DNA from: Enterocloster clostridioformis
GTDB lineage: Bacteria; Bacillota; Clostridia; Lachnospirales; Lachnospiraceae
Length of the DNA stretch: 64,000 nt
Reading direction: 5' to 3'
Assembly (NCBI RefSeq): GCF_020297485.1
Contig: NZ_JAIWZC010000001.1
Span: forward strand, 3,100,001-3,164,000
Shown: in pieces, positions 1 through 64,000 of the stretch
How the letters are laid out: each line of letters begins with the position of its first letter
How positions within the stretch are numbered: position 1 is the stretch's first letter
Made by a program: the position numbers and the translations under genes
The notes under the pieces: model-generated
Seen by the model: only the letters and a program-made list of their open reading frames with translations
Told to the model about the DNA's origin: nothing
Databases searched by the model: none

Positions 1-1
1 C

Positions 2-379
2 GCAGTACCTTACGGCTTTGGACTGTCCTATACCACATTTTCAGTGGAATGCATGAAGGCCTGGACAGCAGACGGTCTGGTATATGCCTGCTGCGATGTA
101 AAAAACACCGGCGGCAGGGAGGGGACAGAAGTCTTACAGATGTATGTGGGTTTCCCCCAGTCAAAGGTAGACCGTCCCGTCCGAACATTGAAGGGATTTA
201 AGCGGAGCAGTCTCCAGCCAGGCGAAAAGAGGACTGTCGTTATCTCCTGTCCTGTGGAGGAACTGGCCTGGTTTAATGAGGAAACCGGTTCCTTCGAGAC
301 AGAGCATATGGAATATGAGATTTACATGGGCACCAGCAGCGCGCCGGAAGACCTGCTCATGACAACTATTACAATATAG
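2..379 (+). CDS. C-terminal part of a GH3 beta-glucosidase-type hydrolase (5' truncated by window)
   Basis: The frame is open from the first bases and reads A-V-P-Y-G-F-G-L-S-Y-T-T-F, the segment that in GH3 glycosidases leads into the fibronectin type III-like C-terminal domain. The rest (VKNTGGREGTEVLQMYVG, then VDRPVRTLKGFKR and a PGE turn) is that Fn3-like domain and ends normally. The GH3 catalytic domains lie outside the window, so substrate specificity cannot be read. The stop is 12 bases before a sugar symporter start, so the two probably form an operon that imports and hydrolyses a plant or host glycoside. The GH3 C-terminus is clear; the exact enzyme is inference. Confidence 0.85.
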   Translation, partial: AVPYGFGLSYTTFSVECMKAWTADGLVYACCDVKNTGGREGTEVLQMYVGFPQSKVDRPVRTLKGFKRSSLQPGEKRTVVISCPVEELAWFNEETGSFETEHMEYEIYMGTSSAPEDLLMTTITI

Positions 380-391
380 GGGGAAATCAAG

Positions 392-1735
392 ATGGAAAAC
401 AAACCATCCTTATGGGAGAAACTTGCCTTTGCCGTTGGCGACGGAGGCTGCAATTTCGTTTGGACCACCATTGGTTCATTCCTGACATTATATTACACGG
501 ACAGCGTGGGGATCAGCGCCGCTGTCATAGGCACCATTATGCTGCTGACAAGACTTCTTGACGGGGTAACGGATCTGGGTATGGGGGCCCTCATAGACAG
601 GACCCGCACACGCTGGGGCAAAGCCCGCCCGTGGGTCCTCTGGTCCGCCGTACCCATGGGGCTGGGGCTGGTTCTTCTGTTCAATGTTCCTGCCTCCCTG
701 GGAAGCAGCGGAAAGATTGCATATGCAGCCATTACATACACCCTAATGGCGGCTGTCATCTACACGGCCTGCAATCTTTCCTACAACACCCTTCTGTCAC
801 TGACAGCGCCCAACCCAAAGGACAGGGTTCTCATGAGCTCCCTGCGATTCTTCTGCACCATGGGTGTTGTTCTTATCATCAACTACAATACCATGAACCT
901 GGTGGAACGTTTTGGCTGGAATGGGATGGCTTTCGCCTTCGGAGTCATTGCGGTAGTCCTGCTGCTCATTACCTTCTTCTTTACAAAGGAACGCTCCATC
1001 GCGGGAATATCGGGAAAGAGTGAGAAAAAGATTCCCGTGGGCCAGTCTTTCAGGTTATTGTTCAAGAATAAATACTTTATATTTGTCACCCTGATTTTTG
1101 TCATAAATTATACAGCCCTTGGTGTCAACAACGGTCTGCGCATCTTCTATGCCAGGGATGTCCTTGGCAATGCAGGGCTGATGGGAACGCTCACCTTATG
1201 TTTTATCCTGCCCAAAATGATTGGCAACCTTCTCTATCCCCAAATTACAAGGATAATGGGAAAATGGAAAAGTCTGGTTCTGGGATACATCCTGGAAATG
1301 GCAGGAGTAGCCGTCATGGCCCTCACACCTTCCTCCCTGGGCACTGCCGTGGCGGGCCTGGTACTGCTGGGAATCGGAGGCATCCCCCATACGGCGGGCC
1401 TGTTTGCCCTGGTAGCTGACGTAATTGATTACGGCGAATGGAAAACCGGGGTCCGCATTGACGGCCTCACCAATTCCGCCACCAGCTTCGGCATGAAGGT
1501 AGGAGCCGGCCTGGGCTCTGCCATCGTGGGATGGGGACTGGCCTGGGGAAATTACAACGGCAGGCTGGCTGCCCAGACAGCAGAAACCGTGTCAGCCATC
1601 AAAATCCTGTTTACGGCAGTTCCCTTTGCCCTGTTTTCAGCGGGGCTGATAATCATTATGTTTACCAATATTGACAAAATATACCCTCAGATTTCCAGGG
1701 ATTTGGCGGCGGGAAGGTCTGAGGCCGGACAATAG
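392..1735 (+). CDS. GPH-family sugar:cation symporter (MelB/XynP-like)
   Basis: This 447-residue polytopic membrane protein has about 12 hydrophobic segments. The N-terminus (WEKLAFAVGDGG, then a tract ending LTLYYTDSVG) and the loop DRTRTRWGKARPW are hallmarks of glycoside-pentoside-hexuronide symporters, where the cytoplasmic D-R-T-x-T-R-W-G-K-x-R-P loop is conserved. A good Shine-Dalgarno (AGGGGGAAATCAAG) precedes the ATG. It lies directly after the GH3 gene, which suggests uptake of a glycoside, disaccharide or its product with Na+ or H+. The substrate cannot be assigned. A strong bidirectional terminator follows. Confidence 0.88.
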   Translation: MENKPSLWEKLAFAVGDGGCNFVWTTIGSFLTLYYTDSVGISAAVIGTIMLLTRLLDGVTDLGMGALIDRTRTRWGKARPWVLWSAVPMGLGLVLLFNVPASLGSSGKIAYAAITYTLMAAVIYTACNLSYNTLLSLTAPNPKDRVLMSSLRFFCTMGVVLIINYNTMNLVERFGWNGMAFAFGVIAVVLLLITFFFTKERSIAGISGKSEKKIPVGQSFRLLFKNKYFIFVTLIFVINYTALGVNNGLRIFYARDVLGNAGLMGTLTLCFILPKMIGNLLYPQITRIMGKWKSLVLGYILEMAGVAVMALTPSSLGTAVAGLVLLGIGGIPHTAGLFALVADVIDYGEWKTGVRIDGLTNSATSFGMKVGAGLGSAIVGWGLAWGNYNGRLAAQTAETVSAIKILFTAVPFALFSAGLIIIMFTNIDKIYPQISRDLAAGRSEAGQ

Positions 1736-1750
1736 GCTTCCCGCCCGAAA

Positions 1751-1805
1751 ACACCCCCGGAGCAGTGTGAATTATCGTAATATAATTCACACGTTCCGGG
1801 GGTGT
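1751..1805. terminator. Bidirectional intrinsic terminator between symporter and trmL
   Basis: A long inverted repeat has arms of about 23 bases (1751-1774 and 1782-1805). They begin ACACCCCCGGA and end in GTGTGAATTA, with one small internal mismatch. T-rich sequence follows on both strands, and two genes converge here. Confidence 0.85.
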
Positions 1806-1838
1806 TTCACTTATCTTTTTATTTATCTGTTTGTCTGT

Positions 1839-2345
1839 CTATTCATCCTTCCAGTGCAGGTGGTGAAGCTGACCGTTCAGCTCCAGCTTGCCGAATCCAT
1901 TCTGTCTCAACGCCTCGTACAGCACGATGGCCGCGGAATTGGACAGGTTCAGGGAACGGATATCGCCCCACATGGGAATCCGGATGCAATGGTCCTCATT
2001 GTCCACCAGAATCTCCTCCGGGATGCCGGCGCTTTCCCTGCCGAACATGAGATAGCAGTCCGGCCTGTAGGACACATCGGAATACACCTTGTGGGCTTTG
2101 GTGGTGGCAAAATACATGCTGCCCCGGGCCTGGGGATTGCGCTCCAGGAAGTCCTGATAATCGCTGTACACAGTCACGTTCAGTTTGTCCCAGTAGTCCA
2201 GCCCTGCCCTCTTTAATGCCTTCTCATTGAGCTTAAAGCCCAGGGGCTCGATGAGATGGAGCCTGGTCCGGGTGGCAACGCAGGTACGGCCGATATTGCC
2301 TGTATTGGACGGCATTTCCGGTTCTAATAGTACAATATTCATCAT
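1839..2345 (-). CDS. trmL: tRNA (cytidine/uridine-34 2'-O)-methyltransferase, SPOUT family
   Basis: The 168-residue protein has the small single-domain architecture of TrmL/YibK/CspR. The N-terminal strand MNIVLLEPEMPSNTGNIGRT, the LMFGRESAGIPEEIL segment and the C-terminal NLSNSAAIVLYEALRQ are the SpoU trefoil-knot motifs that bind S-adenosylmethionine. The family 2'-O-methylates the wobble base of tRNA-Leu. The ORF begins ATGATG, so either codon may be used; an AAAGG sits upstream. It lies 19 bases after the aminotransferase gene on the same strand and may be its last co-transcribed gene before the terminator. Confidence 0.93.
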   Translation of the reverse strand: MMNIVLLEPEMPSNTGNIGRTCVATRTRLHLIEPLGFKLNEKALKRAGLDYWDKLNVTVYSDYQDFLERNPQARGSMYFATTKAHKVYSDVSYRPDCYLMFGRESAGIPEEILVDNEDHCIRIPMWGDIRSLNLSNSAAIVLYEALRQNGFGKLELNGQLHHLHWKDE

Positions 2346-2364
2346 GGTATGCTGCGCCTTTCTG

Positions 2365-3537
2365 CTATTCCCCGCCGTCCAGTCTTTTCACGAACCTTGC
2401 CATGCGTCCCAGGGCTTCCTTCAGTTTATCCAGGGAGTAGGCATAGGAAACTCTCACGAATCCCTCCCCGCAGTCCCCAAATGCGGTGCCCGGCACCACA
2501 GCTACCTTTTCCTCTTCCAGGAACCGGGTGGCGAATTCCTCAGATGTCATTCCGAAACGGCTGATGTTGGGGAAGGTATAAAACGCGCCCATGGGCTCAA
2601 AGCAGGTAAGGCCCATCTCCTCATAGGCGTGGAGAAGAAAACGCCTGCGCTGATTGTAGGATTCCCGCATCATGGCCACGTCCGGATCCCCGTTCTTCAT
2701 GGCTGACACGGCTGCGTACTGGCTGGTGGTAGGGGCGCACATGATGGCGTACTGATGAATCTTCAGCATCTGCTCCAGAATGATATGGGGAGCTGCGGCA
2801 TAGCCCAGACGCCAGCCCGTCATGGCATAGGCCTTGGAGAAGCCATTGATGAGCACGGTCCTCTCCTTCATTCCGGGGAAGGATGCAATGGTCACATGGC
2901 GCTTGCCGTTGTATGTCAGTTCGGAATAAATCTCATCAGAAATCACAAACAGATCCTTTTCCAAGACAATATTTACAATTTTTTCCAATTCCTCTTTTTC
3001 CATAATGGCACCCGTAGGGTTGTTGGGGAAGGGAAGGATGAGAATCTTTGTCTTGTCTGTAATCTTCTCCAGAAGCTTTTCCGGAGTCAGCTTGAACTGG
3101 TCCTTTTCCTCCAGCTCAATGGTCACGGGCACGCCGTCTGCCAGGGTAACACAGGGCATATAGGACACGTAGCTGGGCTGGGGAATCAGTACCTCATCTC
3201 CCTCGTTTAACATGGCCCTCAGGGCAATGTCGATGGCCTCGCTTCCGCCTACCGTTACCAGGATCTCCTGGTCCGGGTCATATGTAGCGCCGCATCTGCG
3301 CTTTAAATATTCGCATATCTCCACTTTAAGGGGCTTTAAGCCGGCATTGGAGGTATAGAAGGTACGCCCCTTTTCCAGGGAATAGATACCCTCCTCACGG
3401 ATGTGCCAGGGCGTCTCAAAATCCGGCTCGCCCACGCCAAGGGAGATGGCGTCCTTCATCTCACTTACAATATCAAAGAATTTACGGATACCGGACGGCG
3501 GTATCTTTACGATTTTATCTGATAATGGGTTTCTCAT
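2365..3537 (-). CDS. PLP-dependent class I/II aminotransferase
   Basis: This 390-residue fold-type I aminotransferase resembles the PatA/aromatic-aspartate group. Visible landmarks are GEPDFETP near residue 36, PNNPTG near 171, the SDEIY segment near 200, and the PLP-lysine motif NGFSKAYAMTGWRLGY with Lys about 235. It transfers an amino group between an amino acid and a 2-oxo acid; the substrate cannot be told from sequence alone. Its ATG overlaps the stop of the Lrp/AsnC gene by four bases (ATGA), so the two are translationally coupled. The regulator probably senses the amino acid the enzyme handles. Confidence 0.9.
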   Translation of the reverse strand: MRNPLSDKIVKIPPSGIRKFFDIVSEMKDAISLGVGEPDFETPWHIREEGIYSLEKGRTFYTSNAGLKPLKVEICEYLKRRCGATYDPDQEILVTVGGSEAIDIALRAMLNEGDEVLIPQPSYVSYMPCVTLADGVPVTIELEEKDQFKLTPEKLLEKITDKTKILILPFPNNPTGAIMEKEELEKIVNIVLEKDLFVISDEIYSELTYNGKRHVTIASFPGMKERTVLINGFSKAYAMTGWRLGYAAAPHIILEQMLKIHQYAIMCAPTTSQYAAVSAMKNGDPDVAMMRESYNQRRRFLLHAYEEMGLTCFEPMGAFYTFPNISRFGMTSEEFATRFLEEEKVAVVPGTAFGDCGEGFVRVSYAYSLDKLKEALGRMARFVKRLDGGE

Positions 3538-4016
3538 GGAGTAATCAGCATCCTTTCATCCTGCACCTGCTCACTGATAATGGTGCCGTGGTCTTTGTAT
3601 TTTTTCAATACGAAATGGGTTGCAGTGCTTAATACGGATTCCATCGGTCCCAGCTTGTCGGATACGAACTGGGCAATCTGGCGCATGGTTCTGCCCTCGA
3701 TGAACACAGTGAAGTCATAGGCTCCGCTCATGAGATACACGGCCTCCACCTCGCTGTATTGGTAAATGCGCTCCGCTATCTTGTCAAAGCCCATGCCCCT
3801 CTGAGGAGTTACCTTTACCTCGATTAACGCCACCACCTTTTCCTCGCTGGTATTATCCCAGTTAATCAGTGTATGGTATCCGCAGATAATGTGTTCCTTC
3901 TCCATCTCCGCTATCTCGTTGGCCACCGCTATTTCGCTTTCTCCCAGCAGTATAGCCAGGTCCTTAAGGTCGATTCTGCTGTTTTTCTCAATGACTGCAA
4001 GTATCTTTTCTCTCAT
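3534..4016 (-). CDS. Lrp/AsnC family transcriptional regulator
   Basis: The 160-residue protein has an N-terminal winged helix-turn-helix (IEKNSRIDLKDLAILLGES, residues about 8-60) and a C-terminal RAM/AsnC ligand-binding domain (VVALIEVKVTPQRGMGFDKIAERIY, then VMSGAYDF-like VYLMSGAYDFTVFIEG). Such proteins form octamers and respond to amino acids. The gene overlaps the aminotransferase start by four bases, so it probably controls that operon, and likely itself. The ATG follows a GGATGATATATT leader with a modest ribosome site. Confidence 0.9.
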   Translation of the reverse strand: MREKILAVIEKNSRIDLKDLAILLGESEIAVANEIAEMEKEHIICGYHTLINWDNTSEEKVVALIEVKVTPQRGMGFDKIAERIYQYSEVEAVYLMSGAYDFTVFIEGRTMRQIAQFVSDKLGPMESVLSTATHFVLKKYKDHGTIISEQVQDERMLITP

Positions 4017-4064
4017 AATATATCATCCTCCATCCTTCCATGTTTATATAGCTTCTTAGCTGTC

Positions 4065-4658
4065 TCATATTATCTTTGTCAGTTCATCGGGCTGGGGCCG
4101 CTCCAAAAATCCGGCTCCCTCCTGTCCATGGCGTATCTGCCTGGCATTTCCATCCGCCACACTTCCGATGACGCCCGCGGGAATTCCCTCTGCCATGAGC
4201 CTTCTCACCAGCTGCCCTCCCCTGTCCGAGGCCAGGATGGCGCAGTTTCCGCTGTACAGCCGGTAGGGATTCAGTTCAAACAGCTCGCATATCTCTACCG
4301 TTACCTGCCGCATAGGCATACTTCTGAGGTCCACATCAATGCCCGCGTTAAATATCCCTGATAAATTCCAAAGGGCAGCTAAAACGCCGCCCTCTCCTGC
4401 ATACTCGTAAGCAGTGAAGGAGCAGGGCTCCTTCTTCTGTTCACGTTTTATCCATTGTTCCACGGAGTATGGCTCCGTTTCATCCAGACACCTTAAGAAC
4501 ACAGGCGAAAAGCGCCCATTGAGCACATCCCGCTTTTCTGAGCCTATCTTTACAGTCCCCGCAAATCCGGCATGACCTGCCATCACCAAATCCTGACCCG
4601 GCCTCATGAAGCCGTCGCGCTTCTCAAATCCGCCTGGTCCCTGTCCGGCCGTCCGCAT
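4065..4658 (-). CDS. AIR-synthase C-terminal-domain protein (half-length HypE/PurM-like)
   Basis: The 197 residues match only the C-terminal half of the AIR synthase/HypE superfamily: PGQDLVMAGHAGFAGTVKIG, then AGEGGVLAALWNLS, then IDVDLRSMPMRQVTVEICE with the following NPYRLYSGNCAILA. Full-length family members are about 330 residues and carry an N-terminal ATP-binding half, which is absent here. The start overlaps the VanW stop (TAATG), so translation is coupled. The C-terminus reaches a normal family end, so this is not a 3' truncation. It may be a scaffold or a relic; no reaction should be assumed. Confidence 0.7.
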   Translation of the reverse strand: MRTAGQGPGGFEKRDGFMRPGQDLVMAGHAGFAGTVKIGSEKRDVLNGRFSPVFLRCLDETEPYSVEQWIKREQKKEPCSFTAYEYAGEGGVLAALWNLSGIFNAGIDVDLRSMPMRQVTVEICELFELNPYRLYSGNCAILASDRGGQLVRRLMAEGIPAGVIGSVADGNARQIRHGQEGAGFLERPQPDELTKII

Positions 4659-6238
4659 TATGGTCCCTCCACCGGGGTGACCGTGGGGCCTCCCCCGGCC
4701 GGCGCCGGATTTGCAGCGGGCGCCGGGTTCGCTGCCGGCGCCGGATTTGCCGCTGCCGGGTTCGCCTCCGGGGCCGGGGCCGCCTCAGCAGCCGGCTGCG
4801 TCACGCCCGGGCCTCCCTCCACTCCGGTAACCGGCGCTGTCTCGGCCGGGGCTGTATCCACGGGCGCCGTCACATCCGGCACCACCGGCAATGCCACCGG
4901 CAGATCAGGACCTACCCGGTAAATGGCCTTGGATGCATTGTAGGTGTCCTTGTTTAGCAGGGTTCTCTCCTGCTCCACACCGTCCACAGTCACTACCTTC
5001 CATAATCTGGATCTGAGTCCTGTATGGGAGGACTGGACCTTGACCCTTGCTCCCGGAGCCAGGGTGTTGTCTACAATGAGCTGAGGCTCGCCCGGACTGG
5101 TGCTTCCCAGGGTCTCAGACACGTATTCCACCTTGCGGTTGGCCGGCCTTGTCTCCTTGCCGTATATGGTAAAGGTAAGCTTCCTGCCGGAGGTATACCC
5201 TTCCACATAAATAGGGGTACTGTAATTGTTCTGTATCTTAATATCCTTATATGTGCCTGCAATGGCCGCATCCCTGGATGGTTTCACATAGGTGACAATC
5301 ATGGAGTGGTTCTGTCTCTGGACAATCTCCACCTCCGCTTCCAGGGAAGCGTTATACAGAGTGGTAGCCAGCTGGCACACGCCTCCTCCGATACTGTCCA
5401 CCACCTGGCCATTCTCATAAGCCGCCGCTGTCTTATACCCGTTGGCTGTGGTAAAAGGCTGCAGGCATTCATAGCCTGACAGGACATCCCCCGGCATTAG
5501 CACATGGCCGTTAATCTTAGCCGCGCCTACTGCCAGGTTGGTGGAGCGGGCTGCGCCGCTGCTGCTGAAATCAGTTGTATATGTGCCCAGCACATCCTGT
5601 ATGGTGGCCAGGGCTTCACTGGTAATGGCCGGCTGTTCTTCTGTTACCTGGGCCGTTACCTCTATGGGCTTTTCCAGACCGGCTTCCAGTGCCTCATTCA
5701 GGGCTGCCTCCGTTCCCGCCACGTCAACCACGCGTCCGGGCACAGAGTCCGTAATGACAAACTGTCCATTTTCTCTGGTTATAGATGCATTCCGGGGCTC
5801 CGCCGTGATTCCCTGGCACTGTGTATCCACAAAGGCCTTCACCTTAGCGGAATCCACCTCTGTCTCCAGTTCAATATCCACGGGCGCCGCCGCCAGATCT
5901 TTTTCAATCATATACTGTTTAATCAGGCTGCCGCCGGCATACTGGCCGGCCGCCTCATCAATTGCGTCTGTGTTAATCCAGTGAAAGCCCAGCTCCCCCG
6001 CCGTGGTGGCCACGTCCTGTCCATCCACGCTAAGGGTCACTGACTGGGCCGCCAGGCCGTCCACATATTCCTGGACCGCCGCCTTCGCCTCCTCAGCCGT
6101 CATTCCGGCCAGGCTCTGGCTGCCTGCGGTTATCCCGGCCGGCAGCACAGGCGCCGCCCAGGCAATCACTGGAAATGCCGCAAGCAGCGCCATACTGATG
6201 ACCGCTGTCAGGCCGGCATTACCTATACGATTCCTCAT
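4658..6238 (-). CDS. Secreted VanW-family protein with peptidoglycan-binding and G5-like domains
   Basis: The 526-residue protein has a Sec signal peptide (residues 1-28, ending AWA), repeated PG_binding_4/YoaR-like segments (about 40-200; SLAGMTAEEAKAAVQEYV opens the first) and a VanW domain (about 215-340; GVCQLATTLYNASLEAE with the Cys and HSMIVTYVKPSRDAAI). A G5-like module follows (about 345-430; VEYVSETLGSTSPGEPQ), then a low-complexity Ala/Pro/Asn tail from about 440. It is probably extracellular and wall associated; the biochemical role of VanW proteins is not settled. Its stop overlaps the next gene start. The repetitive GC-rich tail may vary in length among strains. Confidence 0.88.
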   Translation of the reverse strand: MRNRIGNAGLTAVISMALLAAFPVIAWAAPVLPAGITAGSQSLAGMTAEEAKAAVQEYVDGLAAQSVTLSVDGQDVATTAGELGFHWINTDAIDEAAGQYAGGSLIKQYMIEKDLAAAPVDIELETEVDSAKVKAFVDTQCQGITAEPRNASITRENGQFVITDSVPGRVVDVAGTEAALNEALEAGLEKPIEVTAQVTEEQPAITSEALATIQDVLGTYTTDFSSSGAARSTNLAVGAAKINGHVLMPGDVLSGYECLQPFTTANGYKTAAAYENGQVVDSIGGGVCQLATTLYNASLEAEVEIVQRQNHSMIVTYVKPSRDAAIAGTYKDIKIQNNYSTPIYVEGYTSGRKLTFTIYGKETRPANRKVEYVSETLGSTSPGEPQLIVDNTLAPGARVKVQSSHTGLRSRLWKVVTVDGVEQERTLLNKDTYNASKAIYRVGPDLPVALPVVPDVTAPVDTAPAETAPVTGVEGGPGVTQPAAEAAPAPEANPAAANPAPAANPAPAANPAPAGGGPTVTPVEGP

Positions 6239-6267
6239 AAATTCTCCTCTTCCAAACTGTAATGCAA

Positions 6268-6378
6268 TTAATACATAAGTGCGCTTAAGGCCATAGGAAC
6301 AATCATAGCCAGCACTAATACAACAACAATGATGGTGGAAATGATTTTCTTGGTCCTTGGATCTCTCATATTAAGCAT
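6268..6378 (-). CDS. Small single-span membrane protein (36 aa)
   Basis: A 36-codon ORF encodes MLNMRDPRTKKIISTI followed by a hydrophobic helix (IVVVLVLAMIVPMALSALMY) and stop. A strong Shine-Dalgarno (AAGAGGTGAATGTACA) precedes the ATG. The arrangement of a short basic N-terminus then one transmembrane helix is typical of small membrane peptides that bind larger partners. It sits between the exonuclease and VanW genes on the same strand. I do not recognise a named family; coding potential rests on the ribosome site and composition. Confidence 0.65.
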   Translation of the reverse strand: MLNMRDPRTKKIISTIIVVVLVLAMIVPMALSALMY

Positions 6379-6421
6379 TGTACATTCACCTCTTTTAATA
6401 ATATACCTCAGAATCTCTTCT

Positions 6422-7159
6422 TTAGTCTTTCTGTTCCCCGGATATTCTTCTGGTCATCCGTCCGTACCGGGAGATAATATTGTCAATCATCCGCGACACC
6501 TCACCGCGGCTCATGGCGTCTATCTGCACAGCTATGTCTATTCTATGACATTTTAACAAATCGTGCAAGTATTCTTTTTGCCTTTTTGTGGGCGGCTGCT
6601 CTCTTTTTGCCTTATAAATCAAGGGTTTTGCCGCAAAAGCCTCCGGATGCTCCCTGCCATGGCGGACCATCATCGCCTGATACAGTCCATGAGCCGCCTC
6701 CGCGTCCGCCTGGGCCCGGTGGGCCGTGGACTGAGAAACCTCATAAAAGGAGCAGGCGCAGGTCAGATTCCGTTTCACATCCGCGGGCATAAACAGACGG
6801 CAGATGCCAAGGGTATCAATCCCCTCCCGCTCAAAATCCAGCCCGCTGTTCACCGCCGCCCGTTTCAGGAAAGCATAATCGAACAATATATTATGCCCCA
6901 GCAAAGGCAGATTTCCGCAGAACCGGACCGCATCCCCAATAATATCCTCAATCACAGGAGCGTCCTTCACCATATCATCCGTAATCCCCGTAAGCTCCCT
7001 AATCCGCTCTCCCAGCTGCCGCATAGGATTCACCAGAGTGACAAACCTCTCCTCCACCCGGCCGTCCACCACCCTCAAGGCGGCAATCTCCGTAATCTTC
7101 TCCAGCCTGGCCTCCAATCCCGTAGTCTCCAGGTCCAGGGCTATGTATGAATTCGTCAT
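6422..7159 (-). CDS. DnaQ-like 3'-5' exonuclease (DNA polymerase III epsilon type)
   Basis: The 245-residue DEDDh exonuclease shows Exo I (ALDLETTGL, near residue 9), Exo II (LLGHNILFDYAFL) and Exo III (STAHRAQADAEAAHGLY, the His/Asp pair). Residues beyond about 190 form a short C-terminal extension ending with a basic, Arg-rich segment. I chose the ATG at 7159 because AGAGGAAGAT sits just upstream; ten further in-frame codons upstream have no ribosome site. Stand-alone members proofread or process DNA or RNA ends. There is no partner gene beside it. Confidence 0.88.
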   Translation of the reverse strand: MTNSYIALDLETTGLEARLEKITEIAALRVVDGRVEERFVTLVNPMRQLGERIRELTGITDDMVKDAPVIEDIIGDAVRFCGNLPLLGHNILFDYAFLKRAAVNSGLDFEREGIDTLGICRLFMPADVKRNLTCACSFYEVSQSTAHRAQADAEAAHGLYQAMMVRHGREHPEAFAAKPLIYKAKREQPPTKRQKEYLHDLLKCHRIDIAVQIDAMSRGEVSRMIDNIISRYGRMTRRISGEQKD

Positions 7160-7252
7160 ATCTTCCTCTTTCCAATAAAAAATAAACACCGCAAAACCAC
7201 ATGAAGCCGTATTCTAAAACAAACCTCATATTTATGACCCATTCTACTACAC

Positions 7253-8093
7253 TTATGGAGGAAATGGAACTGGAAATAATAGAATACAAAGAAAACATTC
7301 AATCACCTGCCATCCGTCCTCCATCCCCAAAACCGGATATCTGGCAAGCGCGTCCTTCACATCCATGAATTCATATCCAACCCGGCGTATGTCCTCCTGG
7401 GACACATGTTCCGGATTCACTGCATAGGTAATGGTAAACCTGCCCTCAGAGGAGCTGTGTATCATGTGGGCCGGTACCATGGCAGAACCGGGAAACGCCC
7501 CTTTTTCCATCAGCTCCATGGTATAGGGCGTCCCCCTGTAGCCGTAACGGCGTATGAGCCCGTCCACCTCCGGATTCTCGCCAAACCCCTTTATTCCCGG
7601 CGCAATGACCAGTAATTCCCCGCCGTCCTCGATCATCATCCGTGTGCGGTAAATGGCCTTGTTTCCCACCCAGGTGGTGGAGAACTCCTCCGGCTCCAGA
7701 TAAGCCACCACCTTTTTTGCCCGGCGTTCCACCTGTGTGATGCAGCGTCTTTTTGCCAAAGCAGCCGCATGTTCATAGACCTGCCTGGACGCGCCGGTAA
7801 AGATGCCGTGAAGGGCGGGCCTCCCCAAAGAACCGGATCTGTTCCCCACGGCTCATGGCCCTGTGGGTCCCCACCGCAGGCATAACGCGCACTTCGGCCT
7901 CCATGCTCAGACGGTGATACAGATAGGAGGTGATAACACCCCCATAGGAATAACAGCGTGTGATATCCGGCGGCACTAAGAGGATACGTCCGGCCCTCGG
8001 AAGTCCCTCCAGCATGTAATCCAGTACGTGCTCCGCCTGTTTCCTGTACTGTTTCGTGAACTGTCCCGTAAACTGTTTCTGACTGGATGGAGC
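7253..8093 (-). pseudogene. LarA-like (DUF2088) racemase/epimerase gene, internally deleted and frameshifted
   Basis: Two pieces of one family lie in different frames. The 5' piece (about 8090-7830) reads LLVPPDITRCYSYGGVITSY and VMPAVGTHRAMSRGEQIRFFGE, the LarA N-terminal motifs including the first His of the nickel site. The 3' piece (about 7810-7262) reads AKKVVAYLEPEEFS, TRMMIEDGGELLVIAPGI and HMIHSSSEGRFTITYAV, the C-terminal domain. About 150 residues of the middle, including the remaining active-site residues, are missing between FFGE and ALHGIF. No good start codon or ribosome site precedes the first piece, which begins just after the upstream permease. It was probably a sugar-acid epimerase of the adjacent transport locus and is now dead. 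Confidence 0.75.
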
Positions 8094-8094
8094 A

Positions 8095-9075
8095 CTACTT
8101 CCTATGCTTTTCCCTGCTGTATATGAGTACCAGCAGTACGATGATAACGCCCTGCATAATCTGACGCCCTGCCTCCGGAATATTGACAATGGTCAGAAAA
8201 TCATCCAGTATGGTCATGATAATGGCGCCCGCTATGGTTCCGATATATCCGCCCTTTCCGCCGGTAATGGCGGTTCCCCCGATGATGACGGCCGCTATGG
8301 TCTTTGTATTGTAGCTGGTACCCACATCCAGGAAGCTGGTACCCGTGTATCCCACCAGGAAGAAACCGGAGACAGCCGCTATGACCGCGGATATCAGATA
8401 TACGGAAAATGTCACCCTTCCTGTGTGTATTCCCGAAAACCTGGCCGCCTGCTCATTGGTGCCCACGGAATATATCTTCCTTCCATAGGGAGTATTCCGC
8501 AAAAGCACAATGGTCACGGCTGCCATGACAGCCCATATGACCACAATACCGGAGAGGATGCCTATGAAGCTCTGGCCGCAGACAGCCTTTAGAAGTGGGG
8601 ACGCATTGCCCTTGGGGGCGCCTTTTGTGTAAATAAGAAACACGCCCTGGATGACCGTACCCACGCCAAGGGTCATGATAAAGGGCGGTATCTTAAGCCA
8701 GTGGATTCCCACTCCGTTGATAAATCCCACCATTGCTCCCATGACAATAACCGCCAAAAGCGCGGCGGTCAGGTTTTCATCCCGGCCCATCATGATCTGG
8801 GCCGCAATCACATTGGCAAACGTGATGGTATTGGCGATGGATAAATCGATTCCTCCTGTCAGTATGGTCAGGTTCTGTCCGATTGCGGCGATTCCCATAA
8901 AGGAGGCCAGCCTCAGGATTCCGGCCACATGGGTGGGCTTTAGATATCCCGGAGACATAATCTGGGCCGCCAGCAGTAATACCACCAGTATAACATAAAC
9001 CATAACCTGTGAACTGCCTGCGTTTTTCTGAATGAACTGTAGCTTGGAAGCCTGTCTGCTCTTTTCTTCTCCCAT
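8095..9075 (-). CDS. RbsC-family sugar ABC transporter permease
   Basis: The 326-residue membrane protein has about 10 transmembrane segments and the family signature AAIGQNLTILTGGIDLS, followed by an AAVIIGGTAITGGKGGYIGT-type segment. It is the second of two consecutive permeases that would form a heterodimer with the ATPase encoded upstream in the operon. The reading frame is intact, but the operon lacks a substrate-binding protein and the ATPase is truncated. The transporter is therefore probably not functional unless partners are supplied elsewhere. The gene ends two bases before the broken LarA-like gene. Confidence 0.87.
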   Translation of the reverse strand: MGEEKSRQASKLQFIQKNAGSSQVMVYVILVVLLLAAQIMSPGYLKPTHVAGILRLASFMGIAAIGQNLTILTGGIDLSIANTITFANVIAAQIMMGRDENLTAALLAVIVMGAMVGFINGVGIHWLKIPPFIMTLGVGTVIQGVFLIYTKGAPKGNASPLLKAVCGQSFIGILSGIVVIWAVMAAVTIVLLRNTPYGRKIYSVGTNEQAARFSGIHTGRVTFSVYLISAVIAAVSGFFLVGYTGTSFLDVGTSYNTKTIAAVIIGGTAITGGKGGYIGTIAGAIIMTILDDFLTIVNIPEAGRQIMQGVIIVLLVLIYSREKHRK

Positions 9076-9124
9076 TTTCTTTCACCTTACCTTTCTATCC
9101 TTAAATAATAAGTCCCCACAGTCC

Positions 9125-10075
9125 CTAACGCCTCTTATGCAGCGCGCTGAGCGACAGGGCTGCAATCAGTATCAGGCCCTGGCATATGAACTGGTAAAAT
9201 GAAGAAACGCCAAACAGGTTCAGCATATTATTTATGATGGAAATGATGAACACGCCTGCTATGGTCCCCAGCGGGTCCCCCACCGCGCCTGTCATGGCGG
9301 TTCCGCCCACCACCGTGGCGGTGATGGCGTTCATGGCGTAATTTTTGCCTATAGTCGCATCGGCGGAATTCATCTGGGCGCTTAAGAATATTCCGGCCAC
9401 CGCGCACAGGAGTCCGGCCAGACAATAGGCCCGGAATTTTATCTTTCCCACCCGGATGCCTGTGGAGTAGGCCGCATTTTCACTGCCCCCAATGGCCCTC
9501 AATGCCTTGCCGTAGGGCGTGCTGTTGGCAAGACGTCTCGCCAGACAGAGGATGAGGATAAAAAGAAGAAAGGGAGCCGCGCCGGAATATCCCCGGGTCA
9601 GGAATTTGGCAAAAGCCTTATGTACACTTCCCCCCGGATTGGGCATGAGCAGTAAAGCCATGCCGTCAAATACGGCTGTGGTTGCTATGGTTACAATGAT
9701 GGGGGCCAGACGCCCTTTGGTGACGAGAACACCGTTTGCAGCCCCGCAGGCCAGCCCCACCGCTGCCGCTGCCCCCAGGGCAGGAACAAACCCCCAGGCA
9801 GAGTCCGGGTTCATGGACAGGACGCAGACCACGTTGCACAGGGCCACGATTCCTCCCAGGGACAAGTCAATACCTCCCGTGAGAATAATCAGCGTCTGCC
9901 CCAGGGCAGCCATCAGTAGCGGAAAGGAAGAACGCAGAAGATTCTTGAAATTCCCCAGAGTAAAAAAGTCCTTATTAAATATGCTTACAAAAACCATGAG
10001 AGCTGCCAGGAATACATATATGATGACCGTATGACCGTGTTTGTGCCAGAAATTCTTATTCATCCTGTTCTTCAC
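9125..10075 (-). CDS. RbsC-family sugar ABC transporter permease
   Basis: The 316-residue polytopic protein carries LMAALGQTLIILTGGIDLSLGG and the later TATVVGGTAMTGAVGDPLGT segment, both diagnostic of ribose/xylose-type ABC permeases. Its ATG overlaps the stop of the ATPase gene by four bases, so the order ATPase-permease-permease is a classic operon. Sequence gives no substrate. As for the neighbouring permease, the missing binding protein and the damaged ATPase suggest an orphaned component. Confidence 0.87.
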   Translation of the reverse strand: MKNRMNKNFWHKHGHTVIIYVFLAALMVFVSIFNKDFFTLGNFKNLLRSSFPLLMAALGQTLIILTGGIDLSLGGIVALCNVVCVLSMNPDSAWGFVPALGAAAAVGLACGAANGVLVTKGRLAPIIVTIATTAVFDGMALLLMPNPGGSVHKAFAKFLTRGYSGAAPFLLFILILCLARRLANSTPYGKALRAIGGSENAAYSTGIRVGKIKFRAYCLAGLLCAVAGIFLSAQMNSADATIGKNYAMNAITATVVGGTAMTGAVGDPLGTIAGVFIISIINNMLNLFGVSSFYQFICQGLILIAALSLSALHKRR

Positions 10076-11496
10076 CCTTCCTCACCTTCCTTCCTGTTCT
10101 TTCCCAGCCCCATGCCCAGCTGCATGATTCGTTCTTCTGTCAGATCTTCCTTCTCCAGGATACCGGATATCCTTCCCTCGTACATGACAATCACCCGGCT
10201 GCTCATGCCGATTACCTCCAGCATGTCGCTGGAGTTCATAACTACCGCCACGCCCTGGGCCGCCAGGCCGTGCATGATTTGATAGAATTCCCGTTTGGCT
10301 TCCACATCAATGCCGCGGGTAGGCTCGTCAAAGAGAATCACCCTGGGCTCCGTGGCCAGCTCCTTGCCAAGAACCACCTTCTGCTGGTTTCCCCCTGAGA
10401 GACTGGATACAGGCAGGTCCAGCCCTCCCATTTTAATGGAGAGCTTTGACACCATGGACTCGCTGAATGCCTGTTCCGCCTTTTTGTCTATGAAACATCC
10501 CTTCATGCGCTTTTTCATACTGGAAATGGACAGGTTGTGACGGTTGGAAAGCTCCAGCATCAGGCCCTGGTTCTTCCGGTCGGAGGGCACCAGGGCAATT
10601 CCGTTTGCAATGGCCTGTCCCGCGTTCTTTATTCCCACCCGTTTTCCATTTACAATAATCTCTCCCTCAGACAGGGGATAGAGTCCGCTGACAGCATTGA
10701 GCAGTTCTGTCTGTCCGTGTCCCTGCAGTCCGGCCACCCCCAGTATCTCTCCTTTATGTACCTGGAAGCTGACGTGGTTCAGCTTATGGTCCGCATCCGC
10801 CAGGTTTTTTACCTCAAATATGACCTGGCTGTGGTCTGCCTGGCATACAGACGGAGGGAATACATGATTCAGGGAACGCCCCACCATCATGCGTATCAAA
10901 TCATCCTCATTTATCTCGTTCATGTTCCTGGTCCCAATATAACATCCGTCCTTGAATACAGTAATCCGGTGGCCCAGCTCAAACAGCTCCTCCAGACGGT
11001 GGGAAATGAAAATAATTGTCTTTCCGTCCGCAATCAGATTGTGGATAATCTGATACAGCTGCTTTACCTCCTTTTTCGCCAATGCGGAAGTCGGCTCGTC
11101 CAGAATAATCAGTTCCGGGTCCCTGACCAGAATCTTAAGGATTTCCGCCATCTGCTGTTCAGCCACCGGCAGGCTGCCTACAGTGGCATCCGGATCAATG
11201 TGGATTCCATAGCGGTCCATAACGTCCAGAATGCGCTTTTTGATTTCCCTTCTGTTGATTCTTCCCAGACGGGTAACCGGCTCCTGGTTTAAATAGATAT
11301 TTTCCCAGACCGTCATTTCCCCCACCAGCGTCAGCTCCTGGAACACCATGGCAATTCCCAGTTTCTGGGACTGCTCAGGATTCCGGATTTCCACCTTTTT
11401 ACCATGAAAATAAATCTCCCCTTCATCCGCCTGATGGATTCCCGCAAGAATCTTAAGTATGGTACTCTTTCCGGCCCCGTTCTCCCCGGCCAGCAC
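10072..11496 (-). pseudogene. RbsA-type sugar ABC ATPase lacking its N-terminus
   Basis: Two ABC cassettes are present. The first begins at AGENGAGKST (Walker A) and has VSHR-type IFISHRLEELFELG; the second has HKGEILGVAGLQGHGQTE, SSLSGGNQQKVVLGKELA and ILFDEPTRGIDVEAK. RbsA proteins normally start about 30 residues before Walker A. Here recognisable sequence extends only to KGEVHV before the frame becomes foreign near 11515. The first available start is GTG at 11496, only three residues before the P-loop, and it would remove the first strand of the nucleotide-binding domain. The break coincides with the tail of an AraC-type gene on the other strand, so a deletion removed both 5' ends. Confidence 0.75.
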
Positions 11497-11514
11497 ATGT
11501 ACTTCCCCCTTGCT

Positions 11515-11676
11515 GCAGGAAAACGGATGGAAAAAGCCAGGGGACTGCTTGAGAATACCAACATGAAAATGTATGAGATTTCATCCAGGGTAGGATATGA
11601 AAATGCGGCCTATTTCAGCGCCGCATTCAAACGATATTATGGAAAATCTCCCTCTGAGTACCAGAGCCGTAGGTAG
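11515..11676 (+). pseudogene. C-terminal remnant of an AraC/YesN-type regulator
   Basis: The last 50 residues read GKRMEKARGLLENTNMKMYE, then ISSRVGYENAAYFSAAFKRY, then a YGKSPSEYQSRR end. This is the second helix-turn-helix and the C-terminus of an AraC-family or YesN response regulator. No start, first HTH or sensor domain remains: upstream sequence is antisense to rbsA. It probably belonged to a two-component regulator divergently transcribed from the sugar transport operon. Confidence 0.8.
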
Positions 11677-11713
11677 GGCGGACGGCTGGCAGGGAGAAAA
11701 AATTTATAAAATC

Positions 11714-12409
11714 TTACGCCTCCCTGCCCGGACATTCCTCCCGCAGAAAGCATTCACAGCATTTAGGGCGCCTCGCAACGCAAATGGTACGCCCCAGGGT
11801 GATGATATGTATGTTCCACAGAATCCAGTGGTCCTTTGGCAGCACCTTCATCAGAGCATACTCTATCTTCTCGGGATCCTCCTCTTTTGTAAGGCCCAGC
11901 TTCCTGGAAATGCGCTTTACATGAGTATCCACCACAATACTGGGCTCGTTGTATATGTTCCCGCGTATGACATTGGCTGTCTTACGTCCCACGCCGGCAA
12001 GGGAGGTAAGCTCCTCTATGGTTTTTGGCACCTCTCCGCCGAACCGTTCCACCAGGTCCCGGCAGCAGGCAATGATATTCTTAGCTTTCATGTGATAAAA
12101 CCCAATGGAATGGATATCCTGCTCCAGCTCCTTTAAATCCGCCATAGCAAACTTTTCCAGTGTATCATACTTTTGAAACAAGTCAGCTGTCACAATATTT
12201 ACCCTGGCATCCGTGCACTGGGCGCTCATAATGACCGCAATCAGCAGCTGCCAGGGAGTCTCGTGATTCAGATAACAGCGGTACTGCGTACCGTATTCCC
12301 TGTCCAGTGCAGACAGGATACGGTCAATACGGGCGGTGAGTTCTGCTTTTGTTTCCCTGACGGCTTTTCTTCCAGTCTCAGGTCGCTTCAAAATGGTTTT
12401 CTGCGGCAT
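11714..12409 (-). CDS. nth: Endonuclease III, DNA glycosylase/AP lyase
   Basis: The 231-residue protein has the helix-hairpin-helix motif LAGVGRKTANVI with the catalytic Lys, the catalytic Asp in VVDTHVKRISRKLGL, and a C-terminal [4Fe-4S] motif of spacing C-x6-C-x2-C-x5-C (CVARRPKCCECFLREEC). It removes oxidised pyrimidines and nicks abasic sites in base-excision repair. The N-terminus has about 20 more residues than the minimal enzyme. The ATG follows AAAGGATTGGATAT. It is followed by the AraC remnant on the opposite strand. Confidence 0.96.
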   Translation of the reverse strand: MPQKTILKRPETGRKAVRETKAELTARIDRILSALDREYGTQYRCYLNHETPWQLLIAVIMSAQCTDARVNIVTADLFQKYDTLEKFAMADLKELEQDIHSIGFYHMKAKNIIACCRDLVERFGGEVPKTIEELTSLAGVGRKTANVIRGNIYNEPSIVVDTHVKRISRKLGLTKEEDPEKIEYALMKVLPKDHWILWNIHIITLGRTICVARRPKCCECFLREECPGREA

Positions 12410-12465
12410 ATATCCAATCCTTTCATCACAACGTTTTTGTTGTATTTACAACAATGCAAGGTCCA

Positions 12466-14304
12466 TCACCTGATCCTGACCGCCCTTGCATTGTACGTCA
12501 GCGGGTCCCTGTGCCTGTAGTCAAACAGCACCAGGGTTCCGTCTCCCATGGCCTCAATATGGGCCATCTTACTCATCTGCCTGGAATCATACCCTTCATA
12601 ATCCGTAAGATACAGGGGGGATTCCTCCTCCCTTTGAAAAAACTGCCGGACAGCCTGTTTATAGGGGCTTTGGTCCCGGGCAAAGGAGGGACGGCTTTTT
12701 ACATTTTCCCTGAGATATAAGTCATACATGAGAAGGTCCCTGAACCGTTCCATGACAGAGGCATCCATCCCCGCAGCCCCATGTCCGGCTATGATGCTGT
12801 ACAGTATCTCATATCTGGCTATCCTGCTGTGGCTGATGCCGGTGAGATGGTTCTCCCGGTAAAATGCAGCCATATCCAGAAACATTTCATAAGGCGAACC
12901 GTATGCTCCCGCAAGCTCGGCCAGGGTATGGACGAACTGCCTGCTGTTATAATACACCTCTGTCATATCCTCCACTCCCTTTAGCTCCAGGATGTCTCTG
13001 TAGGACAGCCAGCGGGTGGACAGGACCTCATAGGGCGGCCTGGAGGAATAGCAGAGACCATAGGACGGCGCCATTTCTTCCATATAAGAACCTTTCAGTA
13101 CTTTCAGGAAGCCCAGCTGAAGCTGCTCCGGCTCCATGGAATACACCTGATTGAATGAATGGCGGAAGCATTCCAGATTCTCACTCGGCAGCCCCGCAAT
13201 CAAGTCCAGATGCTGATGGACGTTATGCCCTTTATTAATTGTGCCGGTAATACGGCGTATCTCGTCTATGTCAGTCTTGCGGCGTATGGCCTTAAGCGTG
13301 TCCGGATTGGTGGACTGGACGCCAATCTCCAGCTGGATCAGTCCGGGACGCATCTGGCCCAAAAGCTCCATTTCCTCCTGGTCCAGCAAATCAGCGGCAA
13401 TCTCAAAATGAAAATTAGTGACTCCGTTGTCCTGACTTTGTATAAACTTCCAAATGGCCATGGCATGTTTTTTATTGCAGTTAAAGGTCCTGTCCACAAA
13501 CTTTACCTGAGACACTCCGGCCGCAAGGAAATAGGCCAGCTCATCAAGGACCAGTTCCAGGCTTCTGAACCGTACGCTCTTATCAATGGAGGACAGGCAG
13601 TAACTGCAGGAGAAGGGGCAGCCCCGGCTGCTCTCGTAATATATGATGCGGTGCTCCAAATCCTTTATATCCATATTTTTATAAGGAAACGGTATCCGGC
13701 TCATATCCATGGCCTGGCGGACACCGGTATCTGCCAATGAACCGTCGGGGAGGCGAAAGGAAAGCCCGGGTATATCTTTCAGACCGGCCTGTCTCTCCGG
13801 CAGACGTTTTCCACCGCCCACCCTCTTTTCGCACCGCTTATCCACATAATATCCGGCCAGCTGTGCAAAGGTCTCCTCCCCCTCCCCCTTCATAATGCCT
13901 GTTACCTCCGGCAGCTCCCGAAGCACTTTAGCCGCGTCAAAGGACACCTCCGGGCCTCCCAGCCATATGGGAACATCCGGCAGTATTTTCCCCAAATCCG
14001 CCACCAGGTATCTGATGTATTCTATATTCCAGATATAACAGGAAAAGGCAATCACATCCGGTTCTCTACTGAATATATCCTGAAGAATCAGGTCCGGCTG
14101 GTGGTTGATGGTGTACTCGGCCAGCTCAATAAACGGCTCTGCAGGGCCCTCCCGGCATGTCCCGGTTTCCCGTTTTATTGCCCGGTCATTCCTGCCGCCC
14201 GCTTCACCCGCCCCCAATATCTGGTCCGCGTAGGCCTTCAGGCTGTAAATTCCCAGATTGGAATGTATATATTTCGCATTGACAGCCGTCAGCAGTATCT
14301 TCAT
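12466..14304 (-). CDS. B12-binding domain radical SAM protein with DUF4080
   Basis: The 612-residue protein starts with a cobalamin-binding-like fold (MKILLTAVNAKYIHSNLGIY, and IAFSCYIWNIEYIRYLV near 110). A radical SAM core with CPFSCSYC (Cx3Cx2C, near residue 235) and a C-terminal DUF4080 region follow. Enzymes of this architecture use SAM and sometimes cobalamin for difficult C-H chemistry, and the substrate of DUF4080 members is unknown. It starts four bases after the dCMP deaminase stop, with GAGGTATAGTCTC as ribosome site, so the two are probably co-transcribed. An 18-bp inverted repeat (12437-12454) lies just downstream. Confidence 0.88.
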   Translation of the reverse strand: MKILLTAVNAKYIHSNLGIYSLKAYADQILGAGEAGGRNDRAIKRETGTCREGPAEPFIELAEYTINHQPDLILQDIFSREPDVIAFSCYIWNIEYIRYLVADLGKILPDVPIWLGGPEVSFDAAKVLRELPEVTGIMKGEGEETFAQLAGYYVDKRCEKRVGGGKRLPERQAGLKDIPGLSFRLPDGSLADTGVRQAMDMSRIPFPYKNMDIKDLEHRIIYYESSRGCPFSCSYCLSSIDKSVRFRSLELVLDELAYFLAAGVSQVKFVDRTFNCNKKHAMAIWKFIQSQDNGVTNFHFEIAADLLDQEEMELLGQMRPGLIQLEIGVQSTNPDTLKAIRRKTDIDEIRRITGTINKGHNVHQHLDLIAGLPSENLECFRHSFNQVYSMEPEQLQLGFLKVLKGSYMEEMAPSYGLCYSSRPPYEVLSTRWLSYRDILELKGVEDMTEVYYNSRQFVHTLAELAGAYGSPYEMFLDMAAFYRENHLTGISHSRIARYEILYSIIAGHGAAGMDASVMERFRDLLMYDLYLRENVKSRPSFARDQSPYKQAVRQFFQREEESPLYLTDYEGYDSRQMSKMAHIEAMGDGTLVLFDYRHRDPLTYNARAVRIR

Positions 14305-14308
14305 GAGA

Positions 14309-14803
14309 CTATACCTCTAGCTCGATTTTATGGCCTGTGGACTGGTACTGGTAATAGCGCACTCCCGCCGCATTCAGCATGCGCTTGGACGCCTTCACCG
14401 CCGGCGTGTCCGCATATTTGTCTTCCCTGTATACAATGGTCCTGATTCCTGCCTGTATAATGGCCTTGGCGCACTCATTACAGGGAAACAGGGTCACGTA
14501 GAGCTTGCTTCCCTCCAGACTTCCACCTCTGTAATTAAGGATAGCATTTAATTCGCTGTGTGTGGAGTAGAAATATTTGGAATTGTAGGGGTCCTCCTTC
14601 TCATTTTCCTTGCCCCAGGGAAATTCGTCATCCGAACACCCTTTTGGGAATCCATTATATCCCATGGACAGAATCTTATTGTCCTGGCTGACGATACAAG
14701 CTCCCACCTGAGTGCTGGGGTCCTTGGAACGTTTTCCCGACAACAGGGCCACCCCCATAAAATATTCATCCCACGTTATATAATCCGCACGTTTTCCGGT
14801 CAT
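14309..14803 (-). CDS. comEB: Deoxycytidylate (dCMP) deaminase
   Basis: The 164-residue zinc deaminase has the H-x-E motif in STHSELNAILN and the PCxxC motif in LFPCNECAKAI, with the family N-terminus WDEYFMGVALLSGKRSKDPS. It converts dCMP to dUMP to supply thymidylate synthesis. The start at 14803 is chosen for the strong AAAGGAGGAAAAAAG site; 35 in-frame upstream codons have no ribosome site and odd composition. It heads a probable two-gene operon with the radical SAM gene. Confidence 0.93.
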   Translation of the reverse strand: MTGKRADYITWDEYFMGVALLSGKRSKDPSTQVGACIVSQDNKILSMGYNGFPKGCSDDEFPWGKENEKEDPYNSKYFYSTHSELNAILNYRGGSLEGSKLYVTLFPCNECAKAIIQAGIRTIVYREDKYADTPAVKASKRMLNAAGVRYYQYQSTGHKIELEV

Positions 14804-15029
14804 CTTTTTTCCTCCTTTTATCCTGTTCGCAGTCCCTGGCTGTCTCTGCACACGCGCAGCATCCCCCTCCCCCGATGAGTCCGCTGTATACGCCTCCTGT
14901 TTGGACATTCAGGAACGGCTGCTTGATTGCTGCTTATATTTTCCTCTGTCTGTGAATGGATTATAACATTCCGGGCATATTTAATCAACAGAGTTGAGCA
15001 AATCTTGGCATTGGCCACTCTATGGGACC

Positions 15030-15058
15030 TTGCCTTTTTCCGGGATAAATGCTATATT
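15030..15058 (+). promoter_or_regulatory. Possible sigma-A promoter
   Basis: TTGCCT, 17 bases, TATATT. No ORF starts soon after it; it may give a long leader for the gene at 15306 or a small RNA. Confidence 0.3.
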
Positions 15059-15235
15059 ATAACAACCGGACGGTAGCGGAATATAAGTAACTATCGCTCA
15101 TTATCCTATATCTTTTACGATATCTGAAAATATCTGAATCTTAAAGATTTATCTAAACATTCTGCCCCACATGAGTCGGGCAATGATTTCCACGTTTAAA
15201 TCACACCATTAATTCATCAAAAGGCAAAGGAGCTA

Positions 15236-15264
15236 TTGTCTGGTTTATCAGAAAACGCTATAAT
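15236..15264 (+). promoter_or_regulatory. Sigma-A promoter for the Rpn-like gene
   Basis: TTGTCT, 17-base spacer, perfect TATAAT, about 40 bases before the start codon at 15306. Confidence 0.65.
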
Positions 15265-15305
15265 GGGGATAGGTTCTTATATGGCTTGCCGGAAAAGGAG
15301 GCTGT

Positions 15306-16205
15306 ATGGGAGGAACATACCTGCGTGAACAGGAATCAGCAGGGGCCAGCGGGTTCAGCCAGCTGGAGGACAAGGTAATGAAAACAGCGGCACAGTTTTT
15401 CGGGGAAGATCTGCTTCCCTATGCAGGTGTAAAGGGCCGGATAGCCCGCGTGGCGCCTACAGAGCATGTCCATCTGGAGATGCGCAGGCTGGAAGAAGAC
15501 TTCAATTTCATCATGAAGGACGGTTCCTGGAGACATCTGGAATTTGAGAGCGACCGCATTCGGGAAAAGGACTTAAGACGGTTCCGTGAATATGAGGCTT
15601 ACATAGGGCTTACATATGATGTTCCGGTCGCCACAACTGTGATATGCACATCCCGGGTAAAAATCCTGAAAAAGGAACTGGTCAACGGAATGAACGTGTA
15701 CAGAGTAGAAGTGGTGCGGCTGAGGGACAGGAACGCGGACAAGGTCTTTGAAAAGCTGAGGCGGAAAATCAACCGGGGCAAGATACTGAGACGCCATAAT
15801 GTATTTCCCCTGCTTCTGACCCCCCTGATGTCGGGAAAGATGGAAATGAGCCAGCGGATTTACCAGGGCATGGAGATTCTCCAGTGTGAGGAACTTAAGG
15901 CAGGGGATGAGGACCGAAAAAGGATGCAGTCAGTGCTGTATGCGCTGGCGGTAAAATTTTTGGACAGAGATGAATTAAAGATGATAAAGGAGAGGATTGG
16001 AATGACTGTTTTAGGTCAAATGCTGTTTGAAGACGGTATGGAAAAGGGGATAGAAAAGGGAATTGAGAAAGGCGTCCAGCAGGGGCTGGGGCGCGCAAAT
16101 GCACTGATTGTAAAGCTGGCAGACGCTGGAAGGGCGGACGACATCATCCGGGCAGCATCGGATAGGACGTATCAGGAACAGTTGTTTAAGGAGTTCGGAA
16201 TCTAG
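15306..16205 (+). CDS. Rpn/PD-(D/E)XK nuclease-like protein
   Basis: The 299-residue protein resembles the recombination-promoting nuclease/transposase-associated PD-(D/E)XK family. A putative catalytic core lies at about residues 58-80: an acidic residue in LEEDFNFI, then the E-x-E of WRHLEFESD. The C-terminal region has a charged Gly-Ile-Glu-Lys repeat (GMEKGIEKGIEKGVQQGLG), common in this family. A classic AAAAGGAGG ribosome site and an adjacent promoter indicate an independently expressed gene. Function in the cell is unknown; family members are often linked to mobile DNA and vary between strains. Confidence 0.65.
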   Translation: MGGTYLREQESAGASGFSQLEDKVMKTAAQFFGEDLLPYAGVKGRIARVAPTEHVHLEMRRLEEDFNFIMKDGSWRHLEFESDRIREKDLRRFREYEAYIGLTYDVPVATTVICTSRVKILKKELVNGMNVYRVEVVRLRDRNADKVFEKLRRKINRGKILRRHNVFPLLLTPLMSGKMEMSQRIYQGMEILQCEELKAGDEDRKRMQSVLYALAVKFLDRDELKMIKERIGMTVLGQMLFEDGMEKGIEKGIEKGVQQGLGRANALIVKLADAGRADDIIRAASDRTYQEQLFKEFGI

Positions 16206-16462
16206 TAATTTTAAAAAACTTTATATAGCAGACCGCCCGTCAGGTTAAGGAGGTGTTCCTGTATATTGGCCTTTATTGAGTAATGTAAACTTTTGTGAGT
16301 CTTTAGAAGCATAAATATAAACTGTATTTTCGTACTGGTTTCTTAGGGTTATAGGATAATGTTAATCATTGTAAAGCAGACATTGTACAATTTAAATACG
16401 CTTTAAGTATATTTGATTACAGAACTATCATCAATAAACCGAAACTCAATATTAGAAAAACC

Positions 16463-16491
16463 TTGAATAAATTACCAAAATCTGTTATTAT
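16463..16491 (+). promoter_or_regulatory. Promoter for candidate antitoxin RNA
   Basis: TTGAAT, 17 bases, TATTAT, ending just before the structured segment at 16498. Confidence 0.5.
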
Positions 16492-16497
16492 ATAAAC

Positions 16498-16592
16498 CTA
16501 AAAAGAAGCAACCGCCCACAAGGGGTTGGCTGAATATGAAGATAGAAATACCACCCACTCAACTGCCAAGTATCAGGGTGGTTTTTCTATGT
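16498..16592 (+). ncRNA. Candidate antisense antitoxin RNA
   Basis: About 95 bases with two hairpins lie right after the promoter. The first pairs GCAACC with GGTTGGC. The second pairs ATAGAAATACCACCC (from 16544) with GGGTGGTTTTTCTAT and ends in a T-run, as an intrinsic terminator would. The RNA converges with, and its terminator is shared by, the small hydrophobic ORF on the opposite strand, the arrangement of type I antitoxins. I know similar CCACCC/GGGTGG ends near holin-like toxins in Firmicutes, but I could not search. Confidence 0.45.
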
Positions 16593-16594
16593 AG

Positions 16595-16654
16595 CTACTT
16601 ACAAAACGTAAAAACGAATGTAAGCAATGCCAAAAGGGATAGACCAAAGATCAA
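16595..16654 (-). CDS. Holin-like type I toxin candidate (19 aa, start uncertain)
   Basis: The minus frame reads HIGYLIFGLSLLALLTFVFT then FCK and stop: a single hydrophobic helix with a short basic end, the profile of small membrane-active type I toxins. There is no ATG. The possible start is TTG at 16654, three bases after AGGA; alternatively an ATG was lost by a one-base deletion just before (ATATAGGA). The frame closes with a stop at 16669. It could be expressed, or be a toxin inactivated at its start codon. Confidence 0.4.
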   Translation of the reverse strand: MIFGLSLLALLTFVFTFCK

Positions 16655-16718
16655 ATATCCTATATGTTACAATTGGCTCGTCAGGAAAATTCCTGAGGAT
16701 TGAAATAATAATATTGTA

Positions 16719-16767
16719 AATAAAGAGGAGAATGCCATTAAAAAACAATGGCAGACTCTTCTTTATT
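16719..16767 (-). terminator. Terminator of the glp-like operon
   Basis: Arms AATAAAGAGGAG/TGCCATT and AATGGCA/CTCTTCTTTATT close around an A-rich loop. It lies 18 bases past the DUF1667 stop, with T-rich sequence beyond on the minus strand. Confidence 0.75.
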
Positions 16768-16784
16768 TTTCATCAGTCCCAACT

Positions 16785-17171
16785 TTACCTGCATCCATTT
16801 TCCGGCACCGGCTTAGTCACAATCACATCCGCGTCATACCCCAGCAGATGCGGTATGACAACGGTTCCCGCTTTCACAGGGGCGGTCAGTGTACATTTTT
16901 TTATCTCATCCATTGCATCGAAAATCCGGTCCCGTGGGATGGGGTTTGTCAGCCTCACACTGGCCAGGGGTAGTATACCGCCCTTTACCAATACAGATGT
17001 GGCAATATTTCTCTGGGGGGCCGTCACTTCCTGCTCCACATACGCCCTGCCCTTTGGGCACGCGGCGCCCTCCACGGAGCAAATCCGTCTGGTTCCGTCT
17101 TCCCTCTCCTCAATCTGCGCCCTTATATCACATCCGTTGGGGCAGATGATACATGTATATTCTCTCAACAT
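16785..17171 (-). CDS. DUF1667 CxxC protein of the glycerol-3-phosphate dehydrogenase operon
   Basis: The 128-residue protein opens with a cysteine cluster (CIICPNGCDI, then CSVEGAACPKG), likely binding a metal or Fe-S centre. It continues with RLTNPIPRDRIFDAMDEIKK, typical of DUF1667. Such genes regularly follow glpA/glpB-like flavoproteins in Firmicutes and are thought to be a third, electron-transfer subunit. The start overlaps the upstream gene stop by seven bases (ATGTTGA), which supports a complex. Confidence 0.9.
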   Translation of the reverse strand: MLREYTCIICPNGCDIRAQIEEREDGTRRICSVEGAACPKGRAYVEQEVTAPQRNIATSVLVKGGILPLASVRLTNPIPRDRIFDAMDEIKKCTLTAPVKAGTVVIPHLLGYDADVIVTKPVPENGCR

Positions 17172-18397
17172 TCAGCGCTCACCTCCAGCCGGCTCAGGGA
17201 CACCAGTTTATCAGCCTTAACGGTAAGTTCAATCATCTCGGCCGGTATTGCCTTCTTCATTTTCTTTGACGCCACCAATACACCGTCCTGCCTTACCTCA
17301 ATGCGGCATTCCTTCAAGGGACTGTTTACCCTCAGGGACAGCTTAAAATCCCTTGTGCCGCTCACTCTCTGGGGAACAGTGTGGTTAATATGGCTGTCCG
17401 TTTCTATTTCGATGGGACAGGGGGTAAGGCATCCGTTCTGCACATATTCCGCAGCTGAATCCGCCAGGCTCTCTGCTTCCATGGAAACAAAGTCCACTAA
17501 ATCATGGACATGGAGCACGTTTCCCGCAGCAAAAATCCCCTCCACATCCGTCTGGAAATGTTCATCCACCACAGCGCCTTTTGTCCTGTCATCCAGGGTA
17601 ACACCAGCGTCCAGAGAAAGTTCATTTTCGGGAATCAGGCCCACGGAAAGTATCAGGGTGTCACACTTGTATTCCTTTTCTGTTCCCGGAACGGGTCTTA
17701 AGTGTTCATCCACCCGTGACACCGTGACGCCTGTCAGGCGGTTGTCCCCGTGGACAGCCGTTACCGTATGGCTCAGGTACAGCGGAATGCCGTAATCATT
17801 CAGGCACTGCTCCACATTGCGGGGCAGACCGCTGGGATATGGCTGGATCTCAAACACGGCCTGGACATGGGCGCCTTCCAGCGTAAGCCTGCGGGCCATA
17901 ATCATGCCGATGTCCCCGGATCCCAGGATGACCACTTCCTTTGCGGGCATTACATTGCAGAGGTTAATATAAGCCTGGGCAACCCCGGCCGTAAACACAC
18001 CGGCCGGCCGCTCACCCGGAATTCCCAAAGCGCCTCTGGTCCGTTCCCTGCATCCCATGGTAAGGATGACGGACCTGGCCTTCCACACCTTAAGCCCCTG
18101 GCGTGTCGCTGCGGTCACAGTCCTGTCTTCTGTCACCTCCAGCACGGTTGCGTCCGTGATATAAGGAATTCCTGATTCTTCCACCTCATCGATAAATCTC
18201 TGGGCATATTCCGGCCCGCTCAATGTGGTTTTAAAACGGGTCAGCCCAAAGCCATCATGGATGCACTGCCTGAGTATTCCTCCCAACTGTTTTTCCCGTT
18301 CCACAATCAATATGTTATGTATTCCCTTCCTGTATAACCGGACAGCCGCAGCCAGTCCCGCCGGTCCGCCGCCAACAATGAGAACGTCAATCTCCAT
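17165..18397 (-). CDS. FAD/NAD(P)-dependent oxidoreductase, GlpB-position subunit
   Basis: The 410-residue pyridine nucleotide-disulfide-type flavoprotein has an N-terminal Rossmann FAD motif (VLIVGGGPAGLAAAVRLY), a second dinucleotide site near residue 155 (EVVILGSGDIGMIMARRL) and a GIFAAGNVLHVHDLVD segment that closes over FAD. In this operon it should accept electrons from the GlpA-like dehydrogenase. It starts three bases after the upstream stop. Homologues also occur in other operons, so glycerol-3-phosphate as the substrate is inferred from context. Confidence 0.88.
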   Translation of the reverse strand: MEIDVLIVGGGPAGLAAAVRLYRKGIHNILIVEREKQLGGILRQCIHDGFGLTRFKTTLSGPEYAQRFIDEVEESGIPYITDATVLEVTEDRTVTAATRQGLKVWKARSVILTMGCRERTRGALGIPGERPAGVFTAGVAQAYINLCNVMPAKEVVILGSGDIGMIMARRLTLEGAHVQAVFEIQPYPSGLPRNVEQCLNDYGIPLYLSHTVTAVHGDNRLTGVTVSRVDEHLRPVPGTEKEYKCDTLILSVGLIPENELSLDAGVTLDDRTKGAVVDEHFQTDVEGIFAAGNVLHVHDLVDFVSMEAESLADSAAEYVQNGCLTPCPIEIETDSHINHTVPQRVSGTRDFKLSLRVNSPLKECRIEVRQDGVLVASKKMKKAIPAEMIELTVKADKLVSLSRLEVSAEC

Positions 18398-18400
18398 TCC

Positions 18401-19861
18401 CTACACCTCCTCCCGCACTCTGCCGAAAAACATCTGTGAATCTTTTCTTGCATACCTTACTTCTGTTTCCTTTTTTCCCGATTCCTCTTCTATCATCTGC
18501 GCAATACGCATCTGGCAGTATCCTCCCTGGCACCGCCCCATCATGGAACGGGTCCTGTATTTAATCCCTGCCATGGTGTCAACCCCCAGTGGATTATGGA
18601 TGGCTGCCAGGATTTCCGCCCTGGTTACCTTTTCGCACCGGCAGACGACCTGGCCGTAATCAGGATTCTGCCTTATCATCTGTTCCTGTTCCTCTTTTGT
18701 CATCTCCGCAAAACGAGGAATTCCTTTTCTCACAGGATTAAACTCCGGATTGGGCGTCAGCTTCTCCCTTTCTTCCATAAGACAGACCGCATGACGGGCA
18801 ATGGGGACTGCCGCCGTAAGACCCGGAGACTCAATGCCCACCAGATTAATGGCGCGGGGCGCAATGTCATCCCTTATCTCTATCTTAAAATCCTGTATAA
18901 CACCGTTCTCATCCACCCATTTAGGCAGAATACCGGAATAGCTGCGGATATAATCCTTTTTATGGATACAGGGCCACAGGTCTGAGGCACTCTTAGCCAG
19001 GTAATCCATATTTTCCTGCGGGACGCCATAGTATGTAAAATCCGTTACCATCTCCGCGTTGGGACCAATAATGACATTGCCGTCTGTGGTGTTGGTCACA
19101 TGGATTCCCATGTAAGTATTGCTGGGAACCGGATATACAGGCATGGGGAGAAGCGGTCCTGTGCGCTTGTCCAGAATAATGTAATCTCCCTTGGAACCAA
19201 TCACCTTATATCCGCGGATACCCAGCATACCGGATATTTTACCGCAGCCCAGTCCGGCACTGTTCACGACCCACCGGGTATGGAATTCGCCGTTTGGCGT
19301 CATAAGAATATAATTGCCCTGGCTGTCCCGCCGTATTCCTGTCACTTCATGGTCAAAATAATACGCTGCCCCGTTGGCATGTGCATTCTCAGCCAGAGCT
19401 ACGGTATAATTAAATGGGTCCACGATTCCGCTGTTAGCCGAAAACATGGCAAATTCCCCTGCCACAGCCGGAACCAGTTGATGAAGCCGCTCTTTTCCAA
19501 TGAGCTCCAGCCCCGCAGCCCCATTTTCTTCCCCCTGCCGGATGGTCCGTTTCAGGGTTTCCATATCCTCCGCCGTATTGCCCACCAGCACCTTACCGCA
19601 GCGGATGAACTTAAAATCCAGTTCCTCGGCCAGTTGTTCCATGAATCGATTGCCTTCCACACAGAGTCTGGCCTTCAGTGAGCCTGTGTCATAGGCAAAT
19701 CCGCCATGGACCACGCCGGAATTTCTGCCGCTGGTCTCATAACATACATCCAGATTCTTTTCCAACACGCCTATTTTCAAACGGTACCTGGACATTTCCC
19801 TGGCAATGGCGCTGCCCACCACGCCGCCGCCGATAATGATTACATCATACAGTTGTTTCAT
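18401..19861 (-). CDS. glpA: GlpA-like FAD-dependent glycerol-3-phosphate dehydrogenase with BFD-type [2Fe-2S] domain
   Basis: The 486-residue flavoprotein starts with VIIIGGGVVGSAIAREMSRY, has the DAO-fold body (about 5-365, including SGRNSGVVHGGF) and ends with a bacterioferritin-associated-ferredoxin-like cluster domain (CRCEKVTRAEIL about residue 405, then MGRCQGGYCQMRIAQMI). Anaerobic G3P dehydrogenases oxidise sn-glycerol-3-phosphate to dihydroxyacetone phosphate. The DAO fold is also shared with hydroxyglutarate oxidases, so substrate is not certain. It is the first gene of a three-gene operon preceded by a promoter with palindromic sites. Confidence 0.85.
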   Translation of the reverse strand: MKQLYDVIIIGGGVVGSAIAREMSRYRLKIGVLEKNLDVCYETSGRNSGVVHGGFAYDTGSLKARLCVEGNRFMEQLAEELDFKFIRCGKVLVGNTAEDMETLKRTIRQGEENGAAGLELIGKERLHQLVPAVAGEFAMFSANSGIVDPFNYTVALAENAHANGAAYYFDHEVTGIRRDSQGNYILMTPNGEFHTRWVVNSAGLGCGKISGMLGIRGYKVIGSKGDYIILDKRTGPLLPMPVYPVPSNTYMGIHVTNTTDGNVIIGPNAEMVTDFTYYGVPQENMDYLAKSASDLWPCIHKKDYIRSYSGILPKWVDENGVIQDFKIEIRDDIAPRAINLVGIESPGLTAAVPIARHAVCLMEEREKLTPNPEFNPVRKGIPRFAEMTKEEQEQMIRQNPDYGQVVCRCEKVTRAEILAAIHNPLGVDTMAGIKYRTRSMMGRCQGGYCQMRIAQMIEEESGKKETEVRYARKDSQMFFGRVREEV

Positions 19862-19890
19862 GCCGTTTTCCTCCTGAAGGATTATCGCAA

Positions 19891-19905
19891 ATTCATCCTA
19901 TGAAT
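19891..19905. promoter_or_regulatory. Palindromic operator-like site (ATTCAT-N3-ATGAAT)
   Basis: A perfect 15-base palindrome lies between the promoter and the start of glpA. Related half or imperfect copies occur at 19924-19934 (between -35 and -10) and 19971-19981. The FadR-family regulator encoded next door is the obvious candidate. Confidence 0.5.
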
Positions 19906-19913
19906 ATATTTTA

Positions 19914-19942
19914 TTTTTACCACATTTGATGAATATAGTCAA
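19914..19942 (-). promoter_or_regulatory. Sigma-A promoter of glpA operon
   Basis: On the minus strand: TTGACT, 17 bases, TAAAAA. An operator-like repeat sits inside the spacer and a second just downstream, which suggests repression. Confidence 0.55.
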
Positions 19943-20036
19943 TACAAAATCCTTAAGAACGCAAATATTTATAGGATGAATACTCTGTAGCTTCCATTCC
20001 ACCAGAAAATTTATCCTCATCAGAAAACCGCACCTT

Positions 20037-20062
20037 AAAAAAGACCGGATGTCCGGTCTTTT
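20037..20062 (-). terminator. Terminator after the FadR-family regulator gene
   Basis: AAAAGACCGGA and TCCGGTCTTTT form an 11-bp perfect stem with a TG loop. The symmetric A/T ends allow termination in both directions. Confidence 0.8.
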
Positions 20063-20128
20063 CATGGTAAATCATTCTGAGGGCCGTACCCGAGGCGTCT
20101 CAGCATCAATTCTATTCCCTGCTTTTCA

Positions 20129-20833
20129 TTATTCCTCAATCCTTATTCCCTGCTTCCCATCCCGCATTTCGCCTTTATACCGGTTGTCATTATACATCAG
20201 ATGGAAATACATAGCCTGCTGCGCCTCCACGGGTTTCCTGTCCCGGATGGCCTCAAATATCCTGCGATGGGATTTAAGGGTCTGCTCATACTCTGTTTCC
20301 TGAACAGCGCCGGCAAATACACGGACGCCGTCTGTGATTACCGGCACCAGGTTAGTCATGACCAGATTATGGGAACAATTTGCAATCTGGGCATGAAACT
20401 GCGAATCCTTGTCCGAATAGTCTTCCCTGCGCATCATCTGCTCCTCCAGGCCCAGAAGGATGTTCTCCAGCTCGCGGATGTCCTCCTCTGCAGCGTTCTG
20501 GGCTGCCAGAGCCGCAATGGGAGGTTCCAGCATAACACGCACCTGAATCAGATCCTCTGTCAGTTTTCTCCGGTCCTCTATCATGGCAAACCCCAGGGGG
20601 TCATCGGATACACCGTTTTTATCTGAAATAAAGGTACCTGAACCCTGGCGTATGGTAACGATATTTCTGGACATAAGGATTCTAAGGGCTTCCCGCACCG
20701 TGTTGCGGCCAACCCCCAGAAGTTCCACCAGCTCGGCTTCCGTGGGAAGCTTATCTCCTGCCGTATAGCCATCCTTTTGTATCATCTCCAAAAGCTTCTG
20801 GGACACAATCTCCCCTAAGGTCTGTTTTTCCAT
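20129..20833 (-). CDS. GntR/FadR-family transcriptional regulator
   Basis: The 234-residue protein has a winged helix (about 1-70; DKLPTEAELVELLGVGRNTV and IVTIRQGSGTFI) and a helical FCD ligand-binding domain (about 85-225; metal-ligand-like D and H residues in SQFHAQIANCSHN and LKSHRRIFEAI). The start at 20833 is supported by AGGAGGAGAT; an alternative ATG at 20854 overlaps the upstream stop (TAATG). It follows the Sua5 gene and precedes the glpA-like operon, separated from it by a terminator. It probably controls that operon in response to a carboxylate or sugar-acid. Confidence 0.88.
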   Translation of the reverse strand: MEKQTLGEIVSQKLLEMIQKDGYTAGDKLPTEAELVELLGVGRNTVREALRILMSRNIVTIRQGSGTFISDKNGVSDDPLGFAMIEDRRKLTEDLIQVRVMLEPPIAALAAQNAAEEDIRELENILLGLEEQMMRREDYSDKDSQFHAQIANCSHNLVMTNLVPVITDGVRVFAGAVQETEYEQTLKSHRRIFEAIRDRKPVEAQQAMYFHLMYNDNRYKGEMRDGKQGIRIEE

Positions 20834-20853
20834 ATCTCCTCCTGCCTGACGCA

Positions 20854-21945
20854 TTACACCTTCACAATCTTATATCCCGCTGCCTTGGAAAGACGGTTCA
20901 TGATGGCCTGTCCCAGGTGGTCTTTCGGGAAGCTCTCCGAAAATATGTAGTCCACTCCCAAATCATCAAACTCCCTGAGCAGAGCGTAAAGGTTATGGGC
21001 CACAGATGCCTGGCTTTTTCGTTCGCCTATGCTGCGTACCGCGCCGTCTGTATAGCAATGCCTGGACTCGTCCGTACAGATGACTCCCACCCTGCAGCCG
21101 GCCTCAATCTTCCCGCGGGAAAGCTCCCGCACCTTGCCAATCATGGCCTGAAGCTGTTTCTCATCCAGTCCATTTTCCCGGTCAACGTCCTCCGGCTCCA
21201 CCAGTGTAAGGTCGGCCTTAGGCGCATAATGCTTATACTTCATTCCCGGCGCCTTTGGCCTGACATCCGCAGAAAGAGGGCCCAGGATAGCCGGGTCCAC
21301 GCTCACATCCCCCAGCACCGCCTCAAGCATTTCCATGGTGATGGCCCCCGGTCTCAGAACAGCCGGTACCTCGGATGAAACATCCACAATGGTGGACTCC
21401 ACCCCGATTCCCACGGGACCTCCGTCTATAATCATCTCAATCCTGCCGTTCATATCCTGCCATACATGGTCGGCCGTAGTGGGACTTGGACGGCCGGATG
21501 TATTGGCGCTGGGCGCGGCCACGGGCACTCCGGCCAGAGCAATAAGCCGGTTTGCCACCGGGTCGTCCGGCATACGAATTGCCACGGTATCCAGACCGCC
21601 TGTTGTGCCATAGGGGACCTTGTCACTCTTGGGAAATATCATGGTCAGGGGACCTGGCCAGAAAGCCTCCATCAGCTTCCTGCCTGCCTCCGGGATCTCC
21701 TTTACAAGAGGCGCTACCTCCTCCATGCAGGATACATGGGCAATAAGAGGATTATCCGAGGGCCTTCCTTTTGCGGCGTAAATTTTCCCTGCCGCATCCT
21801 CGTCCAGGGCATTGCCGCCCAGACCGTATACGGTCTCCGTGGGAAATGCCACCAGGCCCCCTGAACGCAGTATACCGGCTGCCTCCCCCAGTTCCTCATC
21901 CTTTATATGGTTCCTGTCCTCTATCATAACTCTTTTTGTCTCCAT
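20854..21945 (-). CDS. sua5: L-threonylcarbamoyladenylate synthase, Sua5 type
   Basis: The 363-residue protein has an N-terminal YrdC domain (about 1-215; GGLVAFPTETVYGLGGNALD, AAKGRPSDNPL and PSANTSGRPSPTT) and a C-terminal Sua5 domain (APGMKYKHYAPKADLTLVEP to the end), the long form as in Bacillus YwlC. It makes threonylcarbamoyl-AMP from threonine, bicarbonate and ATP for tRNA t6A37. The next gene starts at its stop codon. This is a housekeeping gene and the assignment is firm. Confidence 0.95.
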   Translation of the reverse strand: METKRVMIEDRNHIKDEELGEAAGILRSGGLVAFPTETVYGLGGNALDEDAAGKIYAAKGRPSDNPLIAHVSCMEEVAPLVKEIPEAGRKLMEAFWPGPLTMIFPKSDKVPYGTTGGLDTVAIRMPDDPVANRLIALAGVPVAAPSANTSGRPSPTTADHVWQDMNGRIEMIIDGGPVGIGVESTIVDVSSEVPAVLRPGAITMEMLEAVLGDVSVDPAILGPLSADVRPKAPGMKYKHYAPKADLTLVEPEDVDRENGLDEKQLQAMIGKVRELSRGKIEAGCRVGVICTDESRHCYTDGAVRSIGERKSQASVAHNLYALLREFDDLGVDYIFSESFPKDHLGQAIMNRLSKAAGYKIVKV

Positions 21946-22114
21946 GATTCATACCTCGATTGTCAAATACCGTTTGCTCTATGTCCAGTCTATTTTAGCA
22001 CCCGCCACAGCCAATGTAAAGCCGGGAAATCTCACCTATCTGGCGCCTGTCTCTTGAAGAATAAGGACATTTCGTGTAAACTTAAGTTATCACAAATGAT
22101 TGGAGGCTTTACCA

Positions 22115-22567
22115 ATGAGCAATATTAACAGCGTAATGAAAGAATTCAAGGCATTTATCCTCAAAGGAAACATCATCGACATGGCTGTAGGCGTCATTAT
22201 CGGCGGCGCTTTCAGCAAGATTGTAACTTCCCTTGTCAATGACATCCTGATGCCCCTGCTGGGCGCCCTGACCGGCGGCGCAAGCTTCAACACACTCAAG
22301 TATGTCATTCATCCCGCGGCCACGGTAAACGGGGTAGAAGTAGAAGAAGCCGCCATACTCTATGGCAGCTTCCTGCAAAATATATTGGATTTTCTCATTA
22401 TCGGCGTGTGCATGTTCTTTATGATTAAGACAGTTGCCGTCATCAGCAGCCGGTTACGCCATGAAGAAGAGGCCAAAGAAGAGACGCCCGCGCCGGCTGG
22501 TCCCACACAGGAAGAGCTTCTGGCTGAAATCCGCGACCTTTTAAAGGAACGCAGAGACATGGCCTGA
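22115..22567 (+). CDS. mscL: Large-conductance mechanosensitive channel
   Basis: The 150-residue protein starts MSNINSVMKEFKAFILKG, with the pore helix GNIIDMAVGVIIGGAFSKIV, a periplasmic loop, a second transmembrane helix near 80-105 and a charged cytoplasmic helix. The start at 22115 is preceded by GGAGG eight bases upstream. The channel is homopentameric and releases solutes on hypo-osmotic shock. The gene converges on rho with only five bases between the stops, so no separate terminator fits there and transcripts must overlap. Confidence 0.96.
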   Translation: MSNINSVMKEFKAFILKGNIIDMAVGVIIGGAFSKIVTSLVNDILMPLLGALTGGASFNTLKYVIHPAATVNGVEVEEAAILYGSFLQNILDFLIIGVCMFFMIKTVAVISSRLRHEEEAKEETPAPAGPTQEELLAEIRDLLKERRDMA

Positions 22568-22572
22568 TATCC

Positions 22573-24216
22573 CTAGAAGAACCGAATCCGCTTGGCATTC
22601 TCCACAAATTCCCTGTTATTCCTGGTCCTCGCGAAAAGGTCAAGTACCTTTTCCACTGCGTCCTCAGGTTTCAGGGAATTAGTGGCCTTGCGGATGATAT
22701 CCACTGCCTCCGCTTCCTCCCGGGAAAGCAGGAGATCATCCCGTCTGGTACCGGACTTCAATATATCGATGGCCGGGAAAATACGTTTCTCAGACAGTTT
22801 CCTGTCAAGCACCAGCTCCATATTGCCGGTGCCCTTAAATTCCTCATACACAACATCATCCATGCGGCTTCCCGTCTCCACCAGCGCAGTGGCCAGAACG
22901 GTCAGGCTTCCGCCCTCGCGCATATTTCTGGCCGCGCCGAAGAAACGCTTTGGCATATGAAGGGCCGCCGGATCCAGACCGCCGGATAATGTACGGCCGC
23001 TGGGTGCAACCGTCAGGTTGTATGCTCTTGCCAGCCTGGTAATGCTGTCCAGCAGGATAATAACGTCACGTCCGTGCTCCACCAGACGCTTTGCCCGCTC
23101 GATCACCATCTCGGATACCCTCTTATGACGGTCAGGCAGCTCGTCAAAGGTAGAGTAAATGACTTCCACATTGGGTCCCACAATGGCTTCTTTTATGTCT
23201 GTAACCTCCTCAGGGCGCTCGTCGATCAGAAGGATCATCAGATGCATGTCCGGATTATTGGTTGTGACTGCCTTTGCCACCTGCTTTAGCAGTGTTGTCT
23301 TACCTGCCTTTGGAGGAGACACGATCATACCGCGCTGTCCCTTGCCGATGGGAGCCAGAAGGTCCAGAACACGCATGGCCACTGTATTCCTCTCTCCAGG
23401 TGTTTCCATGTGAAGGCGCCTGTTGGGAAAGATGGGGGTCAGGTCCTCAAAATTGGGCCTTGTCTCCGTGGCGCTTAACGGATAGCCGTTTACCGTCTTG
23501 ATGTAGAGCAGGGCCGCGAACTTCTCCGTTGCAGACTTCACCCTGCGGTTTCCCACTATAATATCGCCTGTCTTCAGATTGAAACGGCGGATTTGGGATG
23601 GGGCCACATAGACGTCGTTTTCACCTGGAAGGAAATTTTCACAGCGGATGAATCCAAATCCGTCCGGCATGACTTCCAGTATGCCGTTTGCCTCAATGCC
23701 GCTGTCCAACTCAGCCATGTCCTGGCTGGATAAACCCATTGAGTCACTCCTGTTGTCCGCTCTGGTAAAACGCTCTCCCTCACTCTGGGAAGGCGTACTG
23801 TTCTGGCTCATGCTGTTATTCATGCCACTGTTTCCATGGGGCTTGGGAGACTGGGTTCTGTTCTGTGTATATTTGTTGTCGTACCCTCTTGAAACAGGGC
23901 GGCGGTTATCCGTTCCTCTGCTGTCATTCCTGTTTTCCTGATAATCCTGGCTCCTTGACTGGTTGCGCTCAGGGGCATGGGACTGGTCCTGGGGACGGTA
24001 CGCTTCCTGGCTGCGGGATGCCTCCTGTCTGCGGGGCGTTTCAGCCTTTTCTTCTCTTTTTATCTCCGCCGGCTTCACTTCCGGGTTTTTCTCCGCCTCA
24101 GCGCAGAGCAAATCAATGATTTCTGCCTTTCTCAATGAACTAATGCCCTTAATTCCACGGCTCTTGGCCATTTCCTTTAGTTCTGAAAGAGGCAGGGTCT
24201 GCAGTTTTTCACGCAT
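22573..24216 (-). CDS. rho: Transcription termination factor Rho with long N-terminal polar insert
   Basis: The 547-residue protein has Rho_N/SAP-like helices (1-45; LPLSELKEMAKSRGIKGISS), an insert of about 115 residues very rich in Asn, Gln, Ser, Arg and Asp, a cold-shock RNA-binding domain (about 165-240; GILEVMPDGFGFIRCENFLP) and the RecA-like ATPase with Walker A SPPKAGKTTLLK and GGLDPAALHMPKRFFGAARN. The start at 24216 is preceded by AAGGAGAGATACT. Rho is normally about 420 residues; the excess is all in the polar insert, which resembles the disordered/prion-like insert known from clostridial Rho. A leader of about 180 bases precedes it. Confidence 0.96.
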   Translation of the reverse strand: MREKLQTLPLSELKEMAKSRGIKGISSLRKAEIIDLLCAEAEKNPEVKPAEIKREEKAETPRRQEASRSQEAYRPQDQSHAPERNQSRSQDYQENRNDSRGTDNRRPVSRGYDNKYTQNRTQSPKPHGNSGMNNSMSQNSTPSQSEGERFTRADNRSDSMGLSSQDMAELDSGIEANGILEVMPDGFGFIRCENFLPGENDVYVAPSQIRRFNLKTGDIIVGNRRVKSATEKFAALLYIKTVNGYPLSATETRPNFEDLTPIFPNRRLHMETPGERNTVAMRVLDLLAPIGKGQRGMIVSPPKAGKTTLLKQVAKAVTTNNPDMHLMILLIDERPEEVTDIKEAIVGPNVEVIYSTFDELPDRHKRVSEMVIERAKRLVEHGRDVIILLDSITRLARAYNLTVAPSGRTLSGGLDPAALHMPKRFFGAARNMREGGSLTVLATALVETGSRMDDVVYEEFKGTGNMELVLDRKLSEKRIFPAIDILKSGTRRDDLLLSREEAEAVDIIRKATNSLKPEDAVEKVLDLFARTRNNREFVENAKRIRFF

Positions 24217-24401
24217 AGTATCTCTCCTTATTAAATTCAATTCTTCACCCGCAAAAAAAGCCGGTGCACGCCTTCTGTCTATATCCACATTATCTTCTGT
24301 TCATTCAAATTCGGGGTTTATTCCAGATTTGGGAATTGCTCAGGGACTAACAGACTGCCGGCAGCATCAAGAAAACTGCCAGCCAATCTATGTATAGCCC
24401 T

Positions 24402-24431
24402 ATTATATACACGAATATCAGAGAATGTAAA
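24402..24431 (-). promoter_or_regulatory. Promoter of rho
   Basis: On the minus strand: TTTACA, 18-base spacer, TATAAT, about 180 bases upstream of the rho start. The long leader leaves room for autoregulation. Confidence 0.55.
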
Positions 24432-24552
24432 GTTAAAATTTGAGAAAATCAGCTTTTCCTAAAATGAGAATAGGATACCACTCTGATTCCACCTGTATTA
24501 TTGGTGTATCTGTTAAGCTTCCCATACGCCTAATACTTCACACTTAGCATCC

Positions 24553-24693
24553 CTAATTAAAAATCTTGCTCCCCAAAATATCAAACTCTACCTTGTTAAA
24601 GGGTTCACTGAAATAATCAAACTCCAATATCACAGCTTCTTCAAAGTTAATTCTTTCAAAATTTTTTCTTGTCAAATCAATTACTCTATCAAT
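24553..24693 (-). pseudogene. Unrecognised 3' gene fragment
   Basis: An open stretch reads DRVIDLTRKNFERINFEEAV, then ILEFDYFSEPFNKVEFDILG, then SKIFN and stop. It looks protein-like in composition but lacks a start codon and ribosome site, and a stop lies immediately upstream. Base composition is more AT-rich than the neighbours. I cannot name the family; it is probably the tail of a lost gene. Confidence 0.3.
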
Positions 24694-24762
24694 TTACACC
24701 ACCATCTATTTTTCGGAGACGCTCAACCAATGCCTGGCTTACGCCGGCACCTAGTTTCCCTG

Positions 24763-25089
24763 CTAAAGTAGTGCCAATAAAAGGTCCGTAATACGGAATA
24801 CAATATGTTCGGATGTAAGGGCAATCAGCATGTATGTACATCCACATAAAAGCTTTCCTAGCCTGCGCCCTGGAAAGCAAATATAAGAATACACAATCTG
24901 CAGGGCGGTGACACTGACCAGCCGCAAGAGCGGATAGAAATACAGTTTATCAATCCATGTAATTGCTAATGCCAAAAGGATGCCGCCAAGCATCTGGCGG
25001 TACCAGTAATGGTCCTTTCCTCCTAAAATACGATAGAAAAGATACCAGCAGATACCTGCCTCCACAAAATTAATCATTATCTCTGCCAT
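24763..25089 (-). pseudogene. Remnant of an AgrC/GHKL-type sensor kinase membrane domain
   Basis: The 108 residues from MAEIMINFVEAGICWYLFYR form four or five hydrophobic helices and then stop at ITDLLLALL, where a GHKL histidine kinase would continue for 300 more residues. The composition and the first lines resemble AgrC-like quorum-sensing receptors. In another frame the sequence continues open to 24689 (GTTLAGKLGAGVSQALVERL), which suggests a frameshift or fusion to unrelated DNA. A GGGGAGG lies 11 bases before the ATG. The direct repeats upstream resemble LytTR-regulator sites. Kinase homology is inferred from topology only. Confidence 0.4.
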
Positions 25090-25130
25090 TTTCTCATAAT
25101 CCTCCCCTAAAAACAACTATTCTCAAGTGC

Positions 25131-25162
25131 CAATTCGTGCAAAAAACCGACAATTCGTGAAA
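25131..25162. repeat. Two CAATTCGTG direct repeats, 20-base period (LytTR-like sites)
   Basis: CAATTCGTG occurs at 25131 and 25151, each followed by an A-run. Direct repeats about two helical turns apart are the usual binding pattern of LytTR response regulators, which work with AgrC-type kinases; the adjacent gene remnant is of that kind. Confidence 0.4.
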
Positions 25163-25318
25163 AAAACAACACCCCCACCCCCATTATTATAACATTTTTT
25201 TCTGTTTATGTGGCTAAATCTGGAAATCCGCTGGTGCCTGATATGCACTTTATAATGCAATATAGTAAGAAACCCTTTACAAGAGCATACAGAAAAAAGA
25301 GCTGCCAACCTTACAAAC

Positions 25319-25350
25319 AACGCCGCCCTGAAAACAAGGCGGCGTTTTGC
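25319..25350. terminator. Intrinsic terminator, both orientations possible
   Basis: AACGCCGCC and GGCGGCGTT form a 9-bp stem around a 10-base loop, followed by TTTTGC on the plus strand. On the minus strand it would end the putative transcript from 25519. Confidence 0.65.
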
Positions 25351-25357
25351 TATGTGG

Positions 25358-25519
25358 TCACTTCTGGCCAGTGTGGCCAGAGGGAGTGGTATATTTATAT
25401 TCCCTGCATCTGATATGTTCCACAAGGATAAAAGATATAAGGCCCAGGAGCGGTGAGCGGCAGGGCCGCGGACAAGGGAAAAGGCCGGAGGCGTGTTCCC
25501 TACGCTTCCGACCTTTCAT
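25358..25519 (-). CDS. Possible small basic protein (53 aa), unrecognised
   Basis: An ORF starts at an ATG with AGAGGAG five bases upstream: MKGRKRREHASGLFPCPRPC, a short hydrophobic stretch LLGLISFILVEHI, and a polar end. An intrinsic terminator follows directly (25319-25350), so this could be a complete small transcription unit. No family is recognised and the Cys/Pro-rich part may be non-coding DNA. The rest of 25163-25649 holds a 17-base palindrome (25364-25380) and nothing else I can support. Confidence 0.3.
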   Translation of the reverse strand: MKGRKRREHASGLFPCPRPCRSPLLGLISFILVEHIRCREYKYTTPSGHTGQK

Positions 25520-25649
25520 GGACTCCTCTTTACAACACTGTCTAACTCCAGACCATTTCTGCAATGGCGCCTTTCATTGACATCTATAAGGACGCCATTT
25601 TTTAATGTCTGATACAAAGTCAGGTATTATATGTACAAATATCAGAAAG

Positions 25650-26966
25650 TCAGCTTTTAAGCCATTTCATATGCGCATTTATCTGTTTCTCGTAACCATT
25701 GTCAGAAGGTTCGTAAAATACGGTTCCCTCCATACCGTCAGGCAGATACTGCTGCTGCACATAATGCTTGGGGTAGTCGTGGGCATACCGGTAGCCTGCC
25801 CCATGCCCCAGCTTTTCCGCTCCCTTGTAATGCTTGTCCTGCAGATGGACGGGCACAGGCATGGTCCGTTCATTCCTCACCGCTTCCATGGCCTTCTGTA
25901 CCGCCATACAGGCAGCGTTGCTCTTTGGAGCCGTGGCCACATAGGTAACTGCCTGTGAAAGGATGATATTGGCTTCGGGAAGTCCGATTCGCTCTGCGGC
26001 CTGGGCTGCGTTCACCGCCACCACAAGGGCCTGAGGGTCCGCGTTTCCCACATCCTCCGCAGCGCATATCATGATTCTTCTGGCTATGAACTTGATGTCT
26101 TCCCCCGCGTACAGCATCCGCGCCAGATAATACACGGCAGCGTCCGGGTCCGACCCCCGCATGCTTTTAATGAACGCGGATATGGTATCATAGTGGTTGT
26201 CCCCGTTCTTATCATACCGGACCGCCCTTTTCTGAATGCATTCCTGGGCCACTGCCATATCAATGTGAATCCGCCCGTCCGATCCCTTTGCAGTGGTCAG
26301 CACCCCCAGCTCCACGGCATTTAACGCGGCCCTGGCATCCCCGTTGGCCGTATCTGCCAGGAAATCAGCGGCATCCTCGTCGATTTCGGCATCGTAAATG
26401 CCCATTCCTCGTTCCTTGTCATAAACCGCCCTCCGGATCAGCTCCTTTACATCGTCCTTTTCCAGGGGCTTAAGCTCAAATATCCTGGACCTGGAAAGAA
26501 GCGCTCCGTTTACCTCGAAATAAGGATTCTCCGTAGTGGCTCCTATCAGTATCAGCGTCCCGTCCTCCACAAAGGGCAGAAGGTAATCCTGCTGTCCTTT
26601 ATTAAAGCGGTGGATCTCATCCACGAACAGTATGGTTTTCCGTCCGTACATGCCAATGTTATCCTTGGCCTCCTTCACCACCTCCTCCATGTCCCTTTTT
26701 CCCGCCACCGTGGCGTTAATCTGCCTGAAATCCGCACTGGTGGTATTGGCAATGACCTTGGCCAGAGTTGTCTTCCCGGTTCCCGGAGGTCCGTAAAAAA
26801 TAATGGAGCCCAGCTTATCCGCCTGTATGGCCCGGTACAGCAGCTTATCCTTTCCCACAATATGCTGCTGCCCCACCACCTCATCCAGGGTCCTGGGACG
26901 GAGCCTGGATGCCAGAGGCGACTCCCTCTCCATATCCTTTTCTCTCATATAATCAAATAAATCCAT
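25650..26966 (-). CDS. rarA: Replication-associated recombination protein A (AAA+ ATPase, MgsA/RarA)
   Basis: The 438-residue protein has LASRLRPRTLDEVVGQQHIV, Walker A FYGPPGTGKTTLAKV, Walker B ILFVDEIHRFNKGQQD, the sensor GATTENPYFEVN, and the C-terminal tetramerisation region (GSDPDAAVYYLARMLYAGED and the later VPVHLQDKHYKGAEKLG). It acts at stalled replication forks. The start at 26966 is used because AGGAG lies nine bases upstream; a TTG 21 bases earlier overlaps the preceding gene and is less likely. Confidence 0.95.
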   Translation of the reverse strand: MDLFDYMREKDMERESPLASRLRPRTLDEVVGQQHIVGKDKLLYRAIQADKLGSIIFYGPPGTGKTTLAKVIANTTSADFRQINATVAGKRDMEEVVKEAKDNIGMYGRKTILFVDEIHRFNKGQQDYLLPFVEDGTLILIGATTENPYFEVNGALLSRSRIFELKPLEKDDVKELIRRAVYDKERGMGIYDAEIDEDAADFLADTANGDARAALNAVELGVLTTAKGSDGRIHIDMAVAQECIQKRAVRYDKNGDNHYDTISAFIKSMRGSDPDAAVYYLARMLYAGEDIKFIARRIMICAAEDVGNADPQALVVAVNAAQAAERIGLPEANIILSQAVTYVATAPKSNAACMAVQKAMEAVRNERTMPVPVHLQDKHYKGAEKLGHGAGYRYAHDYPKHYVQQQYLPDGMEGTVFYEPSDNGYEKQINAHMKWLKS

Positions 26967-26979
26967 ATCTGTATTCTCC

Positions 26980-27708
26980 TCAGTCAATCAGCAGTTCATC
27001 CACCGTAACAAAAGTATAGCCCCGCTTCGTCAGCGTGTCAACGATTTCCAGGGCTGCTTCCACAGAAGTGGGGAAAATATCATGCATCAATATAATATCC
27101 CCGTTCTCCACATCCTTAAGCACACGTTTCACAACACGGTTGGTATTGCGCAGTTTCCAGTCCAGTGAGTCCACGGACCACAGTACGGTGGTCATGCCGA
27201 CCCTGCACTCCAGCTCCTCATTCCAGTCTCCATAGGGCGGGCGCATATACTGGGGCCGCTCTCCCGTAATCTCTTCTATCATCCGGCTGGTCCTGTCCAC
27301 GGCCTGGCAGACCGCGTCGGATCCGGCCTTTGTGAGCTGCACATGGCTGTAGCTGTGATTTCCAATCAAATGCCCCTCTGCCTTCATCCGCTTTACAATT
27401 TCCTCGTTTCCCTCTATGTTCTGACCCATAAGAAAAAAGGTTGCCCGGACATTTCGCTCTTTCAGCCCGTCCAGCAGTTTTTCCGTGTAATCCTCATTTG
27501 GTCCGTCGTCAAAGGTCAGAGCCACACATTTCCCTTCCAGGCCCTTGGCCCGGTCCAGGGTATCCCCTCCCTCCCTGACCCAGGAGCCCCCGTCAACGGA
27601 CACATGGGCCGGCATTTCCCCCCTTACCGCATGGATAAGGCCGCCCAGCAGCAGAAGGTCCATTATGCAGACGGCTGCCAGGAGTTTTGACTTATTTATC
27701 AGCTTCAC
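26980..27708 (-). CDS. Membrane-anchored polysaccharide deacetylase (NodB domain)
   Basis: The 242-residue protein has an N-terminal signal-anchor (residues 8-28) and all NodB motifs: TFDDGP (metal Asp), the H-x3-H of GNHSYSHVQL, RPPYGDWN, DSLDWKLRN and the C-terminal ILMHDIFPTSVEA. The family removes acetyl groups from peptidoglycan or other beta-1,4 aminosugar polymers outside the membrane. It is followed 13 bases later by rarA. Similar proteins act in vegetative wall modification and in the spore cortex; the role here is open. Confidence 0.92.
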   Translation of the reverse strand: MKLINKSKLLAAVCIMDLLLLGGLIHAVRGEMPAHVSVDGGSWVREGGDTLDRAKGLEGKCVALTFDDGPNEDYTEKLLDGLKERNVRATFFLMGQNIEGNEEIVKRMKAEGHLIGNHSYSHVQLTKAGSDAVCQAVDRTSRMIEEITGERPQYMRPPYGDWNEELECRVGMTTVLWSVDSLDWKLRNTNRVVKRVLKDVENGDIILMHDIFPTSVEAALEIVDTLTKRGYTFVTVDELLID

Positions 27709-27830
27709 CCTGTTTTTCCCTCTCTTATTTCACATCCTTATCTATCCAGTATATGTGCGGGGACAATGTAAAAATGCTTTTACCTTTTTCCGTCTTCCAC
27801 ATACTTAAAAAAACATGGGCAAAGAAGAAA

Positions 27831-27857
27831 ACAGCGCCGGGACTGCTCCCGGCGCCG
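27831..27857 (-). terminator. Terminator after the GH25 lysozyme gene
   Basis: GCGCCGGGA and TCCCGGCGC enclose CTGC; on the minus strand TGTTTTCTTCTTT follows. Confidence 0.8.
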
Positions 27858-27899
27858 CTCAGCTGAACTTAAATCATATAGAACGTATTTCCCTGACTT

Positions 27900-29711
27900 C
27901 TACTGTGCTGTTCCTATCGGTGTGACCACTACACCCGGTCCGCCGGATGTACCTGTGACAGACTGGCCTGACCCCGGTGCCTGATTGGATACGCCGCCGC
28001 TCTGTGAAGGCTGGGGCGCCTGTCCTCCCTGGCTGCCGCCTGGCGCCTGGGTCTGTACATTTCCTGTCTGGCCGTCCCCGGTCTCATTTCCCGTTTCCTG
28101 AACAACCTGGCTGAGCACTCCGCTTGCGTCTGTATTGTACGCCACGCCGCCTATGTCCACAGTGGTGCCTGCCGCCATACGTCCTGTGGATGGCTCCATA
28201 TAGTAGTGGAGTCCGCCCACATCGATCACGCCTTTCGCCATACGTCCGGAGCTCTCAAAGTAATACCAGGCCCCATCCATCTCACGCCAGCCCGTGGCCA
28301 TTGCCCCGGATCCCTTAAGGTAATACCGCTCACCGCCGTCATCCAGCCAGCCTGTCTGCATCACGCCCTCCTGGCTGCTGTAATACCAGGTTCCGTTGTC
28401 ATTGATCCAGCCCTTTGAAAGGGCTCCTGAGCTGTCCAGATAGTACCACTTCCCGTTCTGACTGGTCCAGCCTTTTGCCATGGCCCCATTTCCCTCCAGG
28501 AAGTATCTGCGGCCGCCGTCATCCAGCCAGCCTGTCTGCATCACGCCCTCCTGATTGCTGTAATACCATGTTCCGTTGTCATTGATCCAACCCTTTGAAA
28601 GGGCTCCTGAGCTGCCGAAATAATACCATTTCCCGCTGTCGGATTTCCAGCCGGTTATCATCTTACCGTTAGAGTCATCCAGATAGTAAGACTTGCCGGA
28701 CTGGTTGAGCCAGCCCCTGGACACCAAACCGTCCCCGTTCATATAGTACCATGTGCCGTCATCCTGAATCCAGTTGTTTTTCTGCTTTGCATAGTTCTGG
28801 TAATAGTAGGTCTGCCCGTTGATAGTCCTCCACGTATTAGCCGGAATCACAGAAGTGAAATCCTTGAACTGAAAATCGATATCCACATTTCCGCTTATAC
28901 CGTTTACAGCGCCGGTGCTTGTTGCCTGCCACATAACCGGATTCTGATAGGCGGGTTTGGCGGAATAGCGGGCTACCCATACAGGATAGTTCATTTTGCT
29001 CATATCCAGCTTATTGGCAAGCCAGTTGTCATTGGCATAGATGACAGGATAATAGCCCGCCTCTGAAATCCGCCCGCAGAACGCGTTGGCGATGGCTGCC
29101 AGCTCATCCTTTGACAAGGTTCCCTGGGTGGAATCCTCCATGTCAAAGGCCACGGGATAGGAAACCGGATAATCATGAATCAGGTTGAGGACAAAGTTGG
29201 CCTCCTCCACCGCCATCTCCGGCGTCATGGCCAGAGAGTAGATATATACGCCCACCTTGACGCCTGCCGCGCTGGCCTGCTGGATATTCCTGTGGAAGTA
29301 AGGGTCCACTGCGCCCTTTGAACGGGTGCCCAGCATGACGAAGGACACGTCGTCCGCGGCTACCTGGCTCCAGTTGATATCTCCCTGCCACCTGGACACG
29401 TCAATTCCCCGGAACAGCACATTATTGATGGACGAGCCGTCCGGCATCTGGTATACGCCGTTTACCTTCTTCCATGCGTTGGGATTTGCGGTGGAAGCAG
29501 ACTGTCCGGAGGTGGTTCCTGTACCGGAGGTGGTTCCTGTGCTGCCAGTGGAACTCTGCCCCGGCCCTACGGGAGATATGACCGTGGAGGACTGGGTCTC
29601 TCCCGGTCCCACGGCCAGGGATGTACCCGCGGGCACCATTGTCCCTGCCCCGATTAGCCCCGCCAAAACAAGTGCGCGGCAGCGCCTCATTATCTGCGTC
29701 GTATTTTTCAT
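27900..29711 (-). CDS. Secreted GH25 lysozyme with choline-binding-type repeats
   Basis: The 603-residue protein has a signal peptide (1-33), a Ser/Gly/Thr linker, and a GH25 muramidase domain (about 100-290). Catalytic acids are visible in FRGIDVSRWQGDINW and in PVAFDMEDSTQG. About ten 20-residue cell-wall-binding repeats follow (about 300-545; Gly-Trp...Trp-Tyr-Tyr pattern such as GWINDNGTWYYSNQEGVMQT), then a Gln/Gly/Ser tail. Two repeat blocks (about 28330-28420 and 28510-28600) are nearly identical in DNA, a sign of recent duplication. The repeats bind choline in pneumococcal proteins. The adjacent LicC/LicA-like fusion makes choline a reasonable ligand here. Confidence 0.92.
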   Translation of the reverse strand: MKNTTQIMRRCRALVLAGLIGAGTMVPAGTSLAVGPGETQSSTVISPVGPGQSSTGSTGTTSGTGTTSGQSASTANPNAWKKVNGVYQMPDGSSINNVLFRGIDVSRWQGDINWSQVAADDVSFVMLGTRSKGAVDPYFHRNIQQASAAGVKVGVYIYSLAMTPEMAVEEANFVLNLIHDYPVSYPVAFDMEDSTQGTLSKDELAAIANAFCGRISEAGYYPVIYANDNWLANKLDMSKMNYPVWVARYSAKPAYQNPVMWQATSTGAVNGISGNVDIDFQFKDFTSVIPANTWRTINGQTYYYQNYAKQKNNWIQDDGTWYYMNGDGLVSRGWLNQSGKSYYLDDSNGKMITGWKSDSGKWYYFGSSGALSKGWINDNGTWYYSNQEGVMQTGWLDDGGRRYFLEGNGAMAKGWTSQNGKWYYLDSSGALSKGWINDNGTWYYSSQEGVMQTGWLDDGGERYYLKGSGAMATGWREMDGAWYYFESSGRMAKGVIDVGGLHYYMEPSTGRMAAGTTVDIGGVAYNTDASGVLSQVVQETGNETGDGQTGNVQTQAPGGSQGGQAPQPSQSGGVSNQAPGSGQSVTGTSGGPGVVVTPIGTAQ

Positions 29712-29745
29712 AATCTTCTCCTCATACCATTGTATTTTTCAAAAA

Positions 29746-29785
29746 AAGAGGGGATGTCCAGCCATCCGCTGTCACATCCCCCTTG
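29746..29785 (-). terminator. Terminator after the repeat protein gene
   Basis: GGGGATGT and ACATCCCC close a 16-base loop; on the minus strand the stem is followed by TCTTTTTTTG. Confidence 0.75.
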
Positions 29786-29800
29786 TTAAACTGCTGTACA

Positions 29801-30862
29801 TCAACCTGGTCCGTCTGTCCGTCCTGGTTCAAGCGCAGTTGACGAGCCGGATGGGCTGTTATTGGAATTGCCGCTGGTCGGGCCGCTGGTGCTGCTTCCG
29901 GAGCCGCCCGGTGTGCCGCTGCTGATACCGGAGCCGGAAGAACCGGACACGCCGGGTCCGCCGCTGCCGCCGGAACTGCCGGAATTATTGTTCACGGTTC
30001 CCGGTGTCTGGGCCGATACGCCGTTGGCATTCTGGCATACACCGCTGCCGTCAAAGTTATACTGTACGCCATTGATGGTAGCTGTGGTGCCCGCAATCAT
30101 CTTGCCCTCGTTGGCAGGGTTCAGATAGTAGTACTTGCCGTCCAGCTGAATCCATCCCGTCATCATATGTCCATTGCTGTTGAAGTAATGCCAGGAATTA
30201 TCAATCTGCTTCCAGCCTGTGGACATCTTGCCGTTGCTTGTATCCATATAATATTTGTTGCCTTCGCTGTCGCTCAGCCAGCCGCTCAGCATCCGGCCAT
30301 CCGTATTCAGGTAGAAATAATCATTATCCACTTTAGCCCAGCCCGTCATCATCTTGCCGTCCGTGCCAAAGAGGTACCAGTTGTCCTTAATCTGTGCCCA
30401 GGAATTAACCACGCACTTTCCGTTGCTCTGGAAATAATACCATGCGCCGTCCATCTCACGCCAGCCGGTTGCCATGGTTCCGTTGCCCCGCATGAAATAG
30501 TAGTCGTTTCCAATCTTCAGCCAGCCTGTAACCATACTTCCGTCGTTCAGCATATAATACCACTTGCCGTCCTCCGGATTGATCCAGCCCATGGCCATGA
30601 GACCGTTGGGCCTGAAGAAATACCATTTTCCGTCAATCTGCTTAAAACCCGTGGACATATGTCCCGTGGATAAGTCCATGTAATACCAGCCCTCGCTGGT
30701 CTGAAGCCATCCTGTATGTGTCTGTCCATTATAGATATAAGTCCAACTGTCATTGGATTTACTCCATCCGTCCGCCCCATAGCTGGTGAATACAGACCCC
30801 AATGACATGGCCCCAATCATACCGGCTGCCGCGATTGCTGCCCAGTACTTTTTATATCCCAT
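29801..30862 (-). CDS. Secreted cell-wall/choline-binding repeat protein without catalytic domain
   Basis: The 353-residue protein has a signal peptide (1-30, ending SYGAD), then about eleven 20-residue wall-binding repeats to about residue 280 (aromatic pattern GWxxxxxxWYYMxxxGxMxTG), then a Gly/Ser/Pro tail. There is no enzyme domain, so it probably serves as a surface protein held by the repeats. It is transcribed in the same direction as the GH25 lysozyme and the LicCA fusion, but has its own extended -10 promoter and terminator. Confidence 0.88.
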   Translation of the reverse strand: MGYKKYWAAIAAAGMIGAMSLGSVFTSYGADGWSKSNDSWTYIYNGQTHTGWLQTSEGWYYMDLSTGHMSTGFKQIDGKWYFFRPNGLMAMGWINPEDGKWYYMLNDGSMVTGWLKIGNDYYFMRGNGTMATGWREMDGAWYYFQSNGKCVVNSWAQIKDNWYLFGTDGKMMTGWAKVDNDYFYLNTDGRMLSGWLSDSEGNKYYMDTSNGKMSTGWKQIDNSWHYFNSNGHMMTGWIQLDGKYYYLNPANEGKMIAGTTATINGVQYNFDGSGVCQNANGVSAQTPGTVNNNSGSSGGSGGPGVSGSSGSGISSGTPGGSGSSTSGPTSGNSNNSPSGSSTALEPGRTDGPG

Positions 30863-30930
30863 TTGTCATCCTCCTCGCCTGGTATATCTGGCCAGGGGCA
30901 TAGTAGTCCCCAACCGTTTACATATCTCCG

Positions 30931-30936
30931 ATTATA
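30931..30936 (-). promoter_or_regulatory. Extended -10 promoter for the repeat protein gene
   Basis: The minus strand reads TGTGC-TATAAT (TGn-TATAAT) about 70 bases before the ATG; no good -35 is visible. No terminator separates it from the LicCA gene, so readthrough is possible. Confidence 0.45.
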
Positions 30937-30969
30937 GCACAATCCCATATTCATTTGGTAACAAATTTA

Positions 30970-32841
30970 TTACAATTTCCGTAATTTCCTATAATATTTT
31001 TTTGCATACCGGTACATGATGATGGTGTATTCTCCAAACTCATCGCCCAGAATGCTTTTATATACAGCCCACAGGCACCACAGGAATCCTCCCAGGGCCG
31101 CATTGGCATATAGGGCGAACAGCTCGTCCTCAGAGGGCTCCCTCTGAAGATAAAGCCTGAAGAGACGTTCCATGTCCTCTTCATTGTAATAGGAATAAAT
31201 CGCACACATGGACACATCCATCACCGGGTCACACATGCCTGCATACTCCCAATCCAGGAGTTTTACACTGCCGTCCTCAAAAAAGAGAAAGTTATCCACA
31301 TTTGCGTCAATATGACACAGGCATTTTGGGTGTTCCATGGAATCCAGGGTATCCATGAGCCAGTCCATCCACCCCCTCACTTCCTCGTAATCCTCAAACA
31401 AAAGAGCTCCATGGCTCCTGCACAGCTTTTCATAGAAGCTGATTCTCTCCCGGATGTCAAAGGAATGGGCCACCGTAATACCCGACTGGTGAAGGCAGCG
31501 CACCATGGACATGCATTTTTCCATATCGTCCCAATCCGCTGCATCCGCATTTCTGGTACCTTCATAGTAATCCGCTATCTTATACCCCGTCTTTTCGTTC
31601 ATGTACAGCACATGCTCGGTGATTTCAAGCGGGGCAACGGCGTCGTAGACTGTTTTTTCCTGTTCCCTGTTAATCAGAAGTTCTGTTCCCGGACCTGGTA
31701 TGCGGCAGATGCAGTGGCGGTCCTCCACCTTAAACAGAAACGACTTGTTGGTCATGCCCGCTTTCAGGCAGCGGATATCTTTAATGTGGGATTCCGGTAC
31801 CTTGAATACCTCTGCGACCAGCTTCATGGCCGCATTGTCAGAATGATTCTGATAGCGGGGGTCAAACAGGCGCAGCTCCTCCAGGTTCTCAAACTCATAT
31901 ACCTGGTCATCCGGCTGGCGGTTCACATCCATCTCTATCTCATCCCATCTGGAAGCAGCCAGTCCGCTGGCTTCCTGGGCCGCTTCCAACAGTCCGCCGG
32001 CTTCCTCCTCCAGCCGCCGCCTGGCCTCTCCTTCCAGCATATCAACATAGACCTGTTCCCAGTAGAACTGCTCTGTTCCCGGCGTCTTATAATAGGCTTC
32101 CAGCACGGGAAGGAACTGCCGGGAAAATTCCCGGGAAAAATAAGCCGGACCATACATGACCCACTGGTCCCGTCCGCCTACTTTCACATCGGTGATCCTT
32201 CCCTTTTTATTGAAATAAAGGCACCACTCCTTGGTCTCTCCCCTCTGAAAAGCCGAGCTGTACCAGGCCCCACATTCATAGGCATGATACATGTTCTCCC
32301 GCATCCAGTTGTCCGATGACAGAATGTACATATTGCGTCCCTCCAGCACCTTCCTGGCCCGGTATATAGTGGTCAGGGTGTTTTTGCTGGTGTATTCAGG
32401 ATTGTACAGAAGCTCCACACCGTATTTATCAATGAGGTATTCAAACTTCTCCTTCAGATATCCCACTGCTATGGTTATGTTCCTTATCCCCACTTCGTGA
32501 AGCTGCTTAATCTGACGCTCAATCATTCGCTCCCCAAAGACCTCCAGGAGCCCCTTGGGCATCTCAAAGGTCAGGGGTACAAAACGTGAACCGAATCCGG
32601 CTGCGATAATAAGGGCGCCGTCCACCCTATATTGGTCTAACAGCTTCTGTCCCTCAGCCCTCAGCCTCCATCTGGCTTTTCCCTTTTGGCTGCTTTTCTC
32701 TCCTATATATCCCTTTGCCAGGCAGTCCTTAATCAAACCATTGGCCGTGCCCAGGGAGACGTCCAGCTTTCCGGCCAGCTCCCTCTGGGTGATATCCGGC
32801 TGCTCCAGCACTGCCCTGCATACAAGTCCATGTCTGTCCAT
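30970..32841 (-). CDS. HTH-nucleotidyltransferase-kinase fusion (LicC + LicA-like), phosphocholine activation
   Basis: Three modules lie in 623 residues: a winged helix-turn-helix (1-68; ITQRELAGKLDVSLGTANGL), a sugar-nucleotide-type cytidylyltransferase (about 73-300; ALIIAAGFGSRF, then EMPKGLLEVFGE) like LicC, and an APH/choline kinase (about 335-600) like LicA with CHIDANVDNFLFF (Brenner motif) and LLDWEYAGMCDPVMD. Together they would phosphorylate choline or a similar alcohol and activate it with CTP. The order kinase-last with an attached regulator is found in gut Firmicutes. It sits directly upstream of two repeat proteins that could bind the product. Ethanolamine or another alcohol could be the substrate instead. 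Confidence 0.85.
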   Translation of the reverse strand: MDRHGLVCRAVLEQPDITQRELAGKLDVSLGTANGLIKDCLAKGYIGEKSSQKGKARWRLRAEGQKLLDQYRVDGALIIAAGFGSRFVPLTFEMPKGLLEVFGERMIERQIKQLHEVGIRNITIAVGYLKEKFEYLIDKYGVELLYNPEYTSKNTLTTIYRARKVLEGRNMYILSSDNWMRENMYHAYECGAWYSSAFQRGETKEWCLYFNKKGRITDVKVGGRDQWVMYGPAYFSREFSRQFLPVLEAYYKTPGTEQFYWEQVYVDMLEGEARRRLEEEAGGLLEAAQEASGLAASRWDEIEMDVNRQPDDQVYEFENLEELRLFDPRYQNHSDNAAMKLVAEVFKVPESHIKDIRCLKAGMTNKSFLFKVEDRHCICRIPGPGTELLINREQEKTVYDAVAPLEITEHVLYMNEKTGYKIADYYEGTRNADAADWDDMEKCMSMVRCLHQSGITVAHSFDIRERISFYEKLCRSHGALLFEDYEEVRGWMDWLMDTLDSMEHPKCLCHIDANVDNFLFFEDGSVKLLDWEYAGMCDPVMDVSMCAIYSYYNEEDMERLFRLYLQREPSEDELFALYANAALGGFLWCLWAVYKSILGDEFGEYTIIMYRYAKKYYRKLRKL

Positions 32842-32904
32842 TGTGTAATCCTCACTTCCTGCCTGTTTATGTTCAAATTTATCATTTTGTGGAAATATAT
32901 GAAC

Positions 32905-32932
32905 ATTATATCACACCCGCTAAAAAAAGCAA
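32905..32932 (-). promoter_or_regulatory. Promoter of the LicCA fusion gene
   Basis: TTGCTT, 16 bases, TATAAT on the minus strand, about 65 bases before the start codon. Confidence 0.55.
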
Positions 32933-33006
32933 GCATAAAAGCAGCATGACAGCACCCGGAAAATGGCAGAGAATATTCCCTTTTTTGATACCATAAAAAT
33001 AAAAAA

Positions 33007-33036
33007 CCAGACTCCGAAACATTCCCCAGAATCTGG
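33007..33036 (-). terminator. Terminator of glnN
   Basis: On the minus strand CCAGATTC pairs with GAGTCTGG (one G-T pair), followed by TTTTTTATTTTT. Confidence 0.75.
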
Positions 33037-33053
33037 CTTTCTTATCTATAAAC

Positions 33054-35168
33054 TTACACTTCAAATATCAAATCCCCATAACTTGGCATGGGCCACAGTT
33101 CCTTATCCACTATCATCTCCAGCTGGTCCACAGGAGCCCTGAGCGCTTCCATGGCCGGTACTACCTGGCTGTGGTAGATGACAGCCTGGCCCTTGCCACC
33201 CTCGGCGGCTGCGGCCTTTTCCGTCGCCTCCAAAAGATGGGCAAGTGCTGTCTTTATCCCGGTAAGCAGCTCTGAGGTCTCTATGAGCAGCTCTGTCTGG
33301 GTGCTCACATCCGCCTCCTGGCATACGCCTTTCACGGCCCCGATGGATGCGGCAAGCTGTGTGGTATACTTGATGACTGCCGGGATAATGGACTTGCTGG
33401 CCATATCGTACATGGTCCTGGCCTCAATGTTAATGGCCTTGGAATAGTTCTCATATTCCACCTCAGACCGGGATTCCAGCTCAGCCTTTGTAAATACCCC
33501 AAATGCCTCAAACAGCTTCACCGCCTTATCCGTTGTCAGAGCCGGGATGGCATCCACCATGGAGCGGATGTTCGGAAGTCCTCTTCTCTCTGCCTCGGCT
33601 ACCCATTCATCTGAATATCCATTTCCATTAAAAATGATTCTCTTATGGGCGGCCAGAGTCTTCTTTATGAAATCATGTACAGCCATATCAAAGTCATCTG
33701 CCTTCTCCAGTATGTCTGCCGCTTCCTTAAAGGCTTCTGCCACGATGGTGTTCAGCACGGTATTGGGAGAAGCGATGGAATCCGAGGAACCCACCATGCG
33801 GAACTCGAATTTATTACCGGTAAAGGCAAAGGGTGATGTACGGTTTCTGTCCGTGGCATCCTTATCCAGATCAGGAAGAATGTCAACTCCGGTCTTTAAG
33901 GTGCCGCCCTGTTTGGAGTGGGTGGCTTCGCCGGTGCTGCACAGCTGGTCGATTACATCCTCAAGCTGCTCTCCCAGGAAAATGGATATGATGGCAGGCG
34001 GCGCCTCGTTGGCTCCCAGTCTGTGGTCATTTCCCACATCGGAGGCAGACTCCCTGAGAAGGTCTGCATGGATATCCACTGCCTTGATGATACATGCCAG
34101 TACCAGAAGGAACTGGATGTTTTCATGAGGCGTGTCACCAGGATTCAGGAGATTGGTGCCGTCATCCGCGGTCAGCGACCAGTTGTCATGCTTACCGGAA
34201 CCATTGACGCCCGCAAAGGGCTTCTCATGAAGGAGGCAGGCCATGCCGTGGCGTCCGGCCACCTTCTTCAGTGTCTCCATGACAATCTGGTTGTGGTCAA
34301 CAGCCTGGTTTACACCCTCGTAGATAGGCGCAAGCTCATGCTGGGCCGGAGCCACCTCGTTGTGCTGTGTCTTGGCAGGCACGCCTAATTTCCACAGCTC
34401 TTTATTTACATCGTTCATGTAAGAACCGATTCTCTCACGGATGGCTCCAAAGTAATGGTCCTCCAGCTCCTGGCCCTTGGGAGGCATTGCGCCGAATAAG
34501 GTTCGGCCGGTGTAAATCAGGTCCTTGCGCTGCAAATATTTCTCTCTGTCTACCAGGAAATATTCCTGCTCCGCGCCTACGGACGGTGCGACCCGCTTGG
34601 CTGTGGTGTTGCCAAAAAGACGGAGTATCCTTAATGCCTGCTCATTGACAGCCTGCATGGAACGCAGCAGCGGAGTCTTCTTATCCAGCGCCTCCCCCTT
34701 ATAGGAACAGAAGGAAGTGGGGATGCACAGGGTCACGCCGATGGCGTCTTCCCGCAGGAAGGCGGGTGAGGTACAATCCCAAACCGTATATCCCCTTGCT
34801 TCAAAGGTGGCCCGCAGGCCGCCGGATGGGAAGGAGGATGCGTCCGGCTCGCCCTTAATCAGCTCCTTGCCGGAGAATTCCATGATTACTTTTCCGTCGG
34901 ATGGAGCAGAGATAAAGGAATCATGCTTTTCCGCAGTCACCCCTGTCAGCGGCTGGAACCAGTGGGTATAGTGGGTGGCTCCCCTCTCGATTGCCCAGTC
35001 CTTCATGGCATGGGCAACCACATCCGCAATACTGGGGTCCAGCTCTGCCCCGTCTTCAATGGTTTTCTTTAACTTCTTGTACACGCTCTTTGGCAGACGG
35101 TCCCTCATCACCGCGTCATTGAATACATTTTTACCGAACATCTCCGATACATTCAACACATCGCTCAT
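33054..35168 (-). CDS. glnN: Type III glutamine synthetase
   Basis: The 704-residue enzyme is far longer than GSI (about 470) and has GSIII landmarks: [31 protein letters not shown] (metal Glu), [22 protein letters not shown] (active-site region) and [19 protein letters not shown]. It makes glutamine from glutamate, ammonia and ATP as a dodecamer. I place the start at 35168 ([12 protein letters not shown]) by family length; a TTG 17 codons upstream would extend it. No GlnR-type site was recognised, but a 12-bp direct repeat (TCTCAGGTCATA at 35223 and 35239) lies just upstream. Confidence 0.96.
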
Positions 35169-35222
35169 AGAATTATCCATCCTCTCTTTTTTATCTTCCT
35201 TTTCCAAAATCGTTTCCAAAAT

Positions 35223-35250
35223 TCTCAGGTCATAGCTCTCTCAGGTCATA
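35223..35250. repeat. 12-bp direct repeat upstream of glnN
   Basis: TCTCAGGTCATA occurs twice with 16-base period, 55-80 bases before the glnN start. It could be an operator or a simple duplication. Confidence 0.4.
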
Positions 35251-35297
35251 CATCTCTTTTCACGTAATTATATTAAGTCCGCGCGTATATATAATAA

Positions 35298-35330
35298 AAA
35301 GGTGTTCCCCCTCTGAGAGAGAACACCTTT
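35298..35330 (-). terminator. Terminator after fba
   Basis: AAAGGTGTTC and GAACACCTTT enclose a 13-base loop; TTTTTATTATAT follows on the minus strand. It separates fba from glnN, although it could also act as an attenuator for glnN. Confidence 0.8.
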
Positions 35331-35480
35331 GTTCTTTATTAAAATAAACCATTTTCACCGAAATTGCAAGTGGTTTTTCAATAAAAATACATTTTTATTC
35401 TAATAAGGATTGTTAAGCCATATTAATAACTAGCATCAGTTATAGTGATGTAGGTTATAAATCAGCCGGTATATCGTATA

Positions 35481-36344
35481 TTATGCCTTGCCAACGGAAC
35501 CGAACAGCTCCATCTTTTCCTTAACAGTTGCCCTGATAGCATCAGCGCCCGGAGCCAGAAGCTTCCTTGGGTCAAAGCCCTTGCCCTTCAGGTCCTTGCC
35601 TGCCTCGATGTATTCCCTGGTGGCTGCCGCGAAGGACAGCTGGCACTCTGTGTTTACATTGATTTTCGCAACGCCCAGGCTGATAGCCTTCTTAATCATA
35701 TCCTCAGGGATACCTGTACCGCCGTGAAGAACCAGAGGCATATCGCCTACGGCTGCCTTTACCTGCTCTAATACGTCGAAACGCAGGCCGGGCCAGTTCT
35801 CAGGATATTTGCCGTGGATATTGCCAATGCCTGCTGCCAGGAAGTCAATTCCCAGATCAGCGATGGCCTTGCACTCCCGGGGATCCGCGCACTCGCCTAA
35901 GCCTACCACGCCGTCTTCCTCGCCGCCGATGGAGCCAACCTCTGCCTCCAGGGACAGACCCATGGCATGAGCTACCTTAACCAGCTCCTTTGTCTTCTCG
36001 ATGTTCTCTTCGATTGGATAGTGGGAACCATCAAACATGATGGAGGAAAATCCTGCTTTGATACATTTATAGCAGCCATCGTAAGTACCATGGTCCAGAT
36101 GCAGGGCAACCGGAACCGTGATGTTCAGTTCTTCCATCATAGCCCGGACCATGGCAGCAACTGTCTTAAATCCTGTCATATACTTTCCTGCGCCCTCGGA
36201 TACACCCAGGATAACCGGAGATTTCAGTTCTTCTGCTGTCAGCAGCACGGACTTGGTCCACTCCAGGTTGTTGATGTTGAACTGGCCAACCGCGTACTTG
36301 CCTTCCCTTGCTTTTTCAAGCATGTCTTTTGCTGAAACTAACAT
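35481..36344 (-). CDS. fba: Class II fructose-1,6-bisphosphate aldolase
   Basis: The 287-residue zinc enzyme has VGQFNINNLEW, HLDHGTYDGC (zinc His), VEAEVGSIGG-type LEAEVGSIGGEEDG, GIGNIHGKYP (zinc His), VLHGGTGIPED (zinc His) and KINVNTECQ (phosphate/substrate). It cleaves fructose-1,6-bisphosphate in glycolysis; very close homologues act on tagatose-bisphosphate. Context (glnN and thrC) gives no hint of tagatose metabolism. The Shine-Dalgarno is AAGGAGGTATAATAT. Confidence 0.95.
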   Translation of the reverse strand: MLVSAKDMLEKAREGKYAVGQFNINNLEWTKSVLLTAEELKSPVILGVSEGAGKYMTGFKTVAAMVRAMMEELNITVPVALHLDHGTYDGCYKCIKAGFSSIMFDGSHYPIEENIEKTKELVKVAHAMGLSLEAEVGSIGGEEDGVVGLGECADPRECKAIADLGIDFLAAGIGNIHGKYPENWPGLRFDVLEQVKAAVGDMPLVLHGGTGIPEDMIKKAISLGVAKINVNTECQLSFAAATREYIEAGKDLKGKGFDPRKLLAPGADAIRATVKEKMELFGSVGKA

Positions 36345-36434
36345 ATTATACCTCCTTATAACTTTGTTATTTTATTAACCATCTCACCCATTATATCGCA
36401 TACGCGAACAAAAAGGAAGATGTTTTTCATTAAA

Positions 36435-37931
36435 TCAGCTGATGCCGAGGATGTCCTTTACCTCGTTCTTCATATCACCCACGCCGCACTCCCTGTTATG
36501 GCGGACCGCCGCATGACGGATTTCCTCCACTGCCTGGGGAACAGCGACGCCGGACAGGGCGCTTAATGCATCCACGATTTCAAATTCATCCTTGCCCTCC
36601 AGTCCTTCCCTGCCTGCAATGGCTTCCATGACACTGTGGGAAAATTTATAAGGGCTGGCAGTGGACGCTATGACTGTCTTTGTGCCATCCCCGCTTTCCT
36701 TCCTGTAATTTGCGTAAACAGCAGCCGCAACGCCTGTATGGGTGTCAATGAGATAGCCCGTATCATCAAACAGTCTCCTGATGGTGGCAGCGTCCTGCTC
36801 CTGGGTGGCAAAGCCTCCCGCGAAATCAGACATGAAGACGCGCATCTCAGGCGTCACCTCATACCTTCCCTCCTCGGAAAGCCTCCGCATCAGGGCCGCG
36901 TTGGCCCGGGCATCACATCCTGTGCTCAGATAGATGAGACGCTCCAGGTTGCTGGATATAAGGATATCCATGGACGGTGAATTGGTGAGGATGAACTCTC
37001 TCTTCCTGTCATAAATTCCTGTGGTGAAGAAGTCATATAAAACTTTATTGTCATTGGATGCGCATACCAGCGTCTTTACAGGAAGTCCCATGCGCTTCGC
37101 AAAATAGGCCGCAAGGATGTTGCCGAAATTGCCTGTCGGCACCACCACATTGATTTTCTCGCCCTTGTCTATCTCTCCCGCTTCTAACAGTTTGGCATAA
37201 GCATATACATAGTATACAATCTGCGGAACCAAACGGCCAATGTTAATGGAGTTTGCCGAGGAAAACCGGAACCCCTTTCCCGCAAGCTCTGCTTCCAGGT
37301 CCTTGTCCCCGAAAATTTTCTTCACGCCGGTCTGGGCGTCATCAAAATTTCCGCGGATTGCCACCACAGAGGTGTTGTCCCCTTTCTGGGTGCGCATCTG
37401 AAGCTCCTGGACCTTGCTGACTCCGTCCTTGGGATAGAATACAATGATCCGGGTACCGGGCACATCCGCAAATCCGGCCATGGCCGCCTTGCCCGTATCC
37501 CCGGACGTGGCTGTGAGAATGACAATTTCCCGGTCCACATGGTTTTTCCTGGCCGCTGTAGTCATAAGATGGGGCAGGATGGACAGCGCCATGTCCTTGA
37601 ATGCAATGGTGCTTCCATGGTACAGCTCCAGATAATATGCTCCGTCAGCCTTTGCAAGGGGGGCTATCTCTTCTGTATCAAACTTGCTGTCATAGGCCCT
37701 GGCAATACAGTCCTTAAGTTCTGCTTCCGTATAATCTGTCAGGAACAGCTTCATAACCTCGTACGCTGTCTCCTGGTATGTCATGGACGCCAGCTTTTCA
37801 AGGGGCACATCCAGCTCCGGAATACCGGACGGCATGAACAGGCCGCCGTCCTTTGCAAGGCCCTGTAAGATGGCCATGGAAGCTGTCACTTCCTTTTCAC
37901 CGCCTCTTGTACTCTGATAGGTTAATCCCAT
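36435..37931 (-). CDS. thrC: Threonine synthase
   Basis: The 498-residue PLP enzyme begins MGLTYQSTRGGEKEVTASMA, has the PLP lysine in HGSTIAFKDMALSILPHL, the TATSGDTGKAAMAGF segment and VVPTGNFGNILAAYFAK, matching the long (plant/yeast-unlike, E. coli-type) threonine synthases. It converts O-phosphohomoserine to threonine. The start at 37931 follows AGGAAAAAGAGT; ten upstream codons are not used. Genes for the rest of the threonine pathway are not in the window. Confidence 0.95.
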   Translation of the reverse strand: MGLTYQSTRGGEKEVTASMAILQGLAKDGGLFMPSGIPELDVPLEKLASMTYQETAYEVMKLFLTDYTEAELKDCIARAYDSKFDTEEIAPLAKADGAYYLELYHGSTIAFKDMALSILPHLMTTAARKNHVDREIVILTATSGDTGKAAMAGFADVPGTRIIVFYPKDGVSKVQELQMRTQKGDNTSVVAIRGNFDDAQTGVKKIFGDKDLEAELAGKGFRFSSANSINIGRLVPQIVYYVYAYAKLLEAGEIDKGEKINVVVPTGNFGNILAAYFAKRMGLPVKTLVCASNDNKVLYDFFTTGIYDRKREFILTNSPSMDILISSNLERLIYLSTGCDARANAALMRRLSEEGRYEVTPEMRVFMSDFAGGFATQEQDAATIRRLFDDTGYLIDTHTGVAAAVYANYRKESGDGTKTVIASTASPYKFSHSVMEAIAGREGLEGKDEFEIVDALSALSGVAVPQAVEEIRHAAVRHNRECGVGDMKNEVKDILGIS

Positions 37932-38136
37932 ACTCTTTTTCCTCGCTTTTAAAATTCTCAATTAGTAATGTTACCAAAATATTAACATATTTCCCGGACA
38001 GACGCAACTGTAAACACGGATACCTTCCTTTTCCGCCCTTTATCTGGTATACTGATACAGCCTGTCCTCATACTGCCGGGGCCTCATCTGACGCGGAAAA
38101 CGGGGCAGGCCCAATAAGCCCGGGAGGAACATCATC

Positions 38137-38883
38137 ATGACCTATGAACACATAGTTGCCGGAACCTTCATAAGCCGGCCCAACCGTTTTATCGCCCATG
38201 CGGAGACAGGGAACAGGACGGTGGTATGCCATGTAAAGAACACCGGACGGTGCAGGGAGCTTCTGATTCCCGGAGTCACGGTTATACTGGAATTCCATCC
38301 GGATGCAGTCCTTTCCGGAAGAAAGACCGAGTATGACCTGATTGGCGTGTACAAAAACGGTCTGCTCATCAACATGGACTCCCAGGCCCCCAACAAGGCC
38401 GCATGGGAGTGGCTGGTCTCATTGGGCGGCGGCCAATATACGGAAAAAAACCATTACCCTCTTGGTTCTTATGTACCCTTTGACATACGGCGGGAAGTCA
38501 CCCACGGCGACTCACGGTTTGACCTGGCATTCTCCCTGAGAAACCGGGATACCAAAGCAGTGTCTCCGGCCTTCATGGAAGTCAAAGGCGTGACCCTGGA
38601 GGAAAATGGTCTGGCTTTGTTTCCTGACGCTCCCACAAAACGGGGCATCAAACACTTAAAGGGCCTTATAAGGGCCCATGAGGAAGGTTATGAGGCCTAT
38701 GTCCTGTTTGTCATCCAGATGAAAGGCATCCAGGGTTTTACCCCCAATGATATTACCCATCCGGCCTTTGGGGAGACGCTCAGACAGGCCCGTGAAGCCG
38801 GCGTTCATGTGCTGGCATATGACTGCCTCGTAACTCCCGATACCATGACTGTGGATTCTCCGGTAAAGGTCATGCTGGATTAG
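38137..38883 (+). CDS. sfsA: SfsA family DNA-binding protein/nuclease
   Basis: The 248-residue protein has the family N-terminus (IVAGTFISRPNRFIAHAE, CHVKNTGRCRELLIPG), a nuclease-like core with GDSRFDLAF and AFMEVKGVTLEENGLALFPD (E-x-K), and the TKRGIKHLKGL motif. It was named for sugar fermentation stimulation in E. coli, and later members have been proposed to be nucleases. The biological role is uncertain. A GGGAGGAACATCATC ribosome site precedes the ATG. Confidence 0.94.
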   Translation: MTYEHIVAGTFISRPNRFIAHAETGNRTVVCHVKNTGRCRELLIPGVTVILEFHPDAVLSGRKTEYDLIGVYKNGLLINMDSQAPNKAAWEWLVSLGGGQYTEKNHYPLGSYVPFDIRREVTHGDSRFDLAFSLRNRDTKAVSPAFMEVKGVTLEENGLALFPDAPTKRGIKHLKGLIRAHEEGYEAYVLFVIQMKGIQGFTPNDITHPAFGETLRQAREAGVHVLAYDCLVTPDTMTVDSPVKVMLD

Positions 38884-38912
38884 AACGTGTCACAATATAC
38901 CCTTCAAACGCT

Positions 38913-38949
38913 CCGGGCCGGGGCCTCCTTTGCGGAAGCCCCGGCCGGT
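38913..38949. terminator. Terminator between sfsA and the Cys-rich gene
   Basis: GGCCGGGGC and GCCCCGGCC form a very stable stem with a 13-base loop, between converging genes. TTTAG follows on the plus strand. Confidence 0.7.
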
Positions 38950-39010
38950 TTAGAATTCATGCTGCATATTACAACCCTAAGCCGCAGGCAGTTCAGGGGC
39001 GGCAGTTAAT

Positions 39011-39379
39011 TTAGGAGCGGCAGTTATTCCAATTGCCGCAGTTGTTCCAATTGCCGCAATTATTGCGGTTATTGCAGGAGCAGCGGCAGTTCGAAGCCTC
39101 AGCGGTCCGGCCTGCTGCCCGGGCAGCCGTCCTTGCCTCAGACGAACGATTACAGCTGTTGTTGGCATAGAATCCTGCCATATATCCCTGCCAGTATAAA
39201 TCGCAGGTCCTGCTTGTTCCGCCGAATGACCCGGACGTATCAGCCGCGGCTGCGGCCGCAGTACTGCGGCAGTTTTCACCGGCAGACTCCGTTCTGGCAA
39301 ATGCTGCATCCCCTGCATAATAAGATCCCTCATAAGTTCCTGCATATTCATTCCAACCATTACAATTATTATAGTCCAT
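39011..39379 (-). CDS. Asn/Cys/Ala-rich repetitive small protein (122 aa)
   Basis: The ORF has a strong ribosome site (AAAGGAGATTAATACT) and unusual composition. It has an N-terminal Asn/Tyr/Gly part (MDYNNCNGWNEYAGTYEGSY), an Ala/Ser-rich middle and a C-terminus of tandem Asn-Cys units (NNCGNWNNCGNWNNCRS). No signal peptide is evident. The repeats come from short DNA repeats (about 39011-39070). It may be a spore-coat or metal-binding protein, as clostridial coat proteins can be Cys/Asn/Gly-rich, or a ribosomal-peptide precursor, but no maturation enzyme lies beside it. Function is unknown. Confidence 0.6.
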   Translation of the reverse strand: MDYNNCNGWNEYAGTYEGSYYAGDAAFARTESAGENCRSTAAAAAADTSGSFGGTSRTCDLYWQGYMAGFYANNSCNRSSEARTAARAAGRTAEASNCRCSCNNRNNCGNWNNCGNWNNCRS

Positions 39380-39512
39380 AGTATTAATCTCCTTTCATCT
39401 AGGTTGTACTTTATTATACGGGGCTGGGCCAAAAGTGTGACAACCCTCCTTTTATTCCCACAGATACGTGCTCTGCATATAATATCATAACAAACCTGAA
39501 CGGTGATTCACT

Positions 39513-39752
39513 ATGGTTTATCCGTTACATGAACTGAAACCGGGAGAACGGGCTGAAATCGTCTGGGTTATCAGCGAACCGCCTATGTCCCTGCGGCTGG
39601 AAGAGCTGGGTTTTACAGCGGCAGCCCAGGTGACCTGTATTCTGAAGGGCCGGCGCGGCCACATGTCCGCCTACCAGATACAGGGCACAGTCATCGCCCT
39701 CAGGCCTCAGAATGCCAGGGAAGTGCTGGTCCGGGTTCTGAATCCGGGTTGA
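39513..39752 (+). CDS. feoA: FeoA-family SH3-like protein
   Basis: The 79-residue protein is a single FeoA domain: LHELKPGERAEIVWVI, then LRLEELGFTAAAQVTCILKG and a final IALRPQNAREVLV. FeoA supports the FeoB iron(II) channel, but no feoB is adjacent; a divergent FeoB-like gene lies about 8 kb away. It may form a split iron-uptake set with it, or act as an orphan regulator-type domain. The ribosome site is weak (GGTGA). Confidence 0.85.
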   Translation: MVYPLHELKPGERAEIVWVISEPPMSLRLEELGFTAAAQVTCILKGRRGHMSAYQIQGTVIALRPQNAREVLVRVLNPG

Positions 39753-39792
39753 AATTACAGTTTGAAAAACTGATTGGGACATCATTTCGCCC

Positions 39793-41025
39793 TTAATACC
39801 GGTTGTCAAATACGCGGGTGGACTTCTTTTCGCTTCTTGGAAGCTCGCCCAGCTCCACCAGCTTCACCACCGGAGTCAGGCCAATCCGCCCTTTAAACTG
39901 ATTCTGGATTTCGATTTCCAGGGCATATTTGTTAATGGAGGGATTTGTCTCCACAAATAAGGTCAGCACATCCTTGCCCATAAGGTGGTCCACCATAACC
40001 TGGTATTCGCTTGAAGCTCCTTCTATGGAGCTCAAAAGCTCCTCTATCTGGCTTGGGAATATGTTCACGCCCTTTACCTTGACCATATCGTCGGTACGCC
40101 CAATCAGGGTGCCGATTCTGGGATATGGCGAACCGCAGGGACAGTCCCCCGGCACGATTCTGGACAGGTCATGGGTACGGTAGCGAATCAGGGGCGCGCC
40201 TTCCTTTTTCAGGGTAGTGATGACAATTTCTCCCACCTCGCCGTCAGGCAGCACCTCACCTGTCTTGGGGTCCACAATCTCGATGTAAATGTAATCATCC
40301 CAGTAGTGCATGGCTCCCTGTTTCTCGCAGTTGATGGCAATACCCGGCCCGTATACTTCCGTAAGGCCGTAGATGTCGAACAGGTCCACTCCCAGCTCGG
40401 CCGCTATCCTGTTCCTCATTTTCTCTCCCCAGCGCTCGGAACCAATAACACCCTTCCTCAGATGGATGCGCTCTCCAATCCCTCTCTTGGCAATCTCCTC
40501 GGCCAATAAAAGAGCATAGGAGGATGTGGCGCACAGGACCGTGGATTTCATATCCATCATCATGCGCAGCTGCTTATCCGTATTGCCGGGCCCCATGGGA
40601 ACGGTCATTGCGCCCAGGCGCTCCGCCCCCAGCTGGAAACCGATTCCCGCTGTCCACAGACCGTATCCCGGCGTAATCTGGATACGGTCCAGATTGGTGA
40701 TGCCGGCCATCTCATAGCAGCGCGCAAACATCAGCGCCCAGTCATCCACATCCTTCTGGGTATAGGGGATGATGACCGGTGTTCCGGTAGTGCCTGAGGA
40801 AGAATGAATACGAACGATTTTCTCTTCCGGAGCAGCCATCAGTCCCAGCGGATACGCCTCCCTCAAATCACCCTTCCAGGTAAAAGGAAGCTTCTCAAAG
40901 TCCTCCTGCGACTGTATCTGATTCACATTGACGCCTTCCAGCTTATGCTTGTAAAAGCATTCCTTGGCTGTCAGTTTCTTGAGCTGTTCCTTAATGAGAA
41001 GGAACTGGGATTCTTTCATCTTCAT
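39793..41025 (-). CDS. paaK: Phenylacetate-CoA ligase-type (arylacetate) enzyme
   Basis: The 410-residue AMP-forming ligase lacks the long N-terminus of ANL enzymes, as PaaK does. Seen are the ATP P-loop HSSSGTTGTPVIIPYT, the YGLTEVYGPG region, the RYRTHDLSRIVPGDCPCGSP segment and the lid lysine motif near DDMVKVKGVNIFPSQIEEL. It makes aryl-CoA from arylacetate, ATP and CoA. It lies 16 bases after iorB, so is the last gene of the T-box-controlled operon. With the oxidoreductase this gives a route arylacetate to aryl-CoA to arylpyruvate, or the reverse. Confidence 0.92.
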   Translation of the reverse strand: MKMKESQFLLIKEQLKKLTAKECFYKHKLEGVNVNQIQSQEDFEKLPFTWKGDLREAYPLGLMAAPEEKIVRIHSSSGTTGTPVIIPYTQKDVDDWALMFARCYEMAGITNLDRIQITPGYGLWTAGIGFQLGAERLGAMTVPMGPGNTDKQLRMMMDMKSTVLCATSSYALLLAEEIAKRGIGERIHLRKGVIGSERWGEKMRNRIAAELGVDLFDIYGLTEVYGPGIAINCEKQGAMHYWDDYIYIEIVDPKTGEVLPDGEVGEIVITTLKKEGAPLIRYRTHDLSRIVPGDCPCGSPYPRIGTLIGRTDDMVKVKGVNIFPSQIEELLSSIEGASSEYQVMVDHLMGKDVLTLFVETNPSINKYALEIEIQNQFKGRIGLTPVVKLVELGELPRSEKKSTRVFDNRY

Positions 41026-41041
41026 CTGGTTAATCCTCCGT

Positions 41042-41635
41042 TTATCTTATCATGGGGCCGGCTGATGCGCCCAGCTTCAGGGCCTTCATATTCATATCCT
41101 TAAACTTTTCCGGCACCCTTTTTTCAATGGCTGCCTCCATCTCTTCCAGGGAAATTCCTATCAGTCCGCTGGCAATGGCTGCTCCCAGCAGAGCCACATT
41201 CATCACCTTAGGGGAACCGCATGCCATTCCAATGGATGCCGCATCCACTACCGCCAGGTTATCCGCGGCATGCTCCAGATATTCCATCATCTCCAGGCCC
41301 GTGTAGCCACCTCCCGTCAGGGAGGCGGTCACCGGCCGTATGGGAGCCGGGGATACCACCACACAGCCGCCTTTTTTCAGGTATGGCAGACACCGGACAG
41401 CCTCTGCCGGTTCAAAGCCAATGAGCACATCGGCCCCGCCATGGGGTATCAGCGGAGAATAAATCTCCTCACCGATGCGCACATGACTCACCACGCTTCC
41501 GCCCCTCTGGGCCATGCCGATGGTCTCAGCCCCCTTGGCCTCCATTCCTTTCTCCATGGCTGCCAGGGCTATGAGGCGGGATGCCAGGACGGTGCCCTGA
41601 CCGCCCACTCCGCACAGCAATACATTTTTTGTCAT
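41042..41635 (-). CDS. iorB: Indolepyruvate:ferredoxin oxidoreductase, beta subunit
   Basis: The 197-residue gamma-type pyruvate-oxidoreductase domain starts NVLLCGVGGQGTVLASRLIA and has GAETIGMAQRGGSVVSHVRI and LIPHGGADVLIGFEPAEAVR. It pairs with IorA to interconvert aryl-2-oxoacids and aryl-acyl-CoA with ferredoxin as electron carrier. The start at 41635 is preceded by GAGGTATATAAG. It is the middle gene of the iorA-iorB-paaK operon. Confidence 0.94.
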   Translation of the reverse strand: MTKNVLLCGVGGQGTVLASRLIALAAMEKGMEAKGAETIGMAQRGGSVVSHVRIGEEIYSPLIPHGGADVLIGFEPAEAVRCLPYLKKGGCVVVSPAPIRPVTASLTGGGYTGLEMMEYLEHAADNLAVVDAASIGMACGSPKVMNVALLGAAIASGLIGISLEEMEAAIEKRVPEKFKDMNMKALKLGASAGPMIR

Positions 41636-41689
41636 CTTATATACCTCGCTCTCCAAGCATCTTCCCTGTCCTGTCCGTCTGAGGCAGGA

Positions 41690-43570
41690 CTATTTAACCG
41701 TTTCAATGGCGTTTACGGAACAAATCTGGCTGCACAGACCGCATCCGGTGCACAGGCCGCTGTCAATGCTCACCACATCCCTCTCCAGCACCAGCGCGGG
41801 ACAGCCAATCTCATTGATGCAGGTCCGGCAGTTCACACAGCTGTCCTTTGCAATCCTGCACTTGCGGGAGCTTTTTATGATGGCCACGCATGGAGACTTG
41901 AAGATGACCGCTTTCACGCCCTTCATGGCGGACAGCTTGAGCACAGCCTCCACACACGCATCTAAATCCAGTGCGTCCACCGTGACGGTATTTTTTACAC
42001 CGATGCCCTCCAGCACCTTTGTTATATCCACTTTCTCCACTACATTTCCCATCATCGTCCGGCCTGTGCCCGGATGGGGCTGGTGGCCTGTCATGGCCGT
42101 GGTGGAATTGTCCAGGATACACAGGGTCAGGCTGGCCTCATTGTATACCGCGTTGACAATGCCTGTGAGACCGGAGGCAAAGAAGGTGGAATCCCCTACA
42201 AAGGAAAAATACCGTTTATCCGGTTCCACCCGCTGCAGCCCCTGGGCCATGGTAATCCCGGCCCCCATGCACAGACATGTGTCCACCATATCCAGAGGCT
42301 TTGCGTTGCCCAGGGTGTAGCAGCCGATATCGCCGCAGTAAACTCCCTCTATGGGCTTCGCGCCCTCCTCCAGGCCTTCATTCAGCTTCTCCATGGCCCT
42401 CTTTACCGCGTAGAAGGACGCCCGATGGGGACATCCTGCGCAGAGGACCGGCGGACGCACCGGCAGCGGCGGAACCGGCAGGGATATTTCCGGCTGCGAT
42501 GCTCCCGGATCCGCTGCACCGTCCTCCAGTCCTTTCAGATACTGGATATAGGATTCTCCCAAATACGCCTCCAGGACCCTTCTGACAGACTCCACGGAAT
42601 TCTCACCCGCGGGCTGAACCTCCCCTGTAAGCTTGCCCTTCACTTCCAGAGGCAGGTGATGTCTGCCGCTGAGAAGCAGCATCTCCTGTTCCAGAACCGG
42701 ATCCAGTTCCTCCACAGCCATCACCTCATCCAGCCCTTTTGCGAACTCCAGAAGCAGACGCTCCGGCATGGGATTGGGAGTGGATACCTTAAGCACTCTC
42801 GCTCCTTTGTACCCGTTCAAAGCTTCCATGACAAACTCGTAGCTGATGCCATGAGTGAGGACGCCCTTGACCGTGTTTCCCTCTTCCCTATGTAACAGGT
42901 TGAACCTGTAGCTTGAAAAATCCTCCCCTATCATGGGATTCCGGGTCTCAATCATCCTGTGGTTTGCATGGGACAGCCTGGGGAAAATAACCCATTTGCC
43001 GGAATCCTTGACAAAACCCTCATGCTCCGGAAGCTTGACCCGTTCCTTAAGCTCCACGCTGGCACACCCGTGGCAAAGCCTTGTGGTCGGGCGGAACAAT
43101 ACAGGAGTATGGTATTTCTCAGAATATTCAAAGGCATCCTTTATCATCTCGTATGCCTCTTCCGGAGAACTGGGGTCAAATACCGGCAGCTTGGAAAACT
43201 GGCCGAACCGCCGTGTATCCTGTTCTGTCTGGGAAGATATGGGCCCCGGGTCGTCAGCCGCCACTACCACCAAGCCTCCCTTTACTCCCACATAAGCCAG
43301 GCTCATCAGAGGATCTGAAGCCACATTCAGCCCTACCTGCTTCATAGTTACCATGGTCCTGGCTCCGGTGTATGCGGCCGCGGCCGCCACCTCCATACCT
43401 GCCTTTTCATTGACAGACCACTCTACATAGATATCTCCGGGATTATACTTGGCCACCGTCTCCAGTACTTCCGTAGAGGGCGTTCCCGGATAACCGGAAA
43501 CCACCTGAACTCCTGCCCGGACAGCCCCCAGGCCGATTGCCTCATTTCCCATTAAAAATGATTTGGACAT
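41690..43570 (-). CDS. iorA: Indolepyruvate:ferredoxin oxidoreductase, alpha subunit
   Basis: The 626-residue protein has the pyruvate-oxidoreductase N-terminal domains (VVSGYPGTPSTEVLETVAKY, NEKAGMEVAAAAAYTGART), a thiamin-diphosphate domain (GVYCGDIGCYTLGNAKPLDM and VGDSTFFASGLTGIVNAVYN) and a C-terminal ferredoxin part with two cysteine clusters (CVNCRTCINEIGCP and CTGCGLCSQICS). The ATG at 43570 follows AAGGAG by seven bases. It is the first gene after a T-box leader, so transcription depends on a tRNA charge state. Confidence 0.95.
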   Translation of the reverse strand: MSKSFLMGNEAIGLGAVRAGVQVVSGYPGTPSTEVLETVAKYNPGDIYVEWSVNEKAGMEVAAAAAYTGARTMVTMKQVGLNVASDPLMSLAYVGVKGGLVVVAADDPGPISSQTEQDTRRFGQFSKLPVFDPSSPEEAYEMIKDAFEYSEKYHTPVLFRPTTRLCHGCASVELKERVKLPEHEGFVKDSGKWVIFPRLSHANHRMIETRNPMIGEDFSSYRFNLLHREEGNTVKGVLTHGISYEFVMEALNGYKGARVLKVSTPNPMPERLLLEFAKGLDEVMAVEELDPVLEQEMLLLSGRHHLPLEVKGKLTGEVQPAGENSVESVRRVLEAYLGESYIQYLKGLEDGAADPGASQPEISLPVPPLPVRPPVLCAGCPHRASFYAVKRAMEKLNEGLEEGAKPIEGVYCGDIGCYTLGNAKPLDMVDTCLCMGAGITMAQGLQRVEPDKRYFSFVGDSTFFASGLTGIVNAVYNEASLTLCILDNSTTAMTGHQPHPGTGRTMMGNVVEKVDITKVLEGIGVKNTVTVDALDLDACVEAVLKLSAMKGVKAVIFKSPCVAIIKSSRKCRIAKDSCVNCRTCINEIGCPALVLERDVVSIDSGLCTGCGLCSQICSVNAIETVK

Positions 43571-43675
43571 TCCCCTTCTCCTTCCCAACCGCGTTTTGTT
43601 TGTCAGAACACGTTCAAACAGGCTTCGGGCCTTTCCGATCCGATACGTTCTGATATGTTTTAATACTATTATATG

Positions 43676-43965
43676 AAAAAAGACCCGTCCTTTCAAGAAA
43701 GGACAGGCCTGAATCTCAAAATGCCTGTGTTACCACCTTAACTTTTTAATGCTCTCGCAAACATGCACAGTACATCGGTACTGTACATGCTCTGCCCTTA
43801 ACACAGGCCTGCGGTCCAGATACTTGGCGCGTAAGCTGTCAGCTGACGGCCTTTCCCCTTTCCCTCAGCGGTCCATTTGCCGGCCGGCCTGTTACAGGGA
43901 TTCCACCATCCCCCGCTCTCTGTGAACGCCCTCTACGGTTTGATTTCCGCCTCAACGGTTTATTT
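43676..43965 (-). promoter_or_regulatory. T-box riboswitch controlling iorA-iorB-paaK
   Basis: The minus-strand leader has the T-box features: the stem I kink-turn AGAGA/UGA flanking GCGG/CCGC, the distal hairpin GGGAUGGUGGAAUCCC, and the T-box element AAGGUGGUAACACAGGC. A terminator (GUCCUUUC-UUGA-GAAAGGAC-like stem with T-run at 43676) follows. The specifier position, just before A-CCGC, reads UGG, which is tryptophan. The T-box bulge UGGU would pair with NCCA having A, or G by wobble, so the amino acid needs checking; Tyr or Phe cannot be excluded. Starvation for the amino acid turns the operon on. Confidence 0.88.
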
Positions 43966-43971
43966 CAATCT

Positions 43972-43999
43972 ATTATACAAGTTTTCCCGCAGATGTCAA
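43972..43999 (-). promoter_or_regulatory. Promoter of the T-box operon
   Basis: Consensus TTGACA and TATAAT, 16 bases apart, just upstream of the leader. Confidence 0.75.
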
Positions 44000-44032
44000 A
44001 CATTTTTTAGCCGGAATCTCACGCCGCGTCAA

Positions 44033-45286
44033 TTACTGGTCATTGGTCAGCTTAAAGTAATCCAGAACATAAAATACCAGGCTTAAAATCATGCCTGTCA
44101 CGCAGGCCAGCACCATACCGGTAAGCTGCACATTTCCAAACTTCACGGCAATTCCCGACAGTCCTGTGACAAATATGACTGAGGTAAGTGCCAGATTTCT
44201 GGAATTTCCGTAATCCACCCGGGAATCCACCAGAATACGCAGACCTGAGGTTCCAATCATACCATAGAGCAGGAAGGAAATGCCGCCGATAACAGGACCG
44301 GGTATGGTGCTGATAAGGGTGGAGAACTTGCCGATGAAGGAGCACACAATGGACAGCACAGCTGCTCCCGCAATCACGCGCACGCTGTATACACGGGTGA
44401 TTGCCATGACTCCGATGTTCTCGCCATAGGTGGTGGTGGGCACGGAGCCTATCAGTCCTGATATCATGGTGGAGAAATTATCTCCGAACAGGGAACGGTG
44501 GAGGCCCGGATCCTTTAACAGATCCCTTCCCACAATCTTGCTGGTGACTACCTGATGTCCGATGTGCTCAGAGGTAATGACCAGGAGCACCGGAAGAATA
44601 GTCATGATGGCTTCCAGATTGAACTTAGGCGTACTGAAATTAGGCAGGGCAAAAACAGGGGCCGCAGCCACCTCTGCAAAGTCCACGATACCGCAGGCCA
44701 GGGCCGACACATAGCCCACAATAACCGCTATGAGGATAGGGATAACTGAGAAGAACTTTCTGAACAGGATAGAACCAAATACAGCGGTTCCCAGGGTAAG
44801 GACAAACACGATTGTCTTTCTGGGGTCCAGTACCTCGTCCAAGAGTCCTGCATTGCTGGCCGCGGAACCGGAGAGCTCCAGTCCGATAAGCGCCACCACC
44901 GGGCCCATGGCTGCCGGCGGAAGGACCACTTCAATCCACTCTGTTCCGAATTTATATACGATGAATGCCAGGATACATCCGCAGAAACCTACTGCCACGA
45001 ACCCTCCCAGGGCATATTCATATCCGAAATTACTGATAACCACGCCTGCCGGCGCCAAAAATGCAAAGCTGGACCCCAGGTAGGCCGGCGCCTTTCCCTT
45101 TGTCACTCCTATAAAGAGCAGGGTGCCCACGCCGTTCATGAACAGCACCACAGCCGGGTTTATGCCAAATATAAACGGCACCAGGATGGATGCGCCGAAC
45201 ATGGCGAACATGTGCTGGATGCTGAGGGGTACCAGCAGGTTAAAGGGTACCTTGTCCTCTACCTGAATGATGCGTTGATTTTCCAT
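44033..45286 (-). CDS. uraA: NCS2-family uracil/xanthine permease
   Basis: The 417-residue protein with about 13 hydrophobic segments has QHMFAMFGASILVPF, the uracil-pocket segment ITSEHIGHQVVTSKI and SVPTTTYGENIGVMAITRVY, matching UraA/PyrP uracil transporters rather than xanthine ones, though this distinction is tentative. It would import uracil with a proton for pyrimidine salvage. It lies 28 bases after the Suv3-type helicase gene and may be co-transcribed with it; no clear terminator follows before the next promoter region. Confidence 0.9.
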   Translation of the reverse strand: MENQRIIQVEDKVPFNLLVPLSIQHMFAMFGASILVPFIFGINPAVVLFMNGVGTLLFIGVTKGKAPAYLGSSFAFLAPAGVVISNFGYEYALGGFVAVGFCGCILAFIVYKFGTEWIEVVLPPAAMGPVVALIGLELSGSAASNAGLLDEVLDPRKTIVFVLTLGTAVFGSILFRKFFSVIPILIAVIVGYVSALACGIVDFAEVAAAPVFALPNFSTPKFNLEAIMTILPVLLVITSEHIGHQVVTSKIVGRDLLKDPGLHRSLFGDNFSTMISGLIGSVPTTTYGENIGVMAITRVYSVRVIAGAAVLSIVCSFIGKFSTLISTIPGPVIGGISFLLYGMIGTSGLRILVDSRVDYGNSRNLALTSVIFVTGLSGIAVKFGNVQLTGMVLACVTGMILSLVFYVLDYFKLTNDQ

Positions 45287-45314
45287 TGTCTTCCTCCTTT
45301 GTTGTTCACTTGTT

Positions 45315-47312
45315 TCATACTCTGTTTCCTGCCGCGCGCCTCCGCCCTGAGCGGCTATGCCCCCGGCTTATCTTACCCCTCTCAAAACACCGTCCGCAGA
45401 TAGAGAACGGGTAATCCCATGACAGTTCCTTGCCGCAGGCTGAGCATTTGCGGGTGTAGCTGGCACATTCTGTCCTTAATATACGGCTGATTTCCTCCTC
45501 TGTGCCGCGTCTCTCCTCGGCCAGGTTCTCCGCCTGTACGGGAAGCCCCACCTTCCTGGAAAACTGGAAATAAAGGTCCAGCATTTTATAGTAGCTCTCC
45601 AATTCATACAGGTCTTCCCCGGGACTGTAAGGAAACTCCAGTTCCGTCACGTCACGGTACTCCCGACAGTAATCCTTCCACAGGTCCATGACCATTTTAT
45701 TGTCTATATCGATGGAACAGGTGATGAGCTTATAAATTTCCTGCCGGGAGTATTCCCCCATATCATCCCGGTGTACATGCTCAAAGCTCATATACAGCGC
45801 CAGCAGCTCGTCCACCTCCATTTTCTCATAGATGGAAGGCGTATCCATGCCGGCCCATATCTTAACCAGCGTATCAATCTCAGCCGGAAGGTTAAGGAGC
45901 TGCTCGGGGAATCCCACATAGGCCTTCATGATGGGCATGGGCATTCTGGAAAGGCCGTCTTCAATGACCTCCGCCTCGTCGATAGCAGCCACAAATCCCT
46001 CGTCGTAAAGACCGTATCTTCCGGCCCGTCCGGCAATCTGTTTTATCTCCTCCGGATTCAGGGTTCGCTTATTTACCCCGTCAAACTTGCGTGTCTCCAC
46101 AAACACGATTCTGCGTATGGGCAGGTTTAACCCCATACCGATGGCGTCAGTGCTGACCACCACCTCTGTCTCCCTGGCCAGGAACCTGCGCACCTGTTCA
46201 CGTCTGGTGGCGGGAGGCAGACTTCCGTAAATAACGCTGCAATGGATTCCCTCGTTCTCCAGGTGGGCTGCCAGGGCCAGCACTGATTTCTTGGAAAATA
46301 CGATGAGAGCATCGCCCTTTTTTAAATCTCGTTTCAGATTATAAGGCTTTTTCTCCATGGTCAGACGTGTGTTTCTCTTATGGCGCACCACCCTGTACCG
46401 GTCGCCGCACCGCTTAATCATCTGCACCACAATATCCTCTGCCTCCGGAGCCATGCACAGGTGGATTTCCTCTGCCCGAAGTCCCAGCACTGCCCTGGTC
46501 CAGTTATGTCCGCGGTAGGGGTCGGCTATCATCTGGCACTCGTCCACCACCACGATATCGAAATATTCATGGTCATTCAGCATCTCCACGGTACAGGACT
46601 GGCAGACAGCTCCGGGCACCTCCAATGTCTCCTCTCCAGTGACCATGGAACAGGACAGGCCCTCTGTGTTGAGTTTGTCATAGACCTCCAGGGCCAGCAG
46701 CCTTAAAGGCCCGAAGTAGGCGCCGTGTCTGCACTCCTTAAGACGTTCCAGGGCTTCGTGGGTCTTGCCGCTGTTGGTAGGGCCCACATGAAGGATAAAC
46801 CTGCGTTTCATCTCCCTGGCCCCCGGGTATTCCTGCTCCGGCTTCTGTTTTACAGACTCCAGAATGCCCCGCTTGATGGTTTTCGGAATGTAGAACAGCT
46901 GGTACGCCCTCTCCAGAGAATTGGTGAGGAGATAACGGCGTATGCCCTGCATCTTCAGCACCTGCTCCAAATCCTCACGGGACAGGCCGTTTACATATTC
47001 CAGTTCCTTCCTGGCAAGGGCTTCACAGAATTCCCTCATCTGACGGCAGCTGGACTCCCACTGCTCCAGGGCGGGCCCTGTCAGATGTCCTTCCCTGCGC
47101 ATGAGATAGGCGCACACCTTTGACAGCATGGCATGGACATCGCTGAGTTCGTTGGACTTCACCAGCGGCTTTAAGTTGGCCTCAGTCAACCGGCTCAGGC
47201 GTTTCCTGAGTTCGGCACCTGTCATGGCCCGGTAGCGTTTGTTCACATTTCCAAAGAACAGGTCCTGGTAATATTCCGCCAGATACTGCTCGCACTCCTT
47301 TTTTATCTCCAT
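45315..47312 (-). CDS. Suv3-like DExH RNA helicase with C-terminal zinc ribbon
   Basis: The 665-residue protein has an N-terminal helical region, helicase motif I VGPTNSGKTHEALERL, motif II VVVDECQMI, motif VI QIAGRAGRYGLYD and the downstream Suv3 C-terminal module (about 465-610). It ends with CSACGKELSWDYPFSICGRC, two CxxC pairs that should bind zinc. Suv3 acts in mitochondria with RNase partners, and bacterial homologues are poorly studied. The start at 47312 is preceded by AGAGGAAGTCC. The upstream gene is a DUF6483-like small protein 74 bases away. Confidence 0.87.
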   Translation of the reverse strand: MEIKKECEQYLAEYYQDLFFGNVNKRYRAMTGAELRKRLSRLTEANLKPLVKSNELSDVHAMLSKVCAYLMRREGHLTGPALEQWESSCRQMREFCEALARKELEYVNGLSREDLEQVLKMQGIRRYLLTNSLERAYQLFYIPKTIKRGILESVKQKPEQEYPGAREMKRRFILHVGPTNSGKTHEALERLKECRHGAYFGPLRLLALEVYDKLNTEGLSCSMVTGEETLEVPGAVCQSCTVEMLNDHEYFDIVVVDECQMIADPYRGHNWTRAVLGLRAEEIHLCMAPEAEDIVVQMIKRCGDRYRVVRHKRNTRLTMEKKPYNLKRDLKKGDALIVFSKKSVLALAAHLENEGIHCSVIYGSLPPATRREQVRRFLARETEVVVSTDAIGMGLNLPIRRIVFVETRKFDGVNKRTLNPEEIKQIAGRAGRYGLYDEGFVAAIDEAEVIEDGLSRMPMPIMKAYVGFPEQLLNLPAEIDTLVKIWAGMDTPSIYEKMEVDELLALYMSFEHVHRDDMGEYSRQEIYKLITCSIDIDNKMVMDLWKDYCREYRDVTELEFPYSPGEDLYELESYYKMLDLYFQFSRKVGLPVQAENLAEERRGTEEEISRILRTECASYTRKCSACGKELSWDYPFSICGRCFERGKISRGHSRSGRRRAAGNRV

Positions 47313-47385
47313 GGACTTCCTCTTTCTTCCAAATATTCGTAAAAGCAGCCAGACGCATATGTTTCCATATCCATCTGGCAGCACA

Positions 47386-47781
47386 TTAAACCATGGTTGT
47401 ATCTACAAAATGTTCAAACCCCGATATACCATATTCTGCACATACGCTGTTGATTCCATCCACGATTTCCTCCCGTGAGTAATTGGCGGTGTAGAGTTCG
47501 TCATCCTTCAGCTGGTTGAGGTACATGTAAAATGTAAGGGCCATCTCCAGACAGTCCAGGCTGTCCGTGTCCAGCTCGTCGGTAAGAAGGTTCTCAGCAT
47601 CATTGATGTTTCCCTCATCCACCAGGTCCTTAAGCCTCTTATATACCCGGTCAAGGTCCGTATACCTGTCCTCATCCTCCGGAAGGTCATAATCAATATC
47701 GTTCTTGCCAAGAACCAGCCTGGCAATCGTCCTCACCAGATCGCTGATTGTCCTCATAACATAATCATCCTGATATCCCAT
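47386..47781 (-). CDS. DUF6483-like hypothetical protein (131 aa)
   Basis: The acidic helical protein starts MGYQDDYVMRTISDLVRTIA and has a run of acid-rich helices (LVDEGNINDAENLLTDELD and CLEMALTFYMYLNQL). No enzyme motif, signal peptide or transmembrane helix is seen. I associate it with a small domain of unknown function found in Lachnospiraceae, without certainty. The gene precedes the helicase on the same strand, so the two could be co-expressed. Confidence 0.7.
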   Translation of the reverse strand: MGYQDDYVMRTISDLVRTIARLVLGKNDIDYDLPEDEDRYTDLDRVYKRLKDLVDEGNINDAENLLTDELDTDSLDCLEMALTFYMYLNQLKDDELYTANYSREEIVDGINSVCAEYGISGFEHFVDTTMV

Positions 47782-48000
47782 ATCATTTCATCTCCTGAAT
47801 TTAGTGGATTCTGTTTTTTGCACATTTAAACTTAGTATAGTTGATAACCTTTCCTCCGTCAAGCAGTCTGTTATCACAATGATAAACCAATGGCAGATAG
47901 GGACCTGTCTGCCATGCACCAAAGGTTCTGCGGCACATACGCTATCCTAAGACTCAATCTGCCCGCCCACAGGCAGAGTTTATATTTCAGGAGTGACTGG

Positions 48001-49572
48001 ATGGAACACCCACATTTTATCATCGCGTTTACCGGTAATGAACAGACTGGCAAGGAGGTCTTATTCAAAAAGCTCACCGCCCAAAAAGGATCTGTTAAAC
48101 CTTCCCGCATGCGGGACATGTCCTGCCCCCATGGAGATTTTCTATATGACAGCCGCTGCTATAAGGCAGTAAACCTTCCCGGCATCCTGTCCCTCAGCTC
48201 TCCGTCAGAGGAAGCCAACTGCACTGCATCCTATCTCTGCTCAGGAAAACCGGATGCCATCCTGGTAACAGGCCACGCACTCCATCTGGAGATTCTTCTG
48301 GGGCTTTTAAAGGAAATTCTGAGTCTTGGACCGGTCAGAGATTCTTCCATCCCCGTTGTACTGTGTATCAGCCGCTGTGAAGAAGCCAGACGGCAGGGCA
48401 TCCGCATTGATTTTTCACTTCTCCACGATGTACTCCGGATTCCGGTCGTTCCTCTTCATGGATACGGCAAGGAACAGATGGACGACTTAAAAGCAGCCCT
48501 CCACTATGCCCTCCAGCCCCATCACAAGCATGATTTTCTCTACGACTGTCTGGACTTTTCTCCCTGCCGTCTGGCTCATGAGTGTATGATGACAGAAATA
48601 AAACCATCCCATGGAAGGCAATGGAATATACATCCGGAAACAGGACGGACCAGAAGAATATGTGAAGCACTGCTGCTATTACTTTTATTCGGACTTACCG
48701 CATGTCTGTCAATCCGGCTCACGGACTGCTTATGGCCGTTATTTTTTGAAACCAAAACCATCCTGTGGGCCTGGGCAGAATGGCTTGGATTGCCTGCCTG
48801 GCTGAGTGCGCCCATTATCCATGGCGCATTTTGCGCCGTGTCATGCACCATACCCGTGATGCTTCCGCCGCTTTTTCTGCTGTTCCCTCTGTTGGGATTG
48901 TTGGGAAGAAGCGGCTGTTTTCTCTGGGCCGTATACCTGTCAGACCTGATAACGGAGTTTTTTATTGAAAAACCCTGTAATACCGTCAGACGCTACAAGT
49001 CATACGGCATATTTTCCACCCTATTCTCCTGTACCGCGGACCACACCATTCCCATCCTTGACCGGGCAGCGGCGGCGGCTGTCCCCACCGGCATTCTCAT
49101 ATGGTTCCTTGGCAGCATGGCATATGTGGGACCGGCAACAGATTCTTCCGCCTTCCTGTCCCCAGGCATAGACGGCGGGAGCCTGCTGGAAGCCATCATA
49201 CGTTTTTTTGATCATCCGGCCCGTCTCATTGGTCTGGACGGCACCATACTGACTGCTTTTATCCTGGGTATTTTTTCTCATGGAATGGCGCTTCCCGCCA
49301 TGATGATGATATATCTGAAAACAGGAGGCATTCCTTCCCCTTCATCCCCCTTCATCCTAGGACAGCTGATGGCAAATCACGGATGGACCTGGCGCACAGC
49401 CCTGTGCACCTGTCTCATGGCCCTGACCCGCTTTCCAAGCCTTACTGCCTGCCTGAAGCTGCGCAGAAAGCCCGGCCGCTCCCTGTACTTCCTTTCAGGA
49501 CGGCTGCTGGTGTTCATTCTCGGCATCATCCTGTGCTTTCTCGTCGCTCTGACAGGCAAAGTATCCGGTTGA
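48001..49572 (+). CDS. FeoB-like membrane protein with a degenerate G domain
   Basis: The 523-residue protein has a FeoB layout: an N-terminal G-domain-like region (1-185), a linker, and about 8-9 transmembrane segments from about residue 225. The FeoB-like membrane regions CTIPVMLPPLFLLFPLLGLL and the CTADHTIPILDRA stretch are recognisable. The G motifs are eroded: G1 is GNEQTGKEVLF (no GK-S/T), G3 is NLPG where DxPG is expected, and the NKxD motif is ISRCEE. It probably does not hydrolyse GTP. The start at 48001 follows CAGGAG by seven bases. It may be a regulator, a paralogue in decay, or a channel with another energy source. Confidence 0.75.
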   Translation: MEHPHFIIAFTGNEQTGKEVLFKKLTAQKGSVKPSRMRDMSCPHGDFLYDSRCYKAVNLPGILSLSSPSEEANCTASYLCSGKPDAILVTGHALHLEILLGLLKEILSLGPVRDSSIPVVLCISRCEEARRQGIRIDFSLLHDVLRIPVVPLHGYGKEQMDDLKAALHYALQPHHKHDFLYDCLDFSPCRLAHECMMTEIKPSHGRQWNIHPETGRTRRICEALLLLLLFGLTACLSIRLTDCLWPLFFETKTILWAWAEWLGLPAWLSAPIIHGAFCAVSCTIPVMLPPLFLLFPLLGLLGRSGCFLWAVYLSDLITEFFIEKPCNTVRRYKSYGIFSTLFSCTADHTIPILDRAAAAAVPTGILIWFLGSMAYVGPATDSSAFLSPGIDGGSLLEAIIRFFDHPARLIGLDGTILTAFILGIFSHGMALPAMMMIYLKTGGIPSPSSPFILGQLMANHGWTWRTALCTCLMALTRFPSLTACLKLRRKPGRSLYFLSGRLLVFILGIILCFLVALTGKVSG

Positions 49573-49639
49573 CGCCATCGTTCCCATCATGATTCAGCAA
49601 TACCTTTCCCTCACATAAAAACATTCCCCTGAACATGGT

Positions 49640-49668
49640 CATGCTCTGGAAATATTTTCCAGAGCATG
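49640..49668. terminator. Terminator-like palindrome after the FeoB-like gene
   Basis: CATGCTCTGGAAA and TTTTCCAGAGCATG form a near-perfect 13-bp stem; the downstream T-run is weak (CCCCATTTTC). Confidence 0.5.
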
Positions 49669-49693
49669 TTCCCCATTTTCTGGGGATTCTTTC

Positions 49694-49722
49694 TTGACTG
49701 CCGGGTCTCCTGAGCCTATAAT
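49694..49722 (+). promoter_or_regulatory. Promoter of the ytvI-like gene
   Basis: TTGACT, 17 bases, TATAAT. Its position shows that the translation start must be the ATG at 49751 or later, not earlier in-frame codons. Confidence 0.7.
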
Positions 49723-49750
49723 GGAACTAAGTAAACAACAGGATACATAT

Positions 49751-50818
49751 ATGGACATTCAAAAACGCAGGACGTTCATCATCAGCTTTATTTACTTTGG
49801 AATCATAGGCGTGCTCTGCTATATAGGATTAAAGAAGCTCCTGCCCATACTGATTCCCTTCATGGCAGCCATGGCTATTGCAGCCTTGCTGGAACCGGCG
49901 GTGTCCTTGCTGGACAGACATATGAAGGGTGGAAAGGGTGTGGCCGCCGCGGTTGTGCTGCTGGTCTTTTATGGTTCCATTCTGACAATCATGTGCGTGT
50001 CCGGCAGCCACGTTCTGTCCTCCATCCAGGAGCAGGCAAAAAAACTGCCCGGCATCTACAGCCAGACCATTGAGCCAGGTCTGTCCCATTTCTTTTCCTT
50101 ACTGGAGAACAGTTTTCCCGGCCACAGCATCCACATATCTGCCCTGGGACAAAGCCTGGAGCATTTCATGAAGAATGCCTCCATGGGCATCTCCTCCGCA
50201 CTGCTTGGCTGGGGCGCCTCTGCCATAAGCGGGATTCCCTCCCTGTTCCTTGATTTCATCATCGCCGTGATAGCCTCATTTTTCCTGACAGGCAGCTACA
50301 GGGAGACGCTGGATTTCCTGCTGTGCCAGATTCCCGGCGACAGACGGCAGATGCTCCTGCAGATATTTCTCCATGTAAGGGATATTGCCTGCCGGCTTCT
50401 GAGGGCTTATGCGCTTTTGATGCTTCTGACATTTACGGAACTTTATATCGGATTCCTGGTCCTTGGCATTCCGGCCGGATTCACCCTGGCCTGCATCACC
50501 TCGCTGGTGGATATTCTGCCGGTGCTGGGCACGGGCACCGTGCTCCTTCCCTGGGCGTTCATAGCCTGGATGACCGGTTCCAAAAGCCTGGCCCTGGGTC
50601 TTGTGTGCCTGTATCTGCTCATAGCAGTGGTCCGCCAGACCCTGGAGCCGAAAATCATCGGCCTTCAGATGGGCCTTTCCCCCGCAGCCACCCTGCTGTG
50701 CATGTTTGCAGGCGGCAAACTTCTGGGCCTGACCGGTATCTTCCTGTTTCCCATAGCCGCCGCCATTCTGGCAGAACTGCGCAGCGGCACTACCTATCCC
50801 TCCCAGGAACAAGCTTAA
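49751..50818 (+). CDS. AI-2E/YtvI-family membrane permease
   Basis: The 355-residue protein has paired N-terminal helices, a soluble middle (about 80-150), and four to five C-terminal helices including ITSLVDILPVLGTGTVLLPW and the LEPKIIGLQMGLSPAATLLC segment typical of the PerM/AI-2E exporter family. It is closest to the YtvI sporulation membrane protein by length and motif. It has its own promoter and follows a terminator. The transported molecule cannot be stated. Confidence 0.85.
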   Translation: MDIQKRRTFIISFIYFGIIGVLCYIGLKKLLPILIPFMAAMAIAALLEPAVSLLDRHMKGGKGVAAAVVLLVFYGSILTIMCVSGSHVLSSIQEQAKKLPGIYSQTIEPGLSHFFSLLENSFPGHSIHISALGQSLEHFMKNASMGISSALLGWGASAISGIPSLFLDFIIAVIASFFLTGSYRETLDFLLCQIPGDRRQMLLQIFLHVRDIACRLLRAYALLMLLTFTELYIGFLVLGIPAGFTLACITSLVDILPVLGTGTVLLPWAFIAWMTGSKSLALGLVCLYLLIAVVRQTLEPKIIGLQMGLSPAATLLCMFAGGKLLGLTGIFLFPIAAAILAELRSGTTYPSQEQA

Positions 50819-50833
50819 CCCAGCGCTTTTACT

Positions 50834-50878
50834 GACTGCGTTCTTCATGACTGCGCTCTCCGTGACTGCGCTCACCTC
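50834..50878. repeat. Three 15-bp tandem repeats
   Basis: GACTGCG[T/C]TCTTCAT-type units at 50834, 50849 and 50864 with divergence. They lie between the YtvI and DUF3810 genes and code for nothing recognisable. Confidence 0.5.
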
Positions 50879-50950
50879 AACCGCACTATCCCCGGCCCCA
50901 GCATCCCACCAGGCAAGAACACAACCATCCCCCAAAGGCAGGTGTTGCAT

Positions 50951-52153
50951 ATGAAGTTCTTCCATAACGTTACAGCCAAGATTCCACCGGTATTTACCTC
51001 TAAAAACACAGCAAAATCACCCGGACACCAAAACGCGGCTCCTGAAAGAGCAGAAAAAAAAGTCCGTTCCCTGGTTTTCTTCGCAGCCGGCCTGGTTCTG
51101 GCTGCTGTCTCCGGCCTGCTGGGGCTCTGTGCCCGGACGGTGCCCGGGTTTGCCCAGTTTTACTCCGCCACCGTGTACCCTTTCCTGGCAGGGACATTAG
51201 GACGGTTCTGCAGCCTGTTTCCATTTTCCCTATCCGAAATCGGGCTGTATTTCCTCTGCCTGCTCTGCATATGCTACATGATTCTGCATATCAGACAGCC
51301 TGTTGCGCTGTTTTCCCGTGTTCTTTTTCTTTGCGGTGTCCTGTTATTTCTGTTCACGGTAAACTGCGGCATCAACTATTACCGGACTCCCTTTTCCTAT
51401 GAGGCAGGTATTGCCGCAGAAAGCTCCTCCACCGAGGAGCTGCTGGCGCTGTGCCGTTATCTTACCAACCAAATCAACAGCTCCCTGCTGGAAATAGACC
51501 ACTCCGGCGATCTTCTGGACGGTCTGTATCCCGGACAAATGGAAGCAACCCCCGCACCCTCGGCCCGGGAACTTTCTAGACTGGGAAAGGACGGCAGGGC
51601 TGCTATGATTCGGCTGGGCCAATCCTATCCCCAGCTGGATGGATATTATCCCTATCCAAAGCCCTTTATCAACTCCAGACTGCTGTCCGTGCAGCAGCTC
51701 TGCGGCATCTACTCCCCCTTCACCATAGAGGCGAACTACAACAGGGAGATGCCCTACTATAACATCCCTCATACCATATGCCACGAACTGTCCCATCTGA
51801 AGGGCTTTATGCGGGAAGATGAGGCCAACTTCATCGGATATCTGGCATGTATCGGCTCTGACTCCCCGGACTTTCGCTACAGCGGCTACCTGACCGGCTG
51901 GGTCTATGCAGGCAATGCCCTGGCCAAGGCGGACCCTGAGAGTTATTATGACCTCTATACAAAGCTGTCCCCTCAGGCAGCCCGGGACCTGGACTGGAAC
52001 AACCAGTTCTGGGAGCGTTTTGATGGACCGGTGGCAGAGGCCTCCACCCAGATGAATGACAGGTATCTTAAAGCGCACAGTCAGGAGGACGGCGTCAGAA
52101 GCTATGGCCGGATGGTGGATTTGATGCTGGCGTATTATAAGGAGCAACTATAG
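50951..52153 (+). CDS. DUF3810 membrane protein with HELSH motif
   Basis: The 400-residue protein has three N-terminal transmembrane helices (about 40-60, 85-105 and 125-145). The extracellular part contains TICHELSHLKGFMREDEANF, a zinc-metallopeptidase HExxH with a possible third ligand in the following REDEAN segment. It matches DUF3810. The catalytic activity is inferred from the motif. The ATG at 50951 is preceded by AGGTG. The transcript probably ends at a terminator located inside the convergent prfH gene. Confidence 0.85.
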   Translation: MKFFHNVTAKIPPVFTSKNTAKSPGHQNAAPERAEKKVRSLVFFAAGLVLAAVSGLLGLCARTVPGFAQFYSATVYPFLAGTLGRFCSLFPFSLSEIGLYFLCLLCICYMILHIRQPVALFSRVLFLCGVLLFLFTVNCGINYYRTPFSYEAGIAAESSSTEELLALCRYLTNQINSSLLEIDHSGDLLDGLYPGQMEATPAPSARELSRLGKDGRAAMIRLGQSYPQLDGYYPYPKPFINSRLLSVQQLCGIYSPFTIEANYNREMPYYNIPHTICHELSHLKGFMREDEANFIGYLACIGSDSPDFRYSGYLTGWVYAGNALAKADPESYYDLYTKLSPQAARDLDWNNQFWERFDGPVAEASTQMNDRYLKAHSQEDGVRSYGRMVDLMLAYYKEQL

Positions 52154-52270
52154 TCTGTCCCATATCACCGGCCGCAGGGTTCCCTATCTCTCCGGCGAAG
52201 CGCTGGATTGGCTGGTACAAATCCGGGATGGAATGGGCATACACACAGGAGGCGTACCGGAGAACTAACA

Positions 52271-52861
52271 TTACCGGCTCCGCTCAAACCTCATACCCTC
52301 ATATATACGGACCGGGTTCCCCCGCTCCAGCCTTGCGTGTTCCATCCACGCAAGGCTTTTTTCTTTTTGCTGATTCCGGGCGTTCATCTCTGCCAGTATG
52401 CAGCACAGCCGGTTCATGGCAATCTGCTTATTCATGTGCTGGCTCCTGGCCTGGGTTGACACCACGGCTGTACCTGTGGGAATATGGATGGCCCGCACGC
52501 CGGTCTCCACCTTATTCACATGCTGTCCGCCCTTTCCTCCGCTGCAAAAGGTTTCAAAACGCACCATCCTTTCCTCTGATATCCTTGGGACCTGGTCCAG
52601 TATGCTCACGTCCACATACCAGTTCTTCCGCTTGTGTCCGGGACGGTAGGGACTTTTACAAATCCACAGCACACTGCCCTCCAGCTCCCGCAAATTCCGG
52701 TCTGTCTCAAACACCACAGATGACATGCAGCCCGGCTTCTTTCCAGGCATACAGCTTACCAGGCGCACATCCCCGTTTTCCCTTCTCAGTTCTTCATAGA
52801 GCATGGCCACTGCCAGCTCGCATTCTGCCGGCCCCTGACCGGAGCTAATCTGTACTCTCAT
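52271..52861 (-). CDS. prfH: Peptide chain release factor homolog PrfH
   Basis: The 196-residue protein has the release-factor GGQ loop in FCSGGKGGQHVNKVETGVRA (Gln needed for peptidyl-tRNA hydrolysis) and a basic C-terminus. It lacks the codon-recognition domain 2 of RF1/RF2, as in PrfH. In other bacteria prfH pairs with an RtcB2 RNA ligase; together they recognise and repair ribosomes cut near the decoding site. It lies ten bases after rtcB here, in the same order as known operons. The frame is complete. Confidence 0.92.
   Translation of the reverse strand: MRVQISSGQGPAECELAVAMLYEELRRENGDVRLVSCMPGKKPGCMSSVVFETDRNLRELEGSVLWICKSPYRPGHKRKNWYVDVSILDQVPRISEERMVRFETFCSGGKGGQHVNKVETGVRAIHIPTGTAVVSTQARSQHMNKQIAMNRLCCILAEMNARNQQKEKSLAWMEHARLERGNPVRIYEGMRFERSR
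52329..52366 (+). terminator. Plus-strand intrinsic terminator inside prfH
   Basis: AGCCTTGCGTG and CACGCAAGGCT form an 11-bp perfect stem with a 7-base loop, followed by TTTTTTCTTTTT. On the plus strand it fits the end of the DUF3810 transcript; it lies in the antisense of the prfH coding sequence. Confidence 0.75.
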
Positions 52862-52871
52862 AGATTCCCTC

Positions 52872-53510
52872 CTATCCTTTAAACGTGATCAGGGGACGCA
52901 GGGTGGCTGTTATGTCAATCAGCCCATACTCCTGCAATACTCCGATGACCTGCTCCACATTTTTATATGCCTCCGGCGCCTCTGCGAACAGCAGGTTGGT
53001 ATCGTGGCAGACCACACGGCTCTTAAGGCCGGTGTACCGGATGGAATCCCGGTCATAAATCTGCTCCACACATTGGAACTCCGCAAAATGGTTGCCTCCT
53101 CCCAGGGTCCCCAAGTCCCGTATAGGGCACTCCTCCTCATACGGGTCGGAAAACAAAATATCCTCCAGATCCCGGATGGCCTCCAGCCTGGATACCCATT
53201 TCTCCTGTTTAAACTTCTTTTTCTTTATTCCTGTATCAAAGAGGCTCATACCACATCCGATATCATTTCCCAAAAGATGGGGATATAATATTCCCCTGCT
53301 CAGGACAGCGGTTCCCACAGGAATCCGCCCGGGATGCAGGTCCGGAAGCCCCACCGCCTTCACTACGCCCGGGAGCCTGCTCACTGCCAAAAGCTGGTCC
53401 TTTGCCGCCTGTTCCACCCAATTCTTACCGTTGCTGATTAATATGCAGTTTTCTTTCTCCAAATCAAATTCTCCTTCATAAGCTGACAGCGCTGCCCATA
53501 CTTCTGTCAT
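52872..53510 (-). pseudogene. rtcB: RtcB2-type RNA ligase gene with in-frame internal deletion
   Basis: The 212-residue ORF has the N-terminal RtcB part (VKAVGLPDLHPGRIPVGTAV, NDIGCGMSLFD with the metal Cys, LGGGNHFAEFQCVEQ with a metal His) and then jumps directly to the C-terminal end (KSRVVCHDTNLLFAEAPEAY, then RPLITFKG stop). RtcB of this type is about 370-390 residues, so roughly 150 residues are missing. They include the other metal His and the His that carries GMP, so ligation should be impossible. The frame is intact over the junction. The start at 53510 follows AGGGGAA. A true smaller variant seems unlikely. Confidence 0.75.
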
Positions 53511-53597
53511 TTCCCCTAAAAAAGGGTACAAAAAAACACGACAACAAGCCGTGCGCATCAAAAAACATAGTATGCCGCTTCCTGTCCTACTGTTCTG

Positions 53598-53663
53598 TTA
53601 TACTGTTTTCACCTCTGCTTTACCATTACGCCCTGCCAACATAACAACCACTCCTTTGCTCAT
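53598..53663 (-). CDS. Possible leader peptide upstream of rtcB (21 aa)
   Basis: ATG to stop reads MSKGVVVMLAGRNGKAEVKT then V. A second in-frame ATG (giving 14 residues) has AAAGGAG seven bases upstream. A GAAGGA/TCCTTC stem precedes the first ATG. Coding is not certain. Confidence 0.3.
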   Translation of the reverse strand: MSKGVVVMLAGRNGKAEVKTV

Positions 53664-53695
53664 GAAGGATTTGCTTCCTTCGTATTCTGTATTAT

Positions 53696-53724
53696 AATAT
53701 AATAGTAACCCGGCAAAATGTCAA
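53696..53724 (-). promoter_or_regulatory. Promoter of rtcB-prfH
   Basis: TTGACA, 17 bases, TATATT on the minus strand, followed by a leader of about 180 bases with the small ORF. The rest of 53511-53846 shows no gene. Confidence 0.65.
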
Positions 53725-53802
53725 TCCCGGAATAACCCAAAAAGCCCACCGGGCCTCCGTTTCCACGGAACTTTTATATCATTGCATATACCAGGGCATA
53801 AT

Positions 53803-54410
53803 GAACTACCCCGCAGCAAGCTGCGGGGTATCGAAGGTTGCAACCTCTACATATAATCCCATATGCTATACTGCTTTGTTTTCTCTACGTTTTTATAGAT
53901 TGTTTTATAATTTTTTTCCTGTCCCTGTTCTTTCACATATCTACTTATGATTTGCTCATTCCCATGTTCACTCACCGTTGCTACGTAATAGCCATCTGTC
54001 CAGAATTCTCCTCCCCACAATTTTTTCTTCACTTGTGGACATTTCGCGAACACCTCCCGGGCTATGATGCTCTTCACTATTTGGATGATTTTTTTTGGAC
54101 TATATGTAGGCACTGACTGGATAAGAAAATGTATATGGTCTTTATCTGTACCTACTTCCAAAAATCTTATTTCATACCTTTCCTGAATTCCCTCACACGT
54201 TTCTTTGATTACCCTATCTACATCTTCATCTATTACTACTCTTCTATATTTTGTTGGACATACGAAATGATACATGAGTACTGATACATTGTGTGACTTG
54301 CGTATTGTTTCACTCATCACACAATTTCTCCTTTCCTTTTTCCTCTAGTATATCACTTCCTCCATGTCTTGAAAAAGTTTGTTACGCAGCAAGCTGCGGG
54401 GAATTAAACC
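53803..54410 (-). mobile_element. IS200/IS605-family element (tnpA only)
   Basis: A hairpin with the core GCAGCAAGCTGC occurs on both sides of the transposase (53812-53832 and 54383-54400), in the same orientation, as required for single-strand IS200/IS605 ends. No tnpB follows. Outer limits are approximate because such elements make no target duplication. Confidence 0.75.
53847..54320 (-). CDS. tnpA: IS200/IS605 family transposase TnpA (Y1 HUH)
   Basis: The 157-residue protein has the HUH pair in GTDKDHIHFLIQ, FVCPTKYRRVVID near the N-terminus and the Tyr helix region HGNEQIISRYVKEQG. The family cuts and rejoins single-stranded DNA at subterminal hairpins during replication. It begins GTG (or ATG three bases on), with AAAGGAG upstream. 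The frame is complete and the hairpins are intact, so the element may be mobile. Confidence 0.93.
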   Translation of the reverse strand: MMSETIRKSHNVSVLMYHFVCPTKYRRVVIDEDVDRVIKETCEGIQERYEIRFLEVGTDKDHIHFLIQSVPTYSPKKIIQIVKSIIAREVFAKCPQVKKKLWGGEFWTDGYYVATVSEHGNEQIISRYVKEQGQEKNYKTIYKNVEKTKQYSIWDYM

Positions 54411-54531
54411 CTCTTTTTGATTAAATGCTGTGACAGACGCCGGGCACTCTGCCCGCTGTTATTCATACAGGGCAGGACGTAAGCAATGTTCAAGCATGCT
54501 CTGTAATCAAGCAATCGAGGAGGAATTCATA

Positions 54532-56679
54532 ATGAAAAAAAGAAAAAGCCTGGCGGCACGAATCACCGCAGCCCGGGCAGCCACCCCCCGGACAGCCCTG
54601 GCGCTGACAGCCGCGGTACTGGCAGCAGCCATGGCTGTCACCGGATGCTCCGGTACAGGCCGGACAGAAACAGAACCGGAGAGCCAGACTGAAATCACGG
54701 CCGGCCCGGCAGTTAACCGGCCTGAAAGCCCCAAGCAGTCCCTTGGCAGCCAATCCGGCGAAGGTCCGGCAGCCTATGTGGATGATTTCTATGACGCGGT
54801 AAACCATGACACGCTGGAAAGCTGGGAGATTCCGGCTGAACAGGCCGATATGAGCTGGTTCAGAAAGGCGCGGGAGGACAATTATTCCAAGGTAAATGAC
54901 CTGATTCGCCAGGCGTCGTCCGAAGCAGGCCAGACACTTCAGGAAGCCGGAAGCGACCTGTACAACATACGCGCGCTGAATCTGACCGGTCTGGACCGGG
55001 AGACCAGGGACAGGGAAGGGTACGGCCGGACAACCGGAGCATTTTTAAAGGAAATAGATTCAGCGGACTCTGTCACCGGGCTTCTGAAGGCATGCCTTCA
55101 GTTCCAGAGGAATACCGGGCTGTTCAGCCTTATGGGCTGGTATTATGAAGGGGACAGTGAGGACTCCTCGGTAAAGGTCCTCTATCTCTCGCAGCCGGAT
55201 TCCGGTCTCAGGAGGGAAGTCTGGTTCTCCGAAGACGCATCCAACCAGAAGCGGGTGGAGGAATACAAAAAATATCTCACAAAGCTTCACGAAAACAACG
55301 GCCTGAGCCCGGAGGAAGCTGCGGCCACCGTAGCCCGGGTAACGGATATGATGAAGGAACTGGCATCCTCCACCCTTAAGATAGAGGAGGTCTATGACGC
55401 GGAAAAAACATACAATGTCTGCACAGCCGGCGAGGCAGCAAACCTGTATTCCGGCGCCCTGCCCTTCAGCCTTCTAAACAGCATATTCGGCATACTGGAA
55501 GGTGAAAAGACAGTTGTCTCCCAGCCGGATGCCTGCAGGAAGCTTGGAAGCTATCTGAAGGAAGAAAACCTACCTCTCCTGAAAGAATATGTCAAAACCT
55601 GTCTCTATTCGGATCTGTCCATGATGACAGACACCGCTTCCCTGGCTGCTGCCCAGGAGTATCAGACAGCTGCAGGCGGTATAGAAAAGAGAAAGGATTT
55701 TGAGAGGACCGTGTCTGAAACAGTCCAGGAAAAACTTGGTTTCCAGTGCGGCCGTGTATTCTGTGAAACCTATTTTAACGAGGACGCCAAACAGGATGTG
55801 GCTTCCATCATCCGTCAAATCATAGATGTATACGACAACCGCCTTGCCCATATGGAATGGATGACAGAATCCACCCGTCAGGAGGCAAGGAAAAAACTGA
55901 AAGCCATTACAGTCAAGGTTGGTTATCCCGACCAATGGCCCCAGGACAAATACAGCCTGGTACTGAAATCCCCGGACGAGGGCGGCGTCTACATTGACAA
56001 TATCATGGAAATCCTGAAGGCATCCCAGGACTACTCCTTTAAGACCAGACACGACCCGGTGGACCGGAATGAATGGGGCATGACGCCCCAGACAGTCAAT
56101 GCCTATTATAACCCCGGAAACAACGAAATCGTGTTTCCGGCCGGAATCCTTCAGGCCCCGTTTTATGACCCGGAGGCAGAGCCTGTGGCCAACCTGGGAG
56201 GCATCGGTGCTGTCATCGGCCACGAAATCACCCATGCATTTGACACAAGCGGTTCCCAGTATGATGAAAAGGGAAACCTGCGGGATTGGTGGACTGCCCA
56301 GGATAAACAGCGTTTCAGGGAACTGGCCCAAAAGGTCATTGACTACTATGATACCATGGAAGTAAACGGCATCCAGGTAAACGGTACACTGAGCGTTACG
56401 GAAAATATCGCCGACCTGGGCGGCGTTTCCTGCATAACAGAAATAGCCAGGGAAAAGGGATATGACCTGAAGGAGCTGTACCATGCCTATGGTGTCATAT
56501 GGGCCACAAAATACAGGGATGAATACCTTTCCTACATCATGACCAATGATACACATTCCCCTGGCATCACCAGGGTAAATGCCGTACTGTCCGCCACCGA
56601 TGACTTTTATACTGCCTTTGGAGTCAAGGAGGGCGACGGGATGTACCGCAGGCCGGAGGACAGGCCCCATATCTGGTAG
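54532..56679 (+). CDS. M13-family (neprilysin/PepO) lipoprotein metallopeptidase
   Basis: The 715-residue protein has a long basic signal region and a lipobox (AVTGCSG, Cys near residue 40). The M13 active site follows: NAYYNPGNNEIVFPAGIL, the zinc motif GHEITHAFDTSGSQYDE (His about residue 564) and ENIADLGGVSC with the third ligand Glu. The start at 54532 has GGAGGAATTCATA upstream. It is a cell-surface oligopeptidase. Its stop codon is part of the 8-bp target duplication of the IS256-family element that follows, so the insertion did not alter the protein. Confidence 0.93.
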   Translation: MKKRKSLAARITAARAATPRTALALTAAVLAAAMAVTGCSGTGRTETEPESQTEITAGPAVNRPESPKQSLGSQSGEGPAAYVDDFYDAVNHDTLESWEIPAEQADMSWFRKAREDNYSKVNDLIRQASSEAGQTLQEAGSDLYNIRALNLTGLDRETRDREGYGRTTGAFLKEIDSADSVTGLLKACLQFQRNTGLFSLMGWYYEGDSEDSSVKVLYLSQPDSGLRREVWFSEDASNQKRVEEYKKYLTKLHENNGLSPEEAAATVARVTDMMKELASSTLKIEEVYDAEKTYNVCTAGEAANLYSGALPFSLLNSIFGILEGEKTVVSQPDACRKLGSYLKEENLPLLKEYVKTCLYSDLSMMTDTASLAAAQEYQTAAGGIEKRKDFERTVSETVQEKLGFQCGRVFCETYFNEDAKQDVASIIRQIIDVYDNRLAHMEWMTESTRQEARKKLKAITVKVGYPDQWPQDKYSLVLKSPDEGGVYIDNIMEILKASQDYSFKTRHDPVDRNEWGMTPQTVNAYYNPGNNEIVFPAGILQAPFYDPEAEPVANLGGIGAVIGHEITHAFDTSGSQYDEKGNLRDWWTAQDKQRFRELAQKVIDYYDTMEVNGIQVNGTLSVTENIADLGGVSCITEIAREKGYDLKELYHAYGVIWATKYRDEYLSYIMTNDTHSPGITRVNAVLSATDDFYTAFGVKEGDGMYRRPEDRPHIW

Positions 56680-56683
56680 AAAT
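56676..56683. repeat. Left target site duplication GTAGAAAT
   Basis: It is identical to 58724-58731 and flanks the IS256-family element; it includes the TAG stop of the peptidase gene. Confidence 0.9.
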
Positions 56684-56736
56684 GAGAGTATGAAAAAAAG
56701 TCTGTAAATTGAGATCTTCTATGATAAGTTAATGAG

Positions 56737-56769
56737 AAAGGTAGGTGGATGTCGTGACCACCTACCTTT
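56737..56769 (+). terminator. Strong hairpin near the left end of the IS256-like element
   Basis: AAAGGTAGGTGG and CCACCTACCTTT form a 12-bp stem with a 9-base loop. It may block readthrough into the element from the M13 gene. Confidence 0.6.
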
Positions 56770-56863
56770 ACTATACGGATGCTTTTGGATTCTGTCAAGA
56801 TGTATTGGAAAATCCCATCAAATTATGGTACACTTCTTACAGGAAAACATCAGGAGGTGTGCC

Positions 56864-57139
56864 ATGAAGCTAAAAACAGACGATCCCTTTGTACCTGAAG
56901 ATATCAGGGCAAAGATCAATGGACTGCAGTCCCTGCTGGATCATGCAGCCGACTTATACAGTGATATCTATAGCTGGTATGACAGTGAACTGAAATCCTA
57001 TGACCCGAAAGCCACCGCAGACGATGAACTGTTTGACCCTGGCACAGGGACTGTTGTGGAGGGGATCGATTACCTGTCTATCATGGAATCCCTGTCAGAG
57101 CTGCAGACAGCCAACGAATGTAAAATGCAGAGGGATTAA
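56864..57139 (+). CDS. Passenger protein of the IS256-like element (91 aa, unknown)
   Basis: The ORF begins MKLKTDDPFVPEDIRAKING with ATCAGGAGGTGTGCC as ribosome site. It is acidic and helical (LLDHAADLYSDIYSWYDSEL), with no transmembrane part. I cannot assign a family. It is convergent with the RHH-like gene: their stops share TTAA (57136-57139). It sits inside the mobile element, 180 bases from its left end, so it should move with it. Confidence 0.65.
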   Translation: MKLKTDDPFVPEDIRAKINGLQSLLDHAADLYSDIYSWYDSELKSYDPKATADDELFDPGTGTVVEGIDYLSIMESLSELQTANECKMQRD

Positions 57140-57348
57140 CCTTGTGTCCCATCGGCCTGGCCTCTGGCGATGTCTTCCCGTATCAGGGCCTTGATGGCCC
57201 CTTGGACGGAAGTGTCCCTGCCATATTTGTGCTGTCTGACCCAGGCCAGGATATCTGCATCTGTCTTCATATTCAGTTTTAACTTCACCTGTACAGTATT
57301 ATAGCTGTCGTACCTGTCCTGAGCATCGTATTTTGAAAATCCATACAT
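57136..57348 (-). CDS. Ribbon-helix-helix-like DNA-binding protein (70 aa), passenger gene
   Basis: The core VQVKLKLNMKTDADILAWVR then SVQGAIKALIREDIARG has the beta strand, helix, turn, helix pattern of RHH repressors from plasmids and conjugative elements. AAAGGAGCTTTCC precedes the ATG. It follows the transposase stop by 45 bases on the same strand, and a perfect 16-bp palindrome lies between, a likely operator. It may control its own and transposase expression, or be an antitoxin to an unidentified partner. Confidence 0.7.
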   Translation of the reverse strand: MYGFSKYDAQDRYDSYNTVQVKLKLNMKTDADILAWVRQHKYGRDTSVQGAIKALIREDIARGQADGTQG

Positions 57349-57365
57349 GGAAAGCTCCTTTCCGG

Positions 57366-57381
57366 ATAGGTGTACACCTAT
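57366..57381. promoter_or_regulatory. 16-bp perfect palindrome ATAGGTGTACACCTAT
   Basis: It lies between the transposase stop and the RHH-like gene start, 18 bases before the ATG. Its size fits an RHH tetramer or similar operator. Confidence 0.6.
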
Positions 57382-57393
57382 GCCTGTGCGCTC

Positions 57394-58638
57394 TTATTCC
57401 GGCAGTCTGCCTTCGTACATAATGGACAGTTCCCCATAGACCTGCCCCCAGTTGCGGATGGGCATGGTCCACTTCTTCGTCGCCTCGAACGTGGCCAGGT
57501 ACAGAGCCTTTAAGAGCGCCGTGCTGCCCGGGAACACGCTCCGCTGGCGGTTGAGCTTCCGGTAGGTAGAGTTGAGGCTCTCGATCGCGTTGGTAGTATA
57601 GATCACCTTCCTGACCTCCATGGAAAACTTGAAGATGGGGGATACCACATCCCAGTTGTCATGCCAGCGTTTCATTGAGTTGGGGTACTTTGGCGTCCAC
57701 TTTTCCGTCACCTTCTCCAGCGCCTCCAGCGCCTTTTCCTCGTTTGCGGCATGGTAGATGGTTTTCAGGTCCGTGGCAAATGCTTTCCGGTCCTTGTCGG
57801 AGACGTATTTCAGCGTGTTCCGTACCATATGTACGATGCAGCGCTGCTGCTCCGTCTTCGGGAATGCCGCCGTTATGGCTTCCTTAATGCCCGTGAGCCC
57901 GTCCGAGCAGAGAATGAGGATATCCTTCACACCGCGGTTCTTCAACTCGTTCAGAACGCAGAGCCAGTACTTGGAGCTTTCATTCTCCCCGATCTGTATG
58001 CTCAGGACTTCCTTTTTACCTTCCAGCGTAAGGCCGAGGATGACATAGGCGGCAAGCTTGCGGATTACCCCGTCCTCCCGCACGGAATAATGGATTGCGT
58101 CGATGTAGACCACGGGATAGACTTCCTCCAGCGGGCGGTTCTGCCAGTCTTCAATCTGCGGCAGTATCTTGTCCGTCACGTCCGAGATGAACCCTTCCGA
58201 AGCCTCAAAACCATAAATGTCCATCAAGGTATCCGAGATTTGGCGGGTTGTCATGCCTTTTGCATACATGGATATGATCTTCTGGTCAATGCCGGAAATG
58301 TCCTTCTGGCGCTTTCTTACCACCTGGGGTTCAAACGTGGACTTCCTGTCCTGGGGCACCTGGATGTCCATGCTCCCGAAGCTGCTGTTGATCCGCTTGG
58401 GCTTGTAGCCATTGCGGTAATCATCCGAATCCGACCGTTCTGACCTCCCATAGCCGAGATGCTCATCCATCTCCGCTTCCATCATCTCCTTCAGGGTGCT
58501 CCCCAGCAGGTCTTTGAGGGCTTCCTGGATATCCTCCGCAGTCTGGATGTCATACTCTTCCAGGAGCTGATGGACGATGTTCCTTTTCCCCTCCGTCATG
58601 ACTACTTTGTGTACGGGCTGTTTTTCTCTTCTTGCCAT
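57394..58638 (-). CDS. IS256-family (Mutator-type) transposase
   Basis: The 414-residue DDE transposase has the three acidic regions: VVYIDAIHYSVRED, LILCSDGLTGIKEAI and TTNAIESLNSTYRKLN. EMMEAEMDEHLGYGRSERSD lies near the N-terminus and the RCIVHMVRN motif in the middle. The start at 58638 has AAGGAGG 12 bases upstream; a TTG/ATG extension is not needed. All catalytic residues are present, so the element may be active. Confidence 0.94.
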   Translation of the reverse strand: MARREKQPVHKVVMTEGKRNIVHQLLEEYDIQTAEDIQEALKDLLGSTLKEMMEAEMDEHLGYGRSERSDSDDYRNGYKPKRINSSFGSMDIQVPQDRKSTFEPQVVRKRQKDISGIDQKIISMYAKGMTTRQISDTLMDIYGFEASEGFISDVTDKILPQIEDWQNRPLEEVYPVVYIDAIHYSVREDGVIRKLAAYVILGLTLEGKKEVLSIQIGENESSKYWLCVLNELKNRGVKDILILCSDGLTGIKEAITAAFPKTEQQRCIVHMVRNTLKYVSDKDRKAFATDLKTIYHAANEEKALEALEKVTEKWTPKYPNSMKRWHDNWDVVSPIFKFSMEVRKVIYTTNAIESLNSTYRKLNRQRSVFPGSTALLKALYLATFEATKKWTMPIRNWGQVYGELSIMYEGRLPE

Positions 58639-58723
58639 AATAATAGGCCTCCTTATGATAATAGATTTTATCATAGAAGACCTAATGCTTAATAGCTATT
58701 TACAGAAAAACTTTCATACTCTC

Positions 58724-58731
58724 GTAGAAAT
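58724..58731. repeat. Right target site duplication GTAGAAAT
   Basis: It matches 56676-56683 exactly. Confidence 0.9.
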
Positions 58732-58752
58732 ATTTTCATATATCCAAAATGT

Positions 58753-58786
58753 CAGAGTCCGGGAAGCAGCTGCCTCCCGGACTCTG
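58753..58786 (-). terminator. Terminator after the M3 peptidase gene
   Basis: CAGAGTCCGGGA and TCCCGGACTCTG form a long stem with a GCAGCTGC inner part, twelve bases past the stop of the M3 gene. Confidence 0.75.
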
Positions 58787-58797
58787 TATTGCCATTA

Positions 58798-60792
58798 TTA
58801 CTCTTCTCTCTTCTTCCTGACAATCAGCCAGATGATTACAAACCCGGTGCATAAAATCATAACCTGAAATATAAGGATGACACAGATGCCTGCCAGCACC
58901 AGAAGGCCTACAACCCTTAATCCGCTGTCAGAACTTCCCTCAAGGTCCGTTCCTGCCTGGCCCGCGTCCTCCTGTGACGGAACTTCGGATCCCTCACCAT
59001 CCTGCTCCAGTCCCTGGAGCCTGCGCACATCCCCGGCCAGGGATTCCAGTTCCCTGCTGTCAAACACATCCCGCAGCCCGCAGCGGTTCATGGTGCCGCA
59101 ATAAGGTGCATCCAGACCTTCATGCAAAAGTCCCATGTAGGTATCCACAGCGCCGTCCCAGTCGCTCCTGGACATGGTCCAGAGGTCAAGGGCCGACAGC
59201 GCCGAGGTTCCATATCCCATATAGTACAGGGGGCTGTAAAACAAATGGGACACATCCACCCAGTCATAGCACACACCCTCATCGTAGACATCATAATACC
59301 ATCCATGATAGGAATCCTGTATCTCTTTGAATGTGCGGTTCATGTCCTCCAGACTCATGTCCGGCTCCATGTAAACAGCTTCCTCAAATTCCTGCAGCAT
59401 GCAGGACATAATTGTCACATACAGCATATCCGTAACGGACTCAAACTCAAAGGCCTCTGCCCCTTCGCCGAACATATCCCCCGCATACTGGTTGGCCAGC
59501 ATCTCCAATCCCTGTGACTGGACCTCGCACACATCCACACTGTAACCCTGGAACAGCTCAGGCACCGAATTATAATAATAGGAGCTGAAATGCCCGAATT
59601 CATGAATCAGGGACTGGTAATCCGTAAATGTGTGGTTTCTGTTGATGAAAATAAATGCGTCTCCATAGCTTGGGAACCCTACGGTATAATTATTATCCAC
59701 CCGGTCCTGTCCGTCTTCCCCTGACCGGATATCATACAGCTCATTGTCCTGCATATACCGGAAAATCTCACCCAGCTCAGGATTCACCGACTTGACCGTT
59801 CTTCCCACACAGGCCAGTATATCCTCTGTGGAACTCTCTTCCATAAGGTCCAGGGAGTCATAGGATTCCTGGGCCACATCCATATGCCAGATGTCATTAT
59901 TCAGGGGAACAATACTGGTCTTTACATCCGCGCAAAGCTCCTCTGCATCCTGAAGGGTATAGTCCCTTCCGTAAACAGCCTCAAACGAATACTGGGCATA
60001 GTTATCATAGCCCTTAAGCTCCGCTATCCGGCGGCGCACCTGAACAAGTTCCCGGAACTTGCTGCCCAGCACCCGGTTCTTTTCCCTGACCAATGCATCC
60101 TCTATCTCTGCATATTGCCCATCGTCAAGGTCCGGTTCCCGTTCCAGCCGGCTGTAGCTCCACTGTCCGTTCTCCAGCTCCACCGTAAAATCACCGGCAG
60201 CCAGTTTATCATACTCCCTGAGAAGCTCCTGCTCCTTCCGGTTCAGTTCGGTCAGCTCCCCTGTATTTTCCCTGTAATATTCGATGTAAGGCGCATTTTC
60301 AATCCCCATCTTATCCGCCAGGACTTTTTTATAGGATGAATTCATTCCCTTTTTTAGACAAGCCGCGGCCTTATCCCCCATCTCGGAATAAATGTCCGTA
60401 GTATATGCCTGCTCTGAGGCAGCCTGCTCATCCGACACATCTGCGTCATATTCCAGCTGGGCCATATAAGTCAGGGTGGCCAGACGGTCATACTCATCCA
60501 CAATGGCATCGTAGAGCCTCAGCACTTCCTCATCCCGGCCTTCAACAGCACAGGCCTGTTCAAAGTCAGCCATGGCCTGTTCCATGACAGCCGGGTCATA
60601 ATGCTCGTATGGCCTCCGGGAATAGGGTACGGCTTCATGGGCCATCACGCCGGCCACGCCGGCATTTCCCGCTGCCTGGGCAGCCAATCTTTCCTGAGCC
60701 GCGCCGCAGGCGGCAATGGACAGGGACATCACCAAAGTCAGGGCCAGCGCCGCCCCGCGCCTCAGATTCCTTTTCCACATTCCTTTATTCAC
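58798..60792 (-). CDS. M3-family lipoprotein metallopeptidase
   Basis: The 664-residue protein has a signal with a lipobox (SIAACGAAQ, Cys near 29), a long helical body, the zinc motif LIHEFGHFSSYYY (His about residue 397) and a C-terminal transmembrane helix followed by KKREE. That topology is unusual because the protein has lipid and transmembrane anchors at opposite ends. Homologues act on oligopeptides. It begins GTG with AAGGAGG seven bases upstream. It shares the surface-peptidase theme with the M13 gene just beyond the IS256-like element. Confidence 0.85.
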   Translation of the reverse strand: MNKGMWKRNLRRGAALALTLVMSLSIAACGAAQERLAAQAAGNAGVAGVMAHEAVPYSRRPYEHYDPAVMEQAMADFEQACAVEGRDEEVLRLYDAIVDEYDRLATLTYMAQLEYDADVSDEQAASEQAYTTDIYSEMGDKAAACLKKGMNSSYKKVLADKMGIENAPYIEYYRENTGELTELNRKEQELLREYDKLAAGDFTVELENGQWSYSRLEREPDLDDGQYAEIEDALVREKNRVLGSKFRELVQVRRRIAELKGYDNYAQYSFEAVYGRDYTLQDAEELCADVKTSIVPLNNDIWHMDVAQESYDSLDLMEESSTEDILACVGRTVKSVNPELGEIFRYMQDNELYDIRSGEDGQDRVDNNYTVGFPSYGDAFIFINRNHTFTDYQSLIHEFGHFSSYYYNSVPELFQGYSVDVCEVQSQGLEMLANQYAGDMFGEGAEAFEFESVTDMLYVTIMSCMLQEFEEAVYMEPDMSLEDMNRTFKEIQDSYHGWYYDVYDEGVCYDWVDVSHLFYSPLYYMGYGTSALSALDLWTMSRSDWDGAVDTYMGLLHEGLDAPYCGTMNRCGLRDVFDSRELESLAGDVRRLQGLEQDGEGSEVPSQEDAGQAGTDLEGSSDSGLRVVGLLVLAGICVILIFQVMILCTGFVIIWLIVRKKREE

Positions 60793-60893
60793 AGCAGGCC
60801 CTCCTTACATATTATGGTATATGCCTATTGTAACATCCCGGACGGTTTACCGCCAGTTGATTTAGCGCCGAATCTCCCGTCCATACTCCCTGC

Positions 60894-62456
60894 CTAATCT
60901 CCGGTCAGCCATCCTTCCTCCTCCGGAAGCAGAAAATAGTTATTGTCCCTGTCCGAATCAGCAATCATGGCATCCAGCTCCCGAATCAGATAGCTGTCCG
61001 GCATGTTCCTCTCCCAGAACCGGTATCCCTTGGTGCTCTTTATGCCTTTGACGTCAATTTCCCGTCCTGCATAGTAATCAATGTATACCCCCGCATAGGT
61101 AGCTGCCATGGAATGCTCCACGTCTGTCCCCAGGTTCTTCACAACGCCCCTTATCTGGTCACTGATCAGCTTTTGTATATACCGGCAGGACCAGTCCTCA
61201 AAATCCAGCAGGTCCGGATTGGCGCTTCCGTTATTCCGGGCCCAGGCCGACACATCCACGGCTCTGGTGGCATAGGAAATACTTCCGTCCTCCTCCCATA
61301 GCACCTCTCCATACTGGCAGGGCGGTATGCTGAGGGCATCTGTCACGATTTCCTGTATGCCGTAACTTCCTTCCGGAACTCCGGGTTCGCTCTTATGCTT
61401 GCGGATGCGCTGCACATGCAGATGTCCGCTGAAAAAAAGCGGGAGCTCATATTTCTGAAGAAGGGAAATCACCTCTCCATTGTTGTCCATGGCGCACTGG
61501 GTGGTATACATCCTGCTCTGGGCCAACAGATTATGGTGGGCAATGGGTATCACAAACACGCCTTCCTCCTTTGCCCTGGCCAGCTGTTCATCGGCCCAGG
61601 CCATGGTGCTGTCTTTCAGCCTTCCCTCCACCTTGTTATCCGGCTCATATTGACAGGAGTCCAGCATCAGGAGCCAGTTTCTGTCATCCAGGGCGTAGAC
61701 ATAGCTCAGCGAGCTGCTGTCCCGGCTCAATGCCTGGTCATATCCGTATTCATGGTAAATCTCATGGAATTCAGGTCCGTCAATATAGGGAGCCGGCTCT
61801 TTCCGGTCGCCGTAGTATACCGCAGCGTCGTGGTTATTGATATCATGGTTTCCCGGTATCACCAGGACCTGTATGCCGGCGTCCTGGACCCGCTTGAGTC
61901 TTGCCGCCAGTTCCTCATGGTTCATCCGCTCCCCGTTCATGGTAATATCGCCGCTGAGAACCAGGGCAGAGGGCCGTTCTTTTATGACCTCGTCCAGAAA
62001 TGCTTCCAAAAGCTCAGGCAGATACTGGACCACCTTCCCGTCGCACCGTTCCACGAACAGCCGGAAAGCCTCCCCGCCGTCTCCGGCTAAAGCGCTTTGA
62101 TAGTGAAGGTCTGTTGCCAGGATCAGCTTAGGCGGTATGTAGGGTTCCTCCGGAGCCGGAGGGTTCCACATACCGGGGAATTTCTTCTTCCACTCCTTAT
62201 AGCCCTCCTGCCGGATTACTTCATCCTGGGTTTCCCCGGCCTGGGAGTCCGTAGCCAATGCCGGCCCGGCCTGTTCCTCCCACTCCTCCCCTGTTTCCTC
62301 TTCCCGGATGCTCTCAGGCACCTGGCTTTCCCTGCGCTCAACCGATGCAGACCCTGAAGGCTCCATTAAAGTTTTTAAAACGTGCAGTACCCCGAAGCAT
62401 GCCATAAATACCATGGCATACATCAGGGCACTTATCATCCAGGTCTTTCTCTTCAT
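60894..62456 (-). CDS. Membrane-anchored metallophosphoesterase
   Basis: The 520-residue protein has an N-terminal membrane anchor (8-28), a Glu-rich linker (about 35-95) and a calcineurin-like phosphoesterase core (about 110-400): ATDLHYQS, LSGDITMNGERMNHEE, IPGNHDINNHDAAVYYG, IAHHNLLAQ and SGHLHVQRI, the complete dinuclear metal set. A C-terminal domain of about 110 residues follows. It should act outside the cell on a phosphodiester or monoester; substrate is unknown. It lies about 100 bases before the M3 gene on the same strand. Confidence 0.87.
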   Translation of the reverse strand: MKRKTWMISALMYAMVFMACFGVLHVLKTLMEPSGSASVERRESQVPESIREEETGEEWEEQAGPALATDSQAGETQDEVIRQEGYKEWKKKFPGMWNPPAPEEPYIPPKLILATDLHYQSALAGDGGEAFRLFVERCDGKVVQYLPELLEAFLDEVIKERPSALVLSGDITMNGERMNHEELAARLKRVQDAGIQVLVIPGNHDINNHDAAVYYGDRKEPAPYIDGPEFHEIYHEYGYDQALSRDSSSLSYVYALDDRNWLLMLDSCQYEPDNKVEGRLKDSTMAWADEQLARAKEEGVFVIPIAHHNLLAQSRMYTTQCAMDNNGEVISLLQKYELPLFFSGHLHVQRIRKHKSEPGVPEGSYGIQEIVTDALSIPPCQYGEVLWEEDGSISYATRAVDVSAWARNNGSANPDLLDFEDWSCRYIQKLISDQIRGVVKNLGTDVEHSMAATYAGVYIDYYAGREIDVKGIKSTKGYRFWERNMPDSYLIRELDAMIADSDRDNNYFLLPEEEGWLTGD

Positions 62457-62490
62457 GCAGTCTTCTCTTTCCGTATTAACTATCGCTGTG

Positions 62491-63285
62491 TTATATTATG
62501 CCCAGTTCCTTCATGGCATACGCGATTCCGTCCTCCTCCACATCCTTTGTCTCGAACGTCGCGTAGGGCTCCAGCACCTCGTCATGCTTTCCCATCAGGA
62601 TACAGTTGCTTGCGTAGCGGAACATGGCAAGATCATTGCCGCTGTCACCGAACACATAGGCGTCGTCCAGAGAGATTCCATAATGCTTCAGCACCAAATC
62701 AATGGCAGTTGCCTTGGAATGTCCTCTGGGCACGCATTCATATTCCCCGTTTCCCCGGTCTATGATTTCCATGTCCCTGAGCCGTCCAAAAAGCTCCTTG
62801 GGCCTGCTGTTTTCATCCGAGATAAGATAAAACTTATCATAGTCATAGCAGTCGTCTTCCCAGTCATATTCAGACAGGCAGCCTGAACGCCTGAGCGACG
62901 CCTTCAGCTGCTCCACCCTTGGAATAGGTGACTGTGACCTGTGAATGTGGATTCCGTCCGACGCTTCAAGGGCTCCGTCCAGTCCGCACGCATCAATATG
63001 GCTCTTGATATCCAGCCCTCTCTCATGAGGAATGTGGTAGCTGTACATTACCCTGCCCTCCGCAAGGATATATGTCCCGCAGCCGCACAGATATCCGTCT
63101 GCTTCCACCAGCTTCTTAATTTCACCCAGATGGGCATATACACGGCCTGTATTGATGAACACCAGATGTCCCTTTGCCCGCGCCTCCTTCAGCGCCTGTA
63201 CCGCACTTTCGGGAACCCGGCCTGTTTTCTCAGACAGGAGGGTTCCGTCAATATCATAAAATAAAGCTTTCGTTTTCTTATTCAT
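62491..63285 (-). CDS. HAD-superfamily (Cof-type) phosphatase
   Basis: The 264-residue protein has the HAD motifs: LFYDIDGTLLSEKTG (nucleophile Asp), VFINTGR (motif II) and VFGDSGNDLAMFRYA (motif IV). A C2 cap lies in the middle. It dephosphorylates a sugar phosphate, flavin mononucleotide or similar; substrate is not predictable. The start overlaps the end of xpt, with the first ATGs at 63288 and 63285, so the pair is probably co-transcribed. Confidence 0.9.
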   Translation of the reverse strand: MNKKTKALFYDIDGTLLSEKTGRVPESAVQALKEARAKGHLVFINTGRVYAHLGEIKKLVEADGYLCGCGTYILAEGRVMYSYHIPHERGLDIKSHIDACGLDGALEASDGIHIHRSQSPIPRVEQLKASLRRSGCLSEYDWEDDCYDYDKFYLISDENSRPKELFGRLRDMEIIDRGNGEYECVPRGHSKATAIDLVLKHYGISLDDAYVFGDSGNDLAMFRYASNCILMGKHDEVLEPYATFETKDVEEDGIAYAMKELGII

Positions 63286-63862
63286 CATCTCTGAACACAA
63301 TGGTCTGTGCTTCCTCGTCCATGCTCTCCACGATTGCCAGTGACTCCAGCCGGATTCCCTCTGAACGCAGCAGGTCTCCGCCTACCTGGAATCCCTTCTC
63401 GATGACAATGCCCGCGCCTACCAGCTCAGCGCCGGAATCCCGTACAAGGGCAGCCAGGCCCTCCAGAGCCTTTCCATTGGCAAGGAAGTCATCAATGAGC
63501 AGCACCTTATCACCGGCTCCCAGAAACTCTTTTGACACAATGATATCATAAACCCTGCCATGGGTGTAGGACTCCACCTTGGTGGTATAAACCTCGCCTG
63601 CAATATTTTTGGTCTGCGTCTTCTTGGCAAATACAACCGGCACATCAAAATACTGGGCCACAATACATGCAATCCCGATTCCGGAGGCCTCAATGGTAAG
63701 AATCTTGGTGACCTCCACATCGGCGAACCTGCGCTTGAATTCTTTCCCAATCTCTCCAAAAAGCTTGATGTCCATCTGATGGTTTAAGAAGCTGTCCACC
63801 TTCAGAACGTTTCCGGCTTTTATCTTGCCGTCCTTGCGTATCCTGTCCTTTAAAATCTGCAT
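63278..63862 (-). CDS. xpt: Xanthine phosphoribosyltransferase
   Basis: The 194-residue type I PRTase has the PRPP-binding motif VLLIDDFLANGKALEGL, the hood region VESYTHGRVYDIIVSKEF and LTIEASGIGIACIVAQYFDV. It makes XMP from xanthine and PRPP in purine salvage. AAGGAGGACTCGTAC precedes the ATG. Only 35 bases separate it from the upstream gene, so no purine riboswitch fits between them. It probably belongs to the same operon as the truncated gene at the window end. Confidence 0.95.
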   Translation of the reverse strand: MQILKDRIRKDGKIKAGNVLKVDSFLNHQMDIKLFGEIGKEFKRRFADVEVTKILTIEASGIGIACIVAQYFDVPVVFAKKTQTKNIAGEVYTTKVESYTHGRVYDIIVSKEFLGAGDKVLLIDDFLANGKALEGLAALVRDSGAELVGAGIVIEKGFQVGGDLLRSEGIRLESLAIVESMDEEAQTIVFRDDE

Positions 63863-63897
63863 GTACGAGTCCTCCTTTTTCTTTTGGCAATCCTTCT

Positions 63898-64000
63898 TTA
63901 CTGTGCGGCAGTTGTCTCTGCAGCTGTGGTTTCTGCCGGAGCTGTGGTTTCCTCTGCGGCAGCAGTCTCTTCCGCTGCCGTTGTTTCCTCTGCGGCGGCA
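63898..64000 (-). CDS. C-terminal Ala/Glu/Thr-repeat tail of a truncated gene
   Basis: The frame is open from the window edge to a TAA at 63898 and encodes only AAEETTAAEETAAAEETT-like repeats ending in TTAAQ. Tandem tails of this kind occur on surface lipoproteins. One plausible owner beside xpt is a BMP-family purine-nucleoside binding lipoprotein, but nothing diagnostic is in the window. Confidence 0.6.
   Translation of the reverse strand, partial: AAAEETTAAEETAAAEETTAPAETTAAETTAAQ

Follow-up and report, generated by a model that had tools for sequence, protein, structure and literature searches.

The usual view of insertion sequences (ISs) is that self-control relies on the transposase, its promoter and antisense RNA. 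In the IS256 family, a single transposase gene in about 1.3–1.5 kb is the usual organization, not a defining feature of homology. Excerpts of published work describe the plain IS organization for 109/109 IS256-type elements (PMC3942029), name TGTAAA as the end motif of the family, and treat circle-driven transposase expression as an established theme; the 1503-bp ISCth4 has a junction promoter assembled from both ends (PMC7780238).

Here we describe an unusual relative within the window, the whole 64,000-nt stretch of Enterocloster clostridioformis DNA that was analyzed. Sequence comparisons identify positions 56684–58723 as an IS256-family IS enlarged by two accessory genes, which encode a 70-aa RHH-like protein and a 91-aa protein (p91). 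Like ISCth4 and IS256, as far as the excerpted accounts go, the element has a Transposase_mut/IS256 transposase, TGTAAA ends, 8-bp duplications and a similar end length, but it differs by its 2040 bp and two extra genes. Whereas the fusion promoter of ISCth4 is described in the same excerpts as split between its ends, the window element has a complete outward promoter inside one end. It shares extra ORFs between IS ends with transporter ISs (tISs) such as tISKpn21 and tISRel10 (excerpts of PMC10132070 and PMC9330008), but its ORFs have relatives in more than one family of transposons, and one of the two appears tied to an operator at the IS promoter. The RHH plasmid copy-number repressors of the CopG/RepA type offer a second parallel (CopG role: PMC3053259, in part), with a small RHH-like protein, a palindrome before its own gene and a proposed copy-number brake; the 70-aa protein, however, lacks a match to a CopG/RHH family model and would act on a transposon. 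As with the transient junction promoter of IS911-type elements, transposase expression would rise only in the circle (excerpts of PMC7780238), but here the loop is proposed to be closed by a dedicated repressor encoded after the transposase. No such element is described in the excerpts of open-licence literature on IS256 passenger genes, on RHH proteins together with ISs, or on Enterocloster together with IS256. Our preferred model, to which we assign a probability of roughly 0.5, is that the RHH-like protein would bind and repress a circle-crossing promoter, giving negative feedback.

Architecture of the element

The element and its boundaries comprise the following features, where the right end of the window element is, by naming convention, the transposase-proximal end.

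56684–58723, no strand: whole IS256-family element, 2040 bp; 15 full-length host copies, of which 14 have 8-bp duplications
56676–56683, no strand: target-site duplication, left copy, GTAGAAAT, exact repeat
58724–58731, no strand: target-site duplication, right copy, GTAGAAAT, exact repeat
56684–56709, + strand: left inverted repeat (transposase-distal end), 26 nt, 81% complementary to 58698–58723
58698–58723, − strand: right inverted repeat (transposase-proximal end), 26 nt, 81% complementary to 56684–56709
56712–56727, + strand: inner inverted repeat, left, 16 nt, 94% complementary to 58668–58683
58668–58683, − strand: inner inverted repeat, right, 16 nt, 94% complementary to 56712–56727
57394–58638, − strand: IS256-family (Transposase_mut) transposase, 414 aa, ATG at 58638, from the ORF list and family models
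57136–57348, − strand: RHH-like protein, 70 aa, proposed repressor, from the ORF list, homologs and selection
56864–57139, + strand: p91, 91-aa acidic helical protein, from the ORF list, homologs, structure model and selection

The transposase, whose mechanical ORF starts at 58674 (426 aa), matches the IS256 model NF033543 at 415.7 bits (cut-off 150) and PF00872 at 388.7 bits (cut-off 21), placing it within the family. Two further family hallmarks are present, namely the TGTAAA motif, found as CTGTAAAT in both 26-nt ends, and a target duplication in the 8–9 bp range (8 bp in 14/15 full-length copies). The usual one-gene layout is replaced by three genes in 2040 bp, and the ends enclosing both extra ORFs recur with 8-bp duplications, as expected of a tIS. 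The RHH-like gene lies on the transposase strand, 45 bp downstream of the transposase, and its stop overlaps that of the convergent p91 by 4 bases. A sequence-only reading of this locus had described near-identical inverted ends, an exact 8-bp duplication, an intact transposase and convergent 70- and 91-residue genes inside the ends; all of these were confirmed, the ends being the 26-nt (81%) and inner 16-nt (94%) pairs with GTAGAAAT on both sides, and the ORFs being as described. An Rfam search of 56000–59500 returned zero matches.

The insertion at 56684 falls precisely on the stop codon of a long ORF (54430–56679) that lies upstream, and the duplicated 8 bp contain its TAG. Elsewhere in the window, a 157-aa ORF at 53847–54320 (− strand) resembles, we assume, an IS200/IS605-type TnpA.

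Recent spread and sister elements

The host genome (5.87 Mb, two contigs) holds 15 full-length copies with identical boundaries, of which 13 are identical and two carry one mismatch. Perfect 8-bp duplications, all different in sequence, flank 14 of them, the sole exception being L009. One full-length and one right-truncated copy lie on the second contig, and the genome also contains truncated copies, one copy split by an insertion, and two full-length relatives of ~85% identity (L018 with a duplication, L019 without). To judge from these copies, the element is a real end-to-end unit and has been recently active, and the earlier suggestion of an enlarged transposon holds: the 2040-bp unit recurs end to end with 8-bp duplications. 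The split copy, L153 (G000:C1:1434000-1442500), is interrupted within the transposase gene by a ~3.5-kb insertion, with six element bases repeated on both sides of the insert.

Beyond the host, the unit matched 25/61 genomes searched (host included), and in several of the 25 the match covered no more than the transposase plus the outermost ~45 bp on the left. Ten distinct left ends have the transposase directly after them, without RHH or p91, and belong to ordinary IS256s, while three distinct IS256 left ends, those of L062, L063 and one copy in L060, are followed by RHH without p91. There are thus three layouts among IS256 relatives: plain, RHH only, and RHH with p91. It had been anticipated that the left end at 56684 might be chance similarity, with copies elsewhere ending close to the transposase gene; the second part is true only of sister lineages without RHH, and their left ends share homology with that of the window element. 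A chance left end is ruled out by the 15 copies with identical boundaries.

Several arrangements merit separate mention. At L060:1795-4662, two RHH-bearing IS256 copies, one without p91, stand face to face ~1.3 kb apart. A copy in G002 (L031), a genome of the same genus, and one in [Clostridium] clostridioforme AGR2157 (L060) have a common flank. In L244 and L243, IS256-type ends occur in tandem or end to end, two left-end cores of L244 being 58 bp apart; these arrangements are possibly circle-like or head-to-tail junctions.

An RHH-like protein behind a candidate operator

The name RHH-like comes from the sequence pattern alone (TQVKLKLN...DIL...QGAIKALIREDI). The 70-aa protein matches neither a curated RHH model nor a solved RHH fold, with no Pfam or NCBIfam match and no PDB profile match at E<=1, and gives only a weak PHROG match (E 0.2). 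In an AlphaFold single-chain model of low confidence (pLDDT 60), the expected strand was absent. We therefore use RHH as a working name for a fold that neither AlphaFold nor family models supported.

Upstream of the gene lies a candidate operator.

57366–57381, no strand: perfect 16-bp palindrome ATAGGTGTACACCTAT, immediately before the RHH gene and proposed as its operator

The palindrome TAGGTGTACACCTA there has the half-site TAGGTG. It precedes RHH in all 10 RHH-bearing IS256 copies compared; L019, L061, L063 and one copy in L060 have it twice, with a spacing of 24 bp. Genome-wide, WAGGTGTACACCTW has 20 sites in the 5.87-Mb host genome versus 0 for the control, and by coordinates every one of the 20 adjoins an IS-borne RHH gene, covering 19/20 RHH loci (one with two sites); the twentieth locus is the split copy L153, in which one base of the palindrome is changed. 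A TAGGTATATACCTA-like palindrome also occupies this position in front of two distant stand-alone RHH genes, in L070 and in L144, where it overlies a TATACT −10. Most other distant RHH genes compared lack the palindrome.

Three observations count against the model. The RHH genes of an IS21 (L064) and an IS1634 (L065) have no such palindrome adjoining, the 14-mer is not specific outside the host, turning up in 48 stretches of viral contigs, and the window RHH gene shows no clear promoter of its own beneath the palindrome.

The left end places a hairpin beside a predicted outward promoter

The earlier reading had noted one operator-like palindrome. There are in fact two, the perfect palindrome above and a long hairpin at the left end, where an outward promoter also lies.

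56737–56769, no strand: left-end hairpin AAAGGTAGGTGG-9-CCACCTACCTTT, proposed second RHH site (TAGGTG/CACCTA), from repeat and fold analysis
56770–56798, − strand: outward promoter TTGACA-17-TATAGT, 11/12, −35 at 56798–56793 and −10 at 56775–56770, from a promoter scan

A perfect TTGACA, with 10–11/12 matches, is found in 19/24 distinct left ends, the others being L150, L236, L237, L240 and L244. The best transposase-strand promoter match in the right end reaches just 8/12. Counting against the model, promoter-like sites in the element do not exceed the number in shuffles (3 versus 2.4 expected), although the outward one is conserved. The start of the outward promoter likely falls in a hairpin arm.

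The half-site TAGGTG is present in the hairpin of 6/6 distinct RHH-bearing left ends, three of them without p91, compared with 0/10 that have a transposase and no RHH and 0/9 with neither gene found within 1 kb, some of these at contig ends. CACCTA occupies the opposite arm in 5/6, with CACCTG in L062. These counts omit left ends with fewer than 60 bases downstream of the core, namely L230 (contig end, TAGGTG present), and L055, which the search pattern missed and which has no RHH and a hairpin without TAGGTG. The comparison indicates that the TAGGTG stem tracks RHH, not p91, as a correlation over few lineages: the six RHH-bearing left ends are related and are not six independent observations. 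In a tree of transposase C-termini, the RHH-bearing rows need two changes, and L062 groups with the RHH-less L042; here the long branch of L062 represents a fragment of 119 residues, and good support is limited to 2/12 inner branches. The tree covers rows with a 96-residue C-terminal match, which leaves out L031, L060 and L063 among others, so that a second RHH-bearing branch is represented by L062 alone. The right-end repeats compared all come from RHH-bearing elements and hence offer no contrast for an RHH site there.

The strongest competing explanation, which we nonetheless consider rather unlikely, is that the hairpin acts only as an RNA or transcription barrier (a terminator or 5′ stabilizer), its operator likeness being inherited and RHH regulating only itself. 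A hairpin does stand at this spot in every intact sister left end, with or without RHH; the one at 56737–56769 folds strongly (z −4.4 for one strand, −5.2 for the other), and in sisters a T-rich tract follows on the + strand. The half-site spacing also varies, at 2 bp before the RHH gene versus 8, 9 or 11 bp in left-end hairpins, an observation that favors this explanation and weighs against our model. However, the stem sequence is diverse in RHH-less sisters, whereas the TAGGTG stem is constant with RHH, including in L062 on a separate transposase branch, and elements with RHH have no gap between the stem and the −10 of the outward promoter.

A proposed feedback model for copy number

Under the preferred model, repression of a circle-crossing promoter, the RHH-like protein would be a DNA-binding repressor that recognizes TAGGTGTACACCTA before its own gene and also the TAGGTG...CACCTA arms of the left-end hairpin, abutting the −10. 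In an excised circle, the outward promoter would read over the end junction into the transposase gene and then RHH; made after the transposase, RHH would shut off the very circle-crossing transcription that had made it. Copy number would thereby be under negative feedback, exerted in trans on every copy. Where the element is integrated, the outward promoter would read into the flank, and RHH binding would silence transcription into the host. p91 would be a separate accessory protein, expressed from its own candidate promoter.

56805–56834, + strand: possible p91 promoter TTGGAA-18-TACACT, TG before the −10, 8/12, weak, read by eye and missing from the computed promoter-site list

The proposal in the sequence-only reading that the passengers may regulate transposition therefore fares differently for the two genes, gaining support from the operator half-site at the left-end outward promoter for RHH, where regulation would be plausible, and finding nothing comparable for p91. 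If the model is right, a self-encoded repressor at a circle-relevant promoter would constitute a clean, testable copy-number brake, relatives of the small genes in unrelated transposon families would mean that brakes are traded between elements, and such ISs would be predicted to drive or silence neighboring host genes according to repressor level.

The passengers are conserved but travel apart

Measured against L018, the ~85% relative, omega (NG86) is 0.010 for the transposase, 0.085 for RHH and 0.21 for p91, and these ratios indicate that both passengers are under purifying selection. Against L059, whose transposase is decayed, omega rises to 0.60 for p91 and 0.70 for RHH (NG86); selection there looks relaxed, which we count against the model.

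p91 is acidic (pI 4.16) and predicted to be all-helical (pLDDT 78.5, pTM 0.47). Pfam, NCBIfam and PDB-profile searches gave no match, nor did Foldseek of the model against the PDB and viral libraries at E<=0.001. The protein occurs in 5/397 genomes of the family and, at class level, in 1/311, the host itself; phage and plasmid records yielded none, and no relatives were found in viral contigs via the 92-aa subfamily. The 120 listed among 172 RHH and 368 p91 homologs are protein sequences only.

Both genes have relatives in other transposon families. An RHH relative lies 20 bp past istB of an IS21 in L064 (istB 224 bits, cut-off 200; istA 123.5 bits, below the cut-off of 160), on a contig that stops at the RHH stop codon. 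Another precedes the transposase within an IS1634 in L065 (331.4 bits, cut-off 100), and the two RHH proteins are 70% identical though their transposon families differ. In the L065 genome, a second IS1634 copy has 49 bp in place of the 368 bp that contain RHH in L065. IS1634 elements make long target duplications, and the L065 element fits this, since the 79 bp on its left recur in a second contig, on the right-hand side of the opposite end. No relative of this IS1634 was found in viral contigs. For p91, a complete IS21 in G642 (L222, 2438–5730) has the order istA, istB, p91, right end, with no RHH; its terminal repeats are 83 nt and 83% identical, and no target duplication was seen in its flanks. 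p91 relatives occur in 4/12 genomes of the G642 genus. A distant relative in L135 lies 13 bp past a recombinase operon in a conjugative region; the first gene of that operon is a Phage_integrase (PF00589), and the gene directly before p91 has no Pfam match above cut-off. RHH and p91 are not a fixed pair, relatives of each riding separately in other transposon families. That p91 aids or modulates transposition is a guess, made from its recurrence beside recombinase genes.

These distributions bear on two further explanations. Both genes could be passive hitch-hikers captured by chance, plain tIS cargo with no role in transposition, much as tISs of other families carry unrelated extra ORFs (excerpts of PMC10132070 and PMC9330008) and as sister IS256s move without passengers; purifying selection on both genes, the recurrence of their relatives in several transposon families and an operator half-site that tracks RHH at the element's own promoter make this quite improbable. 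RHH folds are common in antitoxins. Least probable of all, and in our judgment very unlikely, is the addiction (toxin–antitoxin) or anti-competitor pair raised in the earlier reading, rewarding hosts that keep the element, for although the two small genes are neighbors and L144 has an RHH relative with a fused nucleotidyltransferase and a HepT-like gene next to it, the window genes are convergent and form no operon. RHH is found without p91 in L062, L063, one copy in L060 and next to IS21 and IS1634; p91 is found without RHH in L135 and in the IS21 from the G301 genus. Moreover, p91 is interrupted by stops in the G002 and G638 copies, and neither gene has a PADLOC-DB match. An obligate toxin–antitoxin pair, in which two genes are kept together, is ruled out by the finding of RHH and p91 apart in several elements, each without the other.

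Returning to the preferred model of an element-encoded repressor, a broader version is possible, though doubtful: a portable transposition-control kit of gut Lachnospiraceae, in which an operator-linked repressor and a helical accessory protein move independently among IS256, IS21, IS1634 and possibly a tyrosine-recombinase element. The repressor of one element could then act in trans to set copy number within its own family, perhaps with cross-talk between families in one cell.

Three minor observations concern distant relatives. At L139:169-1450, a weak RHH relative (38% identity) lies directly upstream of an IS30-family transposase. The L144 fusion (855–1683, − strand) joins an RHH relative to a nucleotidyltransferase domain (PF18765/PF01909), adjoins the HepT-like gene (PF01934) and has a TAGGTATATAC-type double palindrome upstream. 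At L135:2572-5458, the gene order is tyrosine recombinase, small HTH-like gene, 405-aa gene and p91 relative.
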